Shown here piece by piece: positions 1-40,745 of a stretch of DNA of 40,745 nucleotides (within the stretch, counting starts at the first letter, position 1; each line of letters begins with the position of its first letter). This DNA comes from a virus. The DNA lies in the IMG/VR virus record IMGVR_UViG_3300029927_000049, positions 1 through 40,745 of that record, one strand, 5' to 3'. The notes under the pieces are model-generated. The model saw nothing but the letters and a program-made list of their open reading frames with translations, was not told the origin of the DNA and made no database searches. A program made the position numbers and the translations under genes.

Positions 1-82
1 GTTCGGTATTGCGCACTTTGTAGGCATAGACATTAAGGCGACTGACGGCGAGGTCAGTTTAATTGTGACTAAGTTCTATCTT
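1..82. repeat. Terminal direct repeat, left copy
   Basis: Bases 1-82 are identical to 40664-40745. A reading frame runs without a break from the right end into the left end, so this looks like the overlap left when a circular or circularly permuted molecule is written out linearly. It is too long for a cos overhang and lies inside a gene, which argues against a true packaged terminal repeat. Confidence 0.95.
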
Positions 83-175
83 GGTTTGGCTTTTGCTGGT
101 GTGTTTTATGGTGCCTTCTCTTGCTTGGATTTATTTGAGCACATGTTCAAAGCGTGTCGTGAATTTAACGACTAA
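1..175 (+). CDS. Small membrane protein, 3' part (junction-spanning)
   Basis: This is the C-terminal part of a protein that starts at 40590 and runs through the end of the window into base 1; the frame here begins at base 2 and stops with TAA at 173-175. The joined product is about 82 residues. The N-terminal half is strongly hydrophobic (FWAFISMLCYVLVITGIGFG) and a second hydrophobic stretch (LGLAFAGVFYGAF) follows, so two membrane segments are likely. It ends with a short charged tail. I recognise no family. It belongs to the run of small plus-strand genes leading to the integrase. The joined frame is also the best evidence for circularity. Confidence 0.7.
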   Translation, partial: FGIAHFVGIDIKATDGEVSLIVTKFYLGLAFAGVFYGAFSCLDLFEHMFKACREFND

Positions 176-206
176 ATATAAGATATGTCGTAAAGGAGAA
201 AGTTAA

Positions 207-512
207 ATGAATGAACCAAAAGTAGGCGAATGGTGGATGTGCCAATCAGAAACGGCACGAACTTGCCCCATGATAAAAGTGAAAAATGGATGGGGCTCTA
301 TAAGTGACAAAAGCGGAAACGTAGAATCTTCTTACGTCCAAAAGAAGGGGCTAACGCCGTTATTTCAGATGGTTAAGGCGGTAGACACAGTGGCGTATTT
401 TGGCGCGCATCTAATCGACCACCATGAGGGTAAATTTCCTGGTGGTGAAAATGAAATCCAGCTCCTTTGCGTTGATGTTCTCGATGCATTCGAGGCAGAT
501 TTAAAGAAATAA
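207..512 (+). CDS. Hypothetical protein, 101 aa
   Basis: A soluble, mildly acidic protein without a family I recognise. It starts after a good ribosome site (AAAGGAG, spacing 9) in a leader that resembles the leader of the junction-spanning gene at 40569-40593. The N-terminus (VGEWWMCQ) and evenly spread hydrophobic residues suggest a small folded domain. No membrane segment or metal-binding cluster is visible. It is the first full gene of the small-gene array before excisionase and integrase. Confidence 0.6.
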   Translation: MNEPKVGEWWMCQSETARTCPMIKVKNGWGSISDKSGNVESSYVQKKGLTPLFQMVKAVDTVAYFGAHLIDHHEGKFPGGENEIQLLCVDVLDAFEADLKK

Positions 513-531
513 GACGCTTTGCTGTCGGAAT
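507..531 (+). repeat. Intergenic leader repeat A, copy 1
   Basis: The first 21 bases (507-527, starting AAATAAGACGCTTTG) are identical to 40554-40574, and both copies continue into AATAG with one base of difference. Both lie directly behind a stop codon and before the start of a small gene. This suggests duplication of gene-boundary cassettes, or a shared regulatory leader. Confidence 0.6.
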
Positions 532-560
532 AGCGTTTTAAATAATAGGGGGTAAAAACG

Positions 561-905
561 ATGAATAACCCAAAATCATTTACATGCGAATGCGGTCACA
601 CCTGGTGGTACGGACAGCACGGCGGGCACAATTGTATCGAGTATTACCGAAAAACGATTGCGCGACTAGAGAAGGCCCAAGCAAATCAACTACCCCTGGA
701 GTTAACTGCCGAGAATGGCGCAAAATATCTGTTGCTAGGTGAGTTCAATGAGACTGTCACCTATGACTGCTCAGAGTGCCACGGCGACGGGTGCGATGAG
801 TGCGACAATGAAGGCAGCTATGCGCAAGAAATCCCCGTTACCTGGCCAACAATAAAAGACATCTACGCAAAGATAGTTAAGCACTATACAGGCAATGAAA
901 AATGA
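561..905 (+). CDS. Zinc-binding hypothetical protein
   Basis: A 114-residue protein with two cysteine groups: C9-x-C11 near the N-terminus, and C70-x2-C73-x4-C78-x2-C81 (CSECHGDGCDEC). The second group resembles half of a DnaJ-type zinc knuckle (CxxCxGxG). This suggests a small zinc-stabilised protein. Function is unknown. The start follows a G-rich ribosome site (GGGGG, spacing 8). Its stop overlaps the start of the next gene as ATGA (902-905), so the two are probably translationally coupled. Confidence 0.65.
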   Translation: MNNPKSFTCECGHTWWYGQHGGHNCIEYYRKTIARLEKAQANQLPLELTAENGAKYLLLGEFNETVTYDCSECHGDGCDECDNEGSYAQEIPVTWPTIKDIYAKIVKHYTGNEK

Positions 906-1045
906 AAATTAAACCAGGCGAACAAATACCACGCGAGCTATTCAAAAAGCTCAATCTAACGGATCAGATTATCTATTGTGGCGAGGTTGTTAAAACTGAG
1001 GCGGAAGCGGATCGGCTTAATGAATTGCTGGAGGTGGCGGCGTGA
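902..1045 (+). CDS. Small hypothetical protein, 47 aa
   Basis: A short frame that fills the gap between its neighbours with 4-base overlaps at both ends (ATGA at 902, GTGA at 1042). That spacing is the main reason to call it real. The product begins MKIKPGEQIPRELFKKL and ends in a charged helix (EAEADRLNELLEVAA). It has one cysteine and no membrane segment. Function unknown. Confidence 0.6.
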   Translation: MKIKPGEQIPRELFKKLNLTDQIIYCGEVVKTEAEADRLNELLEVAA

Positions 1046-1410
1046 AGCTTAACGAAACAGAATTTAAAACCGCCTTTATTGCAGCTCGGCTTGGCCAACA
1101 AAGCAAAAGCCTTGATAACCTTGGCGACCCGTCAGCAATAACGAAAGCTGTTAACGAAAGCAAAGCCAGTGCCGAGGCTTATTGGAATTATGTGCAGGGC
1201 ATAGAGATTGCCACCACGCCGCCAGCAAAAAAAACAAAGATCACCGCCGAGCAATGGGAGGTCTTGGGAATAGTTGGCGACTTTCAAGACCTGCTTAACG
1301 ACTTTGAAAAAGGGTTTGTTAGAGATCGATTAAAGGCAGGCGAACATCAAAAATTAACACCGAAGCAAATAGATATTATTGTTACGATTATAAAAAAGAT
1401 AGAGGCTTAG
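1042..1410 (+). CDS. Hypothetical helical protein, GTG start
   Basis: A 122-residue protein starting at GTG, supported by a strong ribosome site (GGAGG, spacing 7) and the GTGA overlap with the previous gene. The N-terminal half is helical. A flexible lysine- and proline-containing linker (TTPPAKKTK, about residues 57-65) leads to a second domain with an amphipathic pattern ending LTPKQIDIIVTIIKKIEA. The linker suggests two parts, perhaps with a protein-binding C-terminus. I do not recognise a family. Confidence 0.6.
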   Translation: MKLNETEFKTAFIAARLGQQSKSLDNLGDPSAITKAVNESKASAEAYWNYVQGIEIATTPPAKKTKITAEQWEVLGIVGDFQDLLNDFEKGFVRDRLKAGEHQKLTPKQIDIIVTIIKKIEA

Positions 1411-1414
1411 GATT

Positions 1415-1636
1415 ATGGCTCACTTAGTGTTAGCTAGAAAATGGATAAAAGAAACCTTTGAAGAAGGTAGCAGGCCGACGCTAAAAGAGGTTGAAACCTG
1501 GGTTGATGATGAAACTCTCCCTGGCTGCATTATAGGCCCCAAGTGTTTTGTTGATGCTGATAGATTCGCCATATGTGGCACAAAGCACAACGCCCCAGCC
1601 AAGGGAAAATTGACACCCTTTGATCTTTTAAGTTAG
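1415..1636 (+). CDS. xis: Excisionase-like DNA-binding protein (Xis)
   Basis: A 73-residue protein just upstream of the integrase. It has the pattern of phage excisionases: a basic N-terminal segment (ARKWIKETFEEGSRPTLKEV), a conserved WV (29-30) and LPG turn (35-37), and FVDADRF at 45-51. In the family this is a winged-helix fold that bends attachment-site DNA and steers integrase towards excision. A ribosome site (GAGG, spacing 9) supports the start. Position and length (lambda Xis has 72 residues) fit the call; sequence similarity to any named protein was judged by eye only. Confidence 0.7.
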   Translation: MAHLVLARKWIKETFEEGSRPTLKEVETWVDDETLPGCIIGPKCFVDADRFAICGTKHNAPAKGKLTPFDLLS

Positions 1637-1646
1637 ATTCGCTCGC

Positions 1647-1664
1647 GCTACGTACAAAAACAAG
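1647..1664 (+). repeat. Possible integrase/Xis arm site, copy 1
   Basis: This 18-base element (GCTACGTACAAAAACAAG) just before the int start recurs with one mismatch at 3968-3985 in the attP region. Its position near int and att suggests a recombinase arm-type or Xis site. Across the genome a match this good could arise by chance, so the inference rests on location. Confidence 0.35.
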
Positions 1665-1675
1665 GATTACTTATC

Positions 1676-2863
1676 ATGGCACGACCTAAGAAGCCTAGGT
1701 TTGTGGACGGCATTCTATTGCCTGACAACCTATATAAAGACCCCAAAGGGCGAATAAATTATTGGCGCTACAAGAGGCGAGACGGCACAGAGAAGATTTT
1801 TCACGCAACCCTAGAGGATGCCGTGGAGGTTGCGAACGCCACCAATAAAGAAAAGGGGATGATGAAAGCCCCTCCCCCACGAAGAGATTCGGTGATTAAA
1901 TACGCTCTTGATTACGAGGCTTATAGAGAAAAGCTCGACCCATCGCTACAAGCTAAGGAATCATGGAAGACTCGCGGAGGCTATTTGCGGCAGTTTGCCA
2001 CCGAATTTACCACCACCCCAATTAGCCACCTAGACCTTATCTCTATACAAAATTGGTGGGACCACTTAACCGGATACGCTCAGCGCTCAAGACGCTCTGA
2101 ATTCAATAAATTTTTTAACTGGCTAATGTCTAAGGATGTTGTGCCTCTACTTAAAGGCAACCCATTCACCACTGCCGATGATCGCCCTCGCGTACTAATG
2201 AAGCCACTACCTAAAAAGGAAAGACAGCGACTCGACAAAGAGAGCTTTTGGAAAATTTACGAGAAAGCTGGCGAGCTCGGTTTAGATTACTTACAGATAG
2301 GAATGGGGATCAGCCTACTTACCACCATGCGGAGAGGCGATATTGTTTACCTTAAATTTGACCGGCACATAGTCAACGATCAATTATGTAAGGGTATTTC
2401 TAAAAGCCACGAAAAGGCCGAAAATGGCGAAGGGGCCAACCTGCGATGGGATTTGAGCGATAACCCAATGTTACGCGAACTCATAGCGAGAGCGCGAGAG
2501 CTATCATTGAAGCATTACCGCTGCCCTTACGTCATCAACCGGCTGCCGCAAAAAAGGGTAATGGGTAAAAAGACCCACCATTGCCAAGTATTGCCCCGCA
2601 TATTTTCTGATGCCTTTGTTGAGGCCAGAGACGCTACCGGCCTATTTTCTGGATTAGAGAAACGCCAAAAACCGACCTTCCACGAGATACGCGCACTGGG
2701 TAGCCACCTTTATGGAAAGGCTGGTTATGATATTGGGCGAGTGCAGGAATTAATGGCGCACACCGATGCTGAAATGACGGAGCATTACCAGGCAGGGCAT
2801 GAAATACAATGGACTGATATTGATATGACGATATCGGAGAAAGTGCTTGGGGGGAGTTTTTGA
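1676..2863 (+). CDS. int: Tyrosine-recombinase integrase
   Basis: A 395-residue site-specific recombinase of the lambda Int family, which catalyses integration at attP/attB and, with Xis, excision. An N-terminal arm-binding-like domain (about 1-65, with YWRYKRRDGTEK) and a core-binding domain (about 70-175) precede the catalytic domain. Visible active-site residues are R219 (TTMRRGD), a likely K243, H336-x2-R339 (HEIR), H362 (MAHTD) and the nucleophile Y371 (TEHY). All canonical positions are present, so it should be active. A ribosome site (AAGGA, spacing 9) supports the ATG. The start lies 40 bases after the Xis-like gene. Confidence 0.95.
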   Translation: MARPKKPRFVDGILLPDNLYKDPKGRINYWRYKRRDGTEKIFHATLEDAVEVANATNKEKGMMKAPPPRRDSVIKYALDYEAYREKLDPSLQAKESWKTRGGYLRQFATEFTTTPISHLDLISIQNWWDHLTGYAQRSRRSEFNKFFNWLMSKDVVPLLKGNPFTTADDRPRVLMKPLPKKERQRLDKESFWKIYEKAGELGLDYLQIGMGISLLTTMRRGDIVYLKFDRHIVNDQLCKGISKSHEKAENGEGANLRWDLSDNPMLRELIARARELSLKHYRCPYVINRLPQKRVMGKKTHHCQVLPRIFSDAFVEARDATGLFSGLEKRQKPTFHEIRALGSHLYGKAGYDIGRVQELMAHTDAEMTEHYQAGHEIQWTDIDMTISEKVLGGSF

Positions 2864-2873
2864 TAAAATCATG

Positions 2874-2913
2874 AATACAGCCTTTAGACTACTGTCTAGC
2901 TAGGGGCTGTATT
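2874..2913. terminator. Hairpin between convergent int and Ntn gene
   Basis: A 9-bp perfect stem (AATACAGCC 2874-2882 with GGCTGTATT 2905-2913) encloses a second hairpin (TAGAC/GTCTA). It lies between two convergent genes, so a shared transcription end is plausible. The flanking T tracts are poor, so an efficient intrinsic terminator is not certain. Confidence 0.4.
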
Positions 2914-2925
2914 TACCTAACAGCA

Positions 2926-3807
2926 TTAGAAATACCGACCAACTGACTTCGCTAACTTCTGTTGTAGCGCAATAAACTCGTCCGTTTGCTCTGGAGTATA
3001 ATCACTGCATACTACTTGCCCCATACTGTTAAGGCGCGCGGCCTCTTCAGCGGCGTCAAACGGGCTAGCGCAACGTAAATCATTCGATGAGGCTGCATCT
3101 TCCAACCCCTCCAGGAGTTTAACCTGCTCACCCACAAGCTCTCTTTCCATTTGAATATCACTCTGTTTAGTAGTCATATTAATCTTGCCACCAGTGGGTA
3201 AATCCCCACCCTCCTCGTAGCACGCAAAAGCTATTTTTTCGGATTCCTTATCATTCAGAGTAGCATTTTTAGCTTTTTTTACCACATCTTTAAGGTTACA
3301 ACGTGCTATCGCTTTGAGATTGGCACCAACTATCCTGCGAATTGGCAGCTGCGCCCCTCCCTTGCCCTTATTCTCCTTATACATTTTGGAGAATCGGCCA
3401 GACCCAATAGCAAAAGTCTTACTGTTAACAGCTTGATCTCTGGATGTCCTCTTGATCTCTGGCTGATCGCTTCCTGGATCAGCGCGAGAATATGCAAACA
3501 ACTGCAAACTCCCGTCATATCGCATAATGTAAAACTGAACCCCAATATGTTTAGCAAATTCAACAAGTGAATCAAGCCAAAAATCAGATCTATTAATTAT
3601 TAGATCATACTCTTTCAAAAATTCAGCGAATATTATATTGGTTCCAGCAAATCCGTACAAAACCCCGCCAATATCAACGCACTTCAAGAACTCATCGACA
3701 TCGTCCCATTTTGCTATCTTTCCGTTGCTGTTCAGGTAGCTTACCCGGGTGTCAGAGGCCATTACTGCAGGCTTTTTGTGCCGCTTCCTAAATATCGTTG
3801 TAGTCAA
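2926..3807 (-). CDS. Proteasome/HslV-like Ntn-hydrolase protein
   Basis: A 293-residue protein with hallmarks of the proteasome/HslV N-terminal-nucleophile family. After removal of Met the chain begins with threonine (MTTTI, compare HslV MTTI). D19 (MASDTR) and K30 (GKI) fall near the catalytic Asp17/Lys33 positions. GFAGT (52-56) and FAIGSG (132-137) match two conserved core motifs. Family members are self-compartmentalised proteases, but some relatives have other substrates. A charged C-terminal extension of about 100 residues goes beyond HslV length. The start is TTG, with AGGA at spacing 8. It sits alone and reversed between int and attP, the usual place for a lysogenic-conversion gene, and would lie at a prophage end. 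No HslU/ATPase partner is seen in the window. Confidence 0.7.
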   Translation of the reverse strand: MTTTIFRKRHKKPAVMASDTRVSYLNSNGKIAKWDDVDEFLKCVDIGGVLYGFAGTNIIFAEFLKEYDLIINRSDFWLDSLVEFAKHIGVQFYIMRYDGSLQLFAYSRADPGSDQPEIKRTSRDQAVNSKTFAIGSGRFSKMYKENKGKGGAQLPIRRIVGANLKAIARCNLKDVVKKAKNATLNDKESEKIAFACYEEGGDLPTGGKINMTTKQSDIQMERELVGEQVKLLEGLEDAASSNDLRCASPFDAAEEAARLNSMGQVVCSDYTPEQTDEFIALQQKLAKSVGRYF

Positions 3808-3921
3808 ATCCCAAGTCCTGTTTCCGAATAGCGAAAACCAATTGTGACGCTACATAAATTATAAGCGCCATCTCCATCAACAATACATTGAACACGCAAC
3901 CCGCGGAAAACTCAATGGGGG

Positions 3922-3947
3922 AAGGGGCTCTTCAGCCCCTTTTTTTT
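3922..3947 (+). terminator. Rho-independent terminator
   Basis: An 8-bp stem AAGGGGCT/AGCCCCTT around a CTTC loop is followed by a run of eight T on the plus strand. It would stop rightward transcripts that leave int before they reach attP. Confidence 0.75.
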
Positions 3948-3967
3948 CATTACGCCGTTTAAGTATT

Positions 3968-3985
3968 GCTACGTACCAAAACAAG
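3968..3985 (+). repeat. Possible integrase/Xis arm site, copy 2
   Basis: GCTACGTACCAAAACAAG here matches 1647-1664 at 17 of 18 positions. It lies about 80 bases from the tRNA-derived attP core. Confidence 0.35.
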
Positions 3986-4007
3986 ACATAATTCTTTAAA
4001 ATCTTAG

Positions 4008-4029
4008 TTTGTGTGCGGTTTGTGTGCGG
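4008..4029 (+). repeat. Tandem 11-base repeat beside attP
   Basis: TTTGTGTGCGG occurs twice back to back (4008-4018 and 4019-4029). A related ATGTGCGTTTCGG lies on the other side of the core near 4168. Short direct repeats flanking the core are typical integrase arm-type sites. Confidence 0.5.
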
Positions 4030-4062
4030 TTAGTATCCCTTAACACTGCAACCCGCGTCAAT

Positions 4063-4112
4063 TGGTCGGGGCGAAAGGATTTGAACCTTCGACCCCTACA
4101 ACCCCATTGTAA
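4063..4112 (-). other. attP: attP core: 3' half of tRNA-Pro(GGG)
   Basis: Read on the minus strand, this matches positions 27-76 of a proline tRNA. It shows a 5-bp anticodon stem (UUACA with UGUAG), loop AUGGGGU with anticodon GGG, a TpsiC arm containing GGTTCAAATCC, acceptor strand CGCCCCG, and encoded ACCA. The 5' half is absent: upstream there is no D arm and no CGGGGCG strand. A 3' tRNA half in a phage next to int is the standard sign of integration into that tRNA gene, restoring its end. Core limits are approximate. Confidence 0.85.
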
Positions 4113-4220
4113 AGTACTCGTGAATGCAACTCGTTGATTAAAAAGGAATCTAGGGGTATTTGAGTTAATGTGCGTTTCGGGCGAAAATGACCGCCAATCA
4201 ATTAACAAAGGATGTGGAAA

Positions 4221-4724
4221 ATGTCGGCACTATTAGGAACTATCGTGGGCGGACTTATCGCTTTTTGTAGCTCAGTTGGGGCAACCTATATACTGGACAA
4301 TCGCAAAAAAACTCTTGAAGCCAGAAGTATTGCCGTCGTAATTTCCGGTGAAATCGGCATGGTCTGCAAGCTGATAAAAAAGAGGCAATACCAGCAACAC
4401 ATACAGTCGCACATAGCAAACCTTAAGCGAGATAGTTCCACCGCATCCTTTAGCGCCCATGTAAGGCGGTCTTACTCGAAAGCATACGACGCAAACATAC
4501 AAAAACTTGGTGTACTGGAGTATGGCCTAGCAGGCGAGATTGTTGAATTCTACGGACTGTTGAACGCTGCGATTGAGGATATAGAAGGTGTAAGCAACGG
4601 AGATCACGACAAGCACAGCGAAAAAACGCTGATTGATTTATACACTAATTTGGACAGTATAATTGAGCGGATAATGATACTAGGTGAGGGGATTTGCACG
4701 AAGGTGGCAAAAGACTGCGAGTAG
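4221..4724 (+). CDS. Membrane-anchored hypothetical protein
   Basis: A protein of 167 residues from the ATG at 4221, chosen over ATG 4212 because AAAGGA (4207-4212) lies 8 bases upstream of it. An N-terminal hydrophobic segment (LLGTIVGGLIAFCSSVGATYIL) anchors it, with the remainder cytoplasmic by the positive-inside rule (NRKKTLEAR follows). The body is helical and charged. No family is recognised. It is the first gene beyond attP and would sit at one edge of the prophage, a usual place for lysogen-expressed genes. Confidence 0.65.
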   Translation: MSALLGTIVGGLIAFCSSVGATYILDNRKKTLEARSIAVVISGEIGMVCKLIKKRQYQQHIQSHIANLKRDSSTASFSAHVRRSYSKAYDANIQKLGVLEYGLAGEIVEFYGLLNAAIEDIEGVSNGDHDKHSEKTLIDLYTNLDSIIERIMILGEGICTKVAKDCE

Positions 4725-4753
4725 TGACCAGCCCCCATCCATAGTAAGCAAAA

Positions 4754-4782
4754 TTGACTCTATTTTGTCCTTAGCCTAATAT
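4754..4782 (+). promoter_or_regulatory. Sigma70-type promoter for 4817 gene pair
   Basis: A -35 TTGACT (4754-4759) and a -10 TAATAT (4777-4782) are separated by exactly 17 bases, and an ATG follows about 35 bases later. This is the best constitutive-type promoter in the accessory region and fits genes expressed from the lysogen. Confidence 0.65.
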
Positions 4783-4816
4783 CCACATTCCACAATCAGA
4801 TTAAGGATAATAAACG

Positions 4817-5224
4817 ATGGCCTACATTGAAGAGTCGCTTTCTAAGGGCGAGATAATATACGAGAAATTCAAACACCATTGGACGGCCTATATAGTCATG
4901 GTGCTTTGTATAATCTTGGCCCCTCTCACCTTGGGAATAACTTTAATATTTGCCGTCTATGCCTACTTGTCTCTTAAAGCGATAGAGCAAGGCGTAACTA
5001 ATAAGCGCGTTATTTATAAAACAGGGATAATTTCACGAAAAACTGAAGAGGTTAAATTAACATCAGTTGAAACCGTGGAGATTAAGCAAGGTATATTGGG
5101 TAGGATGCTGGGTTATGGAGACGTCGAGGTGACGGGCACAGGCATTAGCGGAATGTTATTTAAGTCGATAGATAACCCTATGTCAGTCAAGAAGTCGATA
5201 GAAAGCGCTGAGCCAGCCCAATGA
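4817..5224 (+). CDS. bPH2-domain membrane protein
   Basis: A 135-residue protein with two adjacent membrane helices (about residues 23-55, WTAYIVMVLCIILAPLTLGITLIFAVYAYLSL broken by a proline/glycine turn). A bacterial PH-like domain of the DUF304/YdbS type follows: TNKRVIYKTGIISRK, then TSVETVEI and GYGDVEVTGTG. In bacteria such proteins are membrane proteins of largely unknown role. The ribosome site AAGGA (spacing 9) and promoter 4754-4782 support expression. The stop overlaps the next start (ATGA, 5221-5224), so it is coupled to the secreted nuclease. Confidence 0.75.
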   Translation: MAYIEESLSKGEIIYEKFKHHWTAYIVMVLCIILAPLTLGITLIFAVYAYLSLKAIEQGVTNKRVIYKTGIISRKTEEVKLTSVETVEIKQGILGRMLGYGDVEVTGTGISGMLFKSIDNPMSVKKSIESAEPAQ

Positions 5225-5676
5225 TTAGATTAACCCTAACCTTATGCGCCCTCCTTGCCTGCTCACAGTCTTTCGCGGCCAAATCATACGGTAACCTTAA
5301 ATTACCATCTAGTGCCGTGACAAGCATCTATGACGCAGACACGTTCACCATAACAGTTCCTGGCTGGCCTGCCGTTGCTGGTGAGCGAATTAGCGTAAGG
5401 ATAAACGGGATTGATGCGCCGGAGATGAAAAGCAAGTGCAAGACCGCAGACGCCAAAAGTCGCGAACGACGAATGGCACAAAAGGCTAAACAATTTACAG
5501 TTGGCGCATTGAGGCAAACAAAGGAACTGGAGCTAAGGAATATTAAGCGAGGGAAGTATTTTAGACTGCTAGCCGATGTCTACGTTGACGGGCACAATCT
5601 AGCCGCTTACTTGATCGAAAAAGGCCAGGCTAGGCCATACCACGGGGGGAAGCGTAAAAACTGGTGCAAAGGTTAA
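5221..5676 (+). CDS. Secreted thermonuclease-family nuclease
   Basis: A 151-residue staphylococcal-nuclease-like protein. A signal peptide occupies about 1-20 (hydrophobic LTLTLCALLACSQSFAA). The SNase fold follows: IYDADTF (36-42), RINGIDAPE with R60 and E68 matching catalytic Arg35/Glu43, GKYFR with R115 matching Arg87, LADVYVDG, and a C-terminal ARPYHGGKRKNWC. All catalytic residues appear present, so it should cut DNA or RNA outside the cytoplasm. Possible roles are nutrient recovery or attack on incoming phage DNA in the periplasm. It is coupled to the bPH2 gene. Its 3' end overlaps the convergent tail gene by 4 bases. Confidence 0.85.
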   Translation: MIRLTLTLCALLACSQSFAAKSYGNLKLPSSAVTSIYDADTFTITVPGWPAVAGERISVRINGIDAPEMKSKCKTADAKSRERRMAQKAKQFTVGALRQTKELELRNIKRGKYFRLLADVYVDGHNLAAYLIEKGQARPYHGGKRKNWCKG

Positions 5677-6623
5677 GTACTCTTCCATCTATATCGACAT
5701 GCCTTAACGCCGCTCGGTGTTGCCCTGGCTAAGTCAGCATTATCTAGCCTCAAATAATCATCCTTGAATAACTGCGCTATCGATTCGCCTGCCTCGTGCA
5801 TATCAAGAAGATCGCTGGTTTCTGGTGGATTTAATAGAATTACTTCGTCGCCTTCCTTTTTGCTTAGGAATGGGTGGGGAATTAACCCCATGTCGGCGTT
5901 TTTGATTGTGTGGGTTATTTCTTCCATTTCGGTAACCACTTTGCCGCGCCTTTTGTCTATTGTGCGCTTGCGCCTGAATTTCTTTCCCTGCCTGTTGGTT
6001 GCGTCAGCTCTAACGCTGGTAGGACCATTGTATCCCCATGGCGGAACGTCTGCCGTATACGTTGCAACAATAACGCCATCGCGCAGCAAGCCGAAGTGAA
6101 ACAGCGGTATATCACCATCTCCTAGGTTATAGGGTGGTGATGAGTTTATATATCGTTGGTGAGCGTGGAGTGTTATTGAGGCGTGACCGGACACTTGCTC
6201 TAATTGAATGGCTGTCACTTGGCCATCTGCCGCCAGTAACGGGGAGCTTTCTAGCATTCTCATTGCGAAAATAAAGCCACCAGTGCTGCCCACCGCCTCC
6301 GCTTGCGGAAAAAACCCATATGACCCGCCAGGTAAAATCAAATCCTGAGCCGCCCCCAACGCTACAGAAACAGAGCCGGTTGAAGTGCTTAATTCTGCCT
6401 GGTGAATAGCTCCCGCCACTACCTGTGATTGATCAACGGAATTAGCCGCCATCTTATCGAGCGTTACAATTGCACTATCCATAGCCGCAGTCTGCAACCT
6501 AGGCGCACCCGCCGCCCCTTCGAACATTGCAAGAGGATCATCCCGCAAAGCTGTTAATGTCGCCTCTACAATTGGGCTATCAGTATCTATCTGGGCCGTT
6601 GTTATGCCTGTATAACCTGTCAT
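5673..6623 (-). CDS. Tail-tip-associated virion protein
   Basis: A 316-residue protein at the distal end of the tail operon, after the hub-like gene. It starts MTGYTGITTAQIDTDSP, and carries a basic segment (RQGKKFRRKRTIDKRRGKVVTEMEE) in its second half. No enzyme motif is visible. Position suggests a tail-tip or host-contact component. I recognise no named family. It is the last gene of the late transcript and meets the plus-strand nuclease gene tail to tail. Confidence 0.6.
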   Translation of the reverse strand: MTGYTGITTAQIDTDSPIVEATLTALRDDPLAMFEGAAGAPRLQTAAMDSAIVTLDKMAANSVDQSQVVAGAIHQAELSTSTGSVSVALGAAQDLILPGGSYGFFPQAEAVGSTGGFIFAMRMLESSPLLAADGQVTAIQLEQVSGHASITLHAHQRYINSSPPYNLGDGDIPLFHFGLLRDGVIVATYTADVPPWGYNGPTSVRADATNRQGKKFRRKRTIDKRRGKVVTEMEEITHTIKNADMGLIPHPFLSKKEGDEVILLNPPETSDLLDMHEAGESIAQLFKDDYLRLDNADLARATPSGVKACRYRWKST

Positions 6624-6630
6624 AAATACC

Positions 6631-8238
6631 TCATATAATTAAGCTTGGGACGTCGCCATTACTCATCTCTTCGGATGAGGTGTCAGCAACAAATGCATAC
6701 TTAAGCCGGTCGGCCTGACTTGCGGATGTGTAATCAGCCATCGAATTAGGCGCAACCAGCCCATACTTAGCGCCTACTAGCCAGCCTGTTTTAATGCCGG
6801 TATATTTGTATTTTGTTGGCGTAATTGGCTGCTTTTCTACAATCATAAAATCAGAAGGCAATGGCGCGCCGTTTGTGTCTTGGATTAAATTCGTCTCAAT
6901 CGTCGCGGTATCACCTACCGCTGTATCTGCGTCTTTAACATCAAGCTGCATTTCATATTTGTGCTCGCCTGTTTTATTCTGCGCTAAGATTCTGCTGCCT
7001 AATTTACTGGCACTAGATGCGCCCGACCCCGGAATGAAACTAGCGTAAATCTTTTTAACTTTGGGCTTTCCGTGTCCTGTCGTCGCGTCTGCGTCTACGG
7101 CTATGTGTCTGTATTCGTAGTTACTGGGGTCGGCTTTACCTTTCGAATGATCTCTACGCCCGTAATATATCCACACTTCAGTGATTGCCTTGGTGGGGTC
7201 GCGCTTCTGCTTTTCGCCGTCCTCTAAAATATGTTCTGTTTTATTTAGCGTTACGTTTGGCGTTGGCGTTGGGCCAATTGCTTTTAGCTTTATTTCCTGC
7301 GCCACGTCATCCCACCACACCGAGCAATAAGCCTGCTCACATAGGCTCTCTATGATTTCCTTTACATTCGATGGCTCGGATATAACGCCAGTAACTAACT
7401 CACCGACAAGGAAATCGTCACGCTGAGTGTTCCAATCTGCATCAGGAATATAGCTTGCGTGGTCGATTGGCGAATAATCTTCAATTAGGGAGCGGATAAC
7501 ATCAACAACGTTTGCACTCTCGACATAATAAGAATTGTGAACGCTGTCGCCGCTGTCGTGCGCTTTTGCTTCCGATCCAAACGCGCCGCGCTCAGTTGTT
7601 ACAATAGAAGTGCCGCCTGATATACCGGAATACCGCACAAGCTCGCCGTCGAGATTGGCAACGCCGCCAGAAGCGCTAAACCCTGTGTTATCGGTTATAT
7701 CTAGCGTGCCTGTCGCGGAATCAGTTAGCGCCCCTGCAAGCACGCCGTCGCTTGGTGCTGGCGCTTGGGCTTGGTCATCGTCCAATAATGTTAGCGGGTC
7801 AGCTGCCGTTATTGTTACATTACCTCTTGCGTCTGGGCCTTCGATTTTCTTTATAAAATACAAATGCTCTTTGAAGTCGGCAATGTCGAAAGTATCACCC
7901 TTGTTATAAAAACCTGTATATATTTTTATCTTCCTATCAAGATAATACTCATTTGCTGCAACCAGCTTGGGAAAGTATGATCCGGCGCTACCTATAGAGA
8001 AGTCTTTAAACTTTAATTTAACATGGCCACGAAAACCCAAACCAGAAGCAATTGCCATCCTTGTCGGCGTTACTGAGTAGCCGCCTTTCGCCTCGTGCGG
8101 GTAAAAGAATTGACCAATCGGGGTAGCACCAAAACAATGCCACTCTTCGCCAGAATCAGATATAGAATTATCTAGCTCAAGTTTTACAATAATCTTTGGT
8201 GTGCGGGTTAGCTTGTCTCTTTGCGTTGCATATGACAC
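6631..8238 (-). CDS. Tail hub/tip protein
   Basis: A 535-residue beta-rich protein downstream of the tape measure and the two paralogous tail proteins, where siphophages encode their hub. The N-terminal part (RTPKIIVKLELDN) and middle (ADPLTLLDDD; TDNTGFSASGGVANLDGELVRYSGISGG; ERGAFGS) look like hub/tail-tip domains. The ERGAFGS-type turn is common in phage hub proteins. The call rests on position, length and composition rather than an identified family. It overlaps the start of the upstream gene by one base. Confidence 0.6.
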   Translation of the reverse strand: MSYATQRDKLTRTPKIIVKLELDNSISDSGEEWHCFGATPIGQFFYPHEAKGGYSVTPTRMAIASGLGFRGHVKLKFKDFSIGSAGSYFPKLVAANEYYLDRKIKIYTGFYNKGDTFDIADFKEHLYFIKKIEGPDARGNVTITAADPLTLLDDDQAQAPAPSDGVLAGALTDSATGTLDITDNTGFSASGGVANLDGELVRYSGISGGTSIVTTERGAFGSEAKAHDSGDSVHNSYYVESANVVDVIRSLIEDYSPIDHASYIPDADWNTQRDDFLVGELVTGVISEPSNVKEIIESLCEQAYCSVWWDDVAQEIKLKAIGPTPTPNVTLNKTEHILEDGEKQKRDPTKAITEVWIYYGRRDHSKGKADPSNYEYRHIAVDADATTGHGKPKVKKIYASFIPGSGASSASKLGSRILAQNKTGEHKYEMQLDVKDADTAVGDTATIETNLIQDTNGAPLPSDFMIVEKQPITPTKYKYTGIKTGWLVGAKYGLVAPNSMADYTSASQADRLKYAFVADTSSEEMSNGDVPSLII

Positions 8239-8963
8239 TAGATAACCCCCTCTATGGAAATTGTCACACTTTCATGTAGGTGTGTAGTAAATTTTGGCAC
8301 TGGCGGCTTTTTGTTGAATTTAAAATAAATAGGTTGCGCGCCCGCTTCCCACAAAAAGTAAGCCGGGTATAGTTTCACAGACTCGACAAAACCAAGCCAA
8401 TTCGACTTGAACCACGAGCGATCAAAGTTGATCAAAGGTATTTTGCAAACTATTGGGTTCTCTGTGACATCAAGCCCAACTAGAAGACCGTTAGCCGTTA
8501 GATTAGCCTTTACTGTGTCACTGTCGCACTGATCTGGTGGCACAAACCCTTTTTGCATCCCGCCAGGCAATTGCAGCGCCTCACCGACAAATAGATTGTT
8601 TATATAGGCTGTGCCGGTATGGTTTAATATTGTGATTTTTACATATCGATAAGTAGTGCTGGTTATTGAATAAAGCACAACGCCATTAGATAAAGGTGTA
8701 AACGTTCCTTTGTCTATATATGTGGAGTTATCGCTAGATACTTCAATTTTAATTGACGCGCCAACCGTAGCGAAGTTGTGACCCTGTAAACATATGGTAT
8801 CAATTGCTTTTGCGCTATCAAGATCAAACACCGCATAGCCATCAGCCAAAACGCCAGCAAAACTAAAGCCCGCCCCATCAACGGAATATGAAAAGCTATT
8901 TTCAGAAACCTCGCTGTCTATTGTTGCTGCTCTCAATAGATTATCATAAGCGAATAAAGCCAT
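8238..8963 (-). CDS. Distal tail protein, paralogue 2
   Basis: A 241-residue protein clearly related to its upstream neighbour. Shared marks are an A-Y-x-N-x-LR start, TIC...H in the first domain, GM-x-KGF-x-PPDQ near the middle, CKIPL, W-F-x-x-NW, YPAYF-x-W and a final ...EG. The N-terminal half looks like a beta-sandwich (discoidin-like: SIKIEVSSDNSTYI, TYRYVKITIL). Such folds occur in distal tail and receptor-contact proteins. The duplication is probably ancient, because identity is confined to motifs. It abuts the neighbouring genes with 1-base overlaps. Confidence 0.65.
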   Translation of the reverse strand: MALFAYDNLLRAATIDSEVSENSFSYSVDGAGFSFAGVLADGYAVFDLDSAKAIDTICLQGHNFATVGASIKIEVSSDNSTYIDKGTFTPLSNGVVLYSITSTTYRYVKITILNHTGTAYINNLFVGEALQLPGGMQKGFVPPDQCDSDTVKANLTANGLLVGLDVTENPIVCKIPLINFDRSWFKSNWLGFVESVKLYPAYFLWEAGAQPIYFKFNKKPPVPKFTTHLHESVTISIEGVI

Positions 8964-9682
8964 TAGACAAACCCTTCTACATCTAAAGTGGCGCTTTGCC
9001 TGGTGTTAGCTGTGTAAACTGGTAGAGGGGCTTTTTTGGCCAACCAACAATACATAGGCTTTTCGCTGTCATCCCATGAAAAATAAGCGGGGTATTGCTT
9101 TAGCCCTGCTATTAAATCGGCCCAGTTATCAGAAAACCAAGCGCTCGTATAATTCTTTAATGGTATTTTGCAGCGCTTGGGCTTGCGAATGATGTTAACG
9201 CCATCAACCGGAGCGCTCCCTAAAATGCCTGCGCTTAAAACATCCTGATCGTATTGGTCGGGTGGTATAAAGCCTTTTGGCATGCCTTGCTCTAACTCCA
9301 AAGACTTCCCTAAAAACACATCTGTAAAATGCACATCTTCTGGGTTGCCAAAAAATGCAAGCCATATTCCATATGATTGAATTTCAGCAAATCTTCTTAC
9401 GTATGTTCCGTCCTCGCTTGGGTAAAAATTCGTTATTTCAGATACCGACCCACCTGGCGTTGACTTTGAATAAAGGCGCACAAAGCGTCCTGCTGAATAT
9501 ATATCGTGATTATAAAAGCAAATGGTATTTAACGTTGTCTCTTGCAGAAAGTCATATGTAAATATTGCATTAGTGCCCAGCGTTGCATACGTGGTTCCTT
9601 TGCCGTCTACAGCTTTGTTGAATTGCGTCCAGCCTGTTGATGACTTTTGGCGCAACTCATTTTTATAAGCTATGAAAGCCAT
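8963..9682 (-). CDS. Distal tail protein, paralogue 1
   Basis: A 239-residue protein directly after the tape measure. It shares with the following gene the order of motifs: TICFYNHD, GMPKGFIPPDQYDQD, CKIPL-x-NYTSAWFSDNW, KQYPAYFSWD and a closing EGFV. In siphophages this slot encodes the distal tail protein that joins tube and hub. Two copies suggest a ring of mixed composition or divided roles. No enzymatic motif seen. Confidence 0.65.
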   Translation of the reverse strand: MAFIAYKNELRQKSSTGWTQFNKAVDGKGTTYATLGTNAIFTYDFLQETTLNTICFYNHDIYSAGRFVRLYSKSTPGGSVSEITNFYPSEDGTYVRRFAEIQSYGIWLAFFGNPEDVHFTDVFLGKSLELEQGMPKGFIPPDQYDQDVLSAGILGSAPVDGVNIIRKPKRCKIPLKNYTSAWFSDNWADLIAGLKQYPAYFSWDDSEKPMYCWLAKKAPLPVYTANTRQSATLDVEGFV

Positions 9683-9683
9683 A

Positions 9684-11642
9684 TTAATAACTCACATTAA
9701 AGGCTTCGGTTTCTTCGCCTATCCTTTCCATTAGATTCCTGATATATGTACCGGAAAAAACGCCGTCGTCGTCTATGTTTAGTGTGATATTGACAACTTT
9801 GGCTGTTTCTTTGCTTTCCAAATCATCGGAGCCAGTTGGGCTTAATGCGATATTGGACGGGGCCGTTGTAACCGGAACCGTGCCGACTGCAACCGTGCCG
9901 CCACCACCGCCGCCGCTTCCGAATGATTGCGAACGAATAGCACTAACCTGTGCCAAACCTGCTGCCAAGTGTGTTGCTGCCATTACTGCCGCTATGGGCA
10001 TAGGGTAAGCCGCTAATGATTGAGATACGCCGGTATAGGTGTTAATTACTGCATTGGCTATGCCTGCTACTTTGTTAATCTCAAACAGCCCTTTATTATG
10101 AGAGGCAACGCCAGCAGTAACGTTGGCCATTTCCCCAAAGACCTGTTTAGTCTGCTGTAGCCCTGTTTTCTTCTCGAATTTTTGGCGCTCGGTTAATCCC
10201 TTGTTTTTAATTCGAGTTAAATTCTTTTCATGCTTCTCTGCTAACTTAAATTTAATTGCATCTCTGCGCTGAATTTCAGGAAGCTCAACAGCGGAAAAAT
10301 TAGTATTTAGCAATTCCATTTTTTGAAGAAACGCTAATTCTTCGCTTTCTAAGTCGCTAGCAACACCGAACTTTTTAAGCTCAGATATATAATTGATTCG
10401 GGCAAGCGTATTTACTGATTCTGGGTCGCTTGTCGGGTCGAATTCAACGCCAACCTTTTCATCAGAGACTATTGCGGCTTTCGCTTCAGCAACTGCGGCC
10501 TGCACTTTAGCTGTCGCTTCTTCCGCCCAAACCACGAGCCCTTCGCTTGGCATTGGAGCTGCTGCCAGCTCTGCAAGTTGATTTTGTATATCAACGCGAA
10601 CGCTGGTAAGTGACTCTTGTACGTTAGATAAAAATCCTGTTGTTTTTACTTCTACGCCAGGTATTAAGTTGGCCAATTCTCTATAGCCATTTTCTACCAT
10701 CGCAAAAGTGCCAACAATTACCTCAACCGTTCGTGCAACTACACCCTGAACAATTAAAAATACAGCCTGCAAGCCTCGAACAACATCAGCAGCAAATCCA
10801 GCGCCTTTAATAATGACGTTGAAAACTTTCGTGGATATTTCGCCGAAGCCACCAGCCTCTTTTGCAGCGTCTAAAAACTCATCTGACACAACGCTAATTA
10901 AAGGCGCAAAGTCAGCGGCCAAGTGATTAATGAAAGCACCTAGACCAGCCGTAGCGCTCTTTATCTTAACGTCAGCATCAGCTAAAACGCCTAGCTCTAC
11001 CTCAGACAAAACCAAACCTAAGCGCTCAGCCTCTTTGGCCTGCTCTCGCATTGCAACGCCGCCATCCCTCAACAAAGGAGCCAACAACGTTGCATCGTTT
11101 GCGATGGCTTCCATGTAGAACGTCATCTGCGCTTGAGATAGGTTCGCCTTTTCTAAGCTCGTGTAATAAAGCTGTAGCGCGTCGGGGCCTGATAGGTTCT
11201 TGAACTGCTCAGCAGTAACGCCAACTTTAGGGGCGATATTATCAAAGAAGTCTTTGGCAGCGCCGCCGCCAGTTTCGAAAAAGTCGCCGAGCTTGTCGTT
11301 TGTGTCCTTTAAGATATCGGATAACTTGTCTTGCTCAATCCCCAAGAACCTGGCACCGAAAGCCATCTTTTGGAACTGCTCAGGGGCCGCCCCTGCTAAT
11401 ACTGATAGGTTTTTTATCTCGCTCGCCGCGTCAGCCGCTTGCGTTATAATCACGCCCAGACCAGCTGCCGCCGCAACACCAACCGCACCCAATGCAGCCA
11501 CACCAACGCCACTAAAATCACGCATCTTGCTAGTAACACCAGTAAGCGATACATTCACGCCGCGCAAATCGCCCTTTATTTCTTTAAAGGCTTTGCTTGT
11601 ATTGTTCTTTGCGCCGATTGTAACGGCATAAGACTTTCCCAT
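9684..11642 (-). CDS. Tail tape measure protein
   Basis: A 652-residue protein, the longest in the tail block after the capsid fusion. It has long helical charged stretches and hydrophobic alanine/glycine-rich segments (VAALGAVGVAAAAGLGVIITQAA near 50-70; VIKGAGFAADVVRGLQAVFLIVQGVV). A low-complexity GSGGGGGGT lies near residue 575. Length sets tail length in this family; by the usual scaling this predicts a tail of roughly 100 nm. It follows the G/G-T chaperone genes as in lambda. GGAG 9 bases upstream supports the start. Confidence 0.9.
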   Translation of the reverse strand: MGKSYAVTIGAKNNTSKAFKEIKGDLRGVNVSLTGVTSKMRDFSGVGVAALGAVGVAAAAGLGVIITQAADAASEIKNLSVLAGAAPEQFQKMAFGARFLGIEQDKLSDILKDTNDKLGDFFETGGGAAKDFFDNIAPKVGVTAEQFKNLSGPDALQLYYTSLEKANLSQAQMTFYMEAIANDATLLAPLLRDGGVAMREQAKEAERLGLVLSEVELGVLADADVKIKSATAGLGAFINHLAADFAPLISVVSDEFLDAAKEAGGFGEISTKVFNVIIKGAGFAADVVRGLQAVFLIVQGVVARTVEVIVGTFAMVENGYRELANLIPGVEVKTTGFLSNVQESLTSVRVDIQNQLAELAAAPMPSEGLVVWAEEATAKVQAAVAEAKAAIVSDEKVGVEFDPTSDPESVNTLARINYISELKKFGVASDLESEELAFLQKMELLNTNFSAVELPEIQRRDAIKFKLAEKHEKNLTRIKNKGLTERQKFEKKTGLQQTKQVFGEMANVTAGVASHNKGLFEINKVAGIANAVINTYTGVSQSLAAYPMPIAAVMAATHLAAGLAQVSAIRSQSFGSGGGGGGTVAVGTVPVTTAPSNIALSPTGSDDLESKETAKVVNITLNIDDDGVFSGTYIRNLMERIGEETEAFNVSY

Positions 11643-12280
11643 CTAAAACAACTCCATAGCGTCTAGGTATTTGTGCGGCTGCTCTAGCAATCCACCCGAA
11701 AAAGGAAAGTGCCCTTTCTCATAGTGTTTATTTAGAGTTAATAGCGTTCTTGATAGGTCGGAGACCATAGGGAGGGGGCAAACATTTGTTTCTAGCACCT
11801 CGCCGCGACCTACATCTATTGCCCACTTAGGATAAGGGGCTTGGCCGCGTGAGCCGGGTATTTCTCTATCTTTATCGCAGTGTCTGTGCGCGCAATTTTT
11901 GCAATCGAAGTCTCTTGGGTTGTTTCCTACTTCGATTGCAATAATTAGTTTTTTCTTTCGCTTTCCGTAAATCTGGATAGATCGAGAATTTTAGTAACAA
12001 GGTCTTGGATTGTTTCCGCTGGTATTAGCTTTAAGCTTTCTTGGTTAAACTCTACAGCTTCACCGCCAGGCTTATTGAAGTTTTCCCACCCAATAAGACC
12101 AAGGCTTAGCGCAAGTTTAATTCCCTTGCCGGTTATTCTTCCGTTTTCTGATTTCGATTGAACCTCTAAATAATCGAGACCATTTAGCGGCTTGACCTCA
12201 AACCGCGTTTGATTTTCTGAGTCTGGCTGTGTTGGTGTAAACCATTCAGGGGCCAGCCCTGAGAGAGCAATAATCGACAT
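11643..12280 (-). CDS. Tail assembly chaperone G-T (-1 frameshift product)
   Basis: Ribosomes that slip -1 at 11948-11954 leave the G frame just before its TAA and continue into an open frame that ends with TAG at 11643-11645, about 100 residues later. The extension has no start codon of its own. It carries a cysteine/histidine cluster (DCKNCAHRHCDKD) and ends directly before the tape-measure start. This matches the lambda gpG-gpGT design, in which the T domain recruits tail tube protein and G coats the tape measure during assembly. The coordinates cover both frames. Confidence 0.85.
11945..12280 (-). CDS. Tail assembly chaperone G
   Basis: The 111-residue unshifted product, ending ...RFTESERKN. 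It lies between the tail tube gene and the tape measure, as lambda gpG does. The last sense codons AAA-AAC before TAA form the slippery site for the longer product. Acidic and probably helical. The family is weakly conserved in sequence, so the assignment relies on position and the frameshift signal. Confidence 0.8.
   Translation of the reverse strand: MSIIALSGLAPEWFTPTQPDSENQTRFEVKPLNGLDYLEVQSKSENGRITGKGIKLALSLGLIGWENFNKPGGEAVEFNQESLKLIPAETIQDLVTKILDLSRFTESERKN
11948..11954 (-). promoter_or_regulatory. -1 ribosomal slippery heptamer A AAA AAC
   Basis: On the minus strand the reading is AG[A AAA AAC] TAA, the classic X XXY YYZ heptamer in the correct frame, directly in front of the zero-frame stop. 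The -1 frame is open for about 100 codons downstream. Confidence 0.85.
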
Positions 12281-12289
12281 TGTTTTTCC

Positions 12290-13216
12290 TTATGTGAATG
12301 CTAGTGATACTTCGTCATCGCCGCTTGATTCAGCCGCGCCGTAACTTACTTCTAATGTGCGCAAACCGTCGCGATCACCTGGTGATACTTCGCGGTAATA
12401 AACGGCAGGCATTGACACCGAATAGCGGTTGCCAGCAATCGAACCGATAACGCCGGCACTAAGCGCCATTGTTGTTCCTGATTCCCATTCGTTTATATAG
12501 TCCTTTGTGGCTTTTAGAACTTGCTCAGGATCAAAGGAGCCGGCAACGTCGCGAGCGGTTATGATTACTTCGCCAAAACCGTCACTAGAGGACATATCGG
12601 AAGGAGTCGCCAAGCCGTTACTCAAATCAAAGCTTAGAGAATTGATAACCGCAGAATAGCCGCCGATTGAAAACGGTACATTGATAACCGGGGCTGGTAC
12701 TGCTGCGTCGTAAGTTGGGCTGACTAGTGAAGCGTCAGTAACACCGGCATTGTGACCAGTAAAGGTAAAGCTAGCCTTACCCGCGCCGCCAGCCTCAAGG
12801 TTAAACGAAACGTTACCGCGACAACCTGTTAGCTTGTGTAGCAAGCCGTCCGAGTAATACCAGATGGTGATTGACTCTTGCCCTGTTGAAACTGGCGTAT
12901 AAGTAACGCTGGTAGACGCTACGACAGTTTCGCCTAAGCCGCAGCCGCGCAAATAGACAGCCATTTCAGGAGGCGTGCCAGCCGTGCCGCTGCCCTTCAT
13001 TTCCATATCGAAAGAAACAGATTTAAGCGAGCCTGCAAAAATACTTTGATCCTTGCCAATACTTGATTTTACGTTTGCGCGCTCTATCATCTTAGCCGCT
13101 TCGTTTGACCAGGATGGAGACTCAACCAACGTCGCATCTGTTGACGCTGACGGAGAGCTATCTGTGTTATACGTGCTTTCAATTTTGGCTAAAATAACTT
13201 CTCTATTTACTAGCAT
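12290..13216 (-). CDS. Major tail tube protein
   Basis: A 308-residue beta-rich protein located before the G/G-T genes, equal in position to lambda gpV. It begins VNREVILAKIESTYNTDSSP, a common opening of siphophage tail tube proteins, and contains alternating hydrophobic strands (SVSFDMEMKGSGTAG; TYTPVSTGQESITIWYY; NVSFNLEAGGAGKASFTFTG). No cysteine cluster or enzyme motif. Its start lies inside the end of the small basic ORF upstream. Confidence 0.85.
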   Translation of the reverse strand: MLVNREVILAKIESTYNTDSSPSASTDATLVESPSWSNEAAKMIERANVKSSIGKDQSIFAGSLKSVSFDMEMKGSGTAGTPPEMAVYLRGCGLGETVVASTSVTYTPVSTGQESITIWYYSDGLLHKLTGCRGNVSFNLEAGGAGKASFTFTGHNAGVTDASLVSPTYDAAVPAPVINVPFSIGGYSAVINSLSFDLSNGLATPSDMSSSDGFGEVIITARDVAGSFDPEQVLKATKDYINEWESGTTMALSAGVIGSIAGNRYSVSMPAVYYREVSPGDRDGLRTLEVSYGAAESSGDDEVSLAFT

Positions 13217-13310
13217 TCTTTTCTATCCCCACGGTAGTTGAGCCGCCTTTTTTTACGGTTAAAGTTTTTCGTTTTCGTTCTTTTGCGATTACTGGCGTTT
13301 GATCTGCCAT
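13203..13310 (-). CDS. Small basic protein, 35 aa
   Basis: A short frame (MADQTPVIAKERKRKTLTVK...) between the tail terminator and tube genes. GGAG lies 8 bases before its ATG, and its end overlaps the tube start by 14 bases. It is strongly basic. Tight packing and a good ribosome site favour a real gene, but the length makes this uncertain. Function unknown. Confidence 0.5.
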   Translation of the reverse strand: MADQTPVIAKERKRKTLTVKKGGSTTVGIEKNASK

Positions 13311-13312
13311 TT

Positions 13313-13744
13313 TTAGGACTCCGCACTGATTAAAGAATGCCGGTAAGAAATTGAGTAATTCATTGTTTGTGCTGCTGCTGGTTGCTCGCTGTCACCTGAC
13401 AACTGAGGGGGCGAATCACCAGAAAATATCACATCAAGAACAAAATCTAGTCCTAGAGTGTGATCTGCCATCATTGCCGCGTAAACTTCAGCGCGAATAG
13501 TGTTTAACGCTGTTTCTGTGTCTTCGTCGGCTTTTGCGTAGCTGGTAACGCCAACCTCAAGCGACCTTGTTTGAAATGCTACGCTCCGCCCTTCGTCGCT
13601 TGCCTGATCGCTTCCCATTTCTATTGATAGCGAAGGCCAAGCAGCGATTTTGTAAACTCTGCCGCGCTCTACTTTTTCCCCGGTAGTAGTTAGCCCGGTT
13701 AATAGCGATAGGATGGCGTCTAGTATTGTTTCGGCTCTATGCAT
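13313..13744 (-). CDS. Tail terminator (gpU-like)
   Basis: A 143-residue protein in the lambda U position, after the FII-like gene and before the tail tube. The start RAETILDAILSLLTGLTTTG, a central LEVGVTSYAK strand and the AAAQTMNYSISYRH ending fit the tail terminator family, which caps the tube and stops polymerisation. The start overlaps the upstream gene by 8 bases. Confidence 0.75.
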   Translation of the reverse strand: MHRAETILDAILSLLTGLTTTGEKVERGRVYKIAAWPSLSIEMGSDQASDEGRSVAFQTRSLEVGVTSYAKADEDTETALNTIRAEVYAAMMADHTLGLDFVLDVIFSGDSPPQLSGDSEQPAAAQTMNYSISYRHSLISAES

Positions 13745-14027
13745 CGGAAGCGGCCTTTAGTAGCACGCGAGAAGCGCCCGCGTCGCTTGGCTCGCCCTGA
13801 ATAAATTTGTAGGTCTTGCCGTCTATCTCTAGCAGGTCATCCCGCTTTAATTCAGAGACATTAGAAGTGTCGCAAGTAAGCACTGGAAAGGTTCCGGCTA
13901 TATCTAGCGTTTCGATATACTCGTTTTTAAAAATACCTGTAAAAATATCACCGCTTTCAGTAACAACGGTTGAATCGCCAATTATCCTAATTGCTCGCGC
14001 TGACATCCTTTCGAATATGCTCGACAT
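13737..14027 (-). CDS. Head-tail joining protein (gpFII-like)
   Basis: A 96-residue protein in the FII position. The beta-rich sequence (IRIIGDSTVVTESGDIFTGIF; DDLLEIDGKTYKFIQGEPSDAGASRVLL) fits lambda gpFII-type connectors that sit below the portal. ATG 14027 is preferred over an upstream TTG because AAAAGG lies 8 bases before it. Confidence 0.7.
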   Translation of the reverse strand: MSSIFERMSARAIRIIGDSTVVTESGDIFTGIFKNEYIETLDIAGTFPVLTCDTSNVSELKRDDLLEIDGKTYKFIQGEPSDAGASRVLLKAASDA

Positions 14028-14054
14028 AAACAAAACCTTTTAAATAGGGGTAAA

Positions 14055-14070
14055 GCCGCGTCCTTGCGGC
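14055..14070. terminator. Weak intergenic hairpin
   Basis: GCCGC/GCGGC with a 6-base loop lies between the decoration and FII-like genes. The following U tract on the minus strand is short (CTTTACC), so it may attenuate rather than terminate, or protect the mRNA. Confidence 0.35.
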
Positions 14071-14084
14071 CTGATATTCAGATA

Positions 14085-14414
14085 CTAGAACGAGCCGTTT
14101 AACCGGACGTTAGCAGTTACAACGCCGCCAGCTACCGCCTTAGTGAACACACCGATCAAAGTGTTTGCTGTAGAGGTGGTGGTAACTTCTTTATTGGTAT
14201 TATCCCAATATGCCTTAACGCCTTGGCCTGGGGTATCTGCTGACTTCTTGGCGAGATCAAACACGCCGCAAACGTCAAACTCGCCATCAACACCGTTTGC
14301 AATAGTGGTTCCTGCAACGCCAAAAGTAGCGCCAACTAATGCACCTTCGCCGCTGGCAACATCGTAAGGAGCTGCAAGGGTTAAAGTGTTTCCTGCCTGT
14401 ACAAAATTTTTCAT
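14085..14414 (-). CDS. DUF2190 capsid decoration protein
   Basis: A 109-residue protein with the typical DUF2190 layout: KNFVQAGNTLTLAAPYDVASGEGALVG, then VFDLAKKSADTPGQGVKAYWDNTNKEVTTT and a closing VRLNGSF. Family members stabilise the outer surface of lambda- and HK97-type capsids. It is separated from the capsid gene by a strong terminator-like hairpin, in the place of lambda D. Confidence 0.85.
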   Translation of the reverse strand: MKNFVQAGNTLTLAAPYDVASGEGALVGATFGVAGTTIANGVDGEFDVCGVFDLAKKSADTPGQGVKAYWDNTNKEVTTTSTANTLIGVFTKAVAGGVVTANVRLNGSF

Positions 14415-14440
14415 CTTTTAATTTCCCGTATTTTTTCCAC

Positions 14441-14464
14441 AAAAAAGGGGCCGAAGCCCCTTAG
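14441..14464 (-). terminator. Rho-independent terminator after capsid gene
   Basis: On the minus strand, AAGGGGC-TTCG-GCCCCTT closes with the stable UUCG tetraloop and runs into TTTTTT. It lies 20 bases past the capsid stop, inside the late operon. It probably reduces, without abolishing, transcription of the decoration and tail genes relative to the capsid gene. Confidence 0.75.
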
Positions 14465-14482
14465 TGATTTACTTGGTTTTGA

Positions 14483-15823
14483 TTACTGGCCAGCGTTCTT
14501 GAACAAGCCGCGCCAATCAATAACGCCAGCACCAAAGTCTAAGCGCGCCTTAATCTTGATTCCATCTACATCAAAGCCTTGCTCGGTTTCGATATAAACG
14601 CCCTCTTCGCCGGTCAAGTATGCATACTCGATGGTATCGATACGGTTAGGAGATGAGGCCAAATACCAAGAAGTCTCACTATCATCATCAAGGCGAGGCT
14701 CGACAATGATTGTGAAAGTGTTGGCGAATGGGTTAACGTCGTTAGAAGCGTTAGCAACAATTGCAGTAAGTAGCTTTTGCGCTACTGTTTCTAGTGACGC
14801 CGGAACAATCAAAAACTCAGCCATCAAGTTAAGCGGGCGAGTAGAGTTGATTCCTGTTTGTCTGCGTAACTTCTTACGCGCTTCGCTTAGTGTGGTTTCG
14901 CTAAGAGCGCCCGCTGTACCTAAGTTTTTATGCCCTGTATGGAATAACACCTTGGCATCAGACATAACCTTAGTGCCGGTAATCAATCCCCAAACGGTTG
15001 TATTTTCAAGCTCAGCAGCAGAAGCGCCGAAAGCTTGAGGAATACGTGTGAACGCATCAAGATCATCATTGATGAGCGTTTGACGGGTTAAGGACATGAT
15101 TTTACCGAACGTTTCTAGCTGATAAGCTTCGTTCGCTTCTCCCATGGTGCCGTACTTGAATTCGCCCTTTTCGTTCACTTTTTCAAGCTCTGGCGCTTCG
15201 CCTAGCTTGGCGCGGTTAACGGCTTTGAAGTCCGAGGCTGAAGTTTGGCGACAGAAAGGCATAAACGTCTTTGGCGCTGCCTCGTAGCCTTGAGATAGAG
15301 ACTTGTTAGCAACATCAGCCAGGATCGCTGGAAAGTCGCTAGTTGAATGCATTGCCTTTGCTGCAACTTCATTCGGTGACATACCTCGAATACTACCGCC
15401 GCCGCACTCAATCATTGCCTTGGCCATATCGAGAAGCGAAGCGCCTCGGAAGTCTGCGCCGCCTTCGTCGAGCTTATTCTTTGAAGGGGCCGCGCGATTC
15501 AAGATAGCATTAGTCATGCTTGCCTTGATTGCTGTGGTGTCAGTCTCTACGCGAATGTGAGAGCTAGGCACAAATGCAGCGTCTCGCTTTGCTACAGCTT
15601 CCAGTGCTTCACCGCGAGCCGCATCGATTGAAATGCCGCGATCGATCATGTTATTTACAGCATCGGCGTCTAACTTTGCTTGGCCGCCAATTTCACGAAT
15701 GGAAGCCGCTCGTTGTCGCTCTTTGGCTACTGCCTCAGTAGCTAGCGCCTTTGCTGCTTCATCTGATTTTGCTTGTGCGGCCATTGCTTTTGCTTCAGCC
15801 GCTGCTATTTCTTCAGGTGTCAT
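14483..15823 (-). CDS. Possible nested scaffold-capsid product (internal start)
   Basis: Within the fusion, ATG 15823 is preceded by a good ribosome site (AAAGGA at 15834-15839, spacing about 10). It would give a 446-residue protein beginning MTPEEIAAAEAKAM, that is the scaffold helix plus capsid domain without the protease. It starts exactly at the domain border. Lambda uses the same trick to make Nu3 from inside C. This is inference from the sequence; protein-level evidence is needed. Confidence 0.5.
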   Translation of the reverse strand: MTPEEIAAAEAKAMAAQAKSDEAAKALATEAVAKERQRAASIREIGGQAKLDADAVNNMIDRGISIDAARGEALEAVAKRDAAFVPSSHIRVETDTTAIKASMTNAILNRAAPSKNKLDEGGADFRGASLLDMAKAMIECGGGSIRGMSPNEVAAKAMHSTSDFPAILADVANKSLSQGYEAAPKTFMPFCRQTSASDFKAVNRAKLGEAPELEKVNEKGEFKYGTMGEANEAYQLETFGKIMSLTRQTLINDDLDAFTRIPQAFGASAAELENTTVWGLITGTKVMSDAKVLFHTGHKNLGTAGALSETTLSEARKKLRRQTGINSTRPLNLMAEFLIVPASLETVAQKLLTAIVANASNDVNPFANTFTIIVEPRLDDDSETSWYLASSPNRIDTIEYAYLTGEEGVYIETEQGFDVDGIKIKARLDFGAGVIDWRGLFKNAGQ

Positions 15824-16498
15824 AGTGGGTATTTCCTTTGGGTTTAAATTAACGGGCTGGGCCGCTTTTGGTGTTGATGACAAGCTTTTACGCATATCAT
15901 CGGGAACGTTGCTAAATTGATTTAGATCGATTGAGGCCGCAGCTTCTATTGCGTCGGAAATCTCATCAATGAAACCCATCTCTAACGCATCCTTTGCGCT
16001 GATCCAGGTTTCATTTCTCAACATATCTTTGATTTCATCTTCGGATAGGTTGCACTTGGCTTTGTAGATTAAAACTAGGCTATCTTCAAAGCCGTCTAAG
16101 TTGTCGGCCATCTTTCGCATTTCGTCAGCGTTGCCGCCTACGTAATTCCACGGCTTGTGAATCATTAGCCAGGCGTTAGAAGGCATGATCACCTTATCGC
16201 CTACCATTGCCACAACGGACGCCATCGAAGCTGCTAGGCCGTCGATATAAACCGTTATGTTTGCCGCTGATCGCTTTAGCGCGTTATAAATTGCCAAACC
16301 TTCTAGAATCAATCCGCCGCCTGAGTGTATGCGAACGGCTAGCTCATCTTTATTGAGATATTCAAGCTGTCTAACAACGGATTCAGCGTCTAAATCATCC
16401 CAATACTCGCCAATCTCACCGTAGAGAAGAAGCTCACCGCTGCCACTAATGCTGTTTCGGCTTGTGGTTGTGCCTACGCTATTCCGGCTTGTTTTCAT
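14483..16498 (-). CDS. Fused ClpP-like prohead protease / scaffold / major capsid protein
   Basis: A 671-residue fusion from ATG 16498, preferred because GAGG lies 9 bases upstream (upstream ATGs exist at 16525 and 16507). Residue numbers here count from 16525. Residues about 30-195 are a ClpP/S14-type protease: GLAASMAS with S100 as nucleophile, MIHKP with H123, and NETWISAKDALEMGFIDEI. The usual ClpP Asp position reads as Asn/Glu. Residues about 235-330 are a charged helical scaffold (PEEIAAAEAKAMAAQAK...). About 340-680 is a Mu/HK97-type capsid protein (RQTLINDDLDAF; FHTGHKNLG). In lambda these are separate C, Nu3 and E genes. Cleavage between domains during maturation is expected. Confidence 0.9.
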   Translation of the reverse strand: MKTSRNSVGTTTSRNSISGSGELLLYGEIGEYWDDLDAESVVRQLEYLNKDELAVRIHSGGGLILEGLAIYNALKRSAANITVYIDGLAASMASVVAMVGDKVIMPSNAWLMIHKPWNYVGGNADEMRKMADNLDGFEDSLVLIYKAKCNLSEDEIKDMLRNETWISAKDALEMGFIDEISDAIEAAASIDLNQFSNVPDDMRKSLSSTPKAAQPVNLNPKEIPTMTPEEIAAAEAKAMAAQAKSDEAAKALATEAVAKERQRAASIREIGGQAKLDADAVNNMIDRGISIDAARGEALEAVAKRDAAFVPSSHIRVETDTTAIKASMTNAILNRAAPSKNKLDEGGADFRGASLLDMAKAMIECGGGSIRGMSPNEVAAKAMHSTSDFPAILADVANKSLSQGYEAAPKTFMPFCRQTSASDFKAVNRAKLGEAPELEKVNEKGEFKYGTMGEANEAYQLETFGKIMSLTRQTLINDDLDAFTRIPQAFGASAAELENTTVWGLITGTKVMSDAKVLFHTGHKNLGTAGALSETTLSEARKKLRRQTGINSTRPLNLMAEFLIVPASLETVAQKLLTAIVANASNDVNPFANTFTIIVEPRLDDDSETSWYLASSPNRIDTIEYAYLTGEEGVYIETEQGFDVDGIKIKARLDFGAGVIDWRGLFKNAGQ

Positions 16499-17954
16499 TT
16501 TCGTCATCCTCGTAATTATCTTCAATCTGAAGGTTTCCGGCAGAAGTCGTTTTTCTTGAGTCGGAATCTAAAATTATTCCATTATCATCGAAGCGTTTAT
16601 TATCCTCGACCATCTCCTTAATAAGCGCCTCGGGCTGGTAACCGTTTTCTCGAACAGTCTCAGACCATGACTTCAATCCTCCCCTGATCGCTTTTAATTG
16701 CGCTGGTATTTCTTTGTTGGCGTCAATCATTTCTCTACGGGGCGGCGTCCATTCAAAAGTGACGCCTTTCATATCGTGACCCGCTAAAGTTGCCGCCTCA
16801 ATAAACCAATCGCCTACCTTGTGGCAAAGCTGGGGGATAATCATGTTCCACCGCCAGCGCTGTATATTTCTTGAGAACTCTATCCAGCCCATTTTGCCGC
16901 TTGAGAAGTTAACGCCACCAAGGTCGCCCGTAAGCGCTTCGTATGTGATACCGTAAGACATTGCAACCGCGTGCAGCTCAGTAGAGACAAATTCGGCATG
17001 ACCAGAAACGGAAGGAGGGGAATTAAATTTTACATCCTTACCTCCGCTAATCTGAGGAAACATGCCAGGCTCCAGCCTATCCGGCAAAACATCGCCTCTA
17101 GAATTGGGGTTTTCGCTATCCGTAATAATCCCAACTAAACACGCTGAAATTTTTTGCTGTTCAATTCTTGCGTCTTGAAAATCATCGAGCCCCTTCATTT
17201 TCATAAAGGCGGAAGCGCCGGCGGGAATACCTCTTACTTGCCCTGGGCGCTTTGCTTCGAATATATGGGCAACTTGATCAATTGGCGTTAGCTTTGAGGT
17301 TAAGGTTGTTGCACCTCTTTCGCCTGGGTGGTTCTTGTAAAGCCATAATCCAGACTTAGCGCCACCGGAAGAAAATTGAACGCCTTGTATTACGTTACTG
17401 CCGTCGGTCAAGCCGCCGTCTTTAGTGTGGTCAATGTGATCACCTTCAACGAGCTTGATTTTTAATGGTACTGCTAGACTTCTATCATTGACGGTCTGCT
17501 TAATAACAACAGCTTCGCCACTCTCGGATACTGCCGCCATTGCTAGCGCTTGAAGGCCGTAGAGGTTATGCACGCCATCAACGTCGCAAGTCTTTAACCA
17601 TTCCCGCATTAGCTTATTAGCGTTATCTTGGCGCTTTTGGTTGTCACACTTAGCCGCTGGAACTATTCCGGCACCAATTGCATTCGATACCCTCGCCTCG
17701 ATGGCTCTGGCTGCGTATGGGTTGTTGCGCACCATTTCACGCGAGCGACCACGCAAGGCAACAAGCGAGCCTCTTGTTTCAACATTCACGCTAGAATCCG
17801 AGCCTCTAACCCAAGTATTGCGCCGACCCTTTCCGGCAGCGTCGTAACCGTCTTTAGCTGTTAGCATATCCGATCTGTAGCGGGCCTGATCTCGTGCAAG
17901 CGCTCTAGTTGGCGAGAAGTAGCCAACAAGCTTATCGAACATGTTGCGACTCAT
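16479..17954 (-). CDS. Portal protein (lambda gpB family)
   Basis: A 491-residue lambda-type portal. It has the usual N-terminus (ARDQARYRSDMLTAKDGYDAAGKGRR), RGRSREMVRNNPYAARAIEARVSNAIGAGI at about 70-100, and the conserved centre YEALTGDLGGVNFSSGKMGWIEFSRNIQRWRWNMIIPQLC. It forms the dodecameric ring through which DNA enters the capsid. The acidic C-terminus (EDDENENKPE) overlaps the start of the protease-capsid gene. Confidence 0.92.
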   Translation of the reverse strand: MSRNMFDKLVGYFSPTRALARDQARYRSDMLTAKDGYDAAGKGRRNTWVRGSDSSVNVETRGSLVALRGRSREMVRNNPYAARAIEARVSNAIGAGIVPAAKCDNQKRQDNANKLMREWLKTCDVDGVHNLYGLQALAMAAVSESGEAVVIKQTVNDRSLAVPLKIKLVEGDHIDHTKDGGLTDGSNVIQGVQFSSGGAKSGLWLYKNHPGERGATTLTSKLTPIDQVAHIFEAKRPGQVRGIPAGASAFMKMKGLDDFQDARIEQQKISACLVGIITDSENPNSRGDVLPDRLEPGMFPQISGGKDVKFNSPPSVSGHAEFVSTELHAVAMSYGITYEALTGDLGGVNFSSGKMGWIEFSRNIQRWRWNMIIPQLCHKVGDWFIEAATLAGHDMKGVTFEWTPPRREMIDANKEIPAQLKAIRGGLKSWSETVRENGYQPEALIKEMVEDNKRFDDNGIILDSDSRKTTSAGNLQIEDNYEDDENENKPE

Positions 17955-18151
17955 TGGTAGCCCCTATCGAAAGTTGGCGTTGCTACAATGGCACCGTTTG
18001 AGCCTTCAAGCTCTTTTTTCATACGGTTTATAATGCGCTCCATATCTCTCAGGCTGCGGTATGTTATTTCGCGCCCGTCAACTTTTACCGAAGTCACGCC
18101 CTCATAATAGGCGTCTTCAAGTTGCTGTAGTTTGACTTTGGTAGCGGCCAT
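17951..18151 (-). CDS. gpW-like head-tail joining protein
   Basis: A 66-residue protein between terminase and portal, as lambda W. The sequence LQQLEDAYYEGVTSVKVDGREITYRSLRDMERIINRMKKEL is a close fit to the family, which plugs the portal after packaging. Its stop overlaps the portal start (ATGA). Confidence 0.85.
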   Translation of the reverse strand: MAATKVKLQQLEDAYYEGVTSVKVDGREITYRSLRDMERIINRMKKELEGSNGAIVATPTFDRGYQ

Positions 18152-18156
18152 TAATT

Positions 18157-20073
18157 TTAATTCCAGTAAGATGATGTTCTGCGTTGGGGCTCGTCGCTTG
18201 TTTCGTTTTCGTCTTCGTGCGGGGCTTCGTATTGCAGGTCTTCCAGGTCAACACCAAAATGTTGCTGCAATACTCGAACGGCTCCAGTGTTATAAACTGA
18301 GGTGTCGAACGGCTCGTTTCGTCTTCCGCCAGCATCCCAAACAACCACGCGCTTACCCTTGACGACTTTCTTGATTCTTTTTTCGTTGGTTAGATGTTTG
18401 AAATAGGTTTCGTCGAATTCATCCGATACCGGGTAATGGCAATATCCCTCGCCTGGTTCTAATATCTGTAATCGAGAAGTAATTAATTCTTTGGCGGTAT
18501 CCGTACCGATCATTGTTAAATAGACTTTCTTAGCAGTTCGCTTTCTTGGAAAGTCTGCTATTGGCTTACCGGCTTGTGAGTGACCCTTGATAGGTACAAA
18601 CCTTCTAACGCCGTGCTTCTTGCTGAATTCATAAACCTCATCGGTGTAGTGTCCACCGGAGTCTATAAAGCAAAGCCGTATATCAATTAATAGGCCGCTC
18701 GGTGTTTTAAATTGTCGCTTGAGCCGCTTGGCTAATAGTGTCCATATCTCGGAGCGGGATAGGTCGCCGTATAAACGCTCGTAACTGATTCGGTAAGATT
18801 CTTCGCCAGCAGTCCAAGCGACCACCTCTATCTCAAAGCGGTCATCCTGGGTGTCTACTGCTGCGGTTAATACGCAATTATCAATAGGCACTTCGGCTTG
18901 GTAGTGTTCGCGTCTTGCGTAGAGTGCTGCGTCTTCTAATTTTTCGCCTTCGTCTTCTTCCCACGTTTCGCCGAGGGTAGTGTTAACAAATGATTTAAGC
19001 TTTTCTTTTGATCGCTTCGCCTTGAGCCAATCCTTAACTATTCGGCTCCAGGGGCTAAAGTGTGAATGTATCGCCCAGTTGTTAAAGGTAACTGATATAG
19101 GCGTTAGTGTTATTGCTCCGCTCTCATCGTAAAAGGTGAGGCCGTCATAGGTAACCATGCCTTTTTTGCTTTTGTAGAATCCTTTGCTATCCGCTTCCAC
19201 GTAGTCTGCATAATAAAATACGCATCCATTATGGGGGCAAATGTAATGCACTGTTTCCGGCTTTTCGTCGTCGTTAACTTCGTCATTCCATGACAAGCCA
19301 TACTCTAAATCTTTGCCGCCAAACTTTAATACCTGCGGCTCTCCGCAGTGTGGACAAGGAATGTATCGTTCAAAGCTTTGTGACGCTTCCGCCGCTGCGT
19401 CCTCTATCTGGCAAACGCCGCGAATACCTGGCGTGCTACCGCGTATCGATTTTCTAAACACCGAACCCTCAAGGCGCTTGTCGCCTAAGAAGGTGGCTGA
19501 GCCCTCTTTCTCAATATCAGAATCAAACTTAGAAAGCTCATCGTATATCGCTACATCAACGGATCGCTCTCGATAGTTCTTAGCAGCCTTGCCGCCGAGC
19601 AAATGTAAAACCCTGTGATTAGCAAATGTCTTGCACTCGATGACGTTGTTTTTATGCTTCTTATCTAACCAGGGGAACATTGAGCGCAATATCCCAACAT
19701 CTCTTAGCATTGGGTCAATATGCTTTTTAGAGAACGCATCCCGCGCACCATCATCAGGTTGCCATGCGATAACGTTTCTTTTCTTATGCTCAATGAAGTA
19801 GCCAATCGCGCAAGCAAGGAGCTTTGTATAGCCGACCCTAGCCGACTTGACCCAGTTAACCTCGTCAATCTCGTCGTTGCCCATCGCGTTTAGTATTGCG
19901 ATTTGATAAGGAACCGTTTTCCACTTGCCCTCAATGTAAGAGGATTCTGCCGACATATAAAAATTGGCGTCAGCGTGTTCTACTGCTGTCATTGGCGGGG
20001 GCGCAAAGAGGACGCCGACCCCCTTCTTAATTGCCGCTTTAAATTTTACCCTCTGATTGCTCGATAACATCAT
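18157..20073 (-). CDS. Terminase large subunit (lambda gpA family)
   Basis: A 638-residue packaging motor and nuclease. Walker A is KSARVGYTK (76-84), identical in style to lambda gpA, and Walker B is VAIYDE (174-179). A four-cysteine zinc site (C240, C243, C279, C284) follows. The nuclease domain starts near AAVDTQDDRFEIEVVAW (D407), with a later FIDSGGH. This family cuts at cos, so a cos site is expected nearby. The start overlaps the small subunit by 35 bases; two ATGs are adjacent. Confidence 0.93.
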   Translation of the reverse strand: MMLSSNQRVKFKAAIKKGVGVLFAPPPMTAVEHADANFYMSAESSYIEGKWKTVPYQIAILNAMGNDEIDEVNWVKSARVGYTKLLACAIGYFIEHKKRNVIAWQPDDGARDAFSKKHIDPMLRDVGILRSMFPWLDKKHKNNVIECKTFANHRVLHLLGGKAAKNYRERSVDVAIYDELSKFDSDIEKEGSATFLGDKRLEGSVFRKSIRGSTPGIRGVCQIEDAAAEASQSFERYIPCPHCGEPQVLKFGGKDLEYGLSWNDEVNDDEKPETVHYICPHNGCVFYYADYVEADSKGFYKSKKGMVTYDGLTFYDESGAITLTPISVTFNNWAIHSHFSPWSRIVKDWLKAKRSKEKLKSFVNTTLGETWEEDEGEKLEDAALYARREHYQAEVPIDNCVLTAAVDTQDDRFEIEVVAWTAGEESYRISYERLYGDLSRSEIWTLLAKRLKRQFKTPSGLLIDIRLCFIDSGGHYTDEVYEFSKKHGVRRFVPIKGHSQAGKPIADFPRKRTAKKVYLTMIGTDTAKELITSRLQILEPGEGYCHYPVSDEFDETYFKHLTNEKRIKKVVKGKRVVVWDAGGRRNEPFDTSVYNTGAVRVLQQHFGVDLEDLQYEAPHEDENETSDEPQRRTSSYWN

Positions 20074-20554
20074 CTATGGCTTGATCTATATACTCATCAA
20101 GCTTCGCGGCCTCGTTTTGGTGTTTGATCATTTCCGATTGAATAGAATCGATCACCCGCTTATCTAGCTCGGGGTGTTTGCGCTTTAGATTCAAGGGGAG
20201 CGCGGTTAATATTCCGCTGACTTGGATTAATATTTTTGCTAGAACTTCTTGTGCGATTTCTACCGGAATGCTCCGGCCTTCAAGGATGTCGTTTTTTAAT
20301 TCTTGGGAGATTCGCTGAGCTTTTACCAATCCTGCGCGCTCGTCTTCCAGGTCGATTGAGCCTGGGGGCGCTTCCGCATTACTGGAGCCATGCTTTGCCT
20401 GGTTGCGTAAGTAGCTAATGTAAGCCATTCGGCATGCGTCAACGTCTAACCCGCCAGCACCTTTAGACCCTGGTAACACTGAGCTAGAGAGAAGATTCCT
20501 AACTTGCCTATCTGAGATATCTAGGTGACTGGCAATTTCTTTTTGTTTTGCCAT
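20039..20554 (-). CDS. Terminase small subunit (Nu1-like)
   Basis: A 171-residue protein upstream of the large subunit. A winged-helix DNA-binding N-terminus (KQKEIASHLDISDRQVRNLLSSSVLPGSKGAGGLDVDACRMAYISYL) is followed by a helical dimerisation region and a terminal helix that would bind gpA. It recognises cos-adjacent DNA in the family. It is the first gene of the head operon. Confidence 0.85.
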   Translation of the reverse strand: MAKQKEIASHLDISDRQVRNLLSSSVLPGSKGAGGLDVDACRMAYISYLRNQAKHGSSNAEAPPGSIDLEDERAGLVKAQRISQELKNDILEGRSIPVEIAQEVLAKILIQVSGILTALPLNLKRKHPELDKRVIDSIQSEMIKHQNEAAKLDEYIDQAIDDVIEQSEGKI

Positions 20555-20762
20555 TTTGCTTTTACCGAGAAGAGGAACCGGAAACGGGTTTTGACTTGGG
20601 TCGTATATAAAGAAAGCACGAGGTTCGAATTACCCTTATTGGGCTGTAGCCGCCGGAGTACCTTTTATGATCAATCTGAGCACTATACGTACAGAAACCC
20701 GACATAATGACCACAAACTGTACAATTTATGCTGATTAGATGTATAAATGATCAATCCCTCA
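20555..20762. other. cos: Non-coding region, candidate cos
   Basis: About 200 bases without a gene lie upstream of the small terminase, where lambda has cos. On the minus strand GGCGGCTAC (complement of 20646-20654) resembles the lambda cosN core GGCGGCGAC at 8 of 9 positions. An AT-rich stretch with possible bend or binding sites flanks it. The exact nick positions cannot be read from sequence. Confidence 0.35.
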
Positions 20763-21494
20763 CTACTTGCGGCGCTTCTGTGTTGCTAATGCCTTCTTGA
20801 ATGCTTGGTCTAATTGATATTCCCATTGACCCTCGAACTCCTTCTTAGCCACGCCGTGGAAGTCGTAACGCTTCTTGTATCGGGTACGCTTAACAAAGAT
20901 CATTACCGGAAAGATGCCGCCATTACCTCTATTAACCGCCCATATACCGCCTGGCTTACCGTCTTTAGCATCGAGCTGTATGAATCGCGCCTTAGTGCCT
21001 CGCTTGCCTACCTTAGTGTTTTGGTATCGATCACGCTGAGCGTTTGAGAAGGAAAGAATCTGATTGATTTGACCCTTGCTCATGTTGCCGTATCTATCTA
21101 TGCGCGCTCGCTTACCTGGTATGGCTTGATATCCCCGAGGTAATAGGCCGCGTGCTTGCATCAACACCTCAAAGCCTTTCTGCCTACGCTCGCCGCCTTC
21201 AATCTGAGGGGCCAAGTATTTGTCTGCTGGGTTCTTCGTCTTAACCGCCCAATCAATCAGCCATACCTTAGCTTGCAACCTATCCTTTCTTGCTGGCTTG
21301 ACGTATACAGCGTTCTTGGTGAATCGTGTGGGGCGATCAAACACCTTTTTGATTTCTTCTACTTCTTCTTTCTGTACGGCCTGCGCTGTTCTTGTTAGTG
21401 CCAAAGCTGTTGCGAAAGGTATCTGGTTTTTTTCTAGATTGGTGAGGTCTTTGGCCAGCTCATCGATATCATGCTGAATAGGAAAGAATTCCAT
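20763..21494 (-). CDS. Minor tail protein (gpZ-like), tentative
   Basis: A 243-residue basic protein. The N-terminus (LEKNQIPFATALALTRTAQAVQKEEVEEIKKVFDRPTRFTKNAVYVKPARK) resembles lambda gpZ-type and related tail-completion proteins, which begin with an alanine/lysine helix leading into basic strands. The C-terminus is also lysine-rich. In lambda Z lies between FII and U; here the gene lies upstream of the terminase, across the cos candidate. Moderate confidence only. Confidence 0.5.
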   Translation of the reverse strand: MEFFPIQHDIDELAKDLTNLEKNQIPFATALALTRTAQAVQKEEVEEIKKVFDRPTRFTKNAVYVKPARKDRLQAKVWLIDWAVKTKNPADKYLAPQIEGGERRQKGFEVLMQARGLLPRGYQAIPGKRARIDRYGNMSKGQINQILSFSNAQRDRYQNTKVGKRGTKARFIQLDAKDGKPGGIWAVNRGNGGIFPVMIFVKRTRYKKRYDFHGVAKKEFEGQWEYQLDQAFKKALATQKRRK

Positions 21495-21838
21495 CAGATA
21501 TGCCCGGGCACCAACTTAACCGCACCGAACCACGTATAATCCTCCCCCGCTATTGTTACCTGAATCTCTATCTTTGCCGTTAATAGTATCGGGCTGGTAA
21601 TCTCTGCGGTAGTGGCCTTGGGGATGCTAATAACAATAACCCCAGCCGCCCAACTTGAGCCGTCATCGCTATCACTTAGCGCAACAGGCGAACACAAACG
21701 CTCGGTGTGATCTGCGCTAACGATTGCAGCATAGATAGCACTAGCCGCGCTAACATCATAAGCGCCACTAGGATCACCAGACTTCAGGGTAGCAGCACGC
21801 TTAAACGTGTCGCCTATTACGAGGATAGGTGTAGTCAT
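21494..21838 (-). CDS. Small virion protein, beta-sandwich type
   Basis: A protein of about 114 residues from ATG 21838, which sits one base after the upstream stop (TAA-T-ATG); a longer frame from 21862 exists. The pattern GDTFKRAATL...SAASAIYAAIVS...GVIVISIPKATTAEI resembles small beta-sandwich domains found with phage fibres. It is probably a virion accessory protein. No family named with certainty. Confidence 0.55.
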   Translation of the reverse strand: MTTPILVIGDTFKRAATLKSGDPSGAYDVSAASAIYAAIVSADHTERLCSPVALSDSDDGSSWAAGVIVISIPKATTAEITSPILLTAKIEIQVTIAGEDYTWFGAVKLVPGHI

Positions 21839-21839
21839 A

Positions 21840-22202
21840 TTAAGACGGGTCAGCCAACTCAATTTTCCAGCTTGGGAATGTCATGGTATTACCGCTCGTT
21901 AACGCTTGGCTAGTACAGGTCGTGACATACAAAAGGTCTGTACCATCACAAACGGCAATGTGATTAGCTGTACCGTCAGCATCAACAGTTACGCCGGTCT
22001 TTTCTGCAACAGTTAATTTGCGCCCCGAAGTATCACCATCAGCTATTACAAAATTACCGCCTACCATGGCCACATCAGCCAAAGCCGCCGCAATTGCCGC
22101 CGCTCTATCTGCTGGCTCTGAACTACAGGCATACTGAATATTACCGCCTGCCACGATAGCAAGCGCGCCATCTAGCATAATGTTGGGAGAGACTTTACTC
22201 AT
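21840..22202 (-). CDS. Hypothetical virion protein, 120 aa
   Basis: A 120-residue protein rich in Ala, Gly and Thr (MSKVSPNIMLDGALAIVAGGN...). Two cysteines near CDGTDLLYVTTCTSQALTSGNTMTFP. It is located between the repeat fibre and the small beta-sandwich gene, so a structural role is likely. No enzyme motif. Confidence 0.55.
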   Translation of the reverse strand: MSKVSPNIMLDGALAIVAGGNIQYACSSEPADRAAAIAAALADVAMVGGNFVIADGDTSGRKLTVAEKTGVTVDADGTANHIAVCDGTDLLYVTTCTSQALTSGNTMTFPSWKIELADPS

Positions 22203-22212
22203 TGCTATTTCC

Positions 22213-23316
22213 TTAGAAAGTTAAGATTCTATTTTCTGATTCAATCGTTAAAACTCTGCGCTCTGCCTCAATCGCCATCACTCTATTAAATGGCGCGCTC
22301 ACCTCTAATTCACCTTCATACAAGAAAGGCGAACTACTACCTAGTGAATGCTGAGCGTCGAATACTTCGATTAGGTGTAATTGAGTTAACGCTAAATTAT
22401 CGCTACTAAGTGCGCTTGCTGCGTCTTGAATAGCTAGCGTGTAATACTGTGATAATGTCGGTGTTGTCGCCGTGTGAGCGTGAGAGCATGAATTAATGCT
22501 TAGCTCTACATCAACCGATAAACTGACATTGGTTGCTGTGTGGCTATGCGTAGCGTCATTAACGCTTATATTGTGTTTCTGCTCTAACGTTAAATTATCC
22601 GAACTAACGCTATGTGCTGCACTGTGTATCGGTAACGTACCGGCGACAGCTAAAACTACATTCTCTGCACTGTGATTGTGAGTGCTTGAGCTTATGCTTA
22701 ATTCTGAGTGCTGAGATAACGCTAAATTGTCACTTGATAGACTATGCGCTACATCGTTAATCGATAACGTTGAAAACTGAGCTAATGCTAGGTTATCGGC
22801 GCTATGTCCATGCGCTGCGCTATCAATTGCCAGTGTAACGAATTGAGCTAATGCTAAATTATCAGAGCTTAGGCTGTGCGTTGCGCCTTGTATTGCAAGC
22901 GATCCAGCAACCGAAAGCGTTACGTTATCGCTTATTGTGCTGTGCGCTGAATTGGCAACCGTTAAAACGTGGTTTTGCGTTAACGTTACAGAATCAGCTA
23001 AATGGGCATGCTGTGAATTGTTGGCCGTTATTACATGATTTTGTAGTAAGGCTGCCAGGTCACTTGTAAGCGCGTGACTTGCATCTTGTACGCTTAGCGT
23101 GTAATTCTGCGTTAGTGTTAATGAGTCGCTAGTTAGTGCGTGTGCTGCGCTGTTAATCGCTATTGTGTGCGACTGTGTTAATGCAAGGTTATCTGAGCTT
23201 AGGCTATGCGCTGAATTGGCTATTACTAACTCTGTAGTACCGCCACCACTCGGAGCATCCCAAGGGGCGCTTATATCACCTCTAGCCGTATAACCTTTTG
23301 GGTTAAAACCTCCCAT
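22213..23316 (-). CDS. Fibre-like protein with 22-residue tandem repeats
   Basis: A 367-residue protein. A short N-terminus (GGFNPKGYTARGDISAPW) leads into about 14 tandem repeats with an exact 22-residue period, of the form LxIxxAxHSLSSDNLALTQ. A histidine in the middle is present in nearly every unit. The unrepeated C-terminus (APFNRVMAIEAERRVLTIESENRILTF) looks like a strand-rich cap. The regular period suggests a solenoid or triple-stranded fibre shaft. Neighbours are fibre-type genes. Similar His-containing repeats occur in unnamed phage proteins, from general knowledge. Confidence 0.75.
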   Translation of the reverse strand: MGGFNPKGYTARGDISAPWDAPSGGGTTELVIANSAHSLSSDNLALTQSHTIAINSAAHALTSDSLTLTQNYTLSVQDASHALTSDLAALLQNHVITANNSQHAHLADSVTLTQNHVLTVANSAHSTISDNVTLSVAGSLAIQGATHSLSSDNLALAQFVTLAIDSAAHGHSADNLALAQFSTLSINDVAHSLSSDNLALSQHSELSISSSTHNHSAENVVLAVAGTLPIHSAAHSVSSDNLTLEQKHNISVNDATHSHTATNVSLSVDVELSINSCSHAHTATTPTLSQYYTLAIQDAASALSSDNLALTQLHLIEVFDAQHSLGSSSPFLYEGELEVSAPFNRVMAIEAERRVLTIESENRILTF

Positions 23317-23322
23317 TCAAAA

Positions 23323-23844
23323 TTACTCCGGCGGGGTGAATTCCACAGTCTCTAAAAACGCCTCTTCTGTGCTCGCGTCAATTTCATCTTCTAGCTTTTG
23401 GCGATGACCAGAAAGCTTTGTGGCTATAGCGTGCATTGAAGAAACCTTAGCGTCTGCTGCCTCTATGATTACCAACCTCTCTACGCCTCTATAGGCCGCT
23501 ATGTCGTCTAGCGTTGGCGTTGATGCATTAGGATTGGCACGAAAGGCGAGAACATCTATTTTTTGATCTGGCCAGGTTCGCTTTTCAAACTCAGGGTATT
23601 GGTCTTCTATAGCTTGCACATACGCTTGTGATTGCTCTACGTGACGGGCTTTAGCTTCTGCACGCAATACAGCTACGTAGTCATAGTCGTTTAGTAGCGT
23701 TTCGATTGCCAGTTCGTCGGCGGAGGTTAAAGCTACACCGTCCTTACGGCGAAAGATAACGTTTCGGTTCTCGCTGTACGCGCCGTAGCCGGCACCCTCT
23801 AACGCTGCTGATAGATACTTTTTATGAGGCTGATGGTTTATCAT
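23323..23844 (-). CDS. Tail fibre assembly-like protein
   Basis: A 173-residue protein with features of fibre-assembly chaperones: a central helix with QAYVQAIEDQYPEFEKRTWPDQKIDVLAFRANP, similar to the conserved WP-Q motif of such proteins. Its start overlaps the next upstream gene by 4 bases. Probable role is folding or attachment of the neighbouring fibre proteins. Confidence 0.6.
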   Translation of the reverse strand: MINHQPHKKYLSAALEGAGYGAYSENRNVIFRRKDGVALTSADELAIETLLNDYDYVAVLRAEAKARHVEQSQAYVQAIEDQYPEFEKRTWPDQKIDVLAFRANPNASTPTLDDIAAYRGVERLVIIEAADAKVSSMHAIATKLSGHRQKLEDEIDASTEEAFLETVEFTPPE

Positions 23845-24692
23845 GATTTTATGCCTCGTATGTAAACATCTGGAGCGTTTGTTTTTTTACCGTCAAGCCA
23901 GGCTAGTGTCGCAGGGTCGGGGAGTTCAGTTTTAGAGCTGTAGAATGGTATCAATAGTTCATTATCTTGCGTGCCATACAGCTCATCAAGTCCTAAGCCG
24001 TCATCCAAAGTATTCACATACGATTTGCAAATAAGCTTTACCGCAACGTCAGACAAAAACGCTACCCAATACCACCCCAGAGGGATATTTTGCGGGGAAA
24101 AAGTACCGAGCTGTATTCCTTGAGTTGACGGGTCTAAGTCAGTAACACTCAATAGCCTTTTCCCAGGCATACCCTCTTTGTTTCGGTCATACAAAGCAAG
24201 ATGGATATAGTTGGATGAGGTGCCCGCCACAGTTTTAACGATACAAGCTAAAGCGTCAGACTTCCCCTCGTATGCATGCAAGTAAGGCATAAAATAAGCT
24301 TTATCCGCCTCCACGGTTTTTTCACCCAAAATGCAAGACGTTACATGAGCACTACGGAAAAGGTTATTTGTCTCCATGCGCTCGAAGTAATCACCGCCGT
24401 AAGGAGCGGAAACAGAGCCCTCATTAAAAACGTTACTCGTTCCGGTAAGGCTAATTTTAACCGCTGTTCCTAACGAATTACTAAAAACAAAGTCGCGGAC
24501 AAAAGTTGTCGCGTCGGATAAATGCCCGATACCTTTTTCCCAGCCAGCGTCACTTCGAATGTAATAATGTGCCGTCTGGTCTATCTGGAACTGATCGCTA
24601 AATGGGTTAAAATCTGTAACCGCGCCATCTAGCGTTAGGTCGCCCGTGCCGGTCGTGCTTGTGGTTTCATAAATTCTATCGCCGACACTCAT
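23841..24692 (-). CDS. Fibre/spike-type virion protein
   Basis: A 283-residue protein. The N-terminal part (GDRIYETTSTTGTGDLTLDGAVTDFNPF... WEKGIGHLSDATTFVRDFVFSNS) is a domain often seen at the start of phage fibre and spike genes. The C-terminal half is beta-rich without a recognisable enzyme site. It overlaps the fibre-assembly gene and follows the lysis genes. Confidence 0.65.
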   Translation of the reverse strand: MSVGDRIYETTSTTGTGDLTLDGAVTDFNPFSDQFQIDQTAHYYIRSDAGWEKGIGHLSDATTFVRDFVFSNSLGTAVKISLTGTSNVFNEGSVSAPYGGDYFERMETNNLFRSAHVTSCILGEKTVEADKAYFMPYLHAYEGKSDALACIVKTVAGTSSNYIHLALYDRNKEGMPGKRLLSVTDLDPSTQGIQLGTFSPQNIPLGWYWVAFLSDVAVKLICKSYVNTLDDGLGLDELYGTQDNELLIPFYSSKTELPDPATLAWLDGKKTNAPDVYIRGIKS

Positions 24693-24971
24693 CTATAACC
24701 CACTCTCGTCTTCTTCAATTGATTTTTTGCAGTGCTTTTTACCCAAAACAAAATCAAGCACAATGCACACTCGATAACACCAGATACATTGATCGCTATA
24801 CTTGCCAAACACGCTTGATAGCGTTTCATCAGCACTGCCAAATTTAGCAGGGTGAAATACGATATTAAGCAATGGGTAAAAAATTACATTAGCGCCTTGA
24901 TCTATCCAAATAAGAATCTCGAATAAGTAGCGCCAAACTAAGGAAATCATGTTTTTTACCGCTTGAACCAT
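24693..24971 (-). CDS. Small membrane protein near lysis genes
   Basis: A 92-residue protein with a hydrophobic N-terminal part (ISLVWRYLFEILIWIDQGANVIFYPLLNIVF), a conserved-looking HPAKFGSADETLSSVFGKY, and a second hydrophobic stretch (CYRVCIVLDFVL) followed by HC. Such proteins occur in many tailed phages as unnamed membrane proteins. It follows the putative holin-type genes. Role unknown. Confidence 0.6.
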   Translation of the reverse strand: MVQAVKNMISLVWRYLFEILIWIDQGANVIFYPLLNIVFHPAKFGSADETLSSVFGKYSDQCIWCYRVCIVLDFVLGKKHCKKSIEEDESGL

Positions 24972-25228
24972 TACTTACCGCCTGCAACGCTCTCTATCCA
25001 AAATAGTACTAACTTACCAATCGCGCTTAATCCGCCAATAACAAATAAACCGATTGCAGATTGAAAAACTTTGTCATAAATAGCCTTTTTACGCTCTTCT
25101 CGTTCGCGCAATAGGGCTATGAAACTATGATCATCGTTGTGGCTGCTATCGTCTTTCTCTGCTTTTGCGTTAATTTGCCCAACTATTGCCGCTGCAAATT
25201 TATCTAAATCATCCTGATTAATTGTCAT
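24971..25228 (-). CDS. Single-helix membrane protein (lysis cassette)
   Basis: An 85-residue protein: an acidic soluble N-terminus, a basic helix (ALLREREERKKAIYDKVFQ) and one membrane helix (SAIGLFVIGGLSAIGKLVLFWI). The shape resembles XhlA-type or Rz-like lysis accessory proteins. Not assigned with certainty. Confidence 0.55.
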   Translation of the reverse strand: MTINQDDLDKFAAAIVGQINAKAEKDDSSHNDDHSFIALLREREERKKAIYDKVFQSAIGLFVIGGLSAIGKLVLFWIESVAGGK

Positions 25229-25352
25229 GCTCGGCCTCTGATAAATATTTACTTACTTTAAATATCAAATAGACATTAAGCGCCACCGGCACAGAGAAAC
25301 AAACCATTGATAGCGTTAAAATGGCGAACAATGCGCGCCAAACGAAAATCAT
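25218..25352 (-). CDS. Small membrane protein, 44 aa
   Basis: A short frame (MIFVWRALFAILTLSMVCFSVPVALNVY... ) with one membrane helix. It starts directly after the TAA of the upstream gene and overlaps the next start by 11 bases. Tight packing with lysis genes suggests a real small lysis or membrane gene. Confidence 0.55.
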   Translation of the reverse strand: MIFVWRALFAILTLSMVCFSVPVALNVYLIFKVSKYLSEAEHDN

Positions 25353-25577
25353 TTATTTTTTATAGAGGATCGAAGCAAGCGACAATAAGCCGACAATAAT
25401 GGCTAGAATCGCTTCCTCTTGTGTTTGCGCTAATACTATCGTTGCACCTATACCGGCTAAGCCTGTAATGGTAGATTTTGGGGTTTCTTTGACTTCTTTA
25501 ACAAAGGCTTTAGGGTCGCTTTTTAGTGACATTAAGCCGGTAATTATTGGGCCTACTAATGCTAATAAAGGATTCAT
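25353..25577 (-). CDS. Putative holin
   Basis: A 74-residue protein from ATG 25577, one base after the endolysin stop; a longer frame from 25619 exists. It has two to three hydrophobic segments (PLLALVGPIITGLMSL; TITGLAGIGATIVLAQ; AILAIIVGLLSLASILY) and a KK end. Size, segments and place next to the endolysin fit a holin, which would open the inner membrane. Function inferred from context. Confidence 0.6.
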   Translation of the reverse strand: MNPLLALVGPIITGLMSLKSDPKAFVKEVKETPKSTITGLAGIGATIVLAQTQEEAILAIIVGLLSLASILYKK

Positions 25578-25578
25578 G

Positions 25579-25953
25579 TTAGTACGTCCAAATAGTGGGT
25601 CGTGGTCGGTGTGGCTCATTCAACAAATCGTCAAGATGAATAAACCGCTCGTCTGTGTCGCCTTTCTGCCTTAATCCGATACCCGTAAAGCCTAGCTTCT
25701 GGGCCTCTTCTACCATTCTAAAAGCTCGCCCTCTTGCTATCGGAAAATCAATCCCTCTACCCGCTAAATGGGCGCTATCAACGCCTCCGCCAACATCTTC
25801 GTTATGCTGTCTACATCGAAAAGCGCTAGACGGTATCAATGGAAAACCTAATGCATGACGCAACTGATTTAATCGGCGTCTAAAACTCGGTTTAACTTTA
25901 TTGATTCCGCAACAAGGACAGGCTAATTCTGATTCTGTAAAGTATTCGCGCAT
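25579..25953 (-). CDS. Endolysin, peptidase M15A family
   Basis: A 124-residue zinc peptidase of the type that cuts peptidoglycan cross-links. Visible ligands are H62 and D69 in SAHLAGRGID and H106 in FIHLDD. A cysteine pair (CPCC, 12-15) starts the domain. It is the first gene after the late control region, as expected for early-late lysis genes. Length is typical of phage M15A enzymes, without a separate binding domain. Confidence 0.85.
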   Translation of the reverse strand: MREYFTESELACPCCGINKVKPSFRRRLNQLRHALGFPLIPSSAFRCRQHNEDVGGGVDSAHLAGRGIDFPIARGRAFRMVEEAQKLGFTGIGLRQKGDTDERFIHLDDLLNEPHRPRPTIWTY

Positions 25954-26013
25954 ACAAAAGCACCCTTAGCTTGGCTATTGGTTATTTATATCGAGAGGGA
26001 AAATTAAGGCATA

Positions 26014-26055
26014 AAAAAAGCCCCTTTAGCTGTGCGCAATGAAGGGGCTTTCTTT
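26014..26055. terminator. tR'-like terminator
   Basis: A 10-bp perfect stem AAAGCCCCTT (26017-26026) / AAGGGGCTTT (26042-26051) is flanked by A and T tracts on both sides, so it can work in both directions. On the minus strand it lies 35-75 bases after the candidate late promoter, as lambda tR' lies after pR'. Confidence 0.75.
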
Positions 26056-26091
26056 AAAAACTTTGGATGTTAGGCAGAAATCCCAACATAT

Positions 26092-26124
26092 CAAAATGAT
26101 GCCTTTTGGGAGTCATTTTGTCAA
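26092..26124 (-). promoter_or_regulatory. Candidate late promoter with inverted repeat
   Basis: On the minus strand TTGACA (complement of 26119-26124) is followed after 17 bases by a poor -10 (CATCAT). A perfect 8-bp inverted repeat CAAAATGA (26092-26099) / TCATTTTG (26113-26120) overlaps it. A good -35 with a weak -10 plus a palindrome suggests a regulated promoter. Confidence 0.4.
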
Positions 26125-26128
26125 CACC

Positions 26129-26824
26129 TTATGCGCACTCTTTTAAATTACCTTTCAATTTACTCAAAACATCCCATACAGGCTGCAACGCTTTTCTATC
26201 AATATCGGCGCAAATATTTAACATCGCTAACAATTCGGGCTTAATGTCGCGTTGATAATTCATTGCTTTAGGGCATTCATTCCATAGGCGCCCATAATAT
26301 GGATTACCCGCCATTTTCGCGCACAAGTCTTTAGGCGTGAACAGTTCGCTATCAGTCCGGAGAAAGTAACCAACCCAATCAAACGCATCATCTAGCATTG
26401 ACGCCACTTGACCGGCTAATTTTCTACTAGGTGTCTTGGCTCGCTTATTCTTCCACTCATCAAATAAGATCGCTTTAAACGCTTCACGCGCCCCGCTATT
26501 GTCCATTGGGTGATAAGCAGCCCTAAGCCATACAACGTGCAACGCCGGTTTTTTTGATTCCGCCGCGGCTAATAGGTTGCCTACCTCGATGGCTGTGCAG
26601 ATTGTGTTGGTGGTGCCGCTTCGGCTTCTGCGTGTCTCGGATGCTGTACACATGGCGAAATCAGGCACGACTATTGAGCCATCAGCGTTGCGGATTATCC
26701 TGCCTCGCTTACTAGCACTAACAATATCATTGTCGCCTTTGGTGTACGCTTCTGATTCAAACGATGTATGCCCATATGTATAGGCTCGTTCTAATGCTTC
26801 TCGTGCGTGTCCTGATAGATTCAC
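26129..26824 (-). CDS. Hypothetical protein in lambda Q position
   Basis: A 231-residue protein just upstream of the candidate late promoter and terminator, where lambdoid phages encode the late antiterminator Q. It has a mixed N-terminal half (KRGRIIRNADGSIVVPDFAMC) and a helical C-terminal half rich in Trp/Tyr (DAFDWVGYFLRTDSELFTPKDLC). No zinc finger like that of lambda Q is visible and I recognise no family. Gene order (NinG, small genes, this gene, terminator, lysis) is the argument for a Q-type role. Confidence 0.6.
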   Translation of the reverse strand: MNLSGHAREALERAYTYGHTSFESEAYTKGDNDIVSASKRGRIIRNADGSIVVPDFAMCTASETRRSRSGTTNTICTAIEVGNLLAAAESKKPALHVVWLRAAYHPMDNSGAREAFKAILFDEWKNKRAKTPSRKLAGQVASMLDDAFDWVGYFLRTDSELFTPKDLCAKMAGNPYYGRLWNECPKAMNYQRDIKPELLAMLNICADIDRKALQPVWDVLSKLKGNLKECA

Positions 26825-26827
26825 TGA

Positions 26828-27001
26828 TTACACCCCATGCGCGTAGTATTTGCCGTTTATGATTTGCCTTTCACTAATGCTTAATTCTACTTTTTCTTTC
26901 CAATCCGTTATCAATCGCTGATCAACCACGCCACCACACGCCAAAAATTTAGCCGTATCCTCTTCTAATTTTTGGCGTAGCTGGTCGCGTTCGGTTAGCA
27001 T
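26828..27001 (-). CDS. Small charged protein, 57 aa
   Basis: The frame MLTERDQLRQKLEEDTAKFL... fills the gap between the 39-residue membrane protein and the Q-position gene. The N-terminal half is a charged helix and the rest contains DWKEKVELSISERQI. It has no obvious ribosome site beyond coupling to its neighbour. Function unknown. Confidence 0.5.
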   Translation of the reverse strand: MLTERDQLRQKLEEDTAKFLACGGVVDQRLITDWKEKVELSISERQIINGKYYAHGV

Positions 27002-27003
27002 GG

Positions 27004-27123
27004 CTATTTGCTCTTTAGCCAGTGAGTTATTGCATCCATCAAATCTGGATCGCCACCAAAAAATACGCCCAATACGCCAGCCACAACAATCGCAGCAATT
27101 CCAACAGCATTACTATTCATCAT
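27004..27123 (-). CDS. Small membrane protein, 39 aa
   Basis: A short frame (MMNSNAVGIAAIVVAGVLGVFFGG...) with one membrane helix. It overlaps the upstream stop as ATGA and ends just before the next gene. Compact position supports it. Confidence 0.5.
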   Translation of the reverse strand: MMNSNAVGIAAIVVAGVLGVFFGGDPDLMDAITHWLKSK

Positions 27124-27449
27124 TTCACCCAATCAATTTGCGTTTCAGTTTTGGCGCCATAATGCTCGCCATCGTTTCCGTTTTGCCCTATTGCATCAAT
27201 GCGCCCCTCTTCTGGCCAATCAATTTTATTCATTTCCGCTTGTATCTGAGCATCAATAGAGCTCGCTTTCTCAATCGTGGTGCCGTCAGCAGTCAGTACA
27301 CCAAGACGAAACACGCCGCTACTCAACCGCTCAACACTAATCGCGCCCTTTTCGCGCTTGGCGTCTTCCATTTCTTTAACGCCCAATAGCAAAGAGCCGC
27401 CAGCCCTATCGATCAATATCCGCAAAAAATGCTGATTACGCTGTATCAT
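27120..27449 (-). CDS. Hypothetical protein, 109 aa
   Basis: A protein from ATG 27449, chosen over GTG 27455 because AAGG lies 7 bases before it. The first half is basic (RNQHFLRILIDRAGGSLLLGVKEMEDAKREKG), the second acidic. No motif recognised. It overlaps the NinG end and the next small gene, so it is translationally coupled within the nin-type block. Confidence 0.6.
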   Translation of the reverse strand: MIQRNQHFLRILIDRAGGSLLLGVKEMEDAKREKGAISVERLSSGVFRLGVLTADGTTIEKASSIDAQIQAEMNKIDWPEEGRIDAIGQNGNDGEHYGAKTETQIDWVK

Positions 27450-28008
27450 ATTCACGCCTTTTCTTTAATTCTCGCGTTAGCTTTCTGAAATTCGCCGTCA
27501 TTGCTCTGATTTCTTCGATTGAGTATTTTCTAGGGGCTTGATCCGCTTCGATTGCCTCAACCGTTGCCAACCCTATGCGCTCGATTAACCGGGGGCGATA
27601 AGCAACAATATTGCCGTCTAAATCTCTGTTGCAATAAACGCACTGCTTATGGATGTTGTTCAGAACAAACCTAATATGAGGCGCCGAACCAACCGAGCGA
27701 TAATGCCCCGCGTCCCATTGACCGCCGTATATTTGAGGGCTGGGCGGCTTGTCGCAACTAATGCAAGGTTGATCATGGTCGCGCTCTCTGACGTAAGCAT
27801 TACAAGCGTTTTTACAGTCGTTAAGCCACGCGCCCCTTGTTTTAATCCGCTCTTTATCCGCTCGATGCTGGGCTTTCTTTTTCTTCTCTGACTGTCGATT
27901 GCTCCACTCAATAGCGCACTTAACCGAGCAAGCGAATTGACCCATACGGCACGGCACAAACTTCTCTGGACAGATTCGGCACTTCTTAGGCTTGCGCTTG
28001 GCAATCAC
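27436..28008 (-). CDS. ninG: NinG/Rap recombination endonuclease
   Basis: A 190-residue protein of the lambda NinG (Rap) family. Two zinc-type groups are seen: C10-x2-C13...C27-x3-C31 and C82-x2-C85...H102 with H120-x2-C123-x2-C126. The sequence GQWDAGHYRSVGSAPHIRF...NNIHKQCVYCNRDLDGNIV is the family signature. In lambda it is a structure-specific endonuclease that resolves recombination intermediates and steers Red/RecBCD events. GTG start with GGAGG at spacing 7. It overlaps the upstream stop by one base. Confidence 0.92.
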   Translation of the reverse strand: MIAKRKPKKCRICPEKFVPCRMGQFACSVKCAIEWSNRQSEKKKKAQHRADKERIKTRGAWLNDCKNACNAYVRERDHDQPCISCDKPPSPQIYGGQWDAGHYRSVGSAPHIRFVLNNIHKQCVYCNRDLDGNIVAYRPRLIERIGLATVEAIEADQAPRKYSIEEIRAMTANFRKLTRELKKRREYDTA

Positions 28009-28415
28009 TAAGCGGCCTCCACAACCGAAACGCTAAGCCCAACCAATCTAACCAGCTCCCTATACTGGTTCTCTCTGGTTTGTTCGCAAGCATCTGATTT
28101 GCCGCTGGTTCGCAAGAACTCAAGCATTGCGTTTGCTATTTCAATCAGCTCACCTTCTGATTTTCCTTTGTATTTCTCTGCAACCTCGCAAACGAGCAGC
28201 TTGATAGACGGCCTGATTTTGGCCCTATCAAACGTTCTATTATAAAGAGATTTATATGCCTCTCTTTGGGCTTCAATCTTCTTTCCGGTTTTAAAGAAAA
28301 CCACAAAATCACCGCACATTTTGCCCGTTGCGCATTCGGCCTGTTTAGCGCATCCATTGCAGGGAGCATTTTTAGTCTCGACTGCTACCGCCTCAGCTAA
28401 TTCAATCGTTTTCAT
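28008..28415 (-). CDS. Cysteine-cluster hypothetical protein
   Basis: A 135-residue protein with C19-x2-C22-x5-C28-x5-C34 near its N-terminus (CNGCAKQAECATGKMC), suited to a zinc or iron-sulfur site, and a helical remainder. It is located between NinG and a coiled-coil gene. Family unknown. Confidence 0.6.
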   Translation of the reverse strand: MKTIELAEAVAVETKNAPCNGCAKQAECATGKMCGDFVVFFKTGKKIEAQREAYKSLYNRTFDRAKIRPSIKLLVCEVAEKYKGKSEGELIEIANAMLEFLRTSGKSDACEQTRENQYRELVRLVGLSVSVVEAA

Positions 28416-28651
28416 TAAGCCGCCTCCTTTACCATCTCTTTCATTTCAAGGATGTCAGCTCGCAAACCTTTAAGCGTTAATAGCGTAGACCTCACATCCT
28501 TTGCCGCTTCAGCCGTTGCTTTGTTCGCCTCTTTAACCGTTGAATAGGCCGACACATACAGGTAATACTCCCCTTTCTTTTCCAGCAATTGATCGAGCTT
28601 GAGTTGCTCCGTCTTTATTGACTCTTCAATTGTTTTTAGCTGTGCGATCAT
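28415..28651 (-). CDS. Coiled-coil hypothetical protein, 78 aa
   Basis: An almost wholly helical charged protein (KTIEESIKTEQLKLDQLLEKKGEYYLY... KGLRADILEMKEMVKEAA) with heptad-like hydrophobic spacing. Probably a coiled-coil oligomer. It abuts the downstream Cys-cluster gene. Function unknown. Confidence 0.6.
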   Translation of the reverse strand: MIAQLKTIEESIKTEQLKLDQLLEKKGEYYLYVSAYSTVKEANKATAEAAKDVRSTLLTLKGLRADILEMKEMVKEAA

Positions 28652-28703
28652 GCGGCTTCTCCGATGGTTTGTAGGTATTCGTCTAGGTGTAGGATGGTTA
28701 ATT

Positions 28704-29231
28704 TTAACTTTGCATTGCTTTTTGGTATGGATCGCGAATGTGCTCGATAAAATACGCCGCCGCTTGCTTGTTGCTATCCAGCTCAGAGCGGGATTCTATA
28801 AGACAGGAATTCCTGACATAATTAGTCGCCATCTTTTCGTCAATAGGAGTTAGCAGCTTCAACGATAACCAATTTTGAAAATGCTCATCCTTGCACCACA
28901 TAGCGGCAACATTGGAGAGCTTTAGGCCGCGTGGCTTCTGCGTAGTGACAAGCATTTCAGGATTAGCCGCTTCGATCATCTTGGCAACGGTTGCGCCTGA
29001 CACGCAATCATCGCTACCAATATCAAGCTTTACGCTCACCGGCTCACTAACAACAACCCCATAACCGCCGTTTAAGTCTTTGGGCGCAATAGTGATTAAT
29101 ACGTCCTTTTCATCGAATGACGTAACGGCCTCAACATAACTCTCAACCGGCACCTCAATCATTATCACCGCAACACTGCGAGAAGGTACTTTTTTGATAT
29201 TGGCCACTCGACCATAGGCTGCTTTAGTCAA
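28704..29231 (-). CDS. Hypothetical protein in nin-type region
   Basis: A protein of about 175 residues. I place the start at TTG 29231, since GGAGGG lies 8 bases upstream; a frame open to 29261 has no such site. The N-terminal part is beta-rich (SVAVIMIEVPVESYVEAV). The C-terminal part NYVRNSCLIESRSELDSNKQAAAYFIEHIRDPY is a conserved-looking helix pair that I have seen in phage replication-region proteins, without a firm name. Role unknown. Confidence 0.55.
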   Translation of the reverse strand: MTKAAYGRVANIKKVPSRSVAVIMIEVPVESYVEAVTSFDEKDVLITIAPKDLNGGYGVVVSEPVSVKLDIGSDDCVSGATVAKMIEAANPEMLVTTQKPRGLKLSNVAAMWCKDEHFQNWLSLKLLTPIDEKMATNYVRNSCLIESRSELDSNKQAAAYFIEHIRDPYQKAMQS

Positions 29232-29364
29232 TTTCCAATCCCTCCATAAACTCGCAATCAACCCTATTCATATACCATATGGCCGAGTAACAGATGCCAG
29301 CGCCTAGCACCATCATTGCTACTGACGCTATTAGGATGAGGGCGAACAGTTCGATAGTCGTCAT
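29224..29364 (-). CDS. Small membrane protein, 46 aa
   Basis: A short frame (MTTIELFALILIASVAMMVLGAG...) with one membrane helix, starting on the stop of the HTH gene (TAATG-type overlap) and overlapping the next start. Both overlaps support a real gene. Function unknown. Confidence 0.55.
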   Translation of the reverse strand: MTTIELFALILIASVAMMVLGAGICYSAIWYMNRVDCEFMEGLEID

Positions 29365-29579
29365 TATGCAATCAACGTATATTCACAGACGCTTTTCTTG
29401 CCGCGCTTAACTCGCGAGGATGTAATTTTCATACCTATTTCCTTTAGCTCTCCGATTCTGGCGCTCAATCTAAAGCAGCCAAAGAGGTCAAGCGCTTGTA
29501 ATGGCGTTAACCCTTTGCCGCCTTTCAAATGCTCAGCTATTTTCTTGGCTTGCGTTTCTGTTTCGCTGTTATGACTCAT
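29364..29579 (-). CDS. Helix-turn-helix protein (HTH_39 type)
   Basis: A 71-residue winged-helix protein: AKKIAEHLKGGKGLTPLQALDLFGCFRLSARIGELKEIGMKITSSRV...EYTL follows the HTH_39 pattern seen in many phages. A DNA-binding role is likely, perhaps in replication or regulation. It overlaps the neighbouring stops closely. Confidence 0.75.
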   Translation of the reverse strand: MSHNSETETQAKKIAEHLKGGKGLTPLQALDLFGCFRLSARIGELKEIGMKITSSRVKRGKKSVCEYTLIA

Positions 29580-29743
29580 GCTCTAACCTCTCTGACTGTC
29601 TGGACTAAAATAATTCGCGTTCGTTTCGACCAATTTCGCGTGCTTTGCTTTCGCACCATTATTTGGCCGCTCGCACCCTTGCCGGCTTCAATTGATTCGT
29701 ATGCTTTGGCTAGTGAAGCTTTGCCTATTTGCTGATTATCCAA
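29576..29743 (-). CDS. Small basic hypothetical protein, TTG start
   Basis: About 55 residues from TTG 29743, chosen because AGAGG lies 8 bases upstream and the overlap with the DnaB gene falls to 8 bases; a frame open to 29824 would overlap by 89. Basic (KQSTRNWSKRTRIILVQTVREVRA). Its stop overlaps the HTH gene start. Function unknown. Confidence 0.5.
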   Translation of the reverse strand: MDNQQIGKASLAKAYESIEAGKGASGQIMVRKQSTRNWSKRTRIILVQTVREVRA

Positions 29744-31079
29744 GACGCATACCTCTCGATGATTTCTCTTGCTCGGTGTGTGGATTTGGCTGTCTAAACG
29801 TCGGTGTAAATCGGCACTTATCAAACTCTGTTCCTAGTGGAATTGTGCCTATTTCCCCATGCCTTAATTTCCTGATAATGAACTCAGCAATTCCCTTGTC
29901 CATACTGTCGGGATTGTACACTTCGTCACGGTAAATAAAGGCGACAATATCGGCGTCTTGCTCGATTGAACCGGACTGTCTTAGGTCTGAAAGAATAGGC
30001 CGCTTGTCGTTGCGCTCTTCACACTTTCGGCTTAACTGCGAGAGTGCTATAACGGGGCAATCCATAGACTTAGCGAGTCGCTTTAACCCTTTGGAAACAT
30101 TAGATACTTTCTCAGTTTCAGAGTAGCCAGAAGCCTCAACCAGACCGATATAATCAACAACAATTAAATCCAATCCGTACCGTTGTTTTACCTTCCTAGA
30201 TCGCGCCCGAATATCAGAAATACTTGCTGCTGAATCTTCGTCAACAAAGAACTTCTGATCATGCATCATTGAGATAAATGAGTTGAACTTTTCCCGCTCT
30301 TCTTCGGTGAATTTTGCTGACAAAGTATGTGCATAATCCGCACCTGTCATAATGGGAAATAACCGGCTGTATAATTCTCGTTTGGTCATCTCAAGCGAGA
30401 ACATTAAAACCGTTTGCTGGCGTCTGAGATACGGGGCTACCATGTTCAAAGCAAAGTTTGTTTTACCCATTGCTGGACGTGCCGCAATAATTATTAATTC
30501 GCCAGGATGGAAGCCCTTTGTTCTTTCGTCGATTGCTGGTAATCCGCAAGAGTCGCCGGTTATTTCTCCATCAGCTTCGCCGCATTTCTCGATATGATCG
30601 ACCCACTCTCTAAGCGCCTCCTTTGCGATTACAGGGCCGTTTGTAGCGCCCCCCTTGTCAAGGCTCAGGATTTCGTCTTGCGCAGCGCTGAGCTTATTCT
30701 CTAGCGTCAGATCGGGATTAGCGCAGATATCTAAGACCGCTTTTCCAGCTTCGAGTAATCTGCGTAGCTCGAAATATTCTTGAACGTTCGCCGCATAGGT
30801 TTTTATGTTTCGCGTACCAGGGCAATTTTTAGCCATGTCAGCAAGCGAGGCAAGCCAGTTGATATTCTGCGTTCGCTTGTCGAGATAATCGCCCAGTGAA
30901 ATAATATCAACCTCGATACCCAGCTCATCAAGCTCAACCGCTGCCGAGAATATTTCTCGATACTGGCCAATGTAAAACGATTCGGGTTTGATTTGGTCGA
31001 TCACCTCAAGCAAACACGAGCCGTCAAGGCAAAGCGCGCCGATCACAGCCGCTTCTGAGTCGTTGTTATATAATTTCAT
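29736..31079 (-). CDS. Replicative DNA helicase (DnaB-like)
   Basis: A 447-residue DnaB-family helicase. The N-terminal DnaB domain (NNDSEAAVIGALCLDG... FYIGQYREIFSAAVEL) is followed by a RecA-like motor with Walker A ARPAMGKT (200-207), FSLEMTKREL (227-236), Walker B LDLIVVDY (303-310), ALSQLSR (345-351) and DLRQSGSIEQDADIV. The phage therefore brings its own helicase instead of a lambda P-type loader. Its start overlaps the stop of the O-like gene (ATGA). Confidence 0.93.
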   Translation of the reverse strand: MKLYNNDSEAAVIGALCLDGSCLLEVIDQIKPESFYIGQYREIFSAAVELDELGIEVDIISLGDYLDKRTQNINWLASLADMAKNCPGTRNIKTYAANVQEYFELRRLLEAGKAVLDICANPDLTLENKLSAAQDEILSLDKGGATNGPVIAKEALREWVDHIEKCGEADGEITGDSCGLPAIDERTKGFHPGELIIIAARPAMGKTNFALNMVAPYLRRQQTVLMFSLEMTKRELYSRLFPIMTGADYAHTLSAKFTEEEREKFNSFISMMHDQKFFVDEDSAASISDIRARSRKVKQRYGLDLIVVDYIGLVEASGYSETEKVSNVSKGLKRLAKSMDCPVIALSQLSRKCEERNDKRPILSDLRQSGSIEQDADIVAFIYRDEVYNPDSMDKGIAEFIIRKLRHGEIGTIPLGTEFDKCRFTPTFRQPNPHTEQEKSSRGMRLG

Positions 31080-31990
31080 GACTGATCGCCTCGGTTGTCG
31101 TAATTCCCTTCGATCACCTTCACGAAGTTTGCCGAGTTAATTAACCAATCGAACGAGGCTGAGAATCCGCCTTTTTGACCCATTAAGAAATCTGATGTTT
31201 TTACATACCGGAAATATTCCCGCCAGAATTCGACCGTTTGAAATTTAGCGTCCTGTTTCCATCGAGCTGCTAATTTTTTCTTTCGGTCAGGGTTTAATAA
31301 TTTCACGCCAGGAAGCTCAGGAAGTTCTTCATGGTAAATATTTACAATGTCCTCGATTGGGCAATTTGGAATTTTCACAATCGCATCGGACTTGTCCGAT
31401 ATTTGCCCTTTGGCAATATCTTTTGTTTCTTTAATATCTTTAATATCTTTTGTGGGGTTATTTATATAAGTCAAATGGGTTATTTTTTTAAGTCTTTTGG
31501 GTGTTTTATTTAAGTCATTTGACTTATTTTTAAGGGCGATTAAATGTTGATCACGCTGCTCAATTCGCTTCATTTTTTGAGGTGTTGGAAGCCATTCAGA
31601 TATAACCGGATTGGGGCCAATTTCCTTGCCTTCTTTAACTAGCATGTTTAAATCAGCTAAACTTTTAATGACATTTCTAATGTTTTTTAACATTACGGTT
31701 TGTTCATCTGCTGGCATTTCTGGCCAAACTAACCCCATATTCTCGGCAACCTGGCGAGGTGATAACCAGTCTGTTTTCTTGTGGTATCCATAGGTTTTAC
31801 GAATAATGCAAGAGAACACATCCCCCGCCCTGCCTGGTAGCATGGCGCTATATTTCGCCTCTAGCAGCTCATGCGCAAAGCGCGTATAACCGTTATCCGT
31901 ATCCGCTTTCACCCGCCTACACCCCTCTTTATCTATGCGTTGATCTGGCCTCAACTGCACAACATTGCTTTTTTCTAATTGTTCGCTCAT
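31076..31990 (-). CDS. Replication initiator (lambda O-like)
   Basis: A 304-residue protein. The N-terminal winged-helix DNA-binding part (GYTRFAHELLEAKYSAMLPGRAGDVFSCIIRKTYGYHKKTDWLSPRQVAENMGL) is the phage O/replisome-organiser domain. The middle is a low-complexity lysine-rich linker encoded by the iteron array and AT-rich DNA (NKTPKRLKKITHL; TKDIKDIKETKDIAK). The C-terminal domain (KKKLAARWKQDAKFQTVEFWREYFRYVKTSDFLMGQ) probably binds the helicase. Origin-inside-initiator is the lambda arrangement. Confidence 0.85.
   Translation of the reverse strand: MSEQLEKSNVVQLRPDQRIDKEGCRRVKADTDNGYTRFAHELLEAKYSAMLPGRAGDVFSCIIRKTYGYHKKTDWLSPRQVAENMGLVWPEMPADEQTVMLKNIRNVIKSLADLNMLVKEGKEIGPNPVISEWLPTPQKMKRIEQRDQHLIALKNKSNDLNKTPKRLKKITHLTYINNPTKDIKDIKETKDIAKGQISDKSDAIVKIPNCPIEDIVNIYHEELPELPGVKLLNPDRKKKLAARWKQDAKFQTVEFWREYFRYVKTSDFLMGQKGGFSASFDWLINSANFVKVIEGNYDNRGDQS
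31415..31447. other. AT-rich tandem elements (possible unwinding element)
   Basis: AATATC occurs at 31415, 31433 and 31442, the last two as a 9-base tandem (TTTAATATC). The stretch is very AT-rich and lies beside the iterons, as the DNA-unwinding element does in lambda ori. Confidence 0.5.
31468..31533 (+). repeat. ori: Iteron array, candidate replication origin
   Basis: Three units begin with AAGTC at 31468, 31490 and 31512, an exact 22-bp spacing. Each has AAGTC, three A/T, TG (then GG in the first two), and a T-rich tail. A degenerate fourth unit (ATATCTTTTGTGGGG) begins near 31444. The array lies in the linker part of the O-like gene, as lambda iterons do. Confidence 0.75.
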
Positions 31991-32012
31991 ACTCTTTTTA
32001 CCTTGTTGGTAG

Positions 32013-32050
32013 AAAACCCGCCGTCTTGCAGGACATTAAGCGGGTTTTTT
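32013..32050. terminator. Terminator upstream of O-like gene
   Basis: AAAACCCGC (32013-32021) pairs with GCGGGTTTT (32040-32048), followed by T on the plus strand; on the minus strand TTTTCT follows. It lies between the early regulatory genes and the O-like gene, as lambda tR1 lies in the pR transcript. An antiterminator or leaky reading would control replication genes. Confidence 0.6.
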
Positions 32051-32120
32051 ATTGTCAAAAATTCCCCGGGGAGTGTTAACCTTTGGTTGCAAGATCAAAA
32101 ATAAACACTCACAAGGAGAA

Positions 32121-32441
32121 TTACTCATGGATATACTCGACTCTGAAAAGCTCGAAATACCCTGCCCCAAGTGCAATAACAAACACCCGAAGACAATCGG
32201 TTGGATTAAGAAAAACAGTGAAATCAAGTGCGGCTGTGGTGTCACTATCGACATCAAAGCTGATCAGTTTATGAACGAAATCAGGAAGGTCGAGAAATCG
32301 CTTAAAGAACTCACCGACATGTTCGGGTAGACTTTCATCTGATAAATGAGCGCTGAGGCTTTTTAATAAAGTATTCGCCTCTTCGCTCGTTTTGCACTTC
32401 ATGTTCAATTTGAAATCTGCACTCACTTTGCACTCTCCCAT
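32121..32441 (-). CDS. Overlapping minus-strand ORF, 106 aa
   Basis: The frame MGECKVSADFKLNMKCKTSEEANTLLKSLSAHL... continues the early minus-strand gene series, with AGGA close before the ATG. Its 3' two thirds lie opposite the zinc-ribbon gene. The first 37 residues look protein-like; the rest could be the shadow of the plus-strand gene. Coding status is uncertain. Confidence 0.35.
   Translation of the reverse strand: MGECKVSADFKLNMKCKTSEEANTLLKSLSAHLSDESLPEHVGEFFKRFLDLPDFVHKLISFDVDSDTTAALDFTVFLNPTDCLRVFVIALGAGYFELFRVEYIHE
32127..32330 (+). CDS. Zinc-ribbon hypothetical protein
   Basis: A 67-residue protein from ATG 32127, set by a strong ribosome site (AAGGAG, spacing 8); the frame is open further upstream. 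A zinc ribbon (CPKC at 13-16, CGCG about 20 residues later) is followed by a charged helix (FMNEIRKVEKSLKELTDMF). Similar short zinc-ribbon/helix proteins are widespread in phages and proteobacteria. It is the only plus-strand gene in the pR-type arm, and the minus-strand ORF overlaps it completely. Confidence 0.65.
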   Translation: MDILDSEKLEIPCPKCNNKHPKTIGWIKKNSEIKCGCGVTIDIKADQFMNEIRKVEKSLKELTDMFG

Positions 32442-32593
32442 AATTTCCTAACCTTCCTCACTGCCAATACCGGCATCGCGAAAACCAACACAAACACCAA
32501 GTAGACTACCGCCAGCGCACTATTGACCAGTGAAGCCAATGCAGGCCAAAGGTTAACTAGCGCTTCAGCAAAGAATGATTCTGCGGTTCTCAT
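32423..32593 (-). CDS. Small membrane protein, 56 aa
   Basis: A frame MRTAESFFAEALVNLWPALASLVN... with a clear membrane helix (LAVVYLVFVLVFAMPVLAV) and a basic tail (RKVRKLW). It directly follows the LuxR-like membrane protein and overlaps the 106-residue ORF start. A partner of the membrane-bound regulator is possible but not shown. Confidence 0.55.
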   Translation of the reverse strand: MRTAESFFAEALVNLWPALASLVNSALAVVYLVFVLVFAMPVLAVRKVRKLWESAK

Positions 32594-33079
32594 CTATGTA
32601 ATCCAATCGGTAGGTAGCAGCTCGTTTCTAGCCCTGACGCGCATAGACACCTGTGAGCGCTGCCGCTTTCCTGGTCTAACTCGTGCGTCTTGAAAGAATG
32701 TAAGCGTCATAAGAACAACAACGATCATTACACTTGAGCCGATACGCTTTATTGTTTCGTCACTTGCTGGTTTGGATGGATCGAGAATTTTTAACTGGTA
32801 AGCGCGTGAAATTGCATGAGCGATGTTTTTAGCCCCTAACTTCCTTTGTAATGAATTCGACTGCTTCGTGACAGTTGATATAGCTCTGTGTAAACTCGCC
32901 GCTGCTTCTGGTACTGAAAAGCCAAAATGAGCAATAAGCTCAAGTATCAGGCTTTCTGCTTTGGTGAGATGTACAACTTCTTTACTCGAATCATTAGCTA
33001 AAAGTACATTTGGTAAGATGCTACTATTTTCAGATGTGACTTTATGCTCGATACTGTTTGCATGATTACTTACATTCAT
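32594..33079 (-). CDS. Membrane-tethered LuxR-type HTH regulator in cII position
   Basis: A 161-residue protein. Residues about 38-98 are a GerE/LuxR HTH: LTKAESLILELIAHFGFSVPEAAASLHRAISTVTKQSNSLQRKLGAKNIAHAISRAYQL. A membrane helix (about 113-129, SSVMIVVVLMTLTFF) and a basic tail follow. It is the first gene after cro, where lambda has cII. A DNA-binding domain fixed to the membrane would act near the inner membrane or be released by proteolysis. Its target is not known. Confidence 0.7.
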   Translation of the reverse strand: MNVSNHANSIEHKVTSENSSILPNVLLANDSSKEVVHLTKAESLILELIAHFGFSVPEAAASLHRAISTVTKQSNSLQRKLGAKNIAHAISRAYQLKILDPSKPASDETIKRIGSSVMIVVVLMTLTFFQDARVRPGKRQRSQVSMRVRARNELLPTDWIT

Positions 33080-33088
33080 AAGAAAGCC

Positions 33089-33310
33089 CTACGCGGTAAA
33101 GTTTTTAGGAAAAGCACTCGGGCACAACTGGTGCGGTGTAACCTGGAAATCAACAGCTTCGCTAATCCAGTAAGCGAAGCGAGGGGACGCGCCTGTTTTA
33201 CGTTTTACGCATCCAGAAATAGTTGATTGTTTACAGCCTACTTTTTGAGCAAGTAGCTGTTGTGTACCAAATATTCGTATTGCTTCTAATAGTGCTGTGT
33301 GTGGGGTCAT
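33089..33310 (-). CDS. Cro-like repressor (YdaS-type HTH)
   Basis: A 73-residue protein from ATG 33310; TTG 33325 is an alternative 5 codons upstream. HTH of the YdaS/Cro type: AIRIFGTQQLLAQKVGCKQSTISGCVK, then RFAYWISEAVDFQVTPHQLCPSAFPKNF. It is transcribed from the pR-like promoter, divergently from the CI-like gene, which is the Cro position. Confidence 0.8.
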   Translation of the reverse strand: MTPHTALLEAIRIFGTQQLLAQKVGCKQSTISGCVKRKTGASPRFAYWISEAVDFQVTPHQLCPSAFPKNFTA

Positions 33311-33333
33311 AGATGCGCCATACAAAGAAATGT

Positions 33334-33362
33334 TATATACTGAGATGAATATAGCATAACAA
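33334..33362 (-). promoter_or_regulatory. pR-like promoter
   Basis: On the minus strand -35 TTGTTA (complement of 33357-33362) and -10 TATATA (33334-33339) are separated by exactly 17 bases. Transcription would start near 33327, giving a leader of about 17 bases for cro. Confidence 0.65.
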
Positions 33363-33380
33363 GTTTAGGACGCAAGGAAT

Positions 33381-33397
33381 TGTTATTTGAAATAACA
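33381..33397. promoter_or_regulatory. Repressor operator palindrome
   Basis: TGTTATTTGAAATAACA is a perfect 8-bp inverted repeat around one base. TGTTAT/ATAACA half sites recur at 33331 and 33356 beside the pR-like promoter. It lies between cro and cI, so it is a probable operator for one or both. Confidence 0.65.
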
Positions 33398-33413
33398 TAG
33401 CTTTAGCTATAAT
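33386..33413 (+). promoter_or_regulatory. pRM-like promoter, leaderless cI mRNA
   Basis: -10 TATAAT (33408-33413) has a -35-like TTTGAA/TTGAAA 15-16 bases upstream, within the palindrome. The ATG at 33423 is at about the start point of transcription and has no ribosome site, as in lambda pRM-cI. Confidence 0.55.
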
Positions 33414-33422
33414 GTTAATAAT

Positions 33423-34124
33423 ATGAATGAACATGACGAACTTAAAGACAGGCTGAAGGCGGCCAGAAAGGCGCTAAAGCTAACTCAAAAAGAATTAGCC
33501 GAGATAGCTGGCACCTCCCAGGTCACTATCCAGCAGTTAGAGTCAGGCAGAAACGACACCAGCAAGAAGCTAAAAGAATTAGCTTTAGCTCTGGGCGTCA
33601 CTATGGATTGGTTGGCGCATGGCCGCGAAGGCATAAGGGAAGACACGCCAACCTATACCGCTGAGCTGTTCAATAACAACAACCTACCTCTTGGCCCTAT
33701 TGTTTTAAGTATGGAGCAAGCGGCAAATCCAGTTGAACAACTAAAGCTGCTTGGCGGCAACCCTAATACCCCGCGCGCCCTAACATCCCCTCTTGGCCCT
33801 GATTCGTTCGGAGTTATTCTAATTGATGACGCAATGAAAGGCAGTGACGAACGGGCGCGCGCGGATTTGGATTCGTGGCAAAAGGGAGATATCCTATTGT
33901 TTGTGTCTGCACCCGAAGAGATAGAGCCAGGCAGACCGGTTATAGTCAGAGTGGAAGGCAAGAAAAATGCCGTCATCGGCTTATTTAAGCCGATGGAAGA
34001 CAGCGACGATTACGAGTTAATACCGCTTAACCCAATGTTTACCAAGGTCTCAATCAATTCTAACCGACCTGGCGAGATAGTTGGCGCACTAAAGCGATCC
34101 ATGCGAGAAAGAGATAACTTTTAG
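33423..34124 (+). CDS. CI-like repressor without catalytic serine
   Basis: A 233-residue regulator with an XRE-type HTH (about 7-65: KLTQKELAEIAGTSQVTIQQLESGRND) and a LexA/S24-type C-terminal domain. The family motif F-x-x-x-x-x-GDSM reads SFGVILIDDAM (A137 in place of Ser), followed by WQKGDILLF, PGRPVIVRVEG and AVIGLFKPM. Without the nucleophile, RecA-stimulated self-cleavage is not expected. Induction may use an antirepressor or another signal. No ribosome site; likely leaderless. It convergently abuts the RHH gene. Confidence 0.85.
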   Translation: MNEHDELKDRLKAARKALKLTQKELAEIAGTSQVTIQQLESGRNDTSKKLKELALALGVTMDWLAHGREGIREDTPTYTAELFNNNNLPLGPIVLSMEQAANPVEQLKLLGGNPNTPRALTSPLGPDSFGVILIDDAMKGSDERARADLDSWQKGDILLFVSAPEEIEPGRPVIVRVEGKKNAVIGLFKPMEDSDDYELIPLNPMFTKVSINSNRPGEIVGALKRSMRERDNF

Positions 34125-34334
34125 TTATTCCTTGCTCCCTTCGATTCTCCCCATCACCTCCCTATAGACTGCAACCTTTTTGCGCAAACTTGGGCTGGCC
34201 CTAAGATAGCTCTTTATTGCCGCTTCCGTTATCTCCTTCATAGGCTCGCCCGTTACCGCGCTGATGTCCTGAAGGAGCTGCAATGTTTCCGTTGACACGT
34301 TCACCGTCTTGTAATCTCTGCTGCTGCTCATCAC
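34125..34334 (-). CDS. Ribbon-helix-helix protein (Arc/CopG type)
   Basis: A 69-residue protein with YKTVNVSTETLQLLQDISAVTGEPMKEITEAAIKSYLRA, the strand-helix-helix pattern of RHH repressors; the N-terminal strand would bind DNA. The start is GTG 34334 or ATG 34331, with GGGGGAG very close. It is convergent with cI. A tandem palindromic repeat (34391-34417) lies 60 bases upstream, a possible operator. It may be an antirepressor-type or autoregulated regulator. Confidence 0.7.
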   Translation of the reverse strand: MMSSSRDYKTVNVSTETLQLLQDISAVTGEPMKEITEAAIKSYLRASPSLRKKVAVYREVMGRIEGSKE

Positions 34335-34390
34335 TCCCCCTAATGCAAGATAAGGAGCGATAATATTATCTAAATTAACACGTTAACATT

Positions 34391-34417
34391 TTCACCGGTT
34401 CACCGGTTCACCGGTTT
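34391..34417. repeat. Tandem TTCACCGGT repeat, candidate RHH operator
   Basis: TTCACCGGT occurs three times in tandem, 9-base period, each with the palindrome ACCGGT; a T run follows. A near-palindrome TTAACACGTTAA (34375-34386) is next to it. Tandem short palindromes upstream of an RHH gene are typical operators of that family. Confidence 0.6.
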
Positions 34418-34431
34418 TTTCCAGCCAAATT

Positions 34432-34569
34432 TTAACTTATTTTTTCTAATTCTTTTGCTTGTTGTTTTTCTGGATGCGTCCTTTTGATAACTCTACCGCC
34501 GCACTCAATATAAAACTCCAGGCCATTGCCATTCCAATCTTTTGATATAACTTCTTTACTATCTTCCAT
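34432..34569 (-). CDS. Small hypothetical protein, 45 aa
   Basis: A frame MEDSKEVISKDWNGNGLEFYIECGG... with GGAAAG 7 bases before the ATG. It is charged, with a lysine/glutamate-rich end. It lies between the RHH gene and the 156-residue gene on the same strand. Confidence 0.5.
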   Translation of the reverse strand: MEDSKEVISKDWNGNGLEFYIECGGRVIKRTHPEKQQAKELEKIS

Positions 34570-34597
34570 TTTACTACTTTCCGTTATCCTTTGCTTT

Positions 34598-35068
34598 CTA
34601 TGTGATAATTCTCGCTACTGCAAGGTTAAAGCCGCCTATGGGCATGGTTATCATTGATATAGTGATTTTACCGCCAACCATGCTTTCCGCCGATATACTG
34701 CATTTAGCAACCCCACCAGAATCAGCGATATCATGCGCGCTTGCTGCAACCAATACCCCGTGAGCATTTGGGACATACTGCCGCCAATCGTGGCCAACAA
34801 GCTTCATGCTCTCCTCGTCGCCATGCCTCGAAGAACAAAAAGCAATGTGGTCTTTTTTTATGGCCGTAGCTGAGAAGTCATCCATGCCCAAAAGGGCGTT
34901 AAAGGTATCTCTATACCTATCCACAAAAAGCTTTGGTGACAACCTGAAGCGCTCACCGGTTGTCAGATCCCTACCCTTTACCAGGCCGTTAAAGTCGTCG
35001 TACGGCTGATCAATAATAAACGGCGCACCGCTCTGTAGCTCTTTTTCATGCTTAAAATACTGCTTCAT
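34598..35068 (-). CDS. Hypothetical protein, 156 aa
   Basis: A soluble protein (FKHEKELQSGAPFIIDQPYDDFNGLVKGRDLTTGERFRLSPKLF...). The C-terminal half has alternating strands (GGKITISMITMPIGGFNLAVARI). GAGGG lies 10 bases upstream of the ATG. No family recognised. It is divergent from the HTH gene at 35290 and lies within the immunity region, so an accessory or exclusion role is possible but not shown. Confidence 0.6.
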   Translation of the reverse strand: MKQYFKHEKELQSGAPFIIDQPYDDFNGLVKGRDLTTGERFRLSPKLFVDRYRDTFNALLGMDDFSATAIKKDHIAFCSSRHGDEESMKLVGHDWRQYVPNAHGVLVAASAHDIADSGGVAKCSISAESMVGGKITISMITMPIGGFNLAVARIIT

Positions 35069-35142
35069 TTTTCAATCGCCCTCATCCGTTCCTTGCGAAT
35101 AGTCAAGGTTAGCACCAATAAAGAGCGGTGCAATAGTGAGTT

Positions 35143-35166
35143 CGGAAGGCTACCTTCCGTTTTTTT
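35143..35166 (+). terminator. Strong rho-independent terminator, plus strand
   Basis: CGGAAGG-CTA-CCTTCCG followed by seven T. No plus-strand gene lies directly upstream; the nearest is cI, about 1 kb away. It could end a long cI transcript antisense to the minus-strand genes, or a small RNA that starts within 34600-35140. Confidence 0.8.
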
Positions 35167-35289
35167 GGTAGTTATAGCGATATACGAATATCTTCTTCTG
35201 TTTTTTAGGAAAATCTTTTCAAATCGTTCATAATTAATACTGTTCTTATGATGTTTTTTTAATATTTCTTAATTTTTTGTGATTTTCTT

Positions 35290-35913
35290 ATGCGATTTCT
35301 GTCTGATAAGGTCAGCGGAAAGGAACTCTTGCTAGATTTAATGGAAAAAAAAGGTTTTGAGCGGAAGTATCAGCTTGCCGAGTATTTCGGCGTCTCTACA
35401 AGGCGCATATCCCAATGGTTTCACGATGACGATATAAACTACAACGCAGCTAGAGTATTGGCCGAGAATGACCAGTATTCCCTTGATTACCTAGTTTTCT
35501 ATCGAGGTAGCGAACTTGTAGAAATGAGCGCCAACCCGCTCGCGCACGCTACCGCAGAAAATATGGGCGATGCGTCACCGGAGGCGTACCGCCTTCTCTC
35601 TGATCTCGCTTGGTTTATGACAACCAATACGTCTAATCGGCCTGCCGTGTCCAATATCGAAAAAAAGGTTAAGCAAGCTGCGCTCGATTTCATCCGCGCC
35701 CACATAAAGAAAAACTACGTGCTACCTGGTACGGCAGCTAGGAAACTAAACATCCGCACAGAGGTTGCGCTATGGATAGACCAGAACAAGGTTGATAATT
35801 TCACCCCTGGCACCCTCTTCTCTCTGCTTGAGGCTATCGGCGGTGACCTGAGAGTCAGCGCCCTATACCTCACATATGACCCTGACCGGCGAGAAAAAGA
35901 CCGTCGAAATTAG
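35290..35913 (+). CDS. Second CI-type HTH regulator
   Basis: A 207-residue protein. The N-terminus (GKELLLDLMEKKGFERKYQLAEYFGVSTRRISQWFHDDDINYNAARVLAENDQYSLDYLVF) fits the phage CI repressor HTH domain (PF07022 type). The rest is helical with no S24 peptidase motif. The 5' region is unusually AT-rich, and no ribosome site is seen before ATG 35290. It may be a transcriptional regulator of its own region or of an accessory function. Confidence 0.7.
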   Translation: MRFLSDKVSGKELLLDLMEKKGFERKYQLAEYFGVSTRRISQWFHDDDINYNAARVLAENDQYSLDYLVFYRGSELVEMSANPLAHATAENMGDASPEAYRLLSDLAWFMTTNTSNRPAVSNIEKKVKQAALDFIRAHIKKNYVLPGTAARKLNIRTEVALWIDQNKVDNFTPGTLFSLLEAIGGDLRVSALYLTYDPDRREKDRRN

Positions 35914-35973
35914 CGGGATGCTAAATTAAATTACATTTTTTTGTATTTCTCTCAAAAAATATAACTTTTCTTG

Positions 35974-36001
35974 TTGTTACAATAACAACTTGTGCTATAT
36001 T
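35974..36001 (+). promoter_or_regulatory. pL-like promoter with operator
   Basis: -35 TTGTTA (35974-35979) and -10 TATATT (35996-36001) are 16 bases apart. An imperfect inverted repeat (TTGTTGTTA with the AATAACAA half, 35971-35988) overlaps the -35 and uses the same TGTT/AACA half sites as the operator at 33381-33397. Confidence 0.65.
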
Positions 36002-36033
36002 TCTGGTTATCAAAACATAACTAGGGCGCAAGT

Positions 36034-36432
36034 ATGACTGACCTATCACTCGATATAGCGAATTATCCAGACTTATGCGAGCGCTTTAGCCGGTTGATTA
36101 ATCCAATCAATCCGCCTGGTTGCATAGATCACCTACCAGTAAACGACGGTGACAGCTTGATTGATGCTTGGCTGATGGATTTAACGAACGATGACGGCAC
36201 GCTAACCGAATTACTCAACGAGCATTACAGCGAAATAGTAATGACTGATACCTGTATAGCGTTGGTTAATCGATGGATAGCAACCAAGAAAGACGCCGAC
36301 CAATACAAGGTTCGCGAGTATATCGACAAGGCTCTACGTGTTACCGCTGAGAGTGAGATATTGGAATTGATGCACTCTTGGCTGGATACAAACAAAGTCG
36401 CGTTAGATGACGATTTAAGGAGAGCCGGCTAA
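36034..36432 (+). CDS. Hypothetical acidic protein, first gene of recombination operon
   Basis: A 132-residue acidic helical protein (MTDLSLDIANYPDLCERFSRLIN...). AGGG lies 7 bases before the ATG. It leads the pL-type operon of Sak4, SSB-like and exonuclease genes. It is not basic, so it is unlike lambda N. Function unknown. Confidence 0.65.
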   Translation: MTDLSLDIANYPDLCERFSRLINPINPPGCIDHLPVNDGDSLIDAWLMDLTNDDGTLTELLNEHYSEIVMTDTCIALVNRWIATKKDADQYKVREYIDKALRVTAESEILELMHSWLDTNKVALDDDLRRAG

Positions 36433-36632
36433 TGATGCGTAACTTTTCAGAAGCAAGTCTATTTTTAATCGCGCTAGTTTTCAGTATAGCGCTCATGGGG
36501 GTTGATACGGATGACGCTACTAGAACACAAGCGCGAAATAGCAGTCTTGAAGAGTATCGAGGCGAGAACGTTACAGGCGAAGAAATTGAAACTTCGCCTT
36601 ATATTGCAACACACGAAGGCTATTACCGATGA
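36432..36632 (+). CDS. Small secreted or membrane protein, 66 aa
   Basis: A protein with a hydrophobic N-terminus (EASLFLIALVFSIALMG) that can be a signal peptide or anchor, followed by an acidic tail. It starts on the stop of the previous gene and ends as ATGA at the Sak4 start, so it is translationally linked. A second frame (36502-36774) overlaps but is less well placed. Confidence 0.6.
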   Translation: MMRNFSEASLFLIALVFSIALMGVDTDDATRTQARNSSLEEYRGENVTGEEIETSPYIATHEGYYR

Positions 36633-37276
36633 GCAGGTGCGTATTGATACTAGGCAACTCGGGTTCAGGCAAAACAACCAGCCTACGCAACTTAAACCCT
36701 GTAACAACGCTACTAATACAAGTCGAAAAGAAAGATTTACCTTTCAAGCCCAAAGGCTGGAAGTCGTTTACTAGCGAAGATCAAACCGGCTCGATATTTT
36801 GCAGCAACAAATACGAAATGATTAAGCGAGTAATGGCTGACGCCGCTGACGCAGGCAAGAAAGTAATCGTAGTTGACGACAGTAATTATTTAATGATGCG
36901 TGATGAGTTCAGCCGAGTAGATGTGACCGGATACAAGAAATTCACAGAAATGGCGTTGAGCTTCTTGGGGTTGATTGACTTCGCTAAGACGTTACCCGAC
37001 GACATTACAGTTGTATTTATGGCTCACACGCAAACTAACGCAGAAGGCCAGGTAAGCATCAAGACCACTGGCAAGATGCTAGATGAGAAAGTCGTGGTAG
37101 AGGGTTTATTTACTAGCGTGTTGATGTGCGTAACGCGAGATAAGAAACACTACTTCGAAACCGCTACTAACGGACAAACGCCAGCTAAAGCACCTCTAGG
37201 CATGTTTGAGAATGAGTTAATAGAGAATGATTTAAACCAAGTAATTACCACCATTAATAGCTACTACGAGGAATAA
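36629..37276 (+). CDS. Sak4-type RecA-like ATPase
   Basis: A 215-residue AAA_24/Sak4-type protein: Walker A GNSGSGKTT (9-17), Walker B VIVVDD (79-84), followed by FMAHTQ in the sensor region. Sak4 proteins act with an SSB in phage homologous recombination by annealing single strands. The next gene is SSB-like and an exonuclease follows, which supports the role. Coupled start (ATGA). Confidence 0.85.
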   Translation: MSRCVLILGNSGSGKTTSLRNLNPVTTLLIQVEKKDLPFKPKGWKSFTSEDQTGSIFCSNKYEMIKRVMADAADAGKKVIVVDDSNYLMMRDEFSRVDVTGYKKFTEMALSFLGLIDFAKTLPDDITVVFMAHTQTNAEGQVSIKTTGKMLDEKVVVEGLFTSVLMCVTRDKKHYFETATNGQTPAKAPLGMFENELIENDLNQVITTINSYYEE

Positions 37277-37278
37277 GC

Positions 37279-37875
37279 ATGTTATTGCAATACGATCAAA
37301 AAGCGGGTGAAAAAGCAGGTTCTATGGGTATCACTGAATGCGGCGCTTACACTGGAATGATGCTGGCTAAGCAAGTTGTCGCCAAGACCGGAACAAAGGG
37401 TATTGAGTTTAATTTAAAGAGCGAGGTTGGCGAAGCTCGCTACATGAAAGTGTGGTACGAAAAGCCAGACGGCACCCAACTGTCGGGCAATGGAATTATT
37501 AGCGCGATTATGGGATTGCTGAAGTTGCCAGGAATAACAACTAAAGCCGCCTTTGATGAGGATGGTAAAGATATGCTTATCATTCCAGAATTCGAAGGCC
37601 AGCAAATCGGCTTTGTATTGCAGAAGGTTTTGTACTCGAAGGCCGATAACTCAGACGGTTACAAGTTTGATATCAAATTACCATTTAGCGCTTCCACTGG
37701 AGTCACATTGAAAGAAGCTCTTAATGGTCAGCCAGCAACCGCAGCCAACAAGCTTGCCGACACTCTTACCGTTAAAGATGAGCGCAACAAGGGCGGCAAT
37801 GGCGCGGGTAGTGGCGGCGGAATGAATGACATGGATTCATATTCTCAAATGTCACAAGACGGAAGCGCTTATTAA
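37279..37875 (+). CDS. Single-strand DNA-binding-like protein
   Basis: A 198-residue protein with an OB-fold-like pattern (GIEFNLKSEVGEARYMKVWYEKPDG...), a glycine/asparagine-rich linker (KGGNGAGSGGGMNDMDS) and a short acidic end (MSQDGSAY). The domain-plus-disordered-tail build is that of phage SSBs. Partner of the Sak4 ATPase by position. Not confirmed by family search. Confidence 0.7.
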   Translation: MLLQYDQKAGEKAGSMGITECGAYTGMMLAKQVVAKTGTKGIEFNLKSEVGEARYMKVWYEKPDGTQLSGNGIISAIMGLLKLPGITTKAAFDEDGKDMLIIPEFEGQQIGFVLQKVLYSKADNSDGYKFDIKLPFSASTGVTLKEALNGQPATAANKLADTLTVKDERNKGGNGAGSGGGMNDMDSYSQMSQDGSAY

Positions 37876-38618
37876 TGAATGTTTTCCTTGATATAGAAAC
37901 CATCCCCTCGCAAGACCCTGACGTTAAAGCTAAATTTATCCAGGATTCTATCGACAATTTCAAGGCCCCTAGTGGAATGTCTAAGGGTCAAGCTGCTGAT
38001 GATTTAGAGTTAAGCGCGGCAGAAGCAAAGCCTATAAGCAAAGATGAAATGCTTATCAAGTGGGCTGGGCGCTTTGCCGATAAAATTGCAGCTGATGAAG
38101 GCATTAACAACTGGAAAAAAACATCATTTGACGGCGCGAAAGGGGAATTATTCTCTATTGCTTGGGCTGCTAATAACGGTGATGTATTAGGCGAGTATAG
38201 AGCGCCTGGTGAAGATGAGGCCGAGTTTCTATATAGCGTATTTGATCAAATCGAAAGCTTGGGCGCTTCAAAACCGTTTTTCATTGGCAACTACATTGCA
38301 GGCTTTGACCTTAAATTTCTATTTAAGCGCGCTGTTATTTTGGGTGTAAGACCACCCTTCCCCTTGCCGCATTACGGACGCCACGAACAACACTATTATG
38401 ACCTTCAGCAAGCATGGGAAGGCTTTAATGGAAGGGCAAGCCTTGACTCAATGTGCAATGCATTGGGTATACCTGGCAAGCCTGACGATATTGACGGCTC
38501 AAAGGTTTGGGATTTTGTCGAAGCTGGCGAATATCAAAAAGTATTGAACTACAACAAATTAGATGTTGCTGAAACTCGCGACGTTTACAACCGCTTTAAC
38601 TTTGTAGAGGCGGCTTAA
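37875..38618 (+). CDS. DEDD 3'-5' exonuclease
   Basis: A 247-residue RNase H-fold exonuclease of the DnaQ/PolB-exo type. D6 and E8 (LDIET) form motif I, D145 (AGFDLKFL) motif II, and D230 in YNKLDVAETRDVY motif III. Metal-dependent degradation of DNA ends would supply single strands for the Sak4/SSB pair. It overlaps the SSB-like stop by one base and is the last gene of the operon. Confidence 0.85.
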   Translation: MNVFLDIETIPSQDPDVKAKFIQDSIDNFKAPSGMSKGQAADDLELSAAEAKPISKDEMLIKWAGRFADKIAADEGINNWKKTSFDGAKGELFSIAWAANNGDVLGEYRAPGEDEAEFLYSVFDQIESLGASKPFFIGNYIAGFDLKFLFKRAVILGVRPPFPLPHYGRHEQHYYDLQQAWEGFNGRASLDSMCNALGIPGKPDDIDGSKVWDFVEAGEYQKVLNYNKLDVAETRDVYNRFNFVEAA

Positions 38619-38622
38619 AAGT

Positions 38623-38694
38623 TTCGCCCCTCCCTCATTCCTTATAGGGAAAATACACGCGGCCCTACCGCAACTAGCGAGGGATTGGGGCGAA
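38623..38694 (+). ncRNA. Branched structured RNA element
   Basis: A closing stem TTCGCCCC/GGGGCGAA (38623-38630 with 38687-38694) continues as TCCCTC/GAGGGA (38631-38636 with 38679-38684) past a TT bulge. Inside are two hairpins: TTCC/GGAA (38638-38651) and GCGG/CCGC (38659-38671). TCCCT can also pair with AGGGA at 38646-38650, so two states are possible. It may be a sRNA, switch or processed 3' UTR. No known class recognised. Confidence 0.6.
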
Positions 38695-38710
38695 TTGATC
38701 TAGAAGTAAC

Positions 38711-38734
38711 ACCCCCTTAATTGGGGGTTTTTGG
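38711..38734 (+). terminator. Rho-independent terminator
   Basis: CCCCC (38712-38716) pairs with GGGGG (38723-38727) around TTAATT, followed by TTTTT. It ends the recombination operon and the structured RNA. Confidence 0.8.
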
Positions 38735-38736
38735 GT

Positions 38737-38752
38737 GAAACCATAAGGTTTC
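38737..38752 (+). promoter_or_regulatory. Hairpin before ribosome site of 38773 gene
   Basis: GAAACC-ATAA-GGTTTC (38737-38752) lies about 8 bases before AAAGGAGGT, the strongest ribosome site in the window. It may stabilise the 5' end or tune translation. Confidence 0.45.
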
Positions 38753-38772
38753 GATAACCAAAGGAGGTAAAT

Positions 38773-39066
38773 ATGAAGAGCATTCTTTTAGCAATATCGC
38801 TACTTGTGTTCTCTTTTACTGCGATGGCTTCACCGCCTGACCAGGTACATTCCTACCAAGTTGAAAGTTTTAATTTGGTAGATTTGGTTGATATTAACGG
38901 TGTATGCGCTTCTTGCGAAATGGAGGTGAAAAGTGTATTTCGTGTTGATATTGGCGCGGGCTCTGGTGACGTAGCCGTCAGTTCAGGCAGTAAAGCGACA
39001 AGTAAAATTAGCACCGTATCATTAAGCGCTGCGTTCCATATAGAAGACCCTGGCCTACGAAGCTAG
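38773..39066 (+). CDS. Secreted hypothetical protein
   Basis: A 97-residue protein with a clean signal peptide (1-20, KSILLAISLLVFSFTAMA, cut before SPP). The mature part has one CASC pair and serine-rich strands. The ribosome site AAAGGAGGT is very strong. It sits between two terminators, so it is probably a separate unit. Confidence 0.65.
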   Translation: MKSILLAISLLVFSFTAMASPPDQVHSYQVESFNLVDLVDINGVCASCEMEVKSVFRVDIGAGSGDVAVSSGSKATSKISTVSLSAAFHIEDPGLRS

Positions 39067-39100
39067 CAATTCACGAACCAAGCGATAAACAAAAGTAAAC

Positions 39101-39150
39101 AATCAGCCCCGTTACTCCTTCCCAAAAGGTCAAGCTAGGCGGGGCTGATT
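39101..39150. terminator. Long hairpin terminator
   Basis: AATCAGCCCCG (39101-39111) pairs perfectly over 11 bases with CGGGGCTGATT (39140-39150); a smaller CCTT/AAGG hairpin sits in the loop. TTTT follows on the plus strand. Confidence 0.7.
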
Positions 39151-39220
39151 TTAAAAGTGTTATTTGTTGGTGGCGTTAGTTATAGCGTTACCAGCAAAGA
39201 ATATTGAGGGAAAGTTAATT

Positions 39221-39556
39221 ATGGGCGATTCATTTATCAAAAAGCCGTGCCAACATTGCCCGTTTCGCAATGACGTTAAACCTTATCTTCATCCACAAAG
39301 AGCGGGAGAATTGGCGTATGGTGCTCAAAATAAGTACAACACATTTCCATGTCATAAAACGACAAAGCACGACGATGATGGCGAAGCAGTTAGCATGGAA
39401 ATCAATAAAGAATGCGCCGGATACCTAACCCTTAAAGCCGCTGAAATAGGGGAAGAAAACGTTTACGAGTGCAAAGAAGGTTTCGTTCCATCCTACTCTA
39501 TGGTCTACGAAGATGCATGTGAAATGGTAGACGCATATGAAGAAGCTGCGCATTAA
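39221..39556 (+). CDS. DUF6283-like cysteine protein
   Basis: A 111-residue protein from ATG 39221, where the conserved part starts (GDSFIKKPCQHCPFRNDVKPYLHPQRAGELAY). Motifs KPC-x2-CPFR, FPCHKT and KECAGYL give cysteine/histidine metal-type sites. Similar proteins are common in phages, without a known role. Confidence 0.7.
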   Translation: MGDSFIKKPCQHCPFRNDVKPYLHPQRAGELAYGAQNKYNTFPCHKTTKHDDDGEAVSMEINKECAGYLTLKAAEIGEENVYECKEGFVPSYSMVYEDACEMVDAYEEAAH

Positions 39557-39565
39557 CACTAATTG

Positions 39566-39586
39566 CTGTCGGGGGTTTGAGTTATG
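39566..39586 (+). repeat. Leader repeat B, copy 1
   Basis: A 21-base stretch (CTGTCGGGGG... ending in GTTATG) is identical to 39961-39981. Both copies end in the start codon of a small gene. Confidence 0.8.
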
Positions 39587-39784
39587 GCTACACCTAAAGG
39601 CGCTACCCACAAGCACAACGGTAACGATGTTTTTAACCCGCACTTCATAAAAGTGTATTACGGGAATGTTTTCGCCAGGAGTATGAGCGGATTAGGCAGA
39701 GAGCGATGGGTTCCTATTAAATCAGGGTTTGGGACTGAGCACTGGATTGATGATGAAGATCAGTACGAACCTATAGCAGAATAA
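39584..39784 (+). CDS. Small hypothetical protein, 66 aa
   Basis: A protein (MATPKGATHKHNGNDVFNPHFIKVYYGN...) with several His and aromatic residues and no known motif. Its start lies at the end of leader repeat B. The next gene begins after a good ribosome site. Confidence 0.6.
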   Translation: MATPKGATHKHNGNDVFNPHFIKVYYGNVFARSMSGLGRERWVPIKSGFGTEHWIDDEDQYEPIAE

Positions 39785-39801
39785 ATTTGGGAGAAAGAGA
39801 T

Positions 39802-39957
39802 ATGAATTTGGTGAGAATGGTAAGGATAGGATGCTACCCCCGTAAGCGTTACGGGAACGCGAAAGGGGAAAATTATTCCTATGTCGAGTGGGGAGATGGG
39901 TTTTGGGATGGGATTGGTTATTGGCGGCTCTGTAACAGAAAAGGCAGTCAACTTTAA
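39802..39957 (+). CDS. Small hypothetical protein, 51 aa
   Basis: A frame MNLVRMVRIGCYPRKRYGNAKG... rich in Gly, Trp and Arg. GGAG is 8 bases upstream. It ends 3 bases before leader repeat B copy 2. Confidence 0.55.
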   Translation: MNLVRMVRIGCYPRKRYGNAKGENYSYVEWGDGFWDGIGYWRLCNRKGSQL

Positions 39958-39960
39958 GTT

Positions 39961-39981
39961 CTGTCGGGGGTTTGAGTTATG
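39961..39981 (+). repeat. Leader repeat B, copy 2
   Basis: Exact copy of 39566-39586, ending in the ATG of the next gene. The shared part includes the ribosome-binding area, so the two genes have the same translation start region. Confidence 0.8.
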
Positions 39982-40143
39982 ACTGTTATCAAAATTGAGC
40001 CAGCAGTAACGCATAGGTGCTGCCCGAAATGCGGGTATATCATGTCACAACTTGAGATTGATTTAATCAGAGTGGTGATTAATTGCCCTAGAGGCTGTGA
40101 CCATAATATTAACGATTTTCAACCAATGAGGCGGGTTTTATGA
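39979..40143 (+). CDS. Small zinc-ribbon-like protein, 54 aa
   Basis: A frame with CCPKC near residue 14 and CPRGC about 20 residues later, suited to a zinc ribbon. Its stop overlaps the next start as ATGA. Function unknown. Confidence 0.6.
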   Translation: MTVIKIEPAVTHRCCPKCGYIMSQLEIDLIRVVINCPRGCDHNINDFQPMRRVL

Positions 40144-40355
40144 ATTTTGGCGAAAGGCATCATACCGATATGCACGGTTTTATAGAAGGCTCGAAAGTGG
40201 TGGAAATTGACGGTATATCGAGCAGAGTTAGAACCGTTGTTTCCACGAGCGGTTTCTACAAAGACGATCATGTACAGCTGGATAGTAAGAAAACGGAATG
40301 GTTGTTTGCCAGAGATTATAGGCATGCAACACAAGAACAGATAGCTAACACGTGA
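40140..40355 (+). CDS. Small hypothetical protein, 71 aa
   Basis: A protein (MNFGERHHTDMHGFIEGSKVVEIDGISSRVRTVVSTSGFYKDDHVQLD...) with a small beta-rich look. Linked by short overlaps at both ends to its neighbours. No family recognised. Confidence 0.6.
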   Translation: MNFGERHHTDMHGFIEGSKVVEIDGISSRVRTVVSTSGFYKDDHVQLDSKKTEWLFARDYRHATQEQIANT

Positions 40356-40558
40356 AAATGTCGGGGAATAACTATATGAAGCTACCGCCAGGACCGCCAA
40401 ATAGGACGTTCAAAGAAACCTTATTTCGAGGGCTAATGGAGACAAAGGAGAGCAAGCAACGTCTACGCGACTACAACAATTTCATGAAGGGTTGGAGGGC
40501 TGCTACTGGTATCTCTCCCGCCAAATTTAGACCTCATCCAGTTGAGTACAACAAATAA
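40352..40558 (+). CDS. Small basic hypothetical protein, GTG start
   Basis: A 68-residue protein starting at GTG on the stop of the previous gene; ATG 40376 is an alternative. Basic and helical (KETLFRGLMETKESKQRLRDYNNFMKGWRAATG). It is followed by leader repeat A. Confidence 0.55.
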   Translation: MKMSGNNYMKLPPGPPNRTFKETLFRGLMETKESKQRLRDYNNFMKGWRAATGISPAKFRPHPVEYNK

Positions 40559-40578
40559 GACGCTTTGCTGTCGAATAG
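40554..40578 (+). repeat. Intergenic leader repeat A, copy 2
   Basis: Same element as 507-531, with one base missing in the last part. It overlaps a second related stretch (40569-40593) that resembles 186-210 at 22 of 25 positions. Confidence 0.6.
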
Positions 40579-40589
40579 GAGAAAGTTAG

Positions 40590-40745
40590 ATGAGTATTTC
40601 AAAATCAATATTTTGGGCTTTTATTTCCATGCTTTGTTATGTCTTGGTGATTACGGGTATAGGGTTCGGTATTGCGCACTTTGTAGGCATAGACATTAAG
40701 GCGACTGACGGCGAGGTCAGTTTAATTGTGACTAAGTTCTATCTT
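40590..40745 (+). CDS. Small membrane protein, 5' part (junction-spanning)
   Basis: The N-terminal part of the protein that continues at base 1. ATG 40590 follows AGGAG (spacing 8). The first 25 residues form a hydrophobic helix. The window ends inside the gene, which is complete once the 82-base overlap is joined. Confidence 0.75.
   Translation, partial: MSISKSIFWAFISMLCYVLVITGIGFGIAHFVGIDIKATDGEVSLIVTKFYL
40664..40745. repeat. Terminal direct repeat, right copy
   Basis: Identical to 1-82. See the left copy: the unique circular length is 40,663 bases. Confidence 0.95.

Follow-up and report, generated by a model that had tools for sequence, protein, structure and literature searches.

The locus studied here encodes, between the integrase gene and the attachment site of a phage, a 293-residue protein whose motifs recall those of HslV and the proteasome. 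What is this protein, and what could a temperate phage use it for?

Setting of the gene

The window, meaning the whole 40,745-bp stretch of DNA analysed, is an entire IMG/VR record. An 82-bp direct repeat stands at its two ends, which shows that this circular phage genome is complete. Among its products are a tyrosine integrase, a CI-like repressor, a large terminase, a portal protein and an endolysin, together with replication proteins that include an O-like initiator, a DnaB helicase, a Sak4 annealing protein and an SSB. The terminase is nearest to that of Alteromonas phage P24 (55.6%). We conclude that this is a temperate tailed phage, and its host is probably a gammaproteobacterium. The genome also encodes a head maturation (ClpP-type) protease fused to the major head protein in a single 680-aa ORF (14483-16525; phrog_133, phrog_4523) and a probably tail-fibre-like protein composed of numerous imperfect 'AHSLSSDNLALTQ'-type repeats (22213-23316).

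The gene and its surroundings have the following features:

1676..2863, plus strand: tyrosine integrase (Pfam PF00589, 1e-8; phrog_1, 9e-22)
2872..2914, no strand assigned: inverted repeat forming a hairpin between the convergent integrase and proteasome-like genes (fold -22.9 kcal/mol)
2926..3807, minus strand: ORF with a TTG start for a proteasome-type N-terminal-nucleophile protein of 293 aa, with seven homologues and an AlphaFold2 model
3816..3819, minus strand: AGGA Shine-Dalgarno sequence, 8 nt 5' of the TTG start
3858..3863, minus strand: TATAAT, a weak candidate for a -10 box, 50 nt 5' of the start codon and lacking a good -35
3921..3948, plus strand: GC-rich hairpin followed by a T run, terminator-like in sequence and fold, between the gene start and attP
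4062..4107, minus strand: attP core, a 46-bp copy of the tRNA-Pro 3' end, 87% identical to its E. coli counterpart

The hairpin at 2872..2914 is a probable terminator common to both genes. About 250 bp separate the start of the proteasome-like gene from the 46-bp tRNA-Pro 3'-end copy, which is evidently attP. The original prediction correctly placed the gene between int and attP, an arrangement that recurs in other phages. An origin of the gene in a host flank was rejected, because attP lies within the record and the circular phage genome is complete. Upstream of the TTG the frame contains no other start codon, and the N-terminus of the protein reads M(TTG)-T-T-T-I-F. The TATAAT sequence is absent from the promoter scan output, as is the hairpin at 3921..3948 from the terminator scan output.

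Beyond attP, at 4212-5676, three plus-strand accessory genes encode a 170-aa protein that is probably membrane-anchored, a bPH_2 'membrane-flanked' protein (phrog_3707) and an SNase-like nuclease that is probably secreted. These genes lie across attP, so both prophage edges hold cargo.

Relatives, fold and predicted active site

The window protein alone has no match in Pfam, PHROGs, NCBIfam, PDB sequences, INPHARED or PLSDB. A search for its peptide words in IMG/VR and in a set with one genome for each species also returned no relative. Homologues were instead found by pattern scans followed by iteration. A pattern for the start of PPH matched 115 phage stretches with 109 PPH-type ORFs. A looser pattern (TT..., SD[ST]R, GxAG) returned mainly an AAH-like phage family of ~200 aa, with more than 100 ORFs among the matches listed, and also a full-length homologue, L130 (39.6% over 270 aa, 2e-61). 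Iteration added L238 (an Alteromonadaceae MAG), L239 (Aeromonas aquatica), L243, L244, L245 and L247.

Each of these seven homologues shows 38-43% identity to the window protein across almost its full length, the C-terminal extension included, and the window protein is among the most divergent of the eight members. Three further loci (L252, L253 and L254) matched degenerate patterns, encode no relative and were rejected. Pattern scans repeated after the seven homologues were in hand brought no new members. Whole-genome surveys recovered the family in 1 of 75 genomes of the Aeromonas family, 2 of 395 of the order and, convincingly, 1 of 369 of the class, in each case a previously found member. 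Since only two already-known genomes were recovered, the family is rare. For the L130/L244 pair, dN is 0.17 and dS ~2.6 (saturated), and a dN so far below dS may be taken as a rough sign of purifying selection.

The motifs from which a proteasome-type protein had been predicted (M-T-T-T, S-D-T-R, G-F-A-G-T and F-A-I-G-S-G) are all present in the product of 2926-3807. They are not chance resemblances, because T2-T3-T4, S18-D19-x-R21, K42, G52-F-A-G55 and A133-I-G-S-G137 are invariant in all eight members. Gly200-Gly-Asp-x-x-Thr-Gly-Gly is likewise invariant.

Sequence kinship to recognised families comes from the PHROG model phrog_1040, 'peptidase HslV family', which detects all members but one (7 of 8; best 3.3e-12), in most of them over residues 1 to ~138. 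Of the seven family records or genomes searched with it, six gave a match. As a control, the model matches E. coli, B. subtilis, archaea and other genomes with HslV or a proteasome. The window protein is too divergent to match it, so similarity to a recognised superfamily member was found for the other members and not for this one. In profile-profile comparisons the family profile scores 35.1 against PPH and 41.5 against the AAH-like profile, where the maxima of 200 column shuffles are 19.3 and 28.9. The family HMM, run over the 15,189 ORFs of the loci, has AAH-like proteins as its sole non-family matches below E = 10. Against PDB sequences the family profile gave no credible match, and the low-scoring rows are due to chance. 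Membership in PPH was rejected: the window protein has 293 aa versus ~140 aa, and the PPH HMM, which gives the family 4.6-9.5 bits, scores it at 4.9 bits, a value equalled or beaten by several shuffled copies.

The AlphaFold2 alignment contained the eight family sequences only and no PPH or HslV sequence, which makes the fold comparison independent of the motif argument. The best model has a pLDDT of 91.6 and a pTM of 0.90. Two of the five models are confident (pLDDT 91.6 and 88.4) and three are not (71.6, 64.7 and 62.4); a single-sequence prediction of the window protein reached 34.5. A Foldseek search with the model gave 25 PDB chains at E <= 0.001, and the rows listed are all proteasome, HslV, Anbu or connectase. 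Among the matches of viral origin is a 'proteasome subunit beta' from a Caulobacter phage. In VIA-align, Z is 12.3 to Staphylococcus aureus HslV, with an rmsd of 3.0 over 151 residues, and 20S beta subunits follow at 11.7-12.1 in tied rows; across these alignments the rmsd is 2.4-3.2 over ~150 residues. Model residues 2-214 superpose on 1-171 of T. maritima HslV, and residue 2 takes the place that residue 1 has in mature HslV and beta-subunit chains. Sequence identity between model and HslV in the fold alignments is 14-17%.

The proposed proteasome/HslV-like identity was thereby borne out by the structure prediction and fold search suggested as its check: the model has the Ntn beta-sandwich fold of HslV and the proteasome, and Thr2 falls on the catalytic Thr1. 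Neither of the two refuting outcomes named in advance, a fold unlike the Ntn sandwich or an N-terminal Thr away from the active site, occurred. As judged from sequence and predicted structure together, the protein belongs to the proteasome-like (peptidase T1) Ntn-hydrolase superfamily. The elements of the putative active site, and the extension that follows the core, are:

3802..3804, minus strand: codon of Thr2, the predicted N-terminal nucleophile after Met removal (invariant in 8/8; pairs with residue 1 of mature chains)
3751..3753, minus strand: codon of Asp19 in the S-D-T-R motif, counterpart of proteasome Asp17 (invariant; aligned with the HslV, PPH and AAH aspartate)
3682..3684, minus strand: codon of Lys42, putative catalytic lysine and counterpart of Lys33 (the only invariant Lys of the segment; spacing as in PPH)
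3643..3654, minus strand: G52-F-A-G55 oxyanion-hole loop (invariant; aligned with HslV GFAG)
3397..3405, minus strand: G135-S-G137, second active-site motif (invariant; aligned with HslV and PPH GSG)
2929..3165, minus strand: C-terminal helical extension, residues 215-293, with invariant C246-A-S-P249, beyond the part aligned to proteasome chains (2-220) (model and conservation)

Asp19, Lys42 and Gly52 match PPH and HslV by motif and spacing, with the HslV lysine column shifted by a two-residue loop. Lys42 (residue 41 once Met is removed) is ten residues ahead of the first GFAG glycine, and PPH has the same lysine spacing. The original prediction of an Asp and a Lys near catalytic spacing was sound for the invariant Asp19 but not for the lysines that this spacing indicates. 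Position 33 reads K/R/K/Q/K/R/R/R across the family, and position 30 is likewise variable. Lys30 and Lys33 were rejected on these grounds, and because both positions vary, Lys42 is the likely catalytic lysine. The catalytic triad of BPH is Thr1, Asp17 and Lys37 (PMC5777263), so the length of the lysine-side loop varies between families. We infer that Thr2, Asp19 and Lys42 catalyse.

Start codons in the family are TTG in five members, GTG in two and ATG in one. A TTG or GTG stands directly before the catalytic Thr in seven of the eight (window codon 3805-3807). These non-ATG starts may hold expression low.

The extension had been put at 100 residues and left unexplained. It is shorter, with about 79 residues (215-293) beyond the core, and is modelled as helical (222-241, 252-261 and 276-290, mostly at pLDDT 85-94). 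Across the seven full-length sequences, 12 of its 79 positions are invariant versus 57 of 214 in the core; by this sequence measure, the extension is less conserved than the core yet clearly kept. Two model helices of the core (57-65 and 67-88) could be H1 and H2 or a kinked H1, the published RPC being without helix H2.

Carriers and possible function

The window and L244 have the order int, proteasome-like gene, tRNA-Pro-type attP, tail genes. L130 has the gene, a tRNA-Pro-type attP and tail genes, and its sequence is cut before any integrase. Looking for the same gene at other phage att sites, as had been suggested, thus gave three tailed phages (window, L130 and L244) with the gene beside a tRNA-Pro attP. 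L243 has the gene immediately after a different integrase, and in the Aeromonas prophage L239 it comes after the replication/late-regulator region, at the contig end. L245 and L247 are inoviruses with zot, replication initiator and coat genes, and carry the gene downstream of zot; dif-like sites were not found beside these copies with the pattern used. The sole other gene that the carriers have in common with the window is a distant integrase in L244 (32%). Because the gene occurs in tailed phages and inoviruses that are otherwise unrelated, it constitutes a portable cassette of two unrelated kinds of virus.

Two carriers have further features. In L245 a regulator-like gene is present whole at 6898-7314 and again as a 3' fragment just before 8131, ahead of the proteasome-like gene. 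This duplication suggests that the cargo came by recombination or tandem integration. L244, besides its proteasome-like gene, has what looks like a diversity-generating retroelement (3077-4333 and 4728-6413), with a reverse transcriptase beside a protein ending 'GGSWGNGSSAGLSALNLHFSRSSSSSGLGFRPAL'; the start of the reverse transcriptase ORF carries a stretch similar to 'GGSWGNGSSAGLSALNLHFSRSSSSSGLGFRPAL'.

We consider it rather probable, from sequence and model, that the gene product is a catalytically competent proteasome-type threonine hydrolase and that the gene is accessory (moron) cargo of the temperate phage, placed next to its attachment site. Translation would begin at the TTG, and methionine aminopeptidase would take off Met1, since Thr follows. 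Thr2 would then become the N-terminal nucleophile, its own amine together with Lys42 and Asp19 activating the hydroxyl, and the Gly52 loop would form the oxyanion hole. In the manner of HslV or BPH, the subunit would probably form a ring or double ring. It could cut peptides, and proteins that are unfolded or specifically docked, without a dedicated ATPase, and contacts for assembly or substrate may come from the conserved C-terminal helices.

No HslU gene was found among the neighbouring genes or the window phage proteins scanned. The earlier statement that the gene has no ATPase partner agrees with this, in that the phage proteins scanned, which are part of the ORFs, included no unfoldase. 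BPH and other new homologues are likewise, as a rule, without a neighbouring unfoldase gene (PMC8665760, PMC5777263), and ATP-independent cleavage is therefore the simplest reading. An accessory gene expressed from the prophage fits a gene that lies beside int/att, has its own ribosome-binding site and is transcribed towards the integrase. Judged by this position, prophage expression is probable, and we guess that the product aids the lysogen or blocks competitors. Host conversion, anti-phage defence and protein turnover, the uses first suggested, are conjectural candidates. Hotspots for accessory genes in prophages frequently contain antiviral systems, and some of these hotspots are close to the integrase (Rousset et al., PMC9122126); competition with other phages is therefore our leading guess. 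PADLOC-DB, which is silent on uncatalogued systems, gave no match for the proteasome-like gene or for eight other small ORFs.

It is possible, if rather doubtful, that the protein is instead a specific processing peptidase, or a protein ligase or amidase, with one partner that is recognised by the C-terminal helical domain. Connectase, a ligase of proteasome fold, is a precedent (PMC8665760) and is also among the fold matches, the conserved extension would be an extra recognition surface, and no unfoldase was found beside the gene. The connectase match is, however, no better than those to HslV or the proteasome, and the loci seen show neither a substrate motif nor a partner gene conserved in the neighbourhood of the gene. 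We regard it as very unlikely that the protein works with host machinery, either by using the host HslU unfoldase or by co-assembly that redirects or poisons host HslV. Both cellular carrier genomes do have a second HslV-type model match, one of them a clearly normal HslV; by Z, HslV ranks first among the solved folds, in a tie with other rows; and the phage lacks an unfoldase among the proteins scanned. But the identity to HslV in the fold alignment is only 14-17%, and the extension has no HslV counterpart. A catalytically dead or decaying relic, passively carried, is extremely unlikely: the window copy does belong to the most divergent and is missed by the HslV-type PHROG model, but its 293-codon frame and catalytic residues are intact and the family dN is far below dS.

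Returning to the threonine hydrolase that we favour, we speculate on a more specific use, which we ourselves hold to be unlikely. A self-standing, ATP-independent proteasome-like protease could serve temperate viruses as unrelated as tailed phages and filamentous inoviruses as a portable competition device, for instance by degrading a protein of an incoming phage. It would be made at a low level through non-AUG starts and passed on as a cassette beside integrase and att.

In the literature found, no function is reported for the proteasome homologues of phages, and a 2021 survey gave no informative gene context for any of them (PMC8665760). The family described here has such context: in tailed phages it lies mostly beside an integrase, three times at a tRNA-Pro att, and it is also present in inoviruses. 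Its integrase/att placement and move into inoviruses point to a selectable cargo role. The confident model and compact size make it convenient for asking what proteasome-like enzymes do without an unfoldase.

Comparison with known proteasome homologues

The original prediction held proteasome-fold proteins to be rare as phage cargo. This is not so: the PPH and AAH homologues are widespread in phages (2021; PMC8665760), and our scans gave 109 PPH-type and more than 100 AAH-like ORFs. Like PPH, the window family has an N-terminal MTT, the Asp, a Lys-x9-oxyanion motif, GSG and a TGG-type last strand, and is carried by tailed phages. PPH is half as long and has no C-terminal extension, and the stretch from GSG to TGG is longer in the window family. 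There is no significant HMM match between the two, the link being made by profile-profile comparison only.

AAH-like phage proteins ('MTTIVAIQGDGFAVVGTDSRIS', ~200 aa; the AAH name was assigned in this analysis) provide the best non-family HMM matches and the best profile match. They differ from the window family in their insert pattern and have no C-terminal extension of its kind. Such homologues are very common in IMG/VR, many of the loci L117-L236 being among the matches listed.

HslV shares the fold, the Thr1/Asp17/Lys33/oxyanion layout and the phrog_1040 similarity. Unlike HslV (~175 aa), the window protein has 293 aa, a C-terminal helical extension and a different lysine-side loop, and the structure-based identity is the 14-17% given above. 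BPH, a double-ring Thr protease (PMC5777263), resembles the window protein as a stand-alone HslV relative without a known unfoldase, whereas BPH is chromosomal and constitutively expressed (PMC5777263) and the window gene is phage-borne.

RPC and DPH are, by their description, among the closest known systems, with a proteasome-like core, a start at the catalytic Thr, an extra C-terminal domain without a known match and a proteobacterial distribution. RPC has its C-terminal extension on a PPH-related core (PMC8665760). The two were compared by description only (accessions WP_140207863 for RPC and WP_074989469 for DPH; PMC8665760). They differ in that the survey table marks no phages for either (PMC8665760), whereas the family here is phage-borne.

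Another phage protein also bears on RPC. L192 encodes on its minus strand (7292-8047) a 251-aa protein whose core is of PPH type and is followed by a C-terminal extension, which fits the published RPC description; on sequence it is possibly a phage-borne RPC. It scores 23 bits against the PPH profile and 9.7 bits against the window family, which itself scores 4.6-9.5 bits against PPH. The N-terminal motif and the TGGE-helix stretch are common to L192 and the window family, which makes L192 a possible link between that family and RPC; no relatives of L192 were found in 369 genomes, phages or plasmids.

We conclude that the window protein is a divergent group-I-type homologue with a C-terminal extension, RPC and DPH being known by description only. 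If the family is RPC or DPH, it is the phage-borne set of a cluster for which the survey table marks no phages; if it is neither, it represents a further cluster of proteasome homologues.
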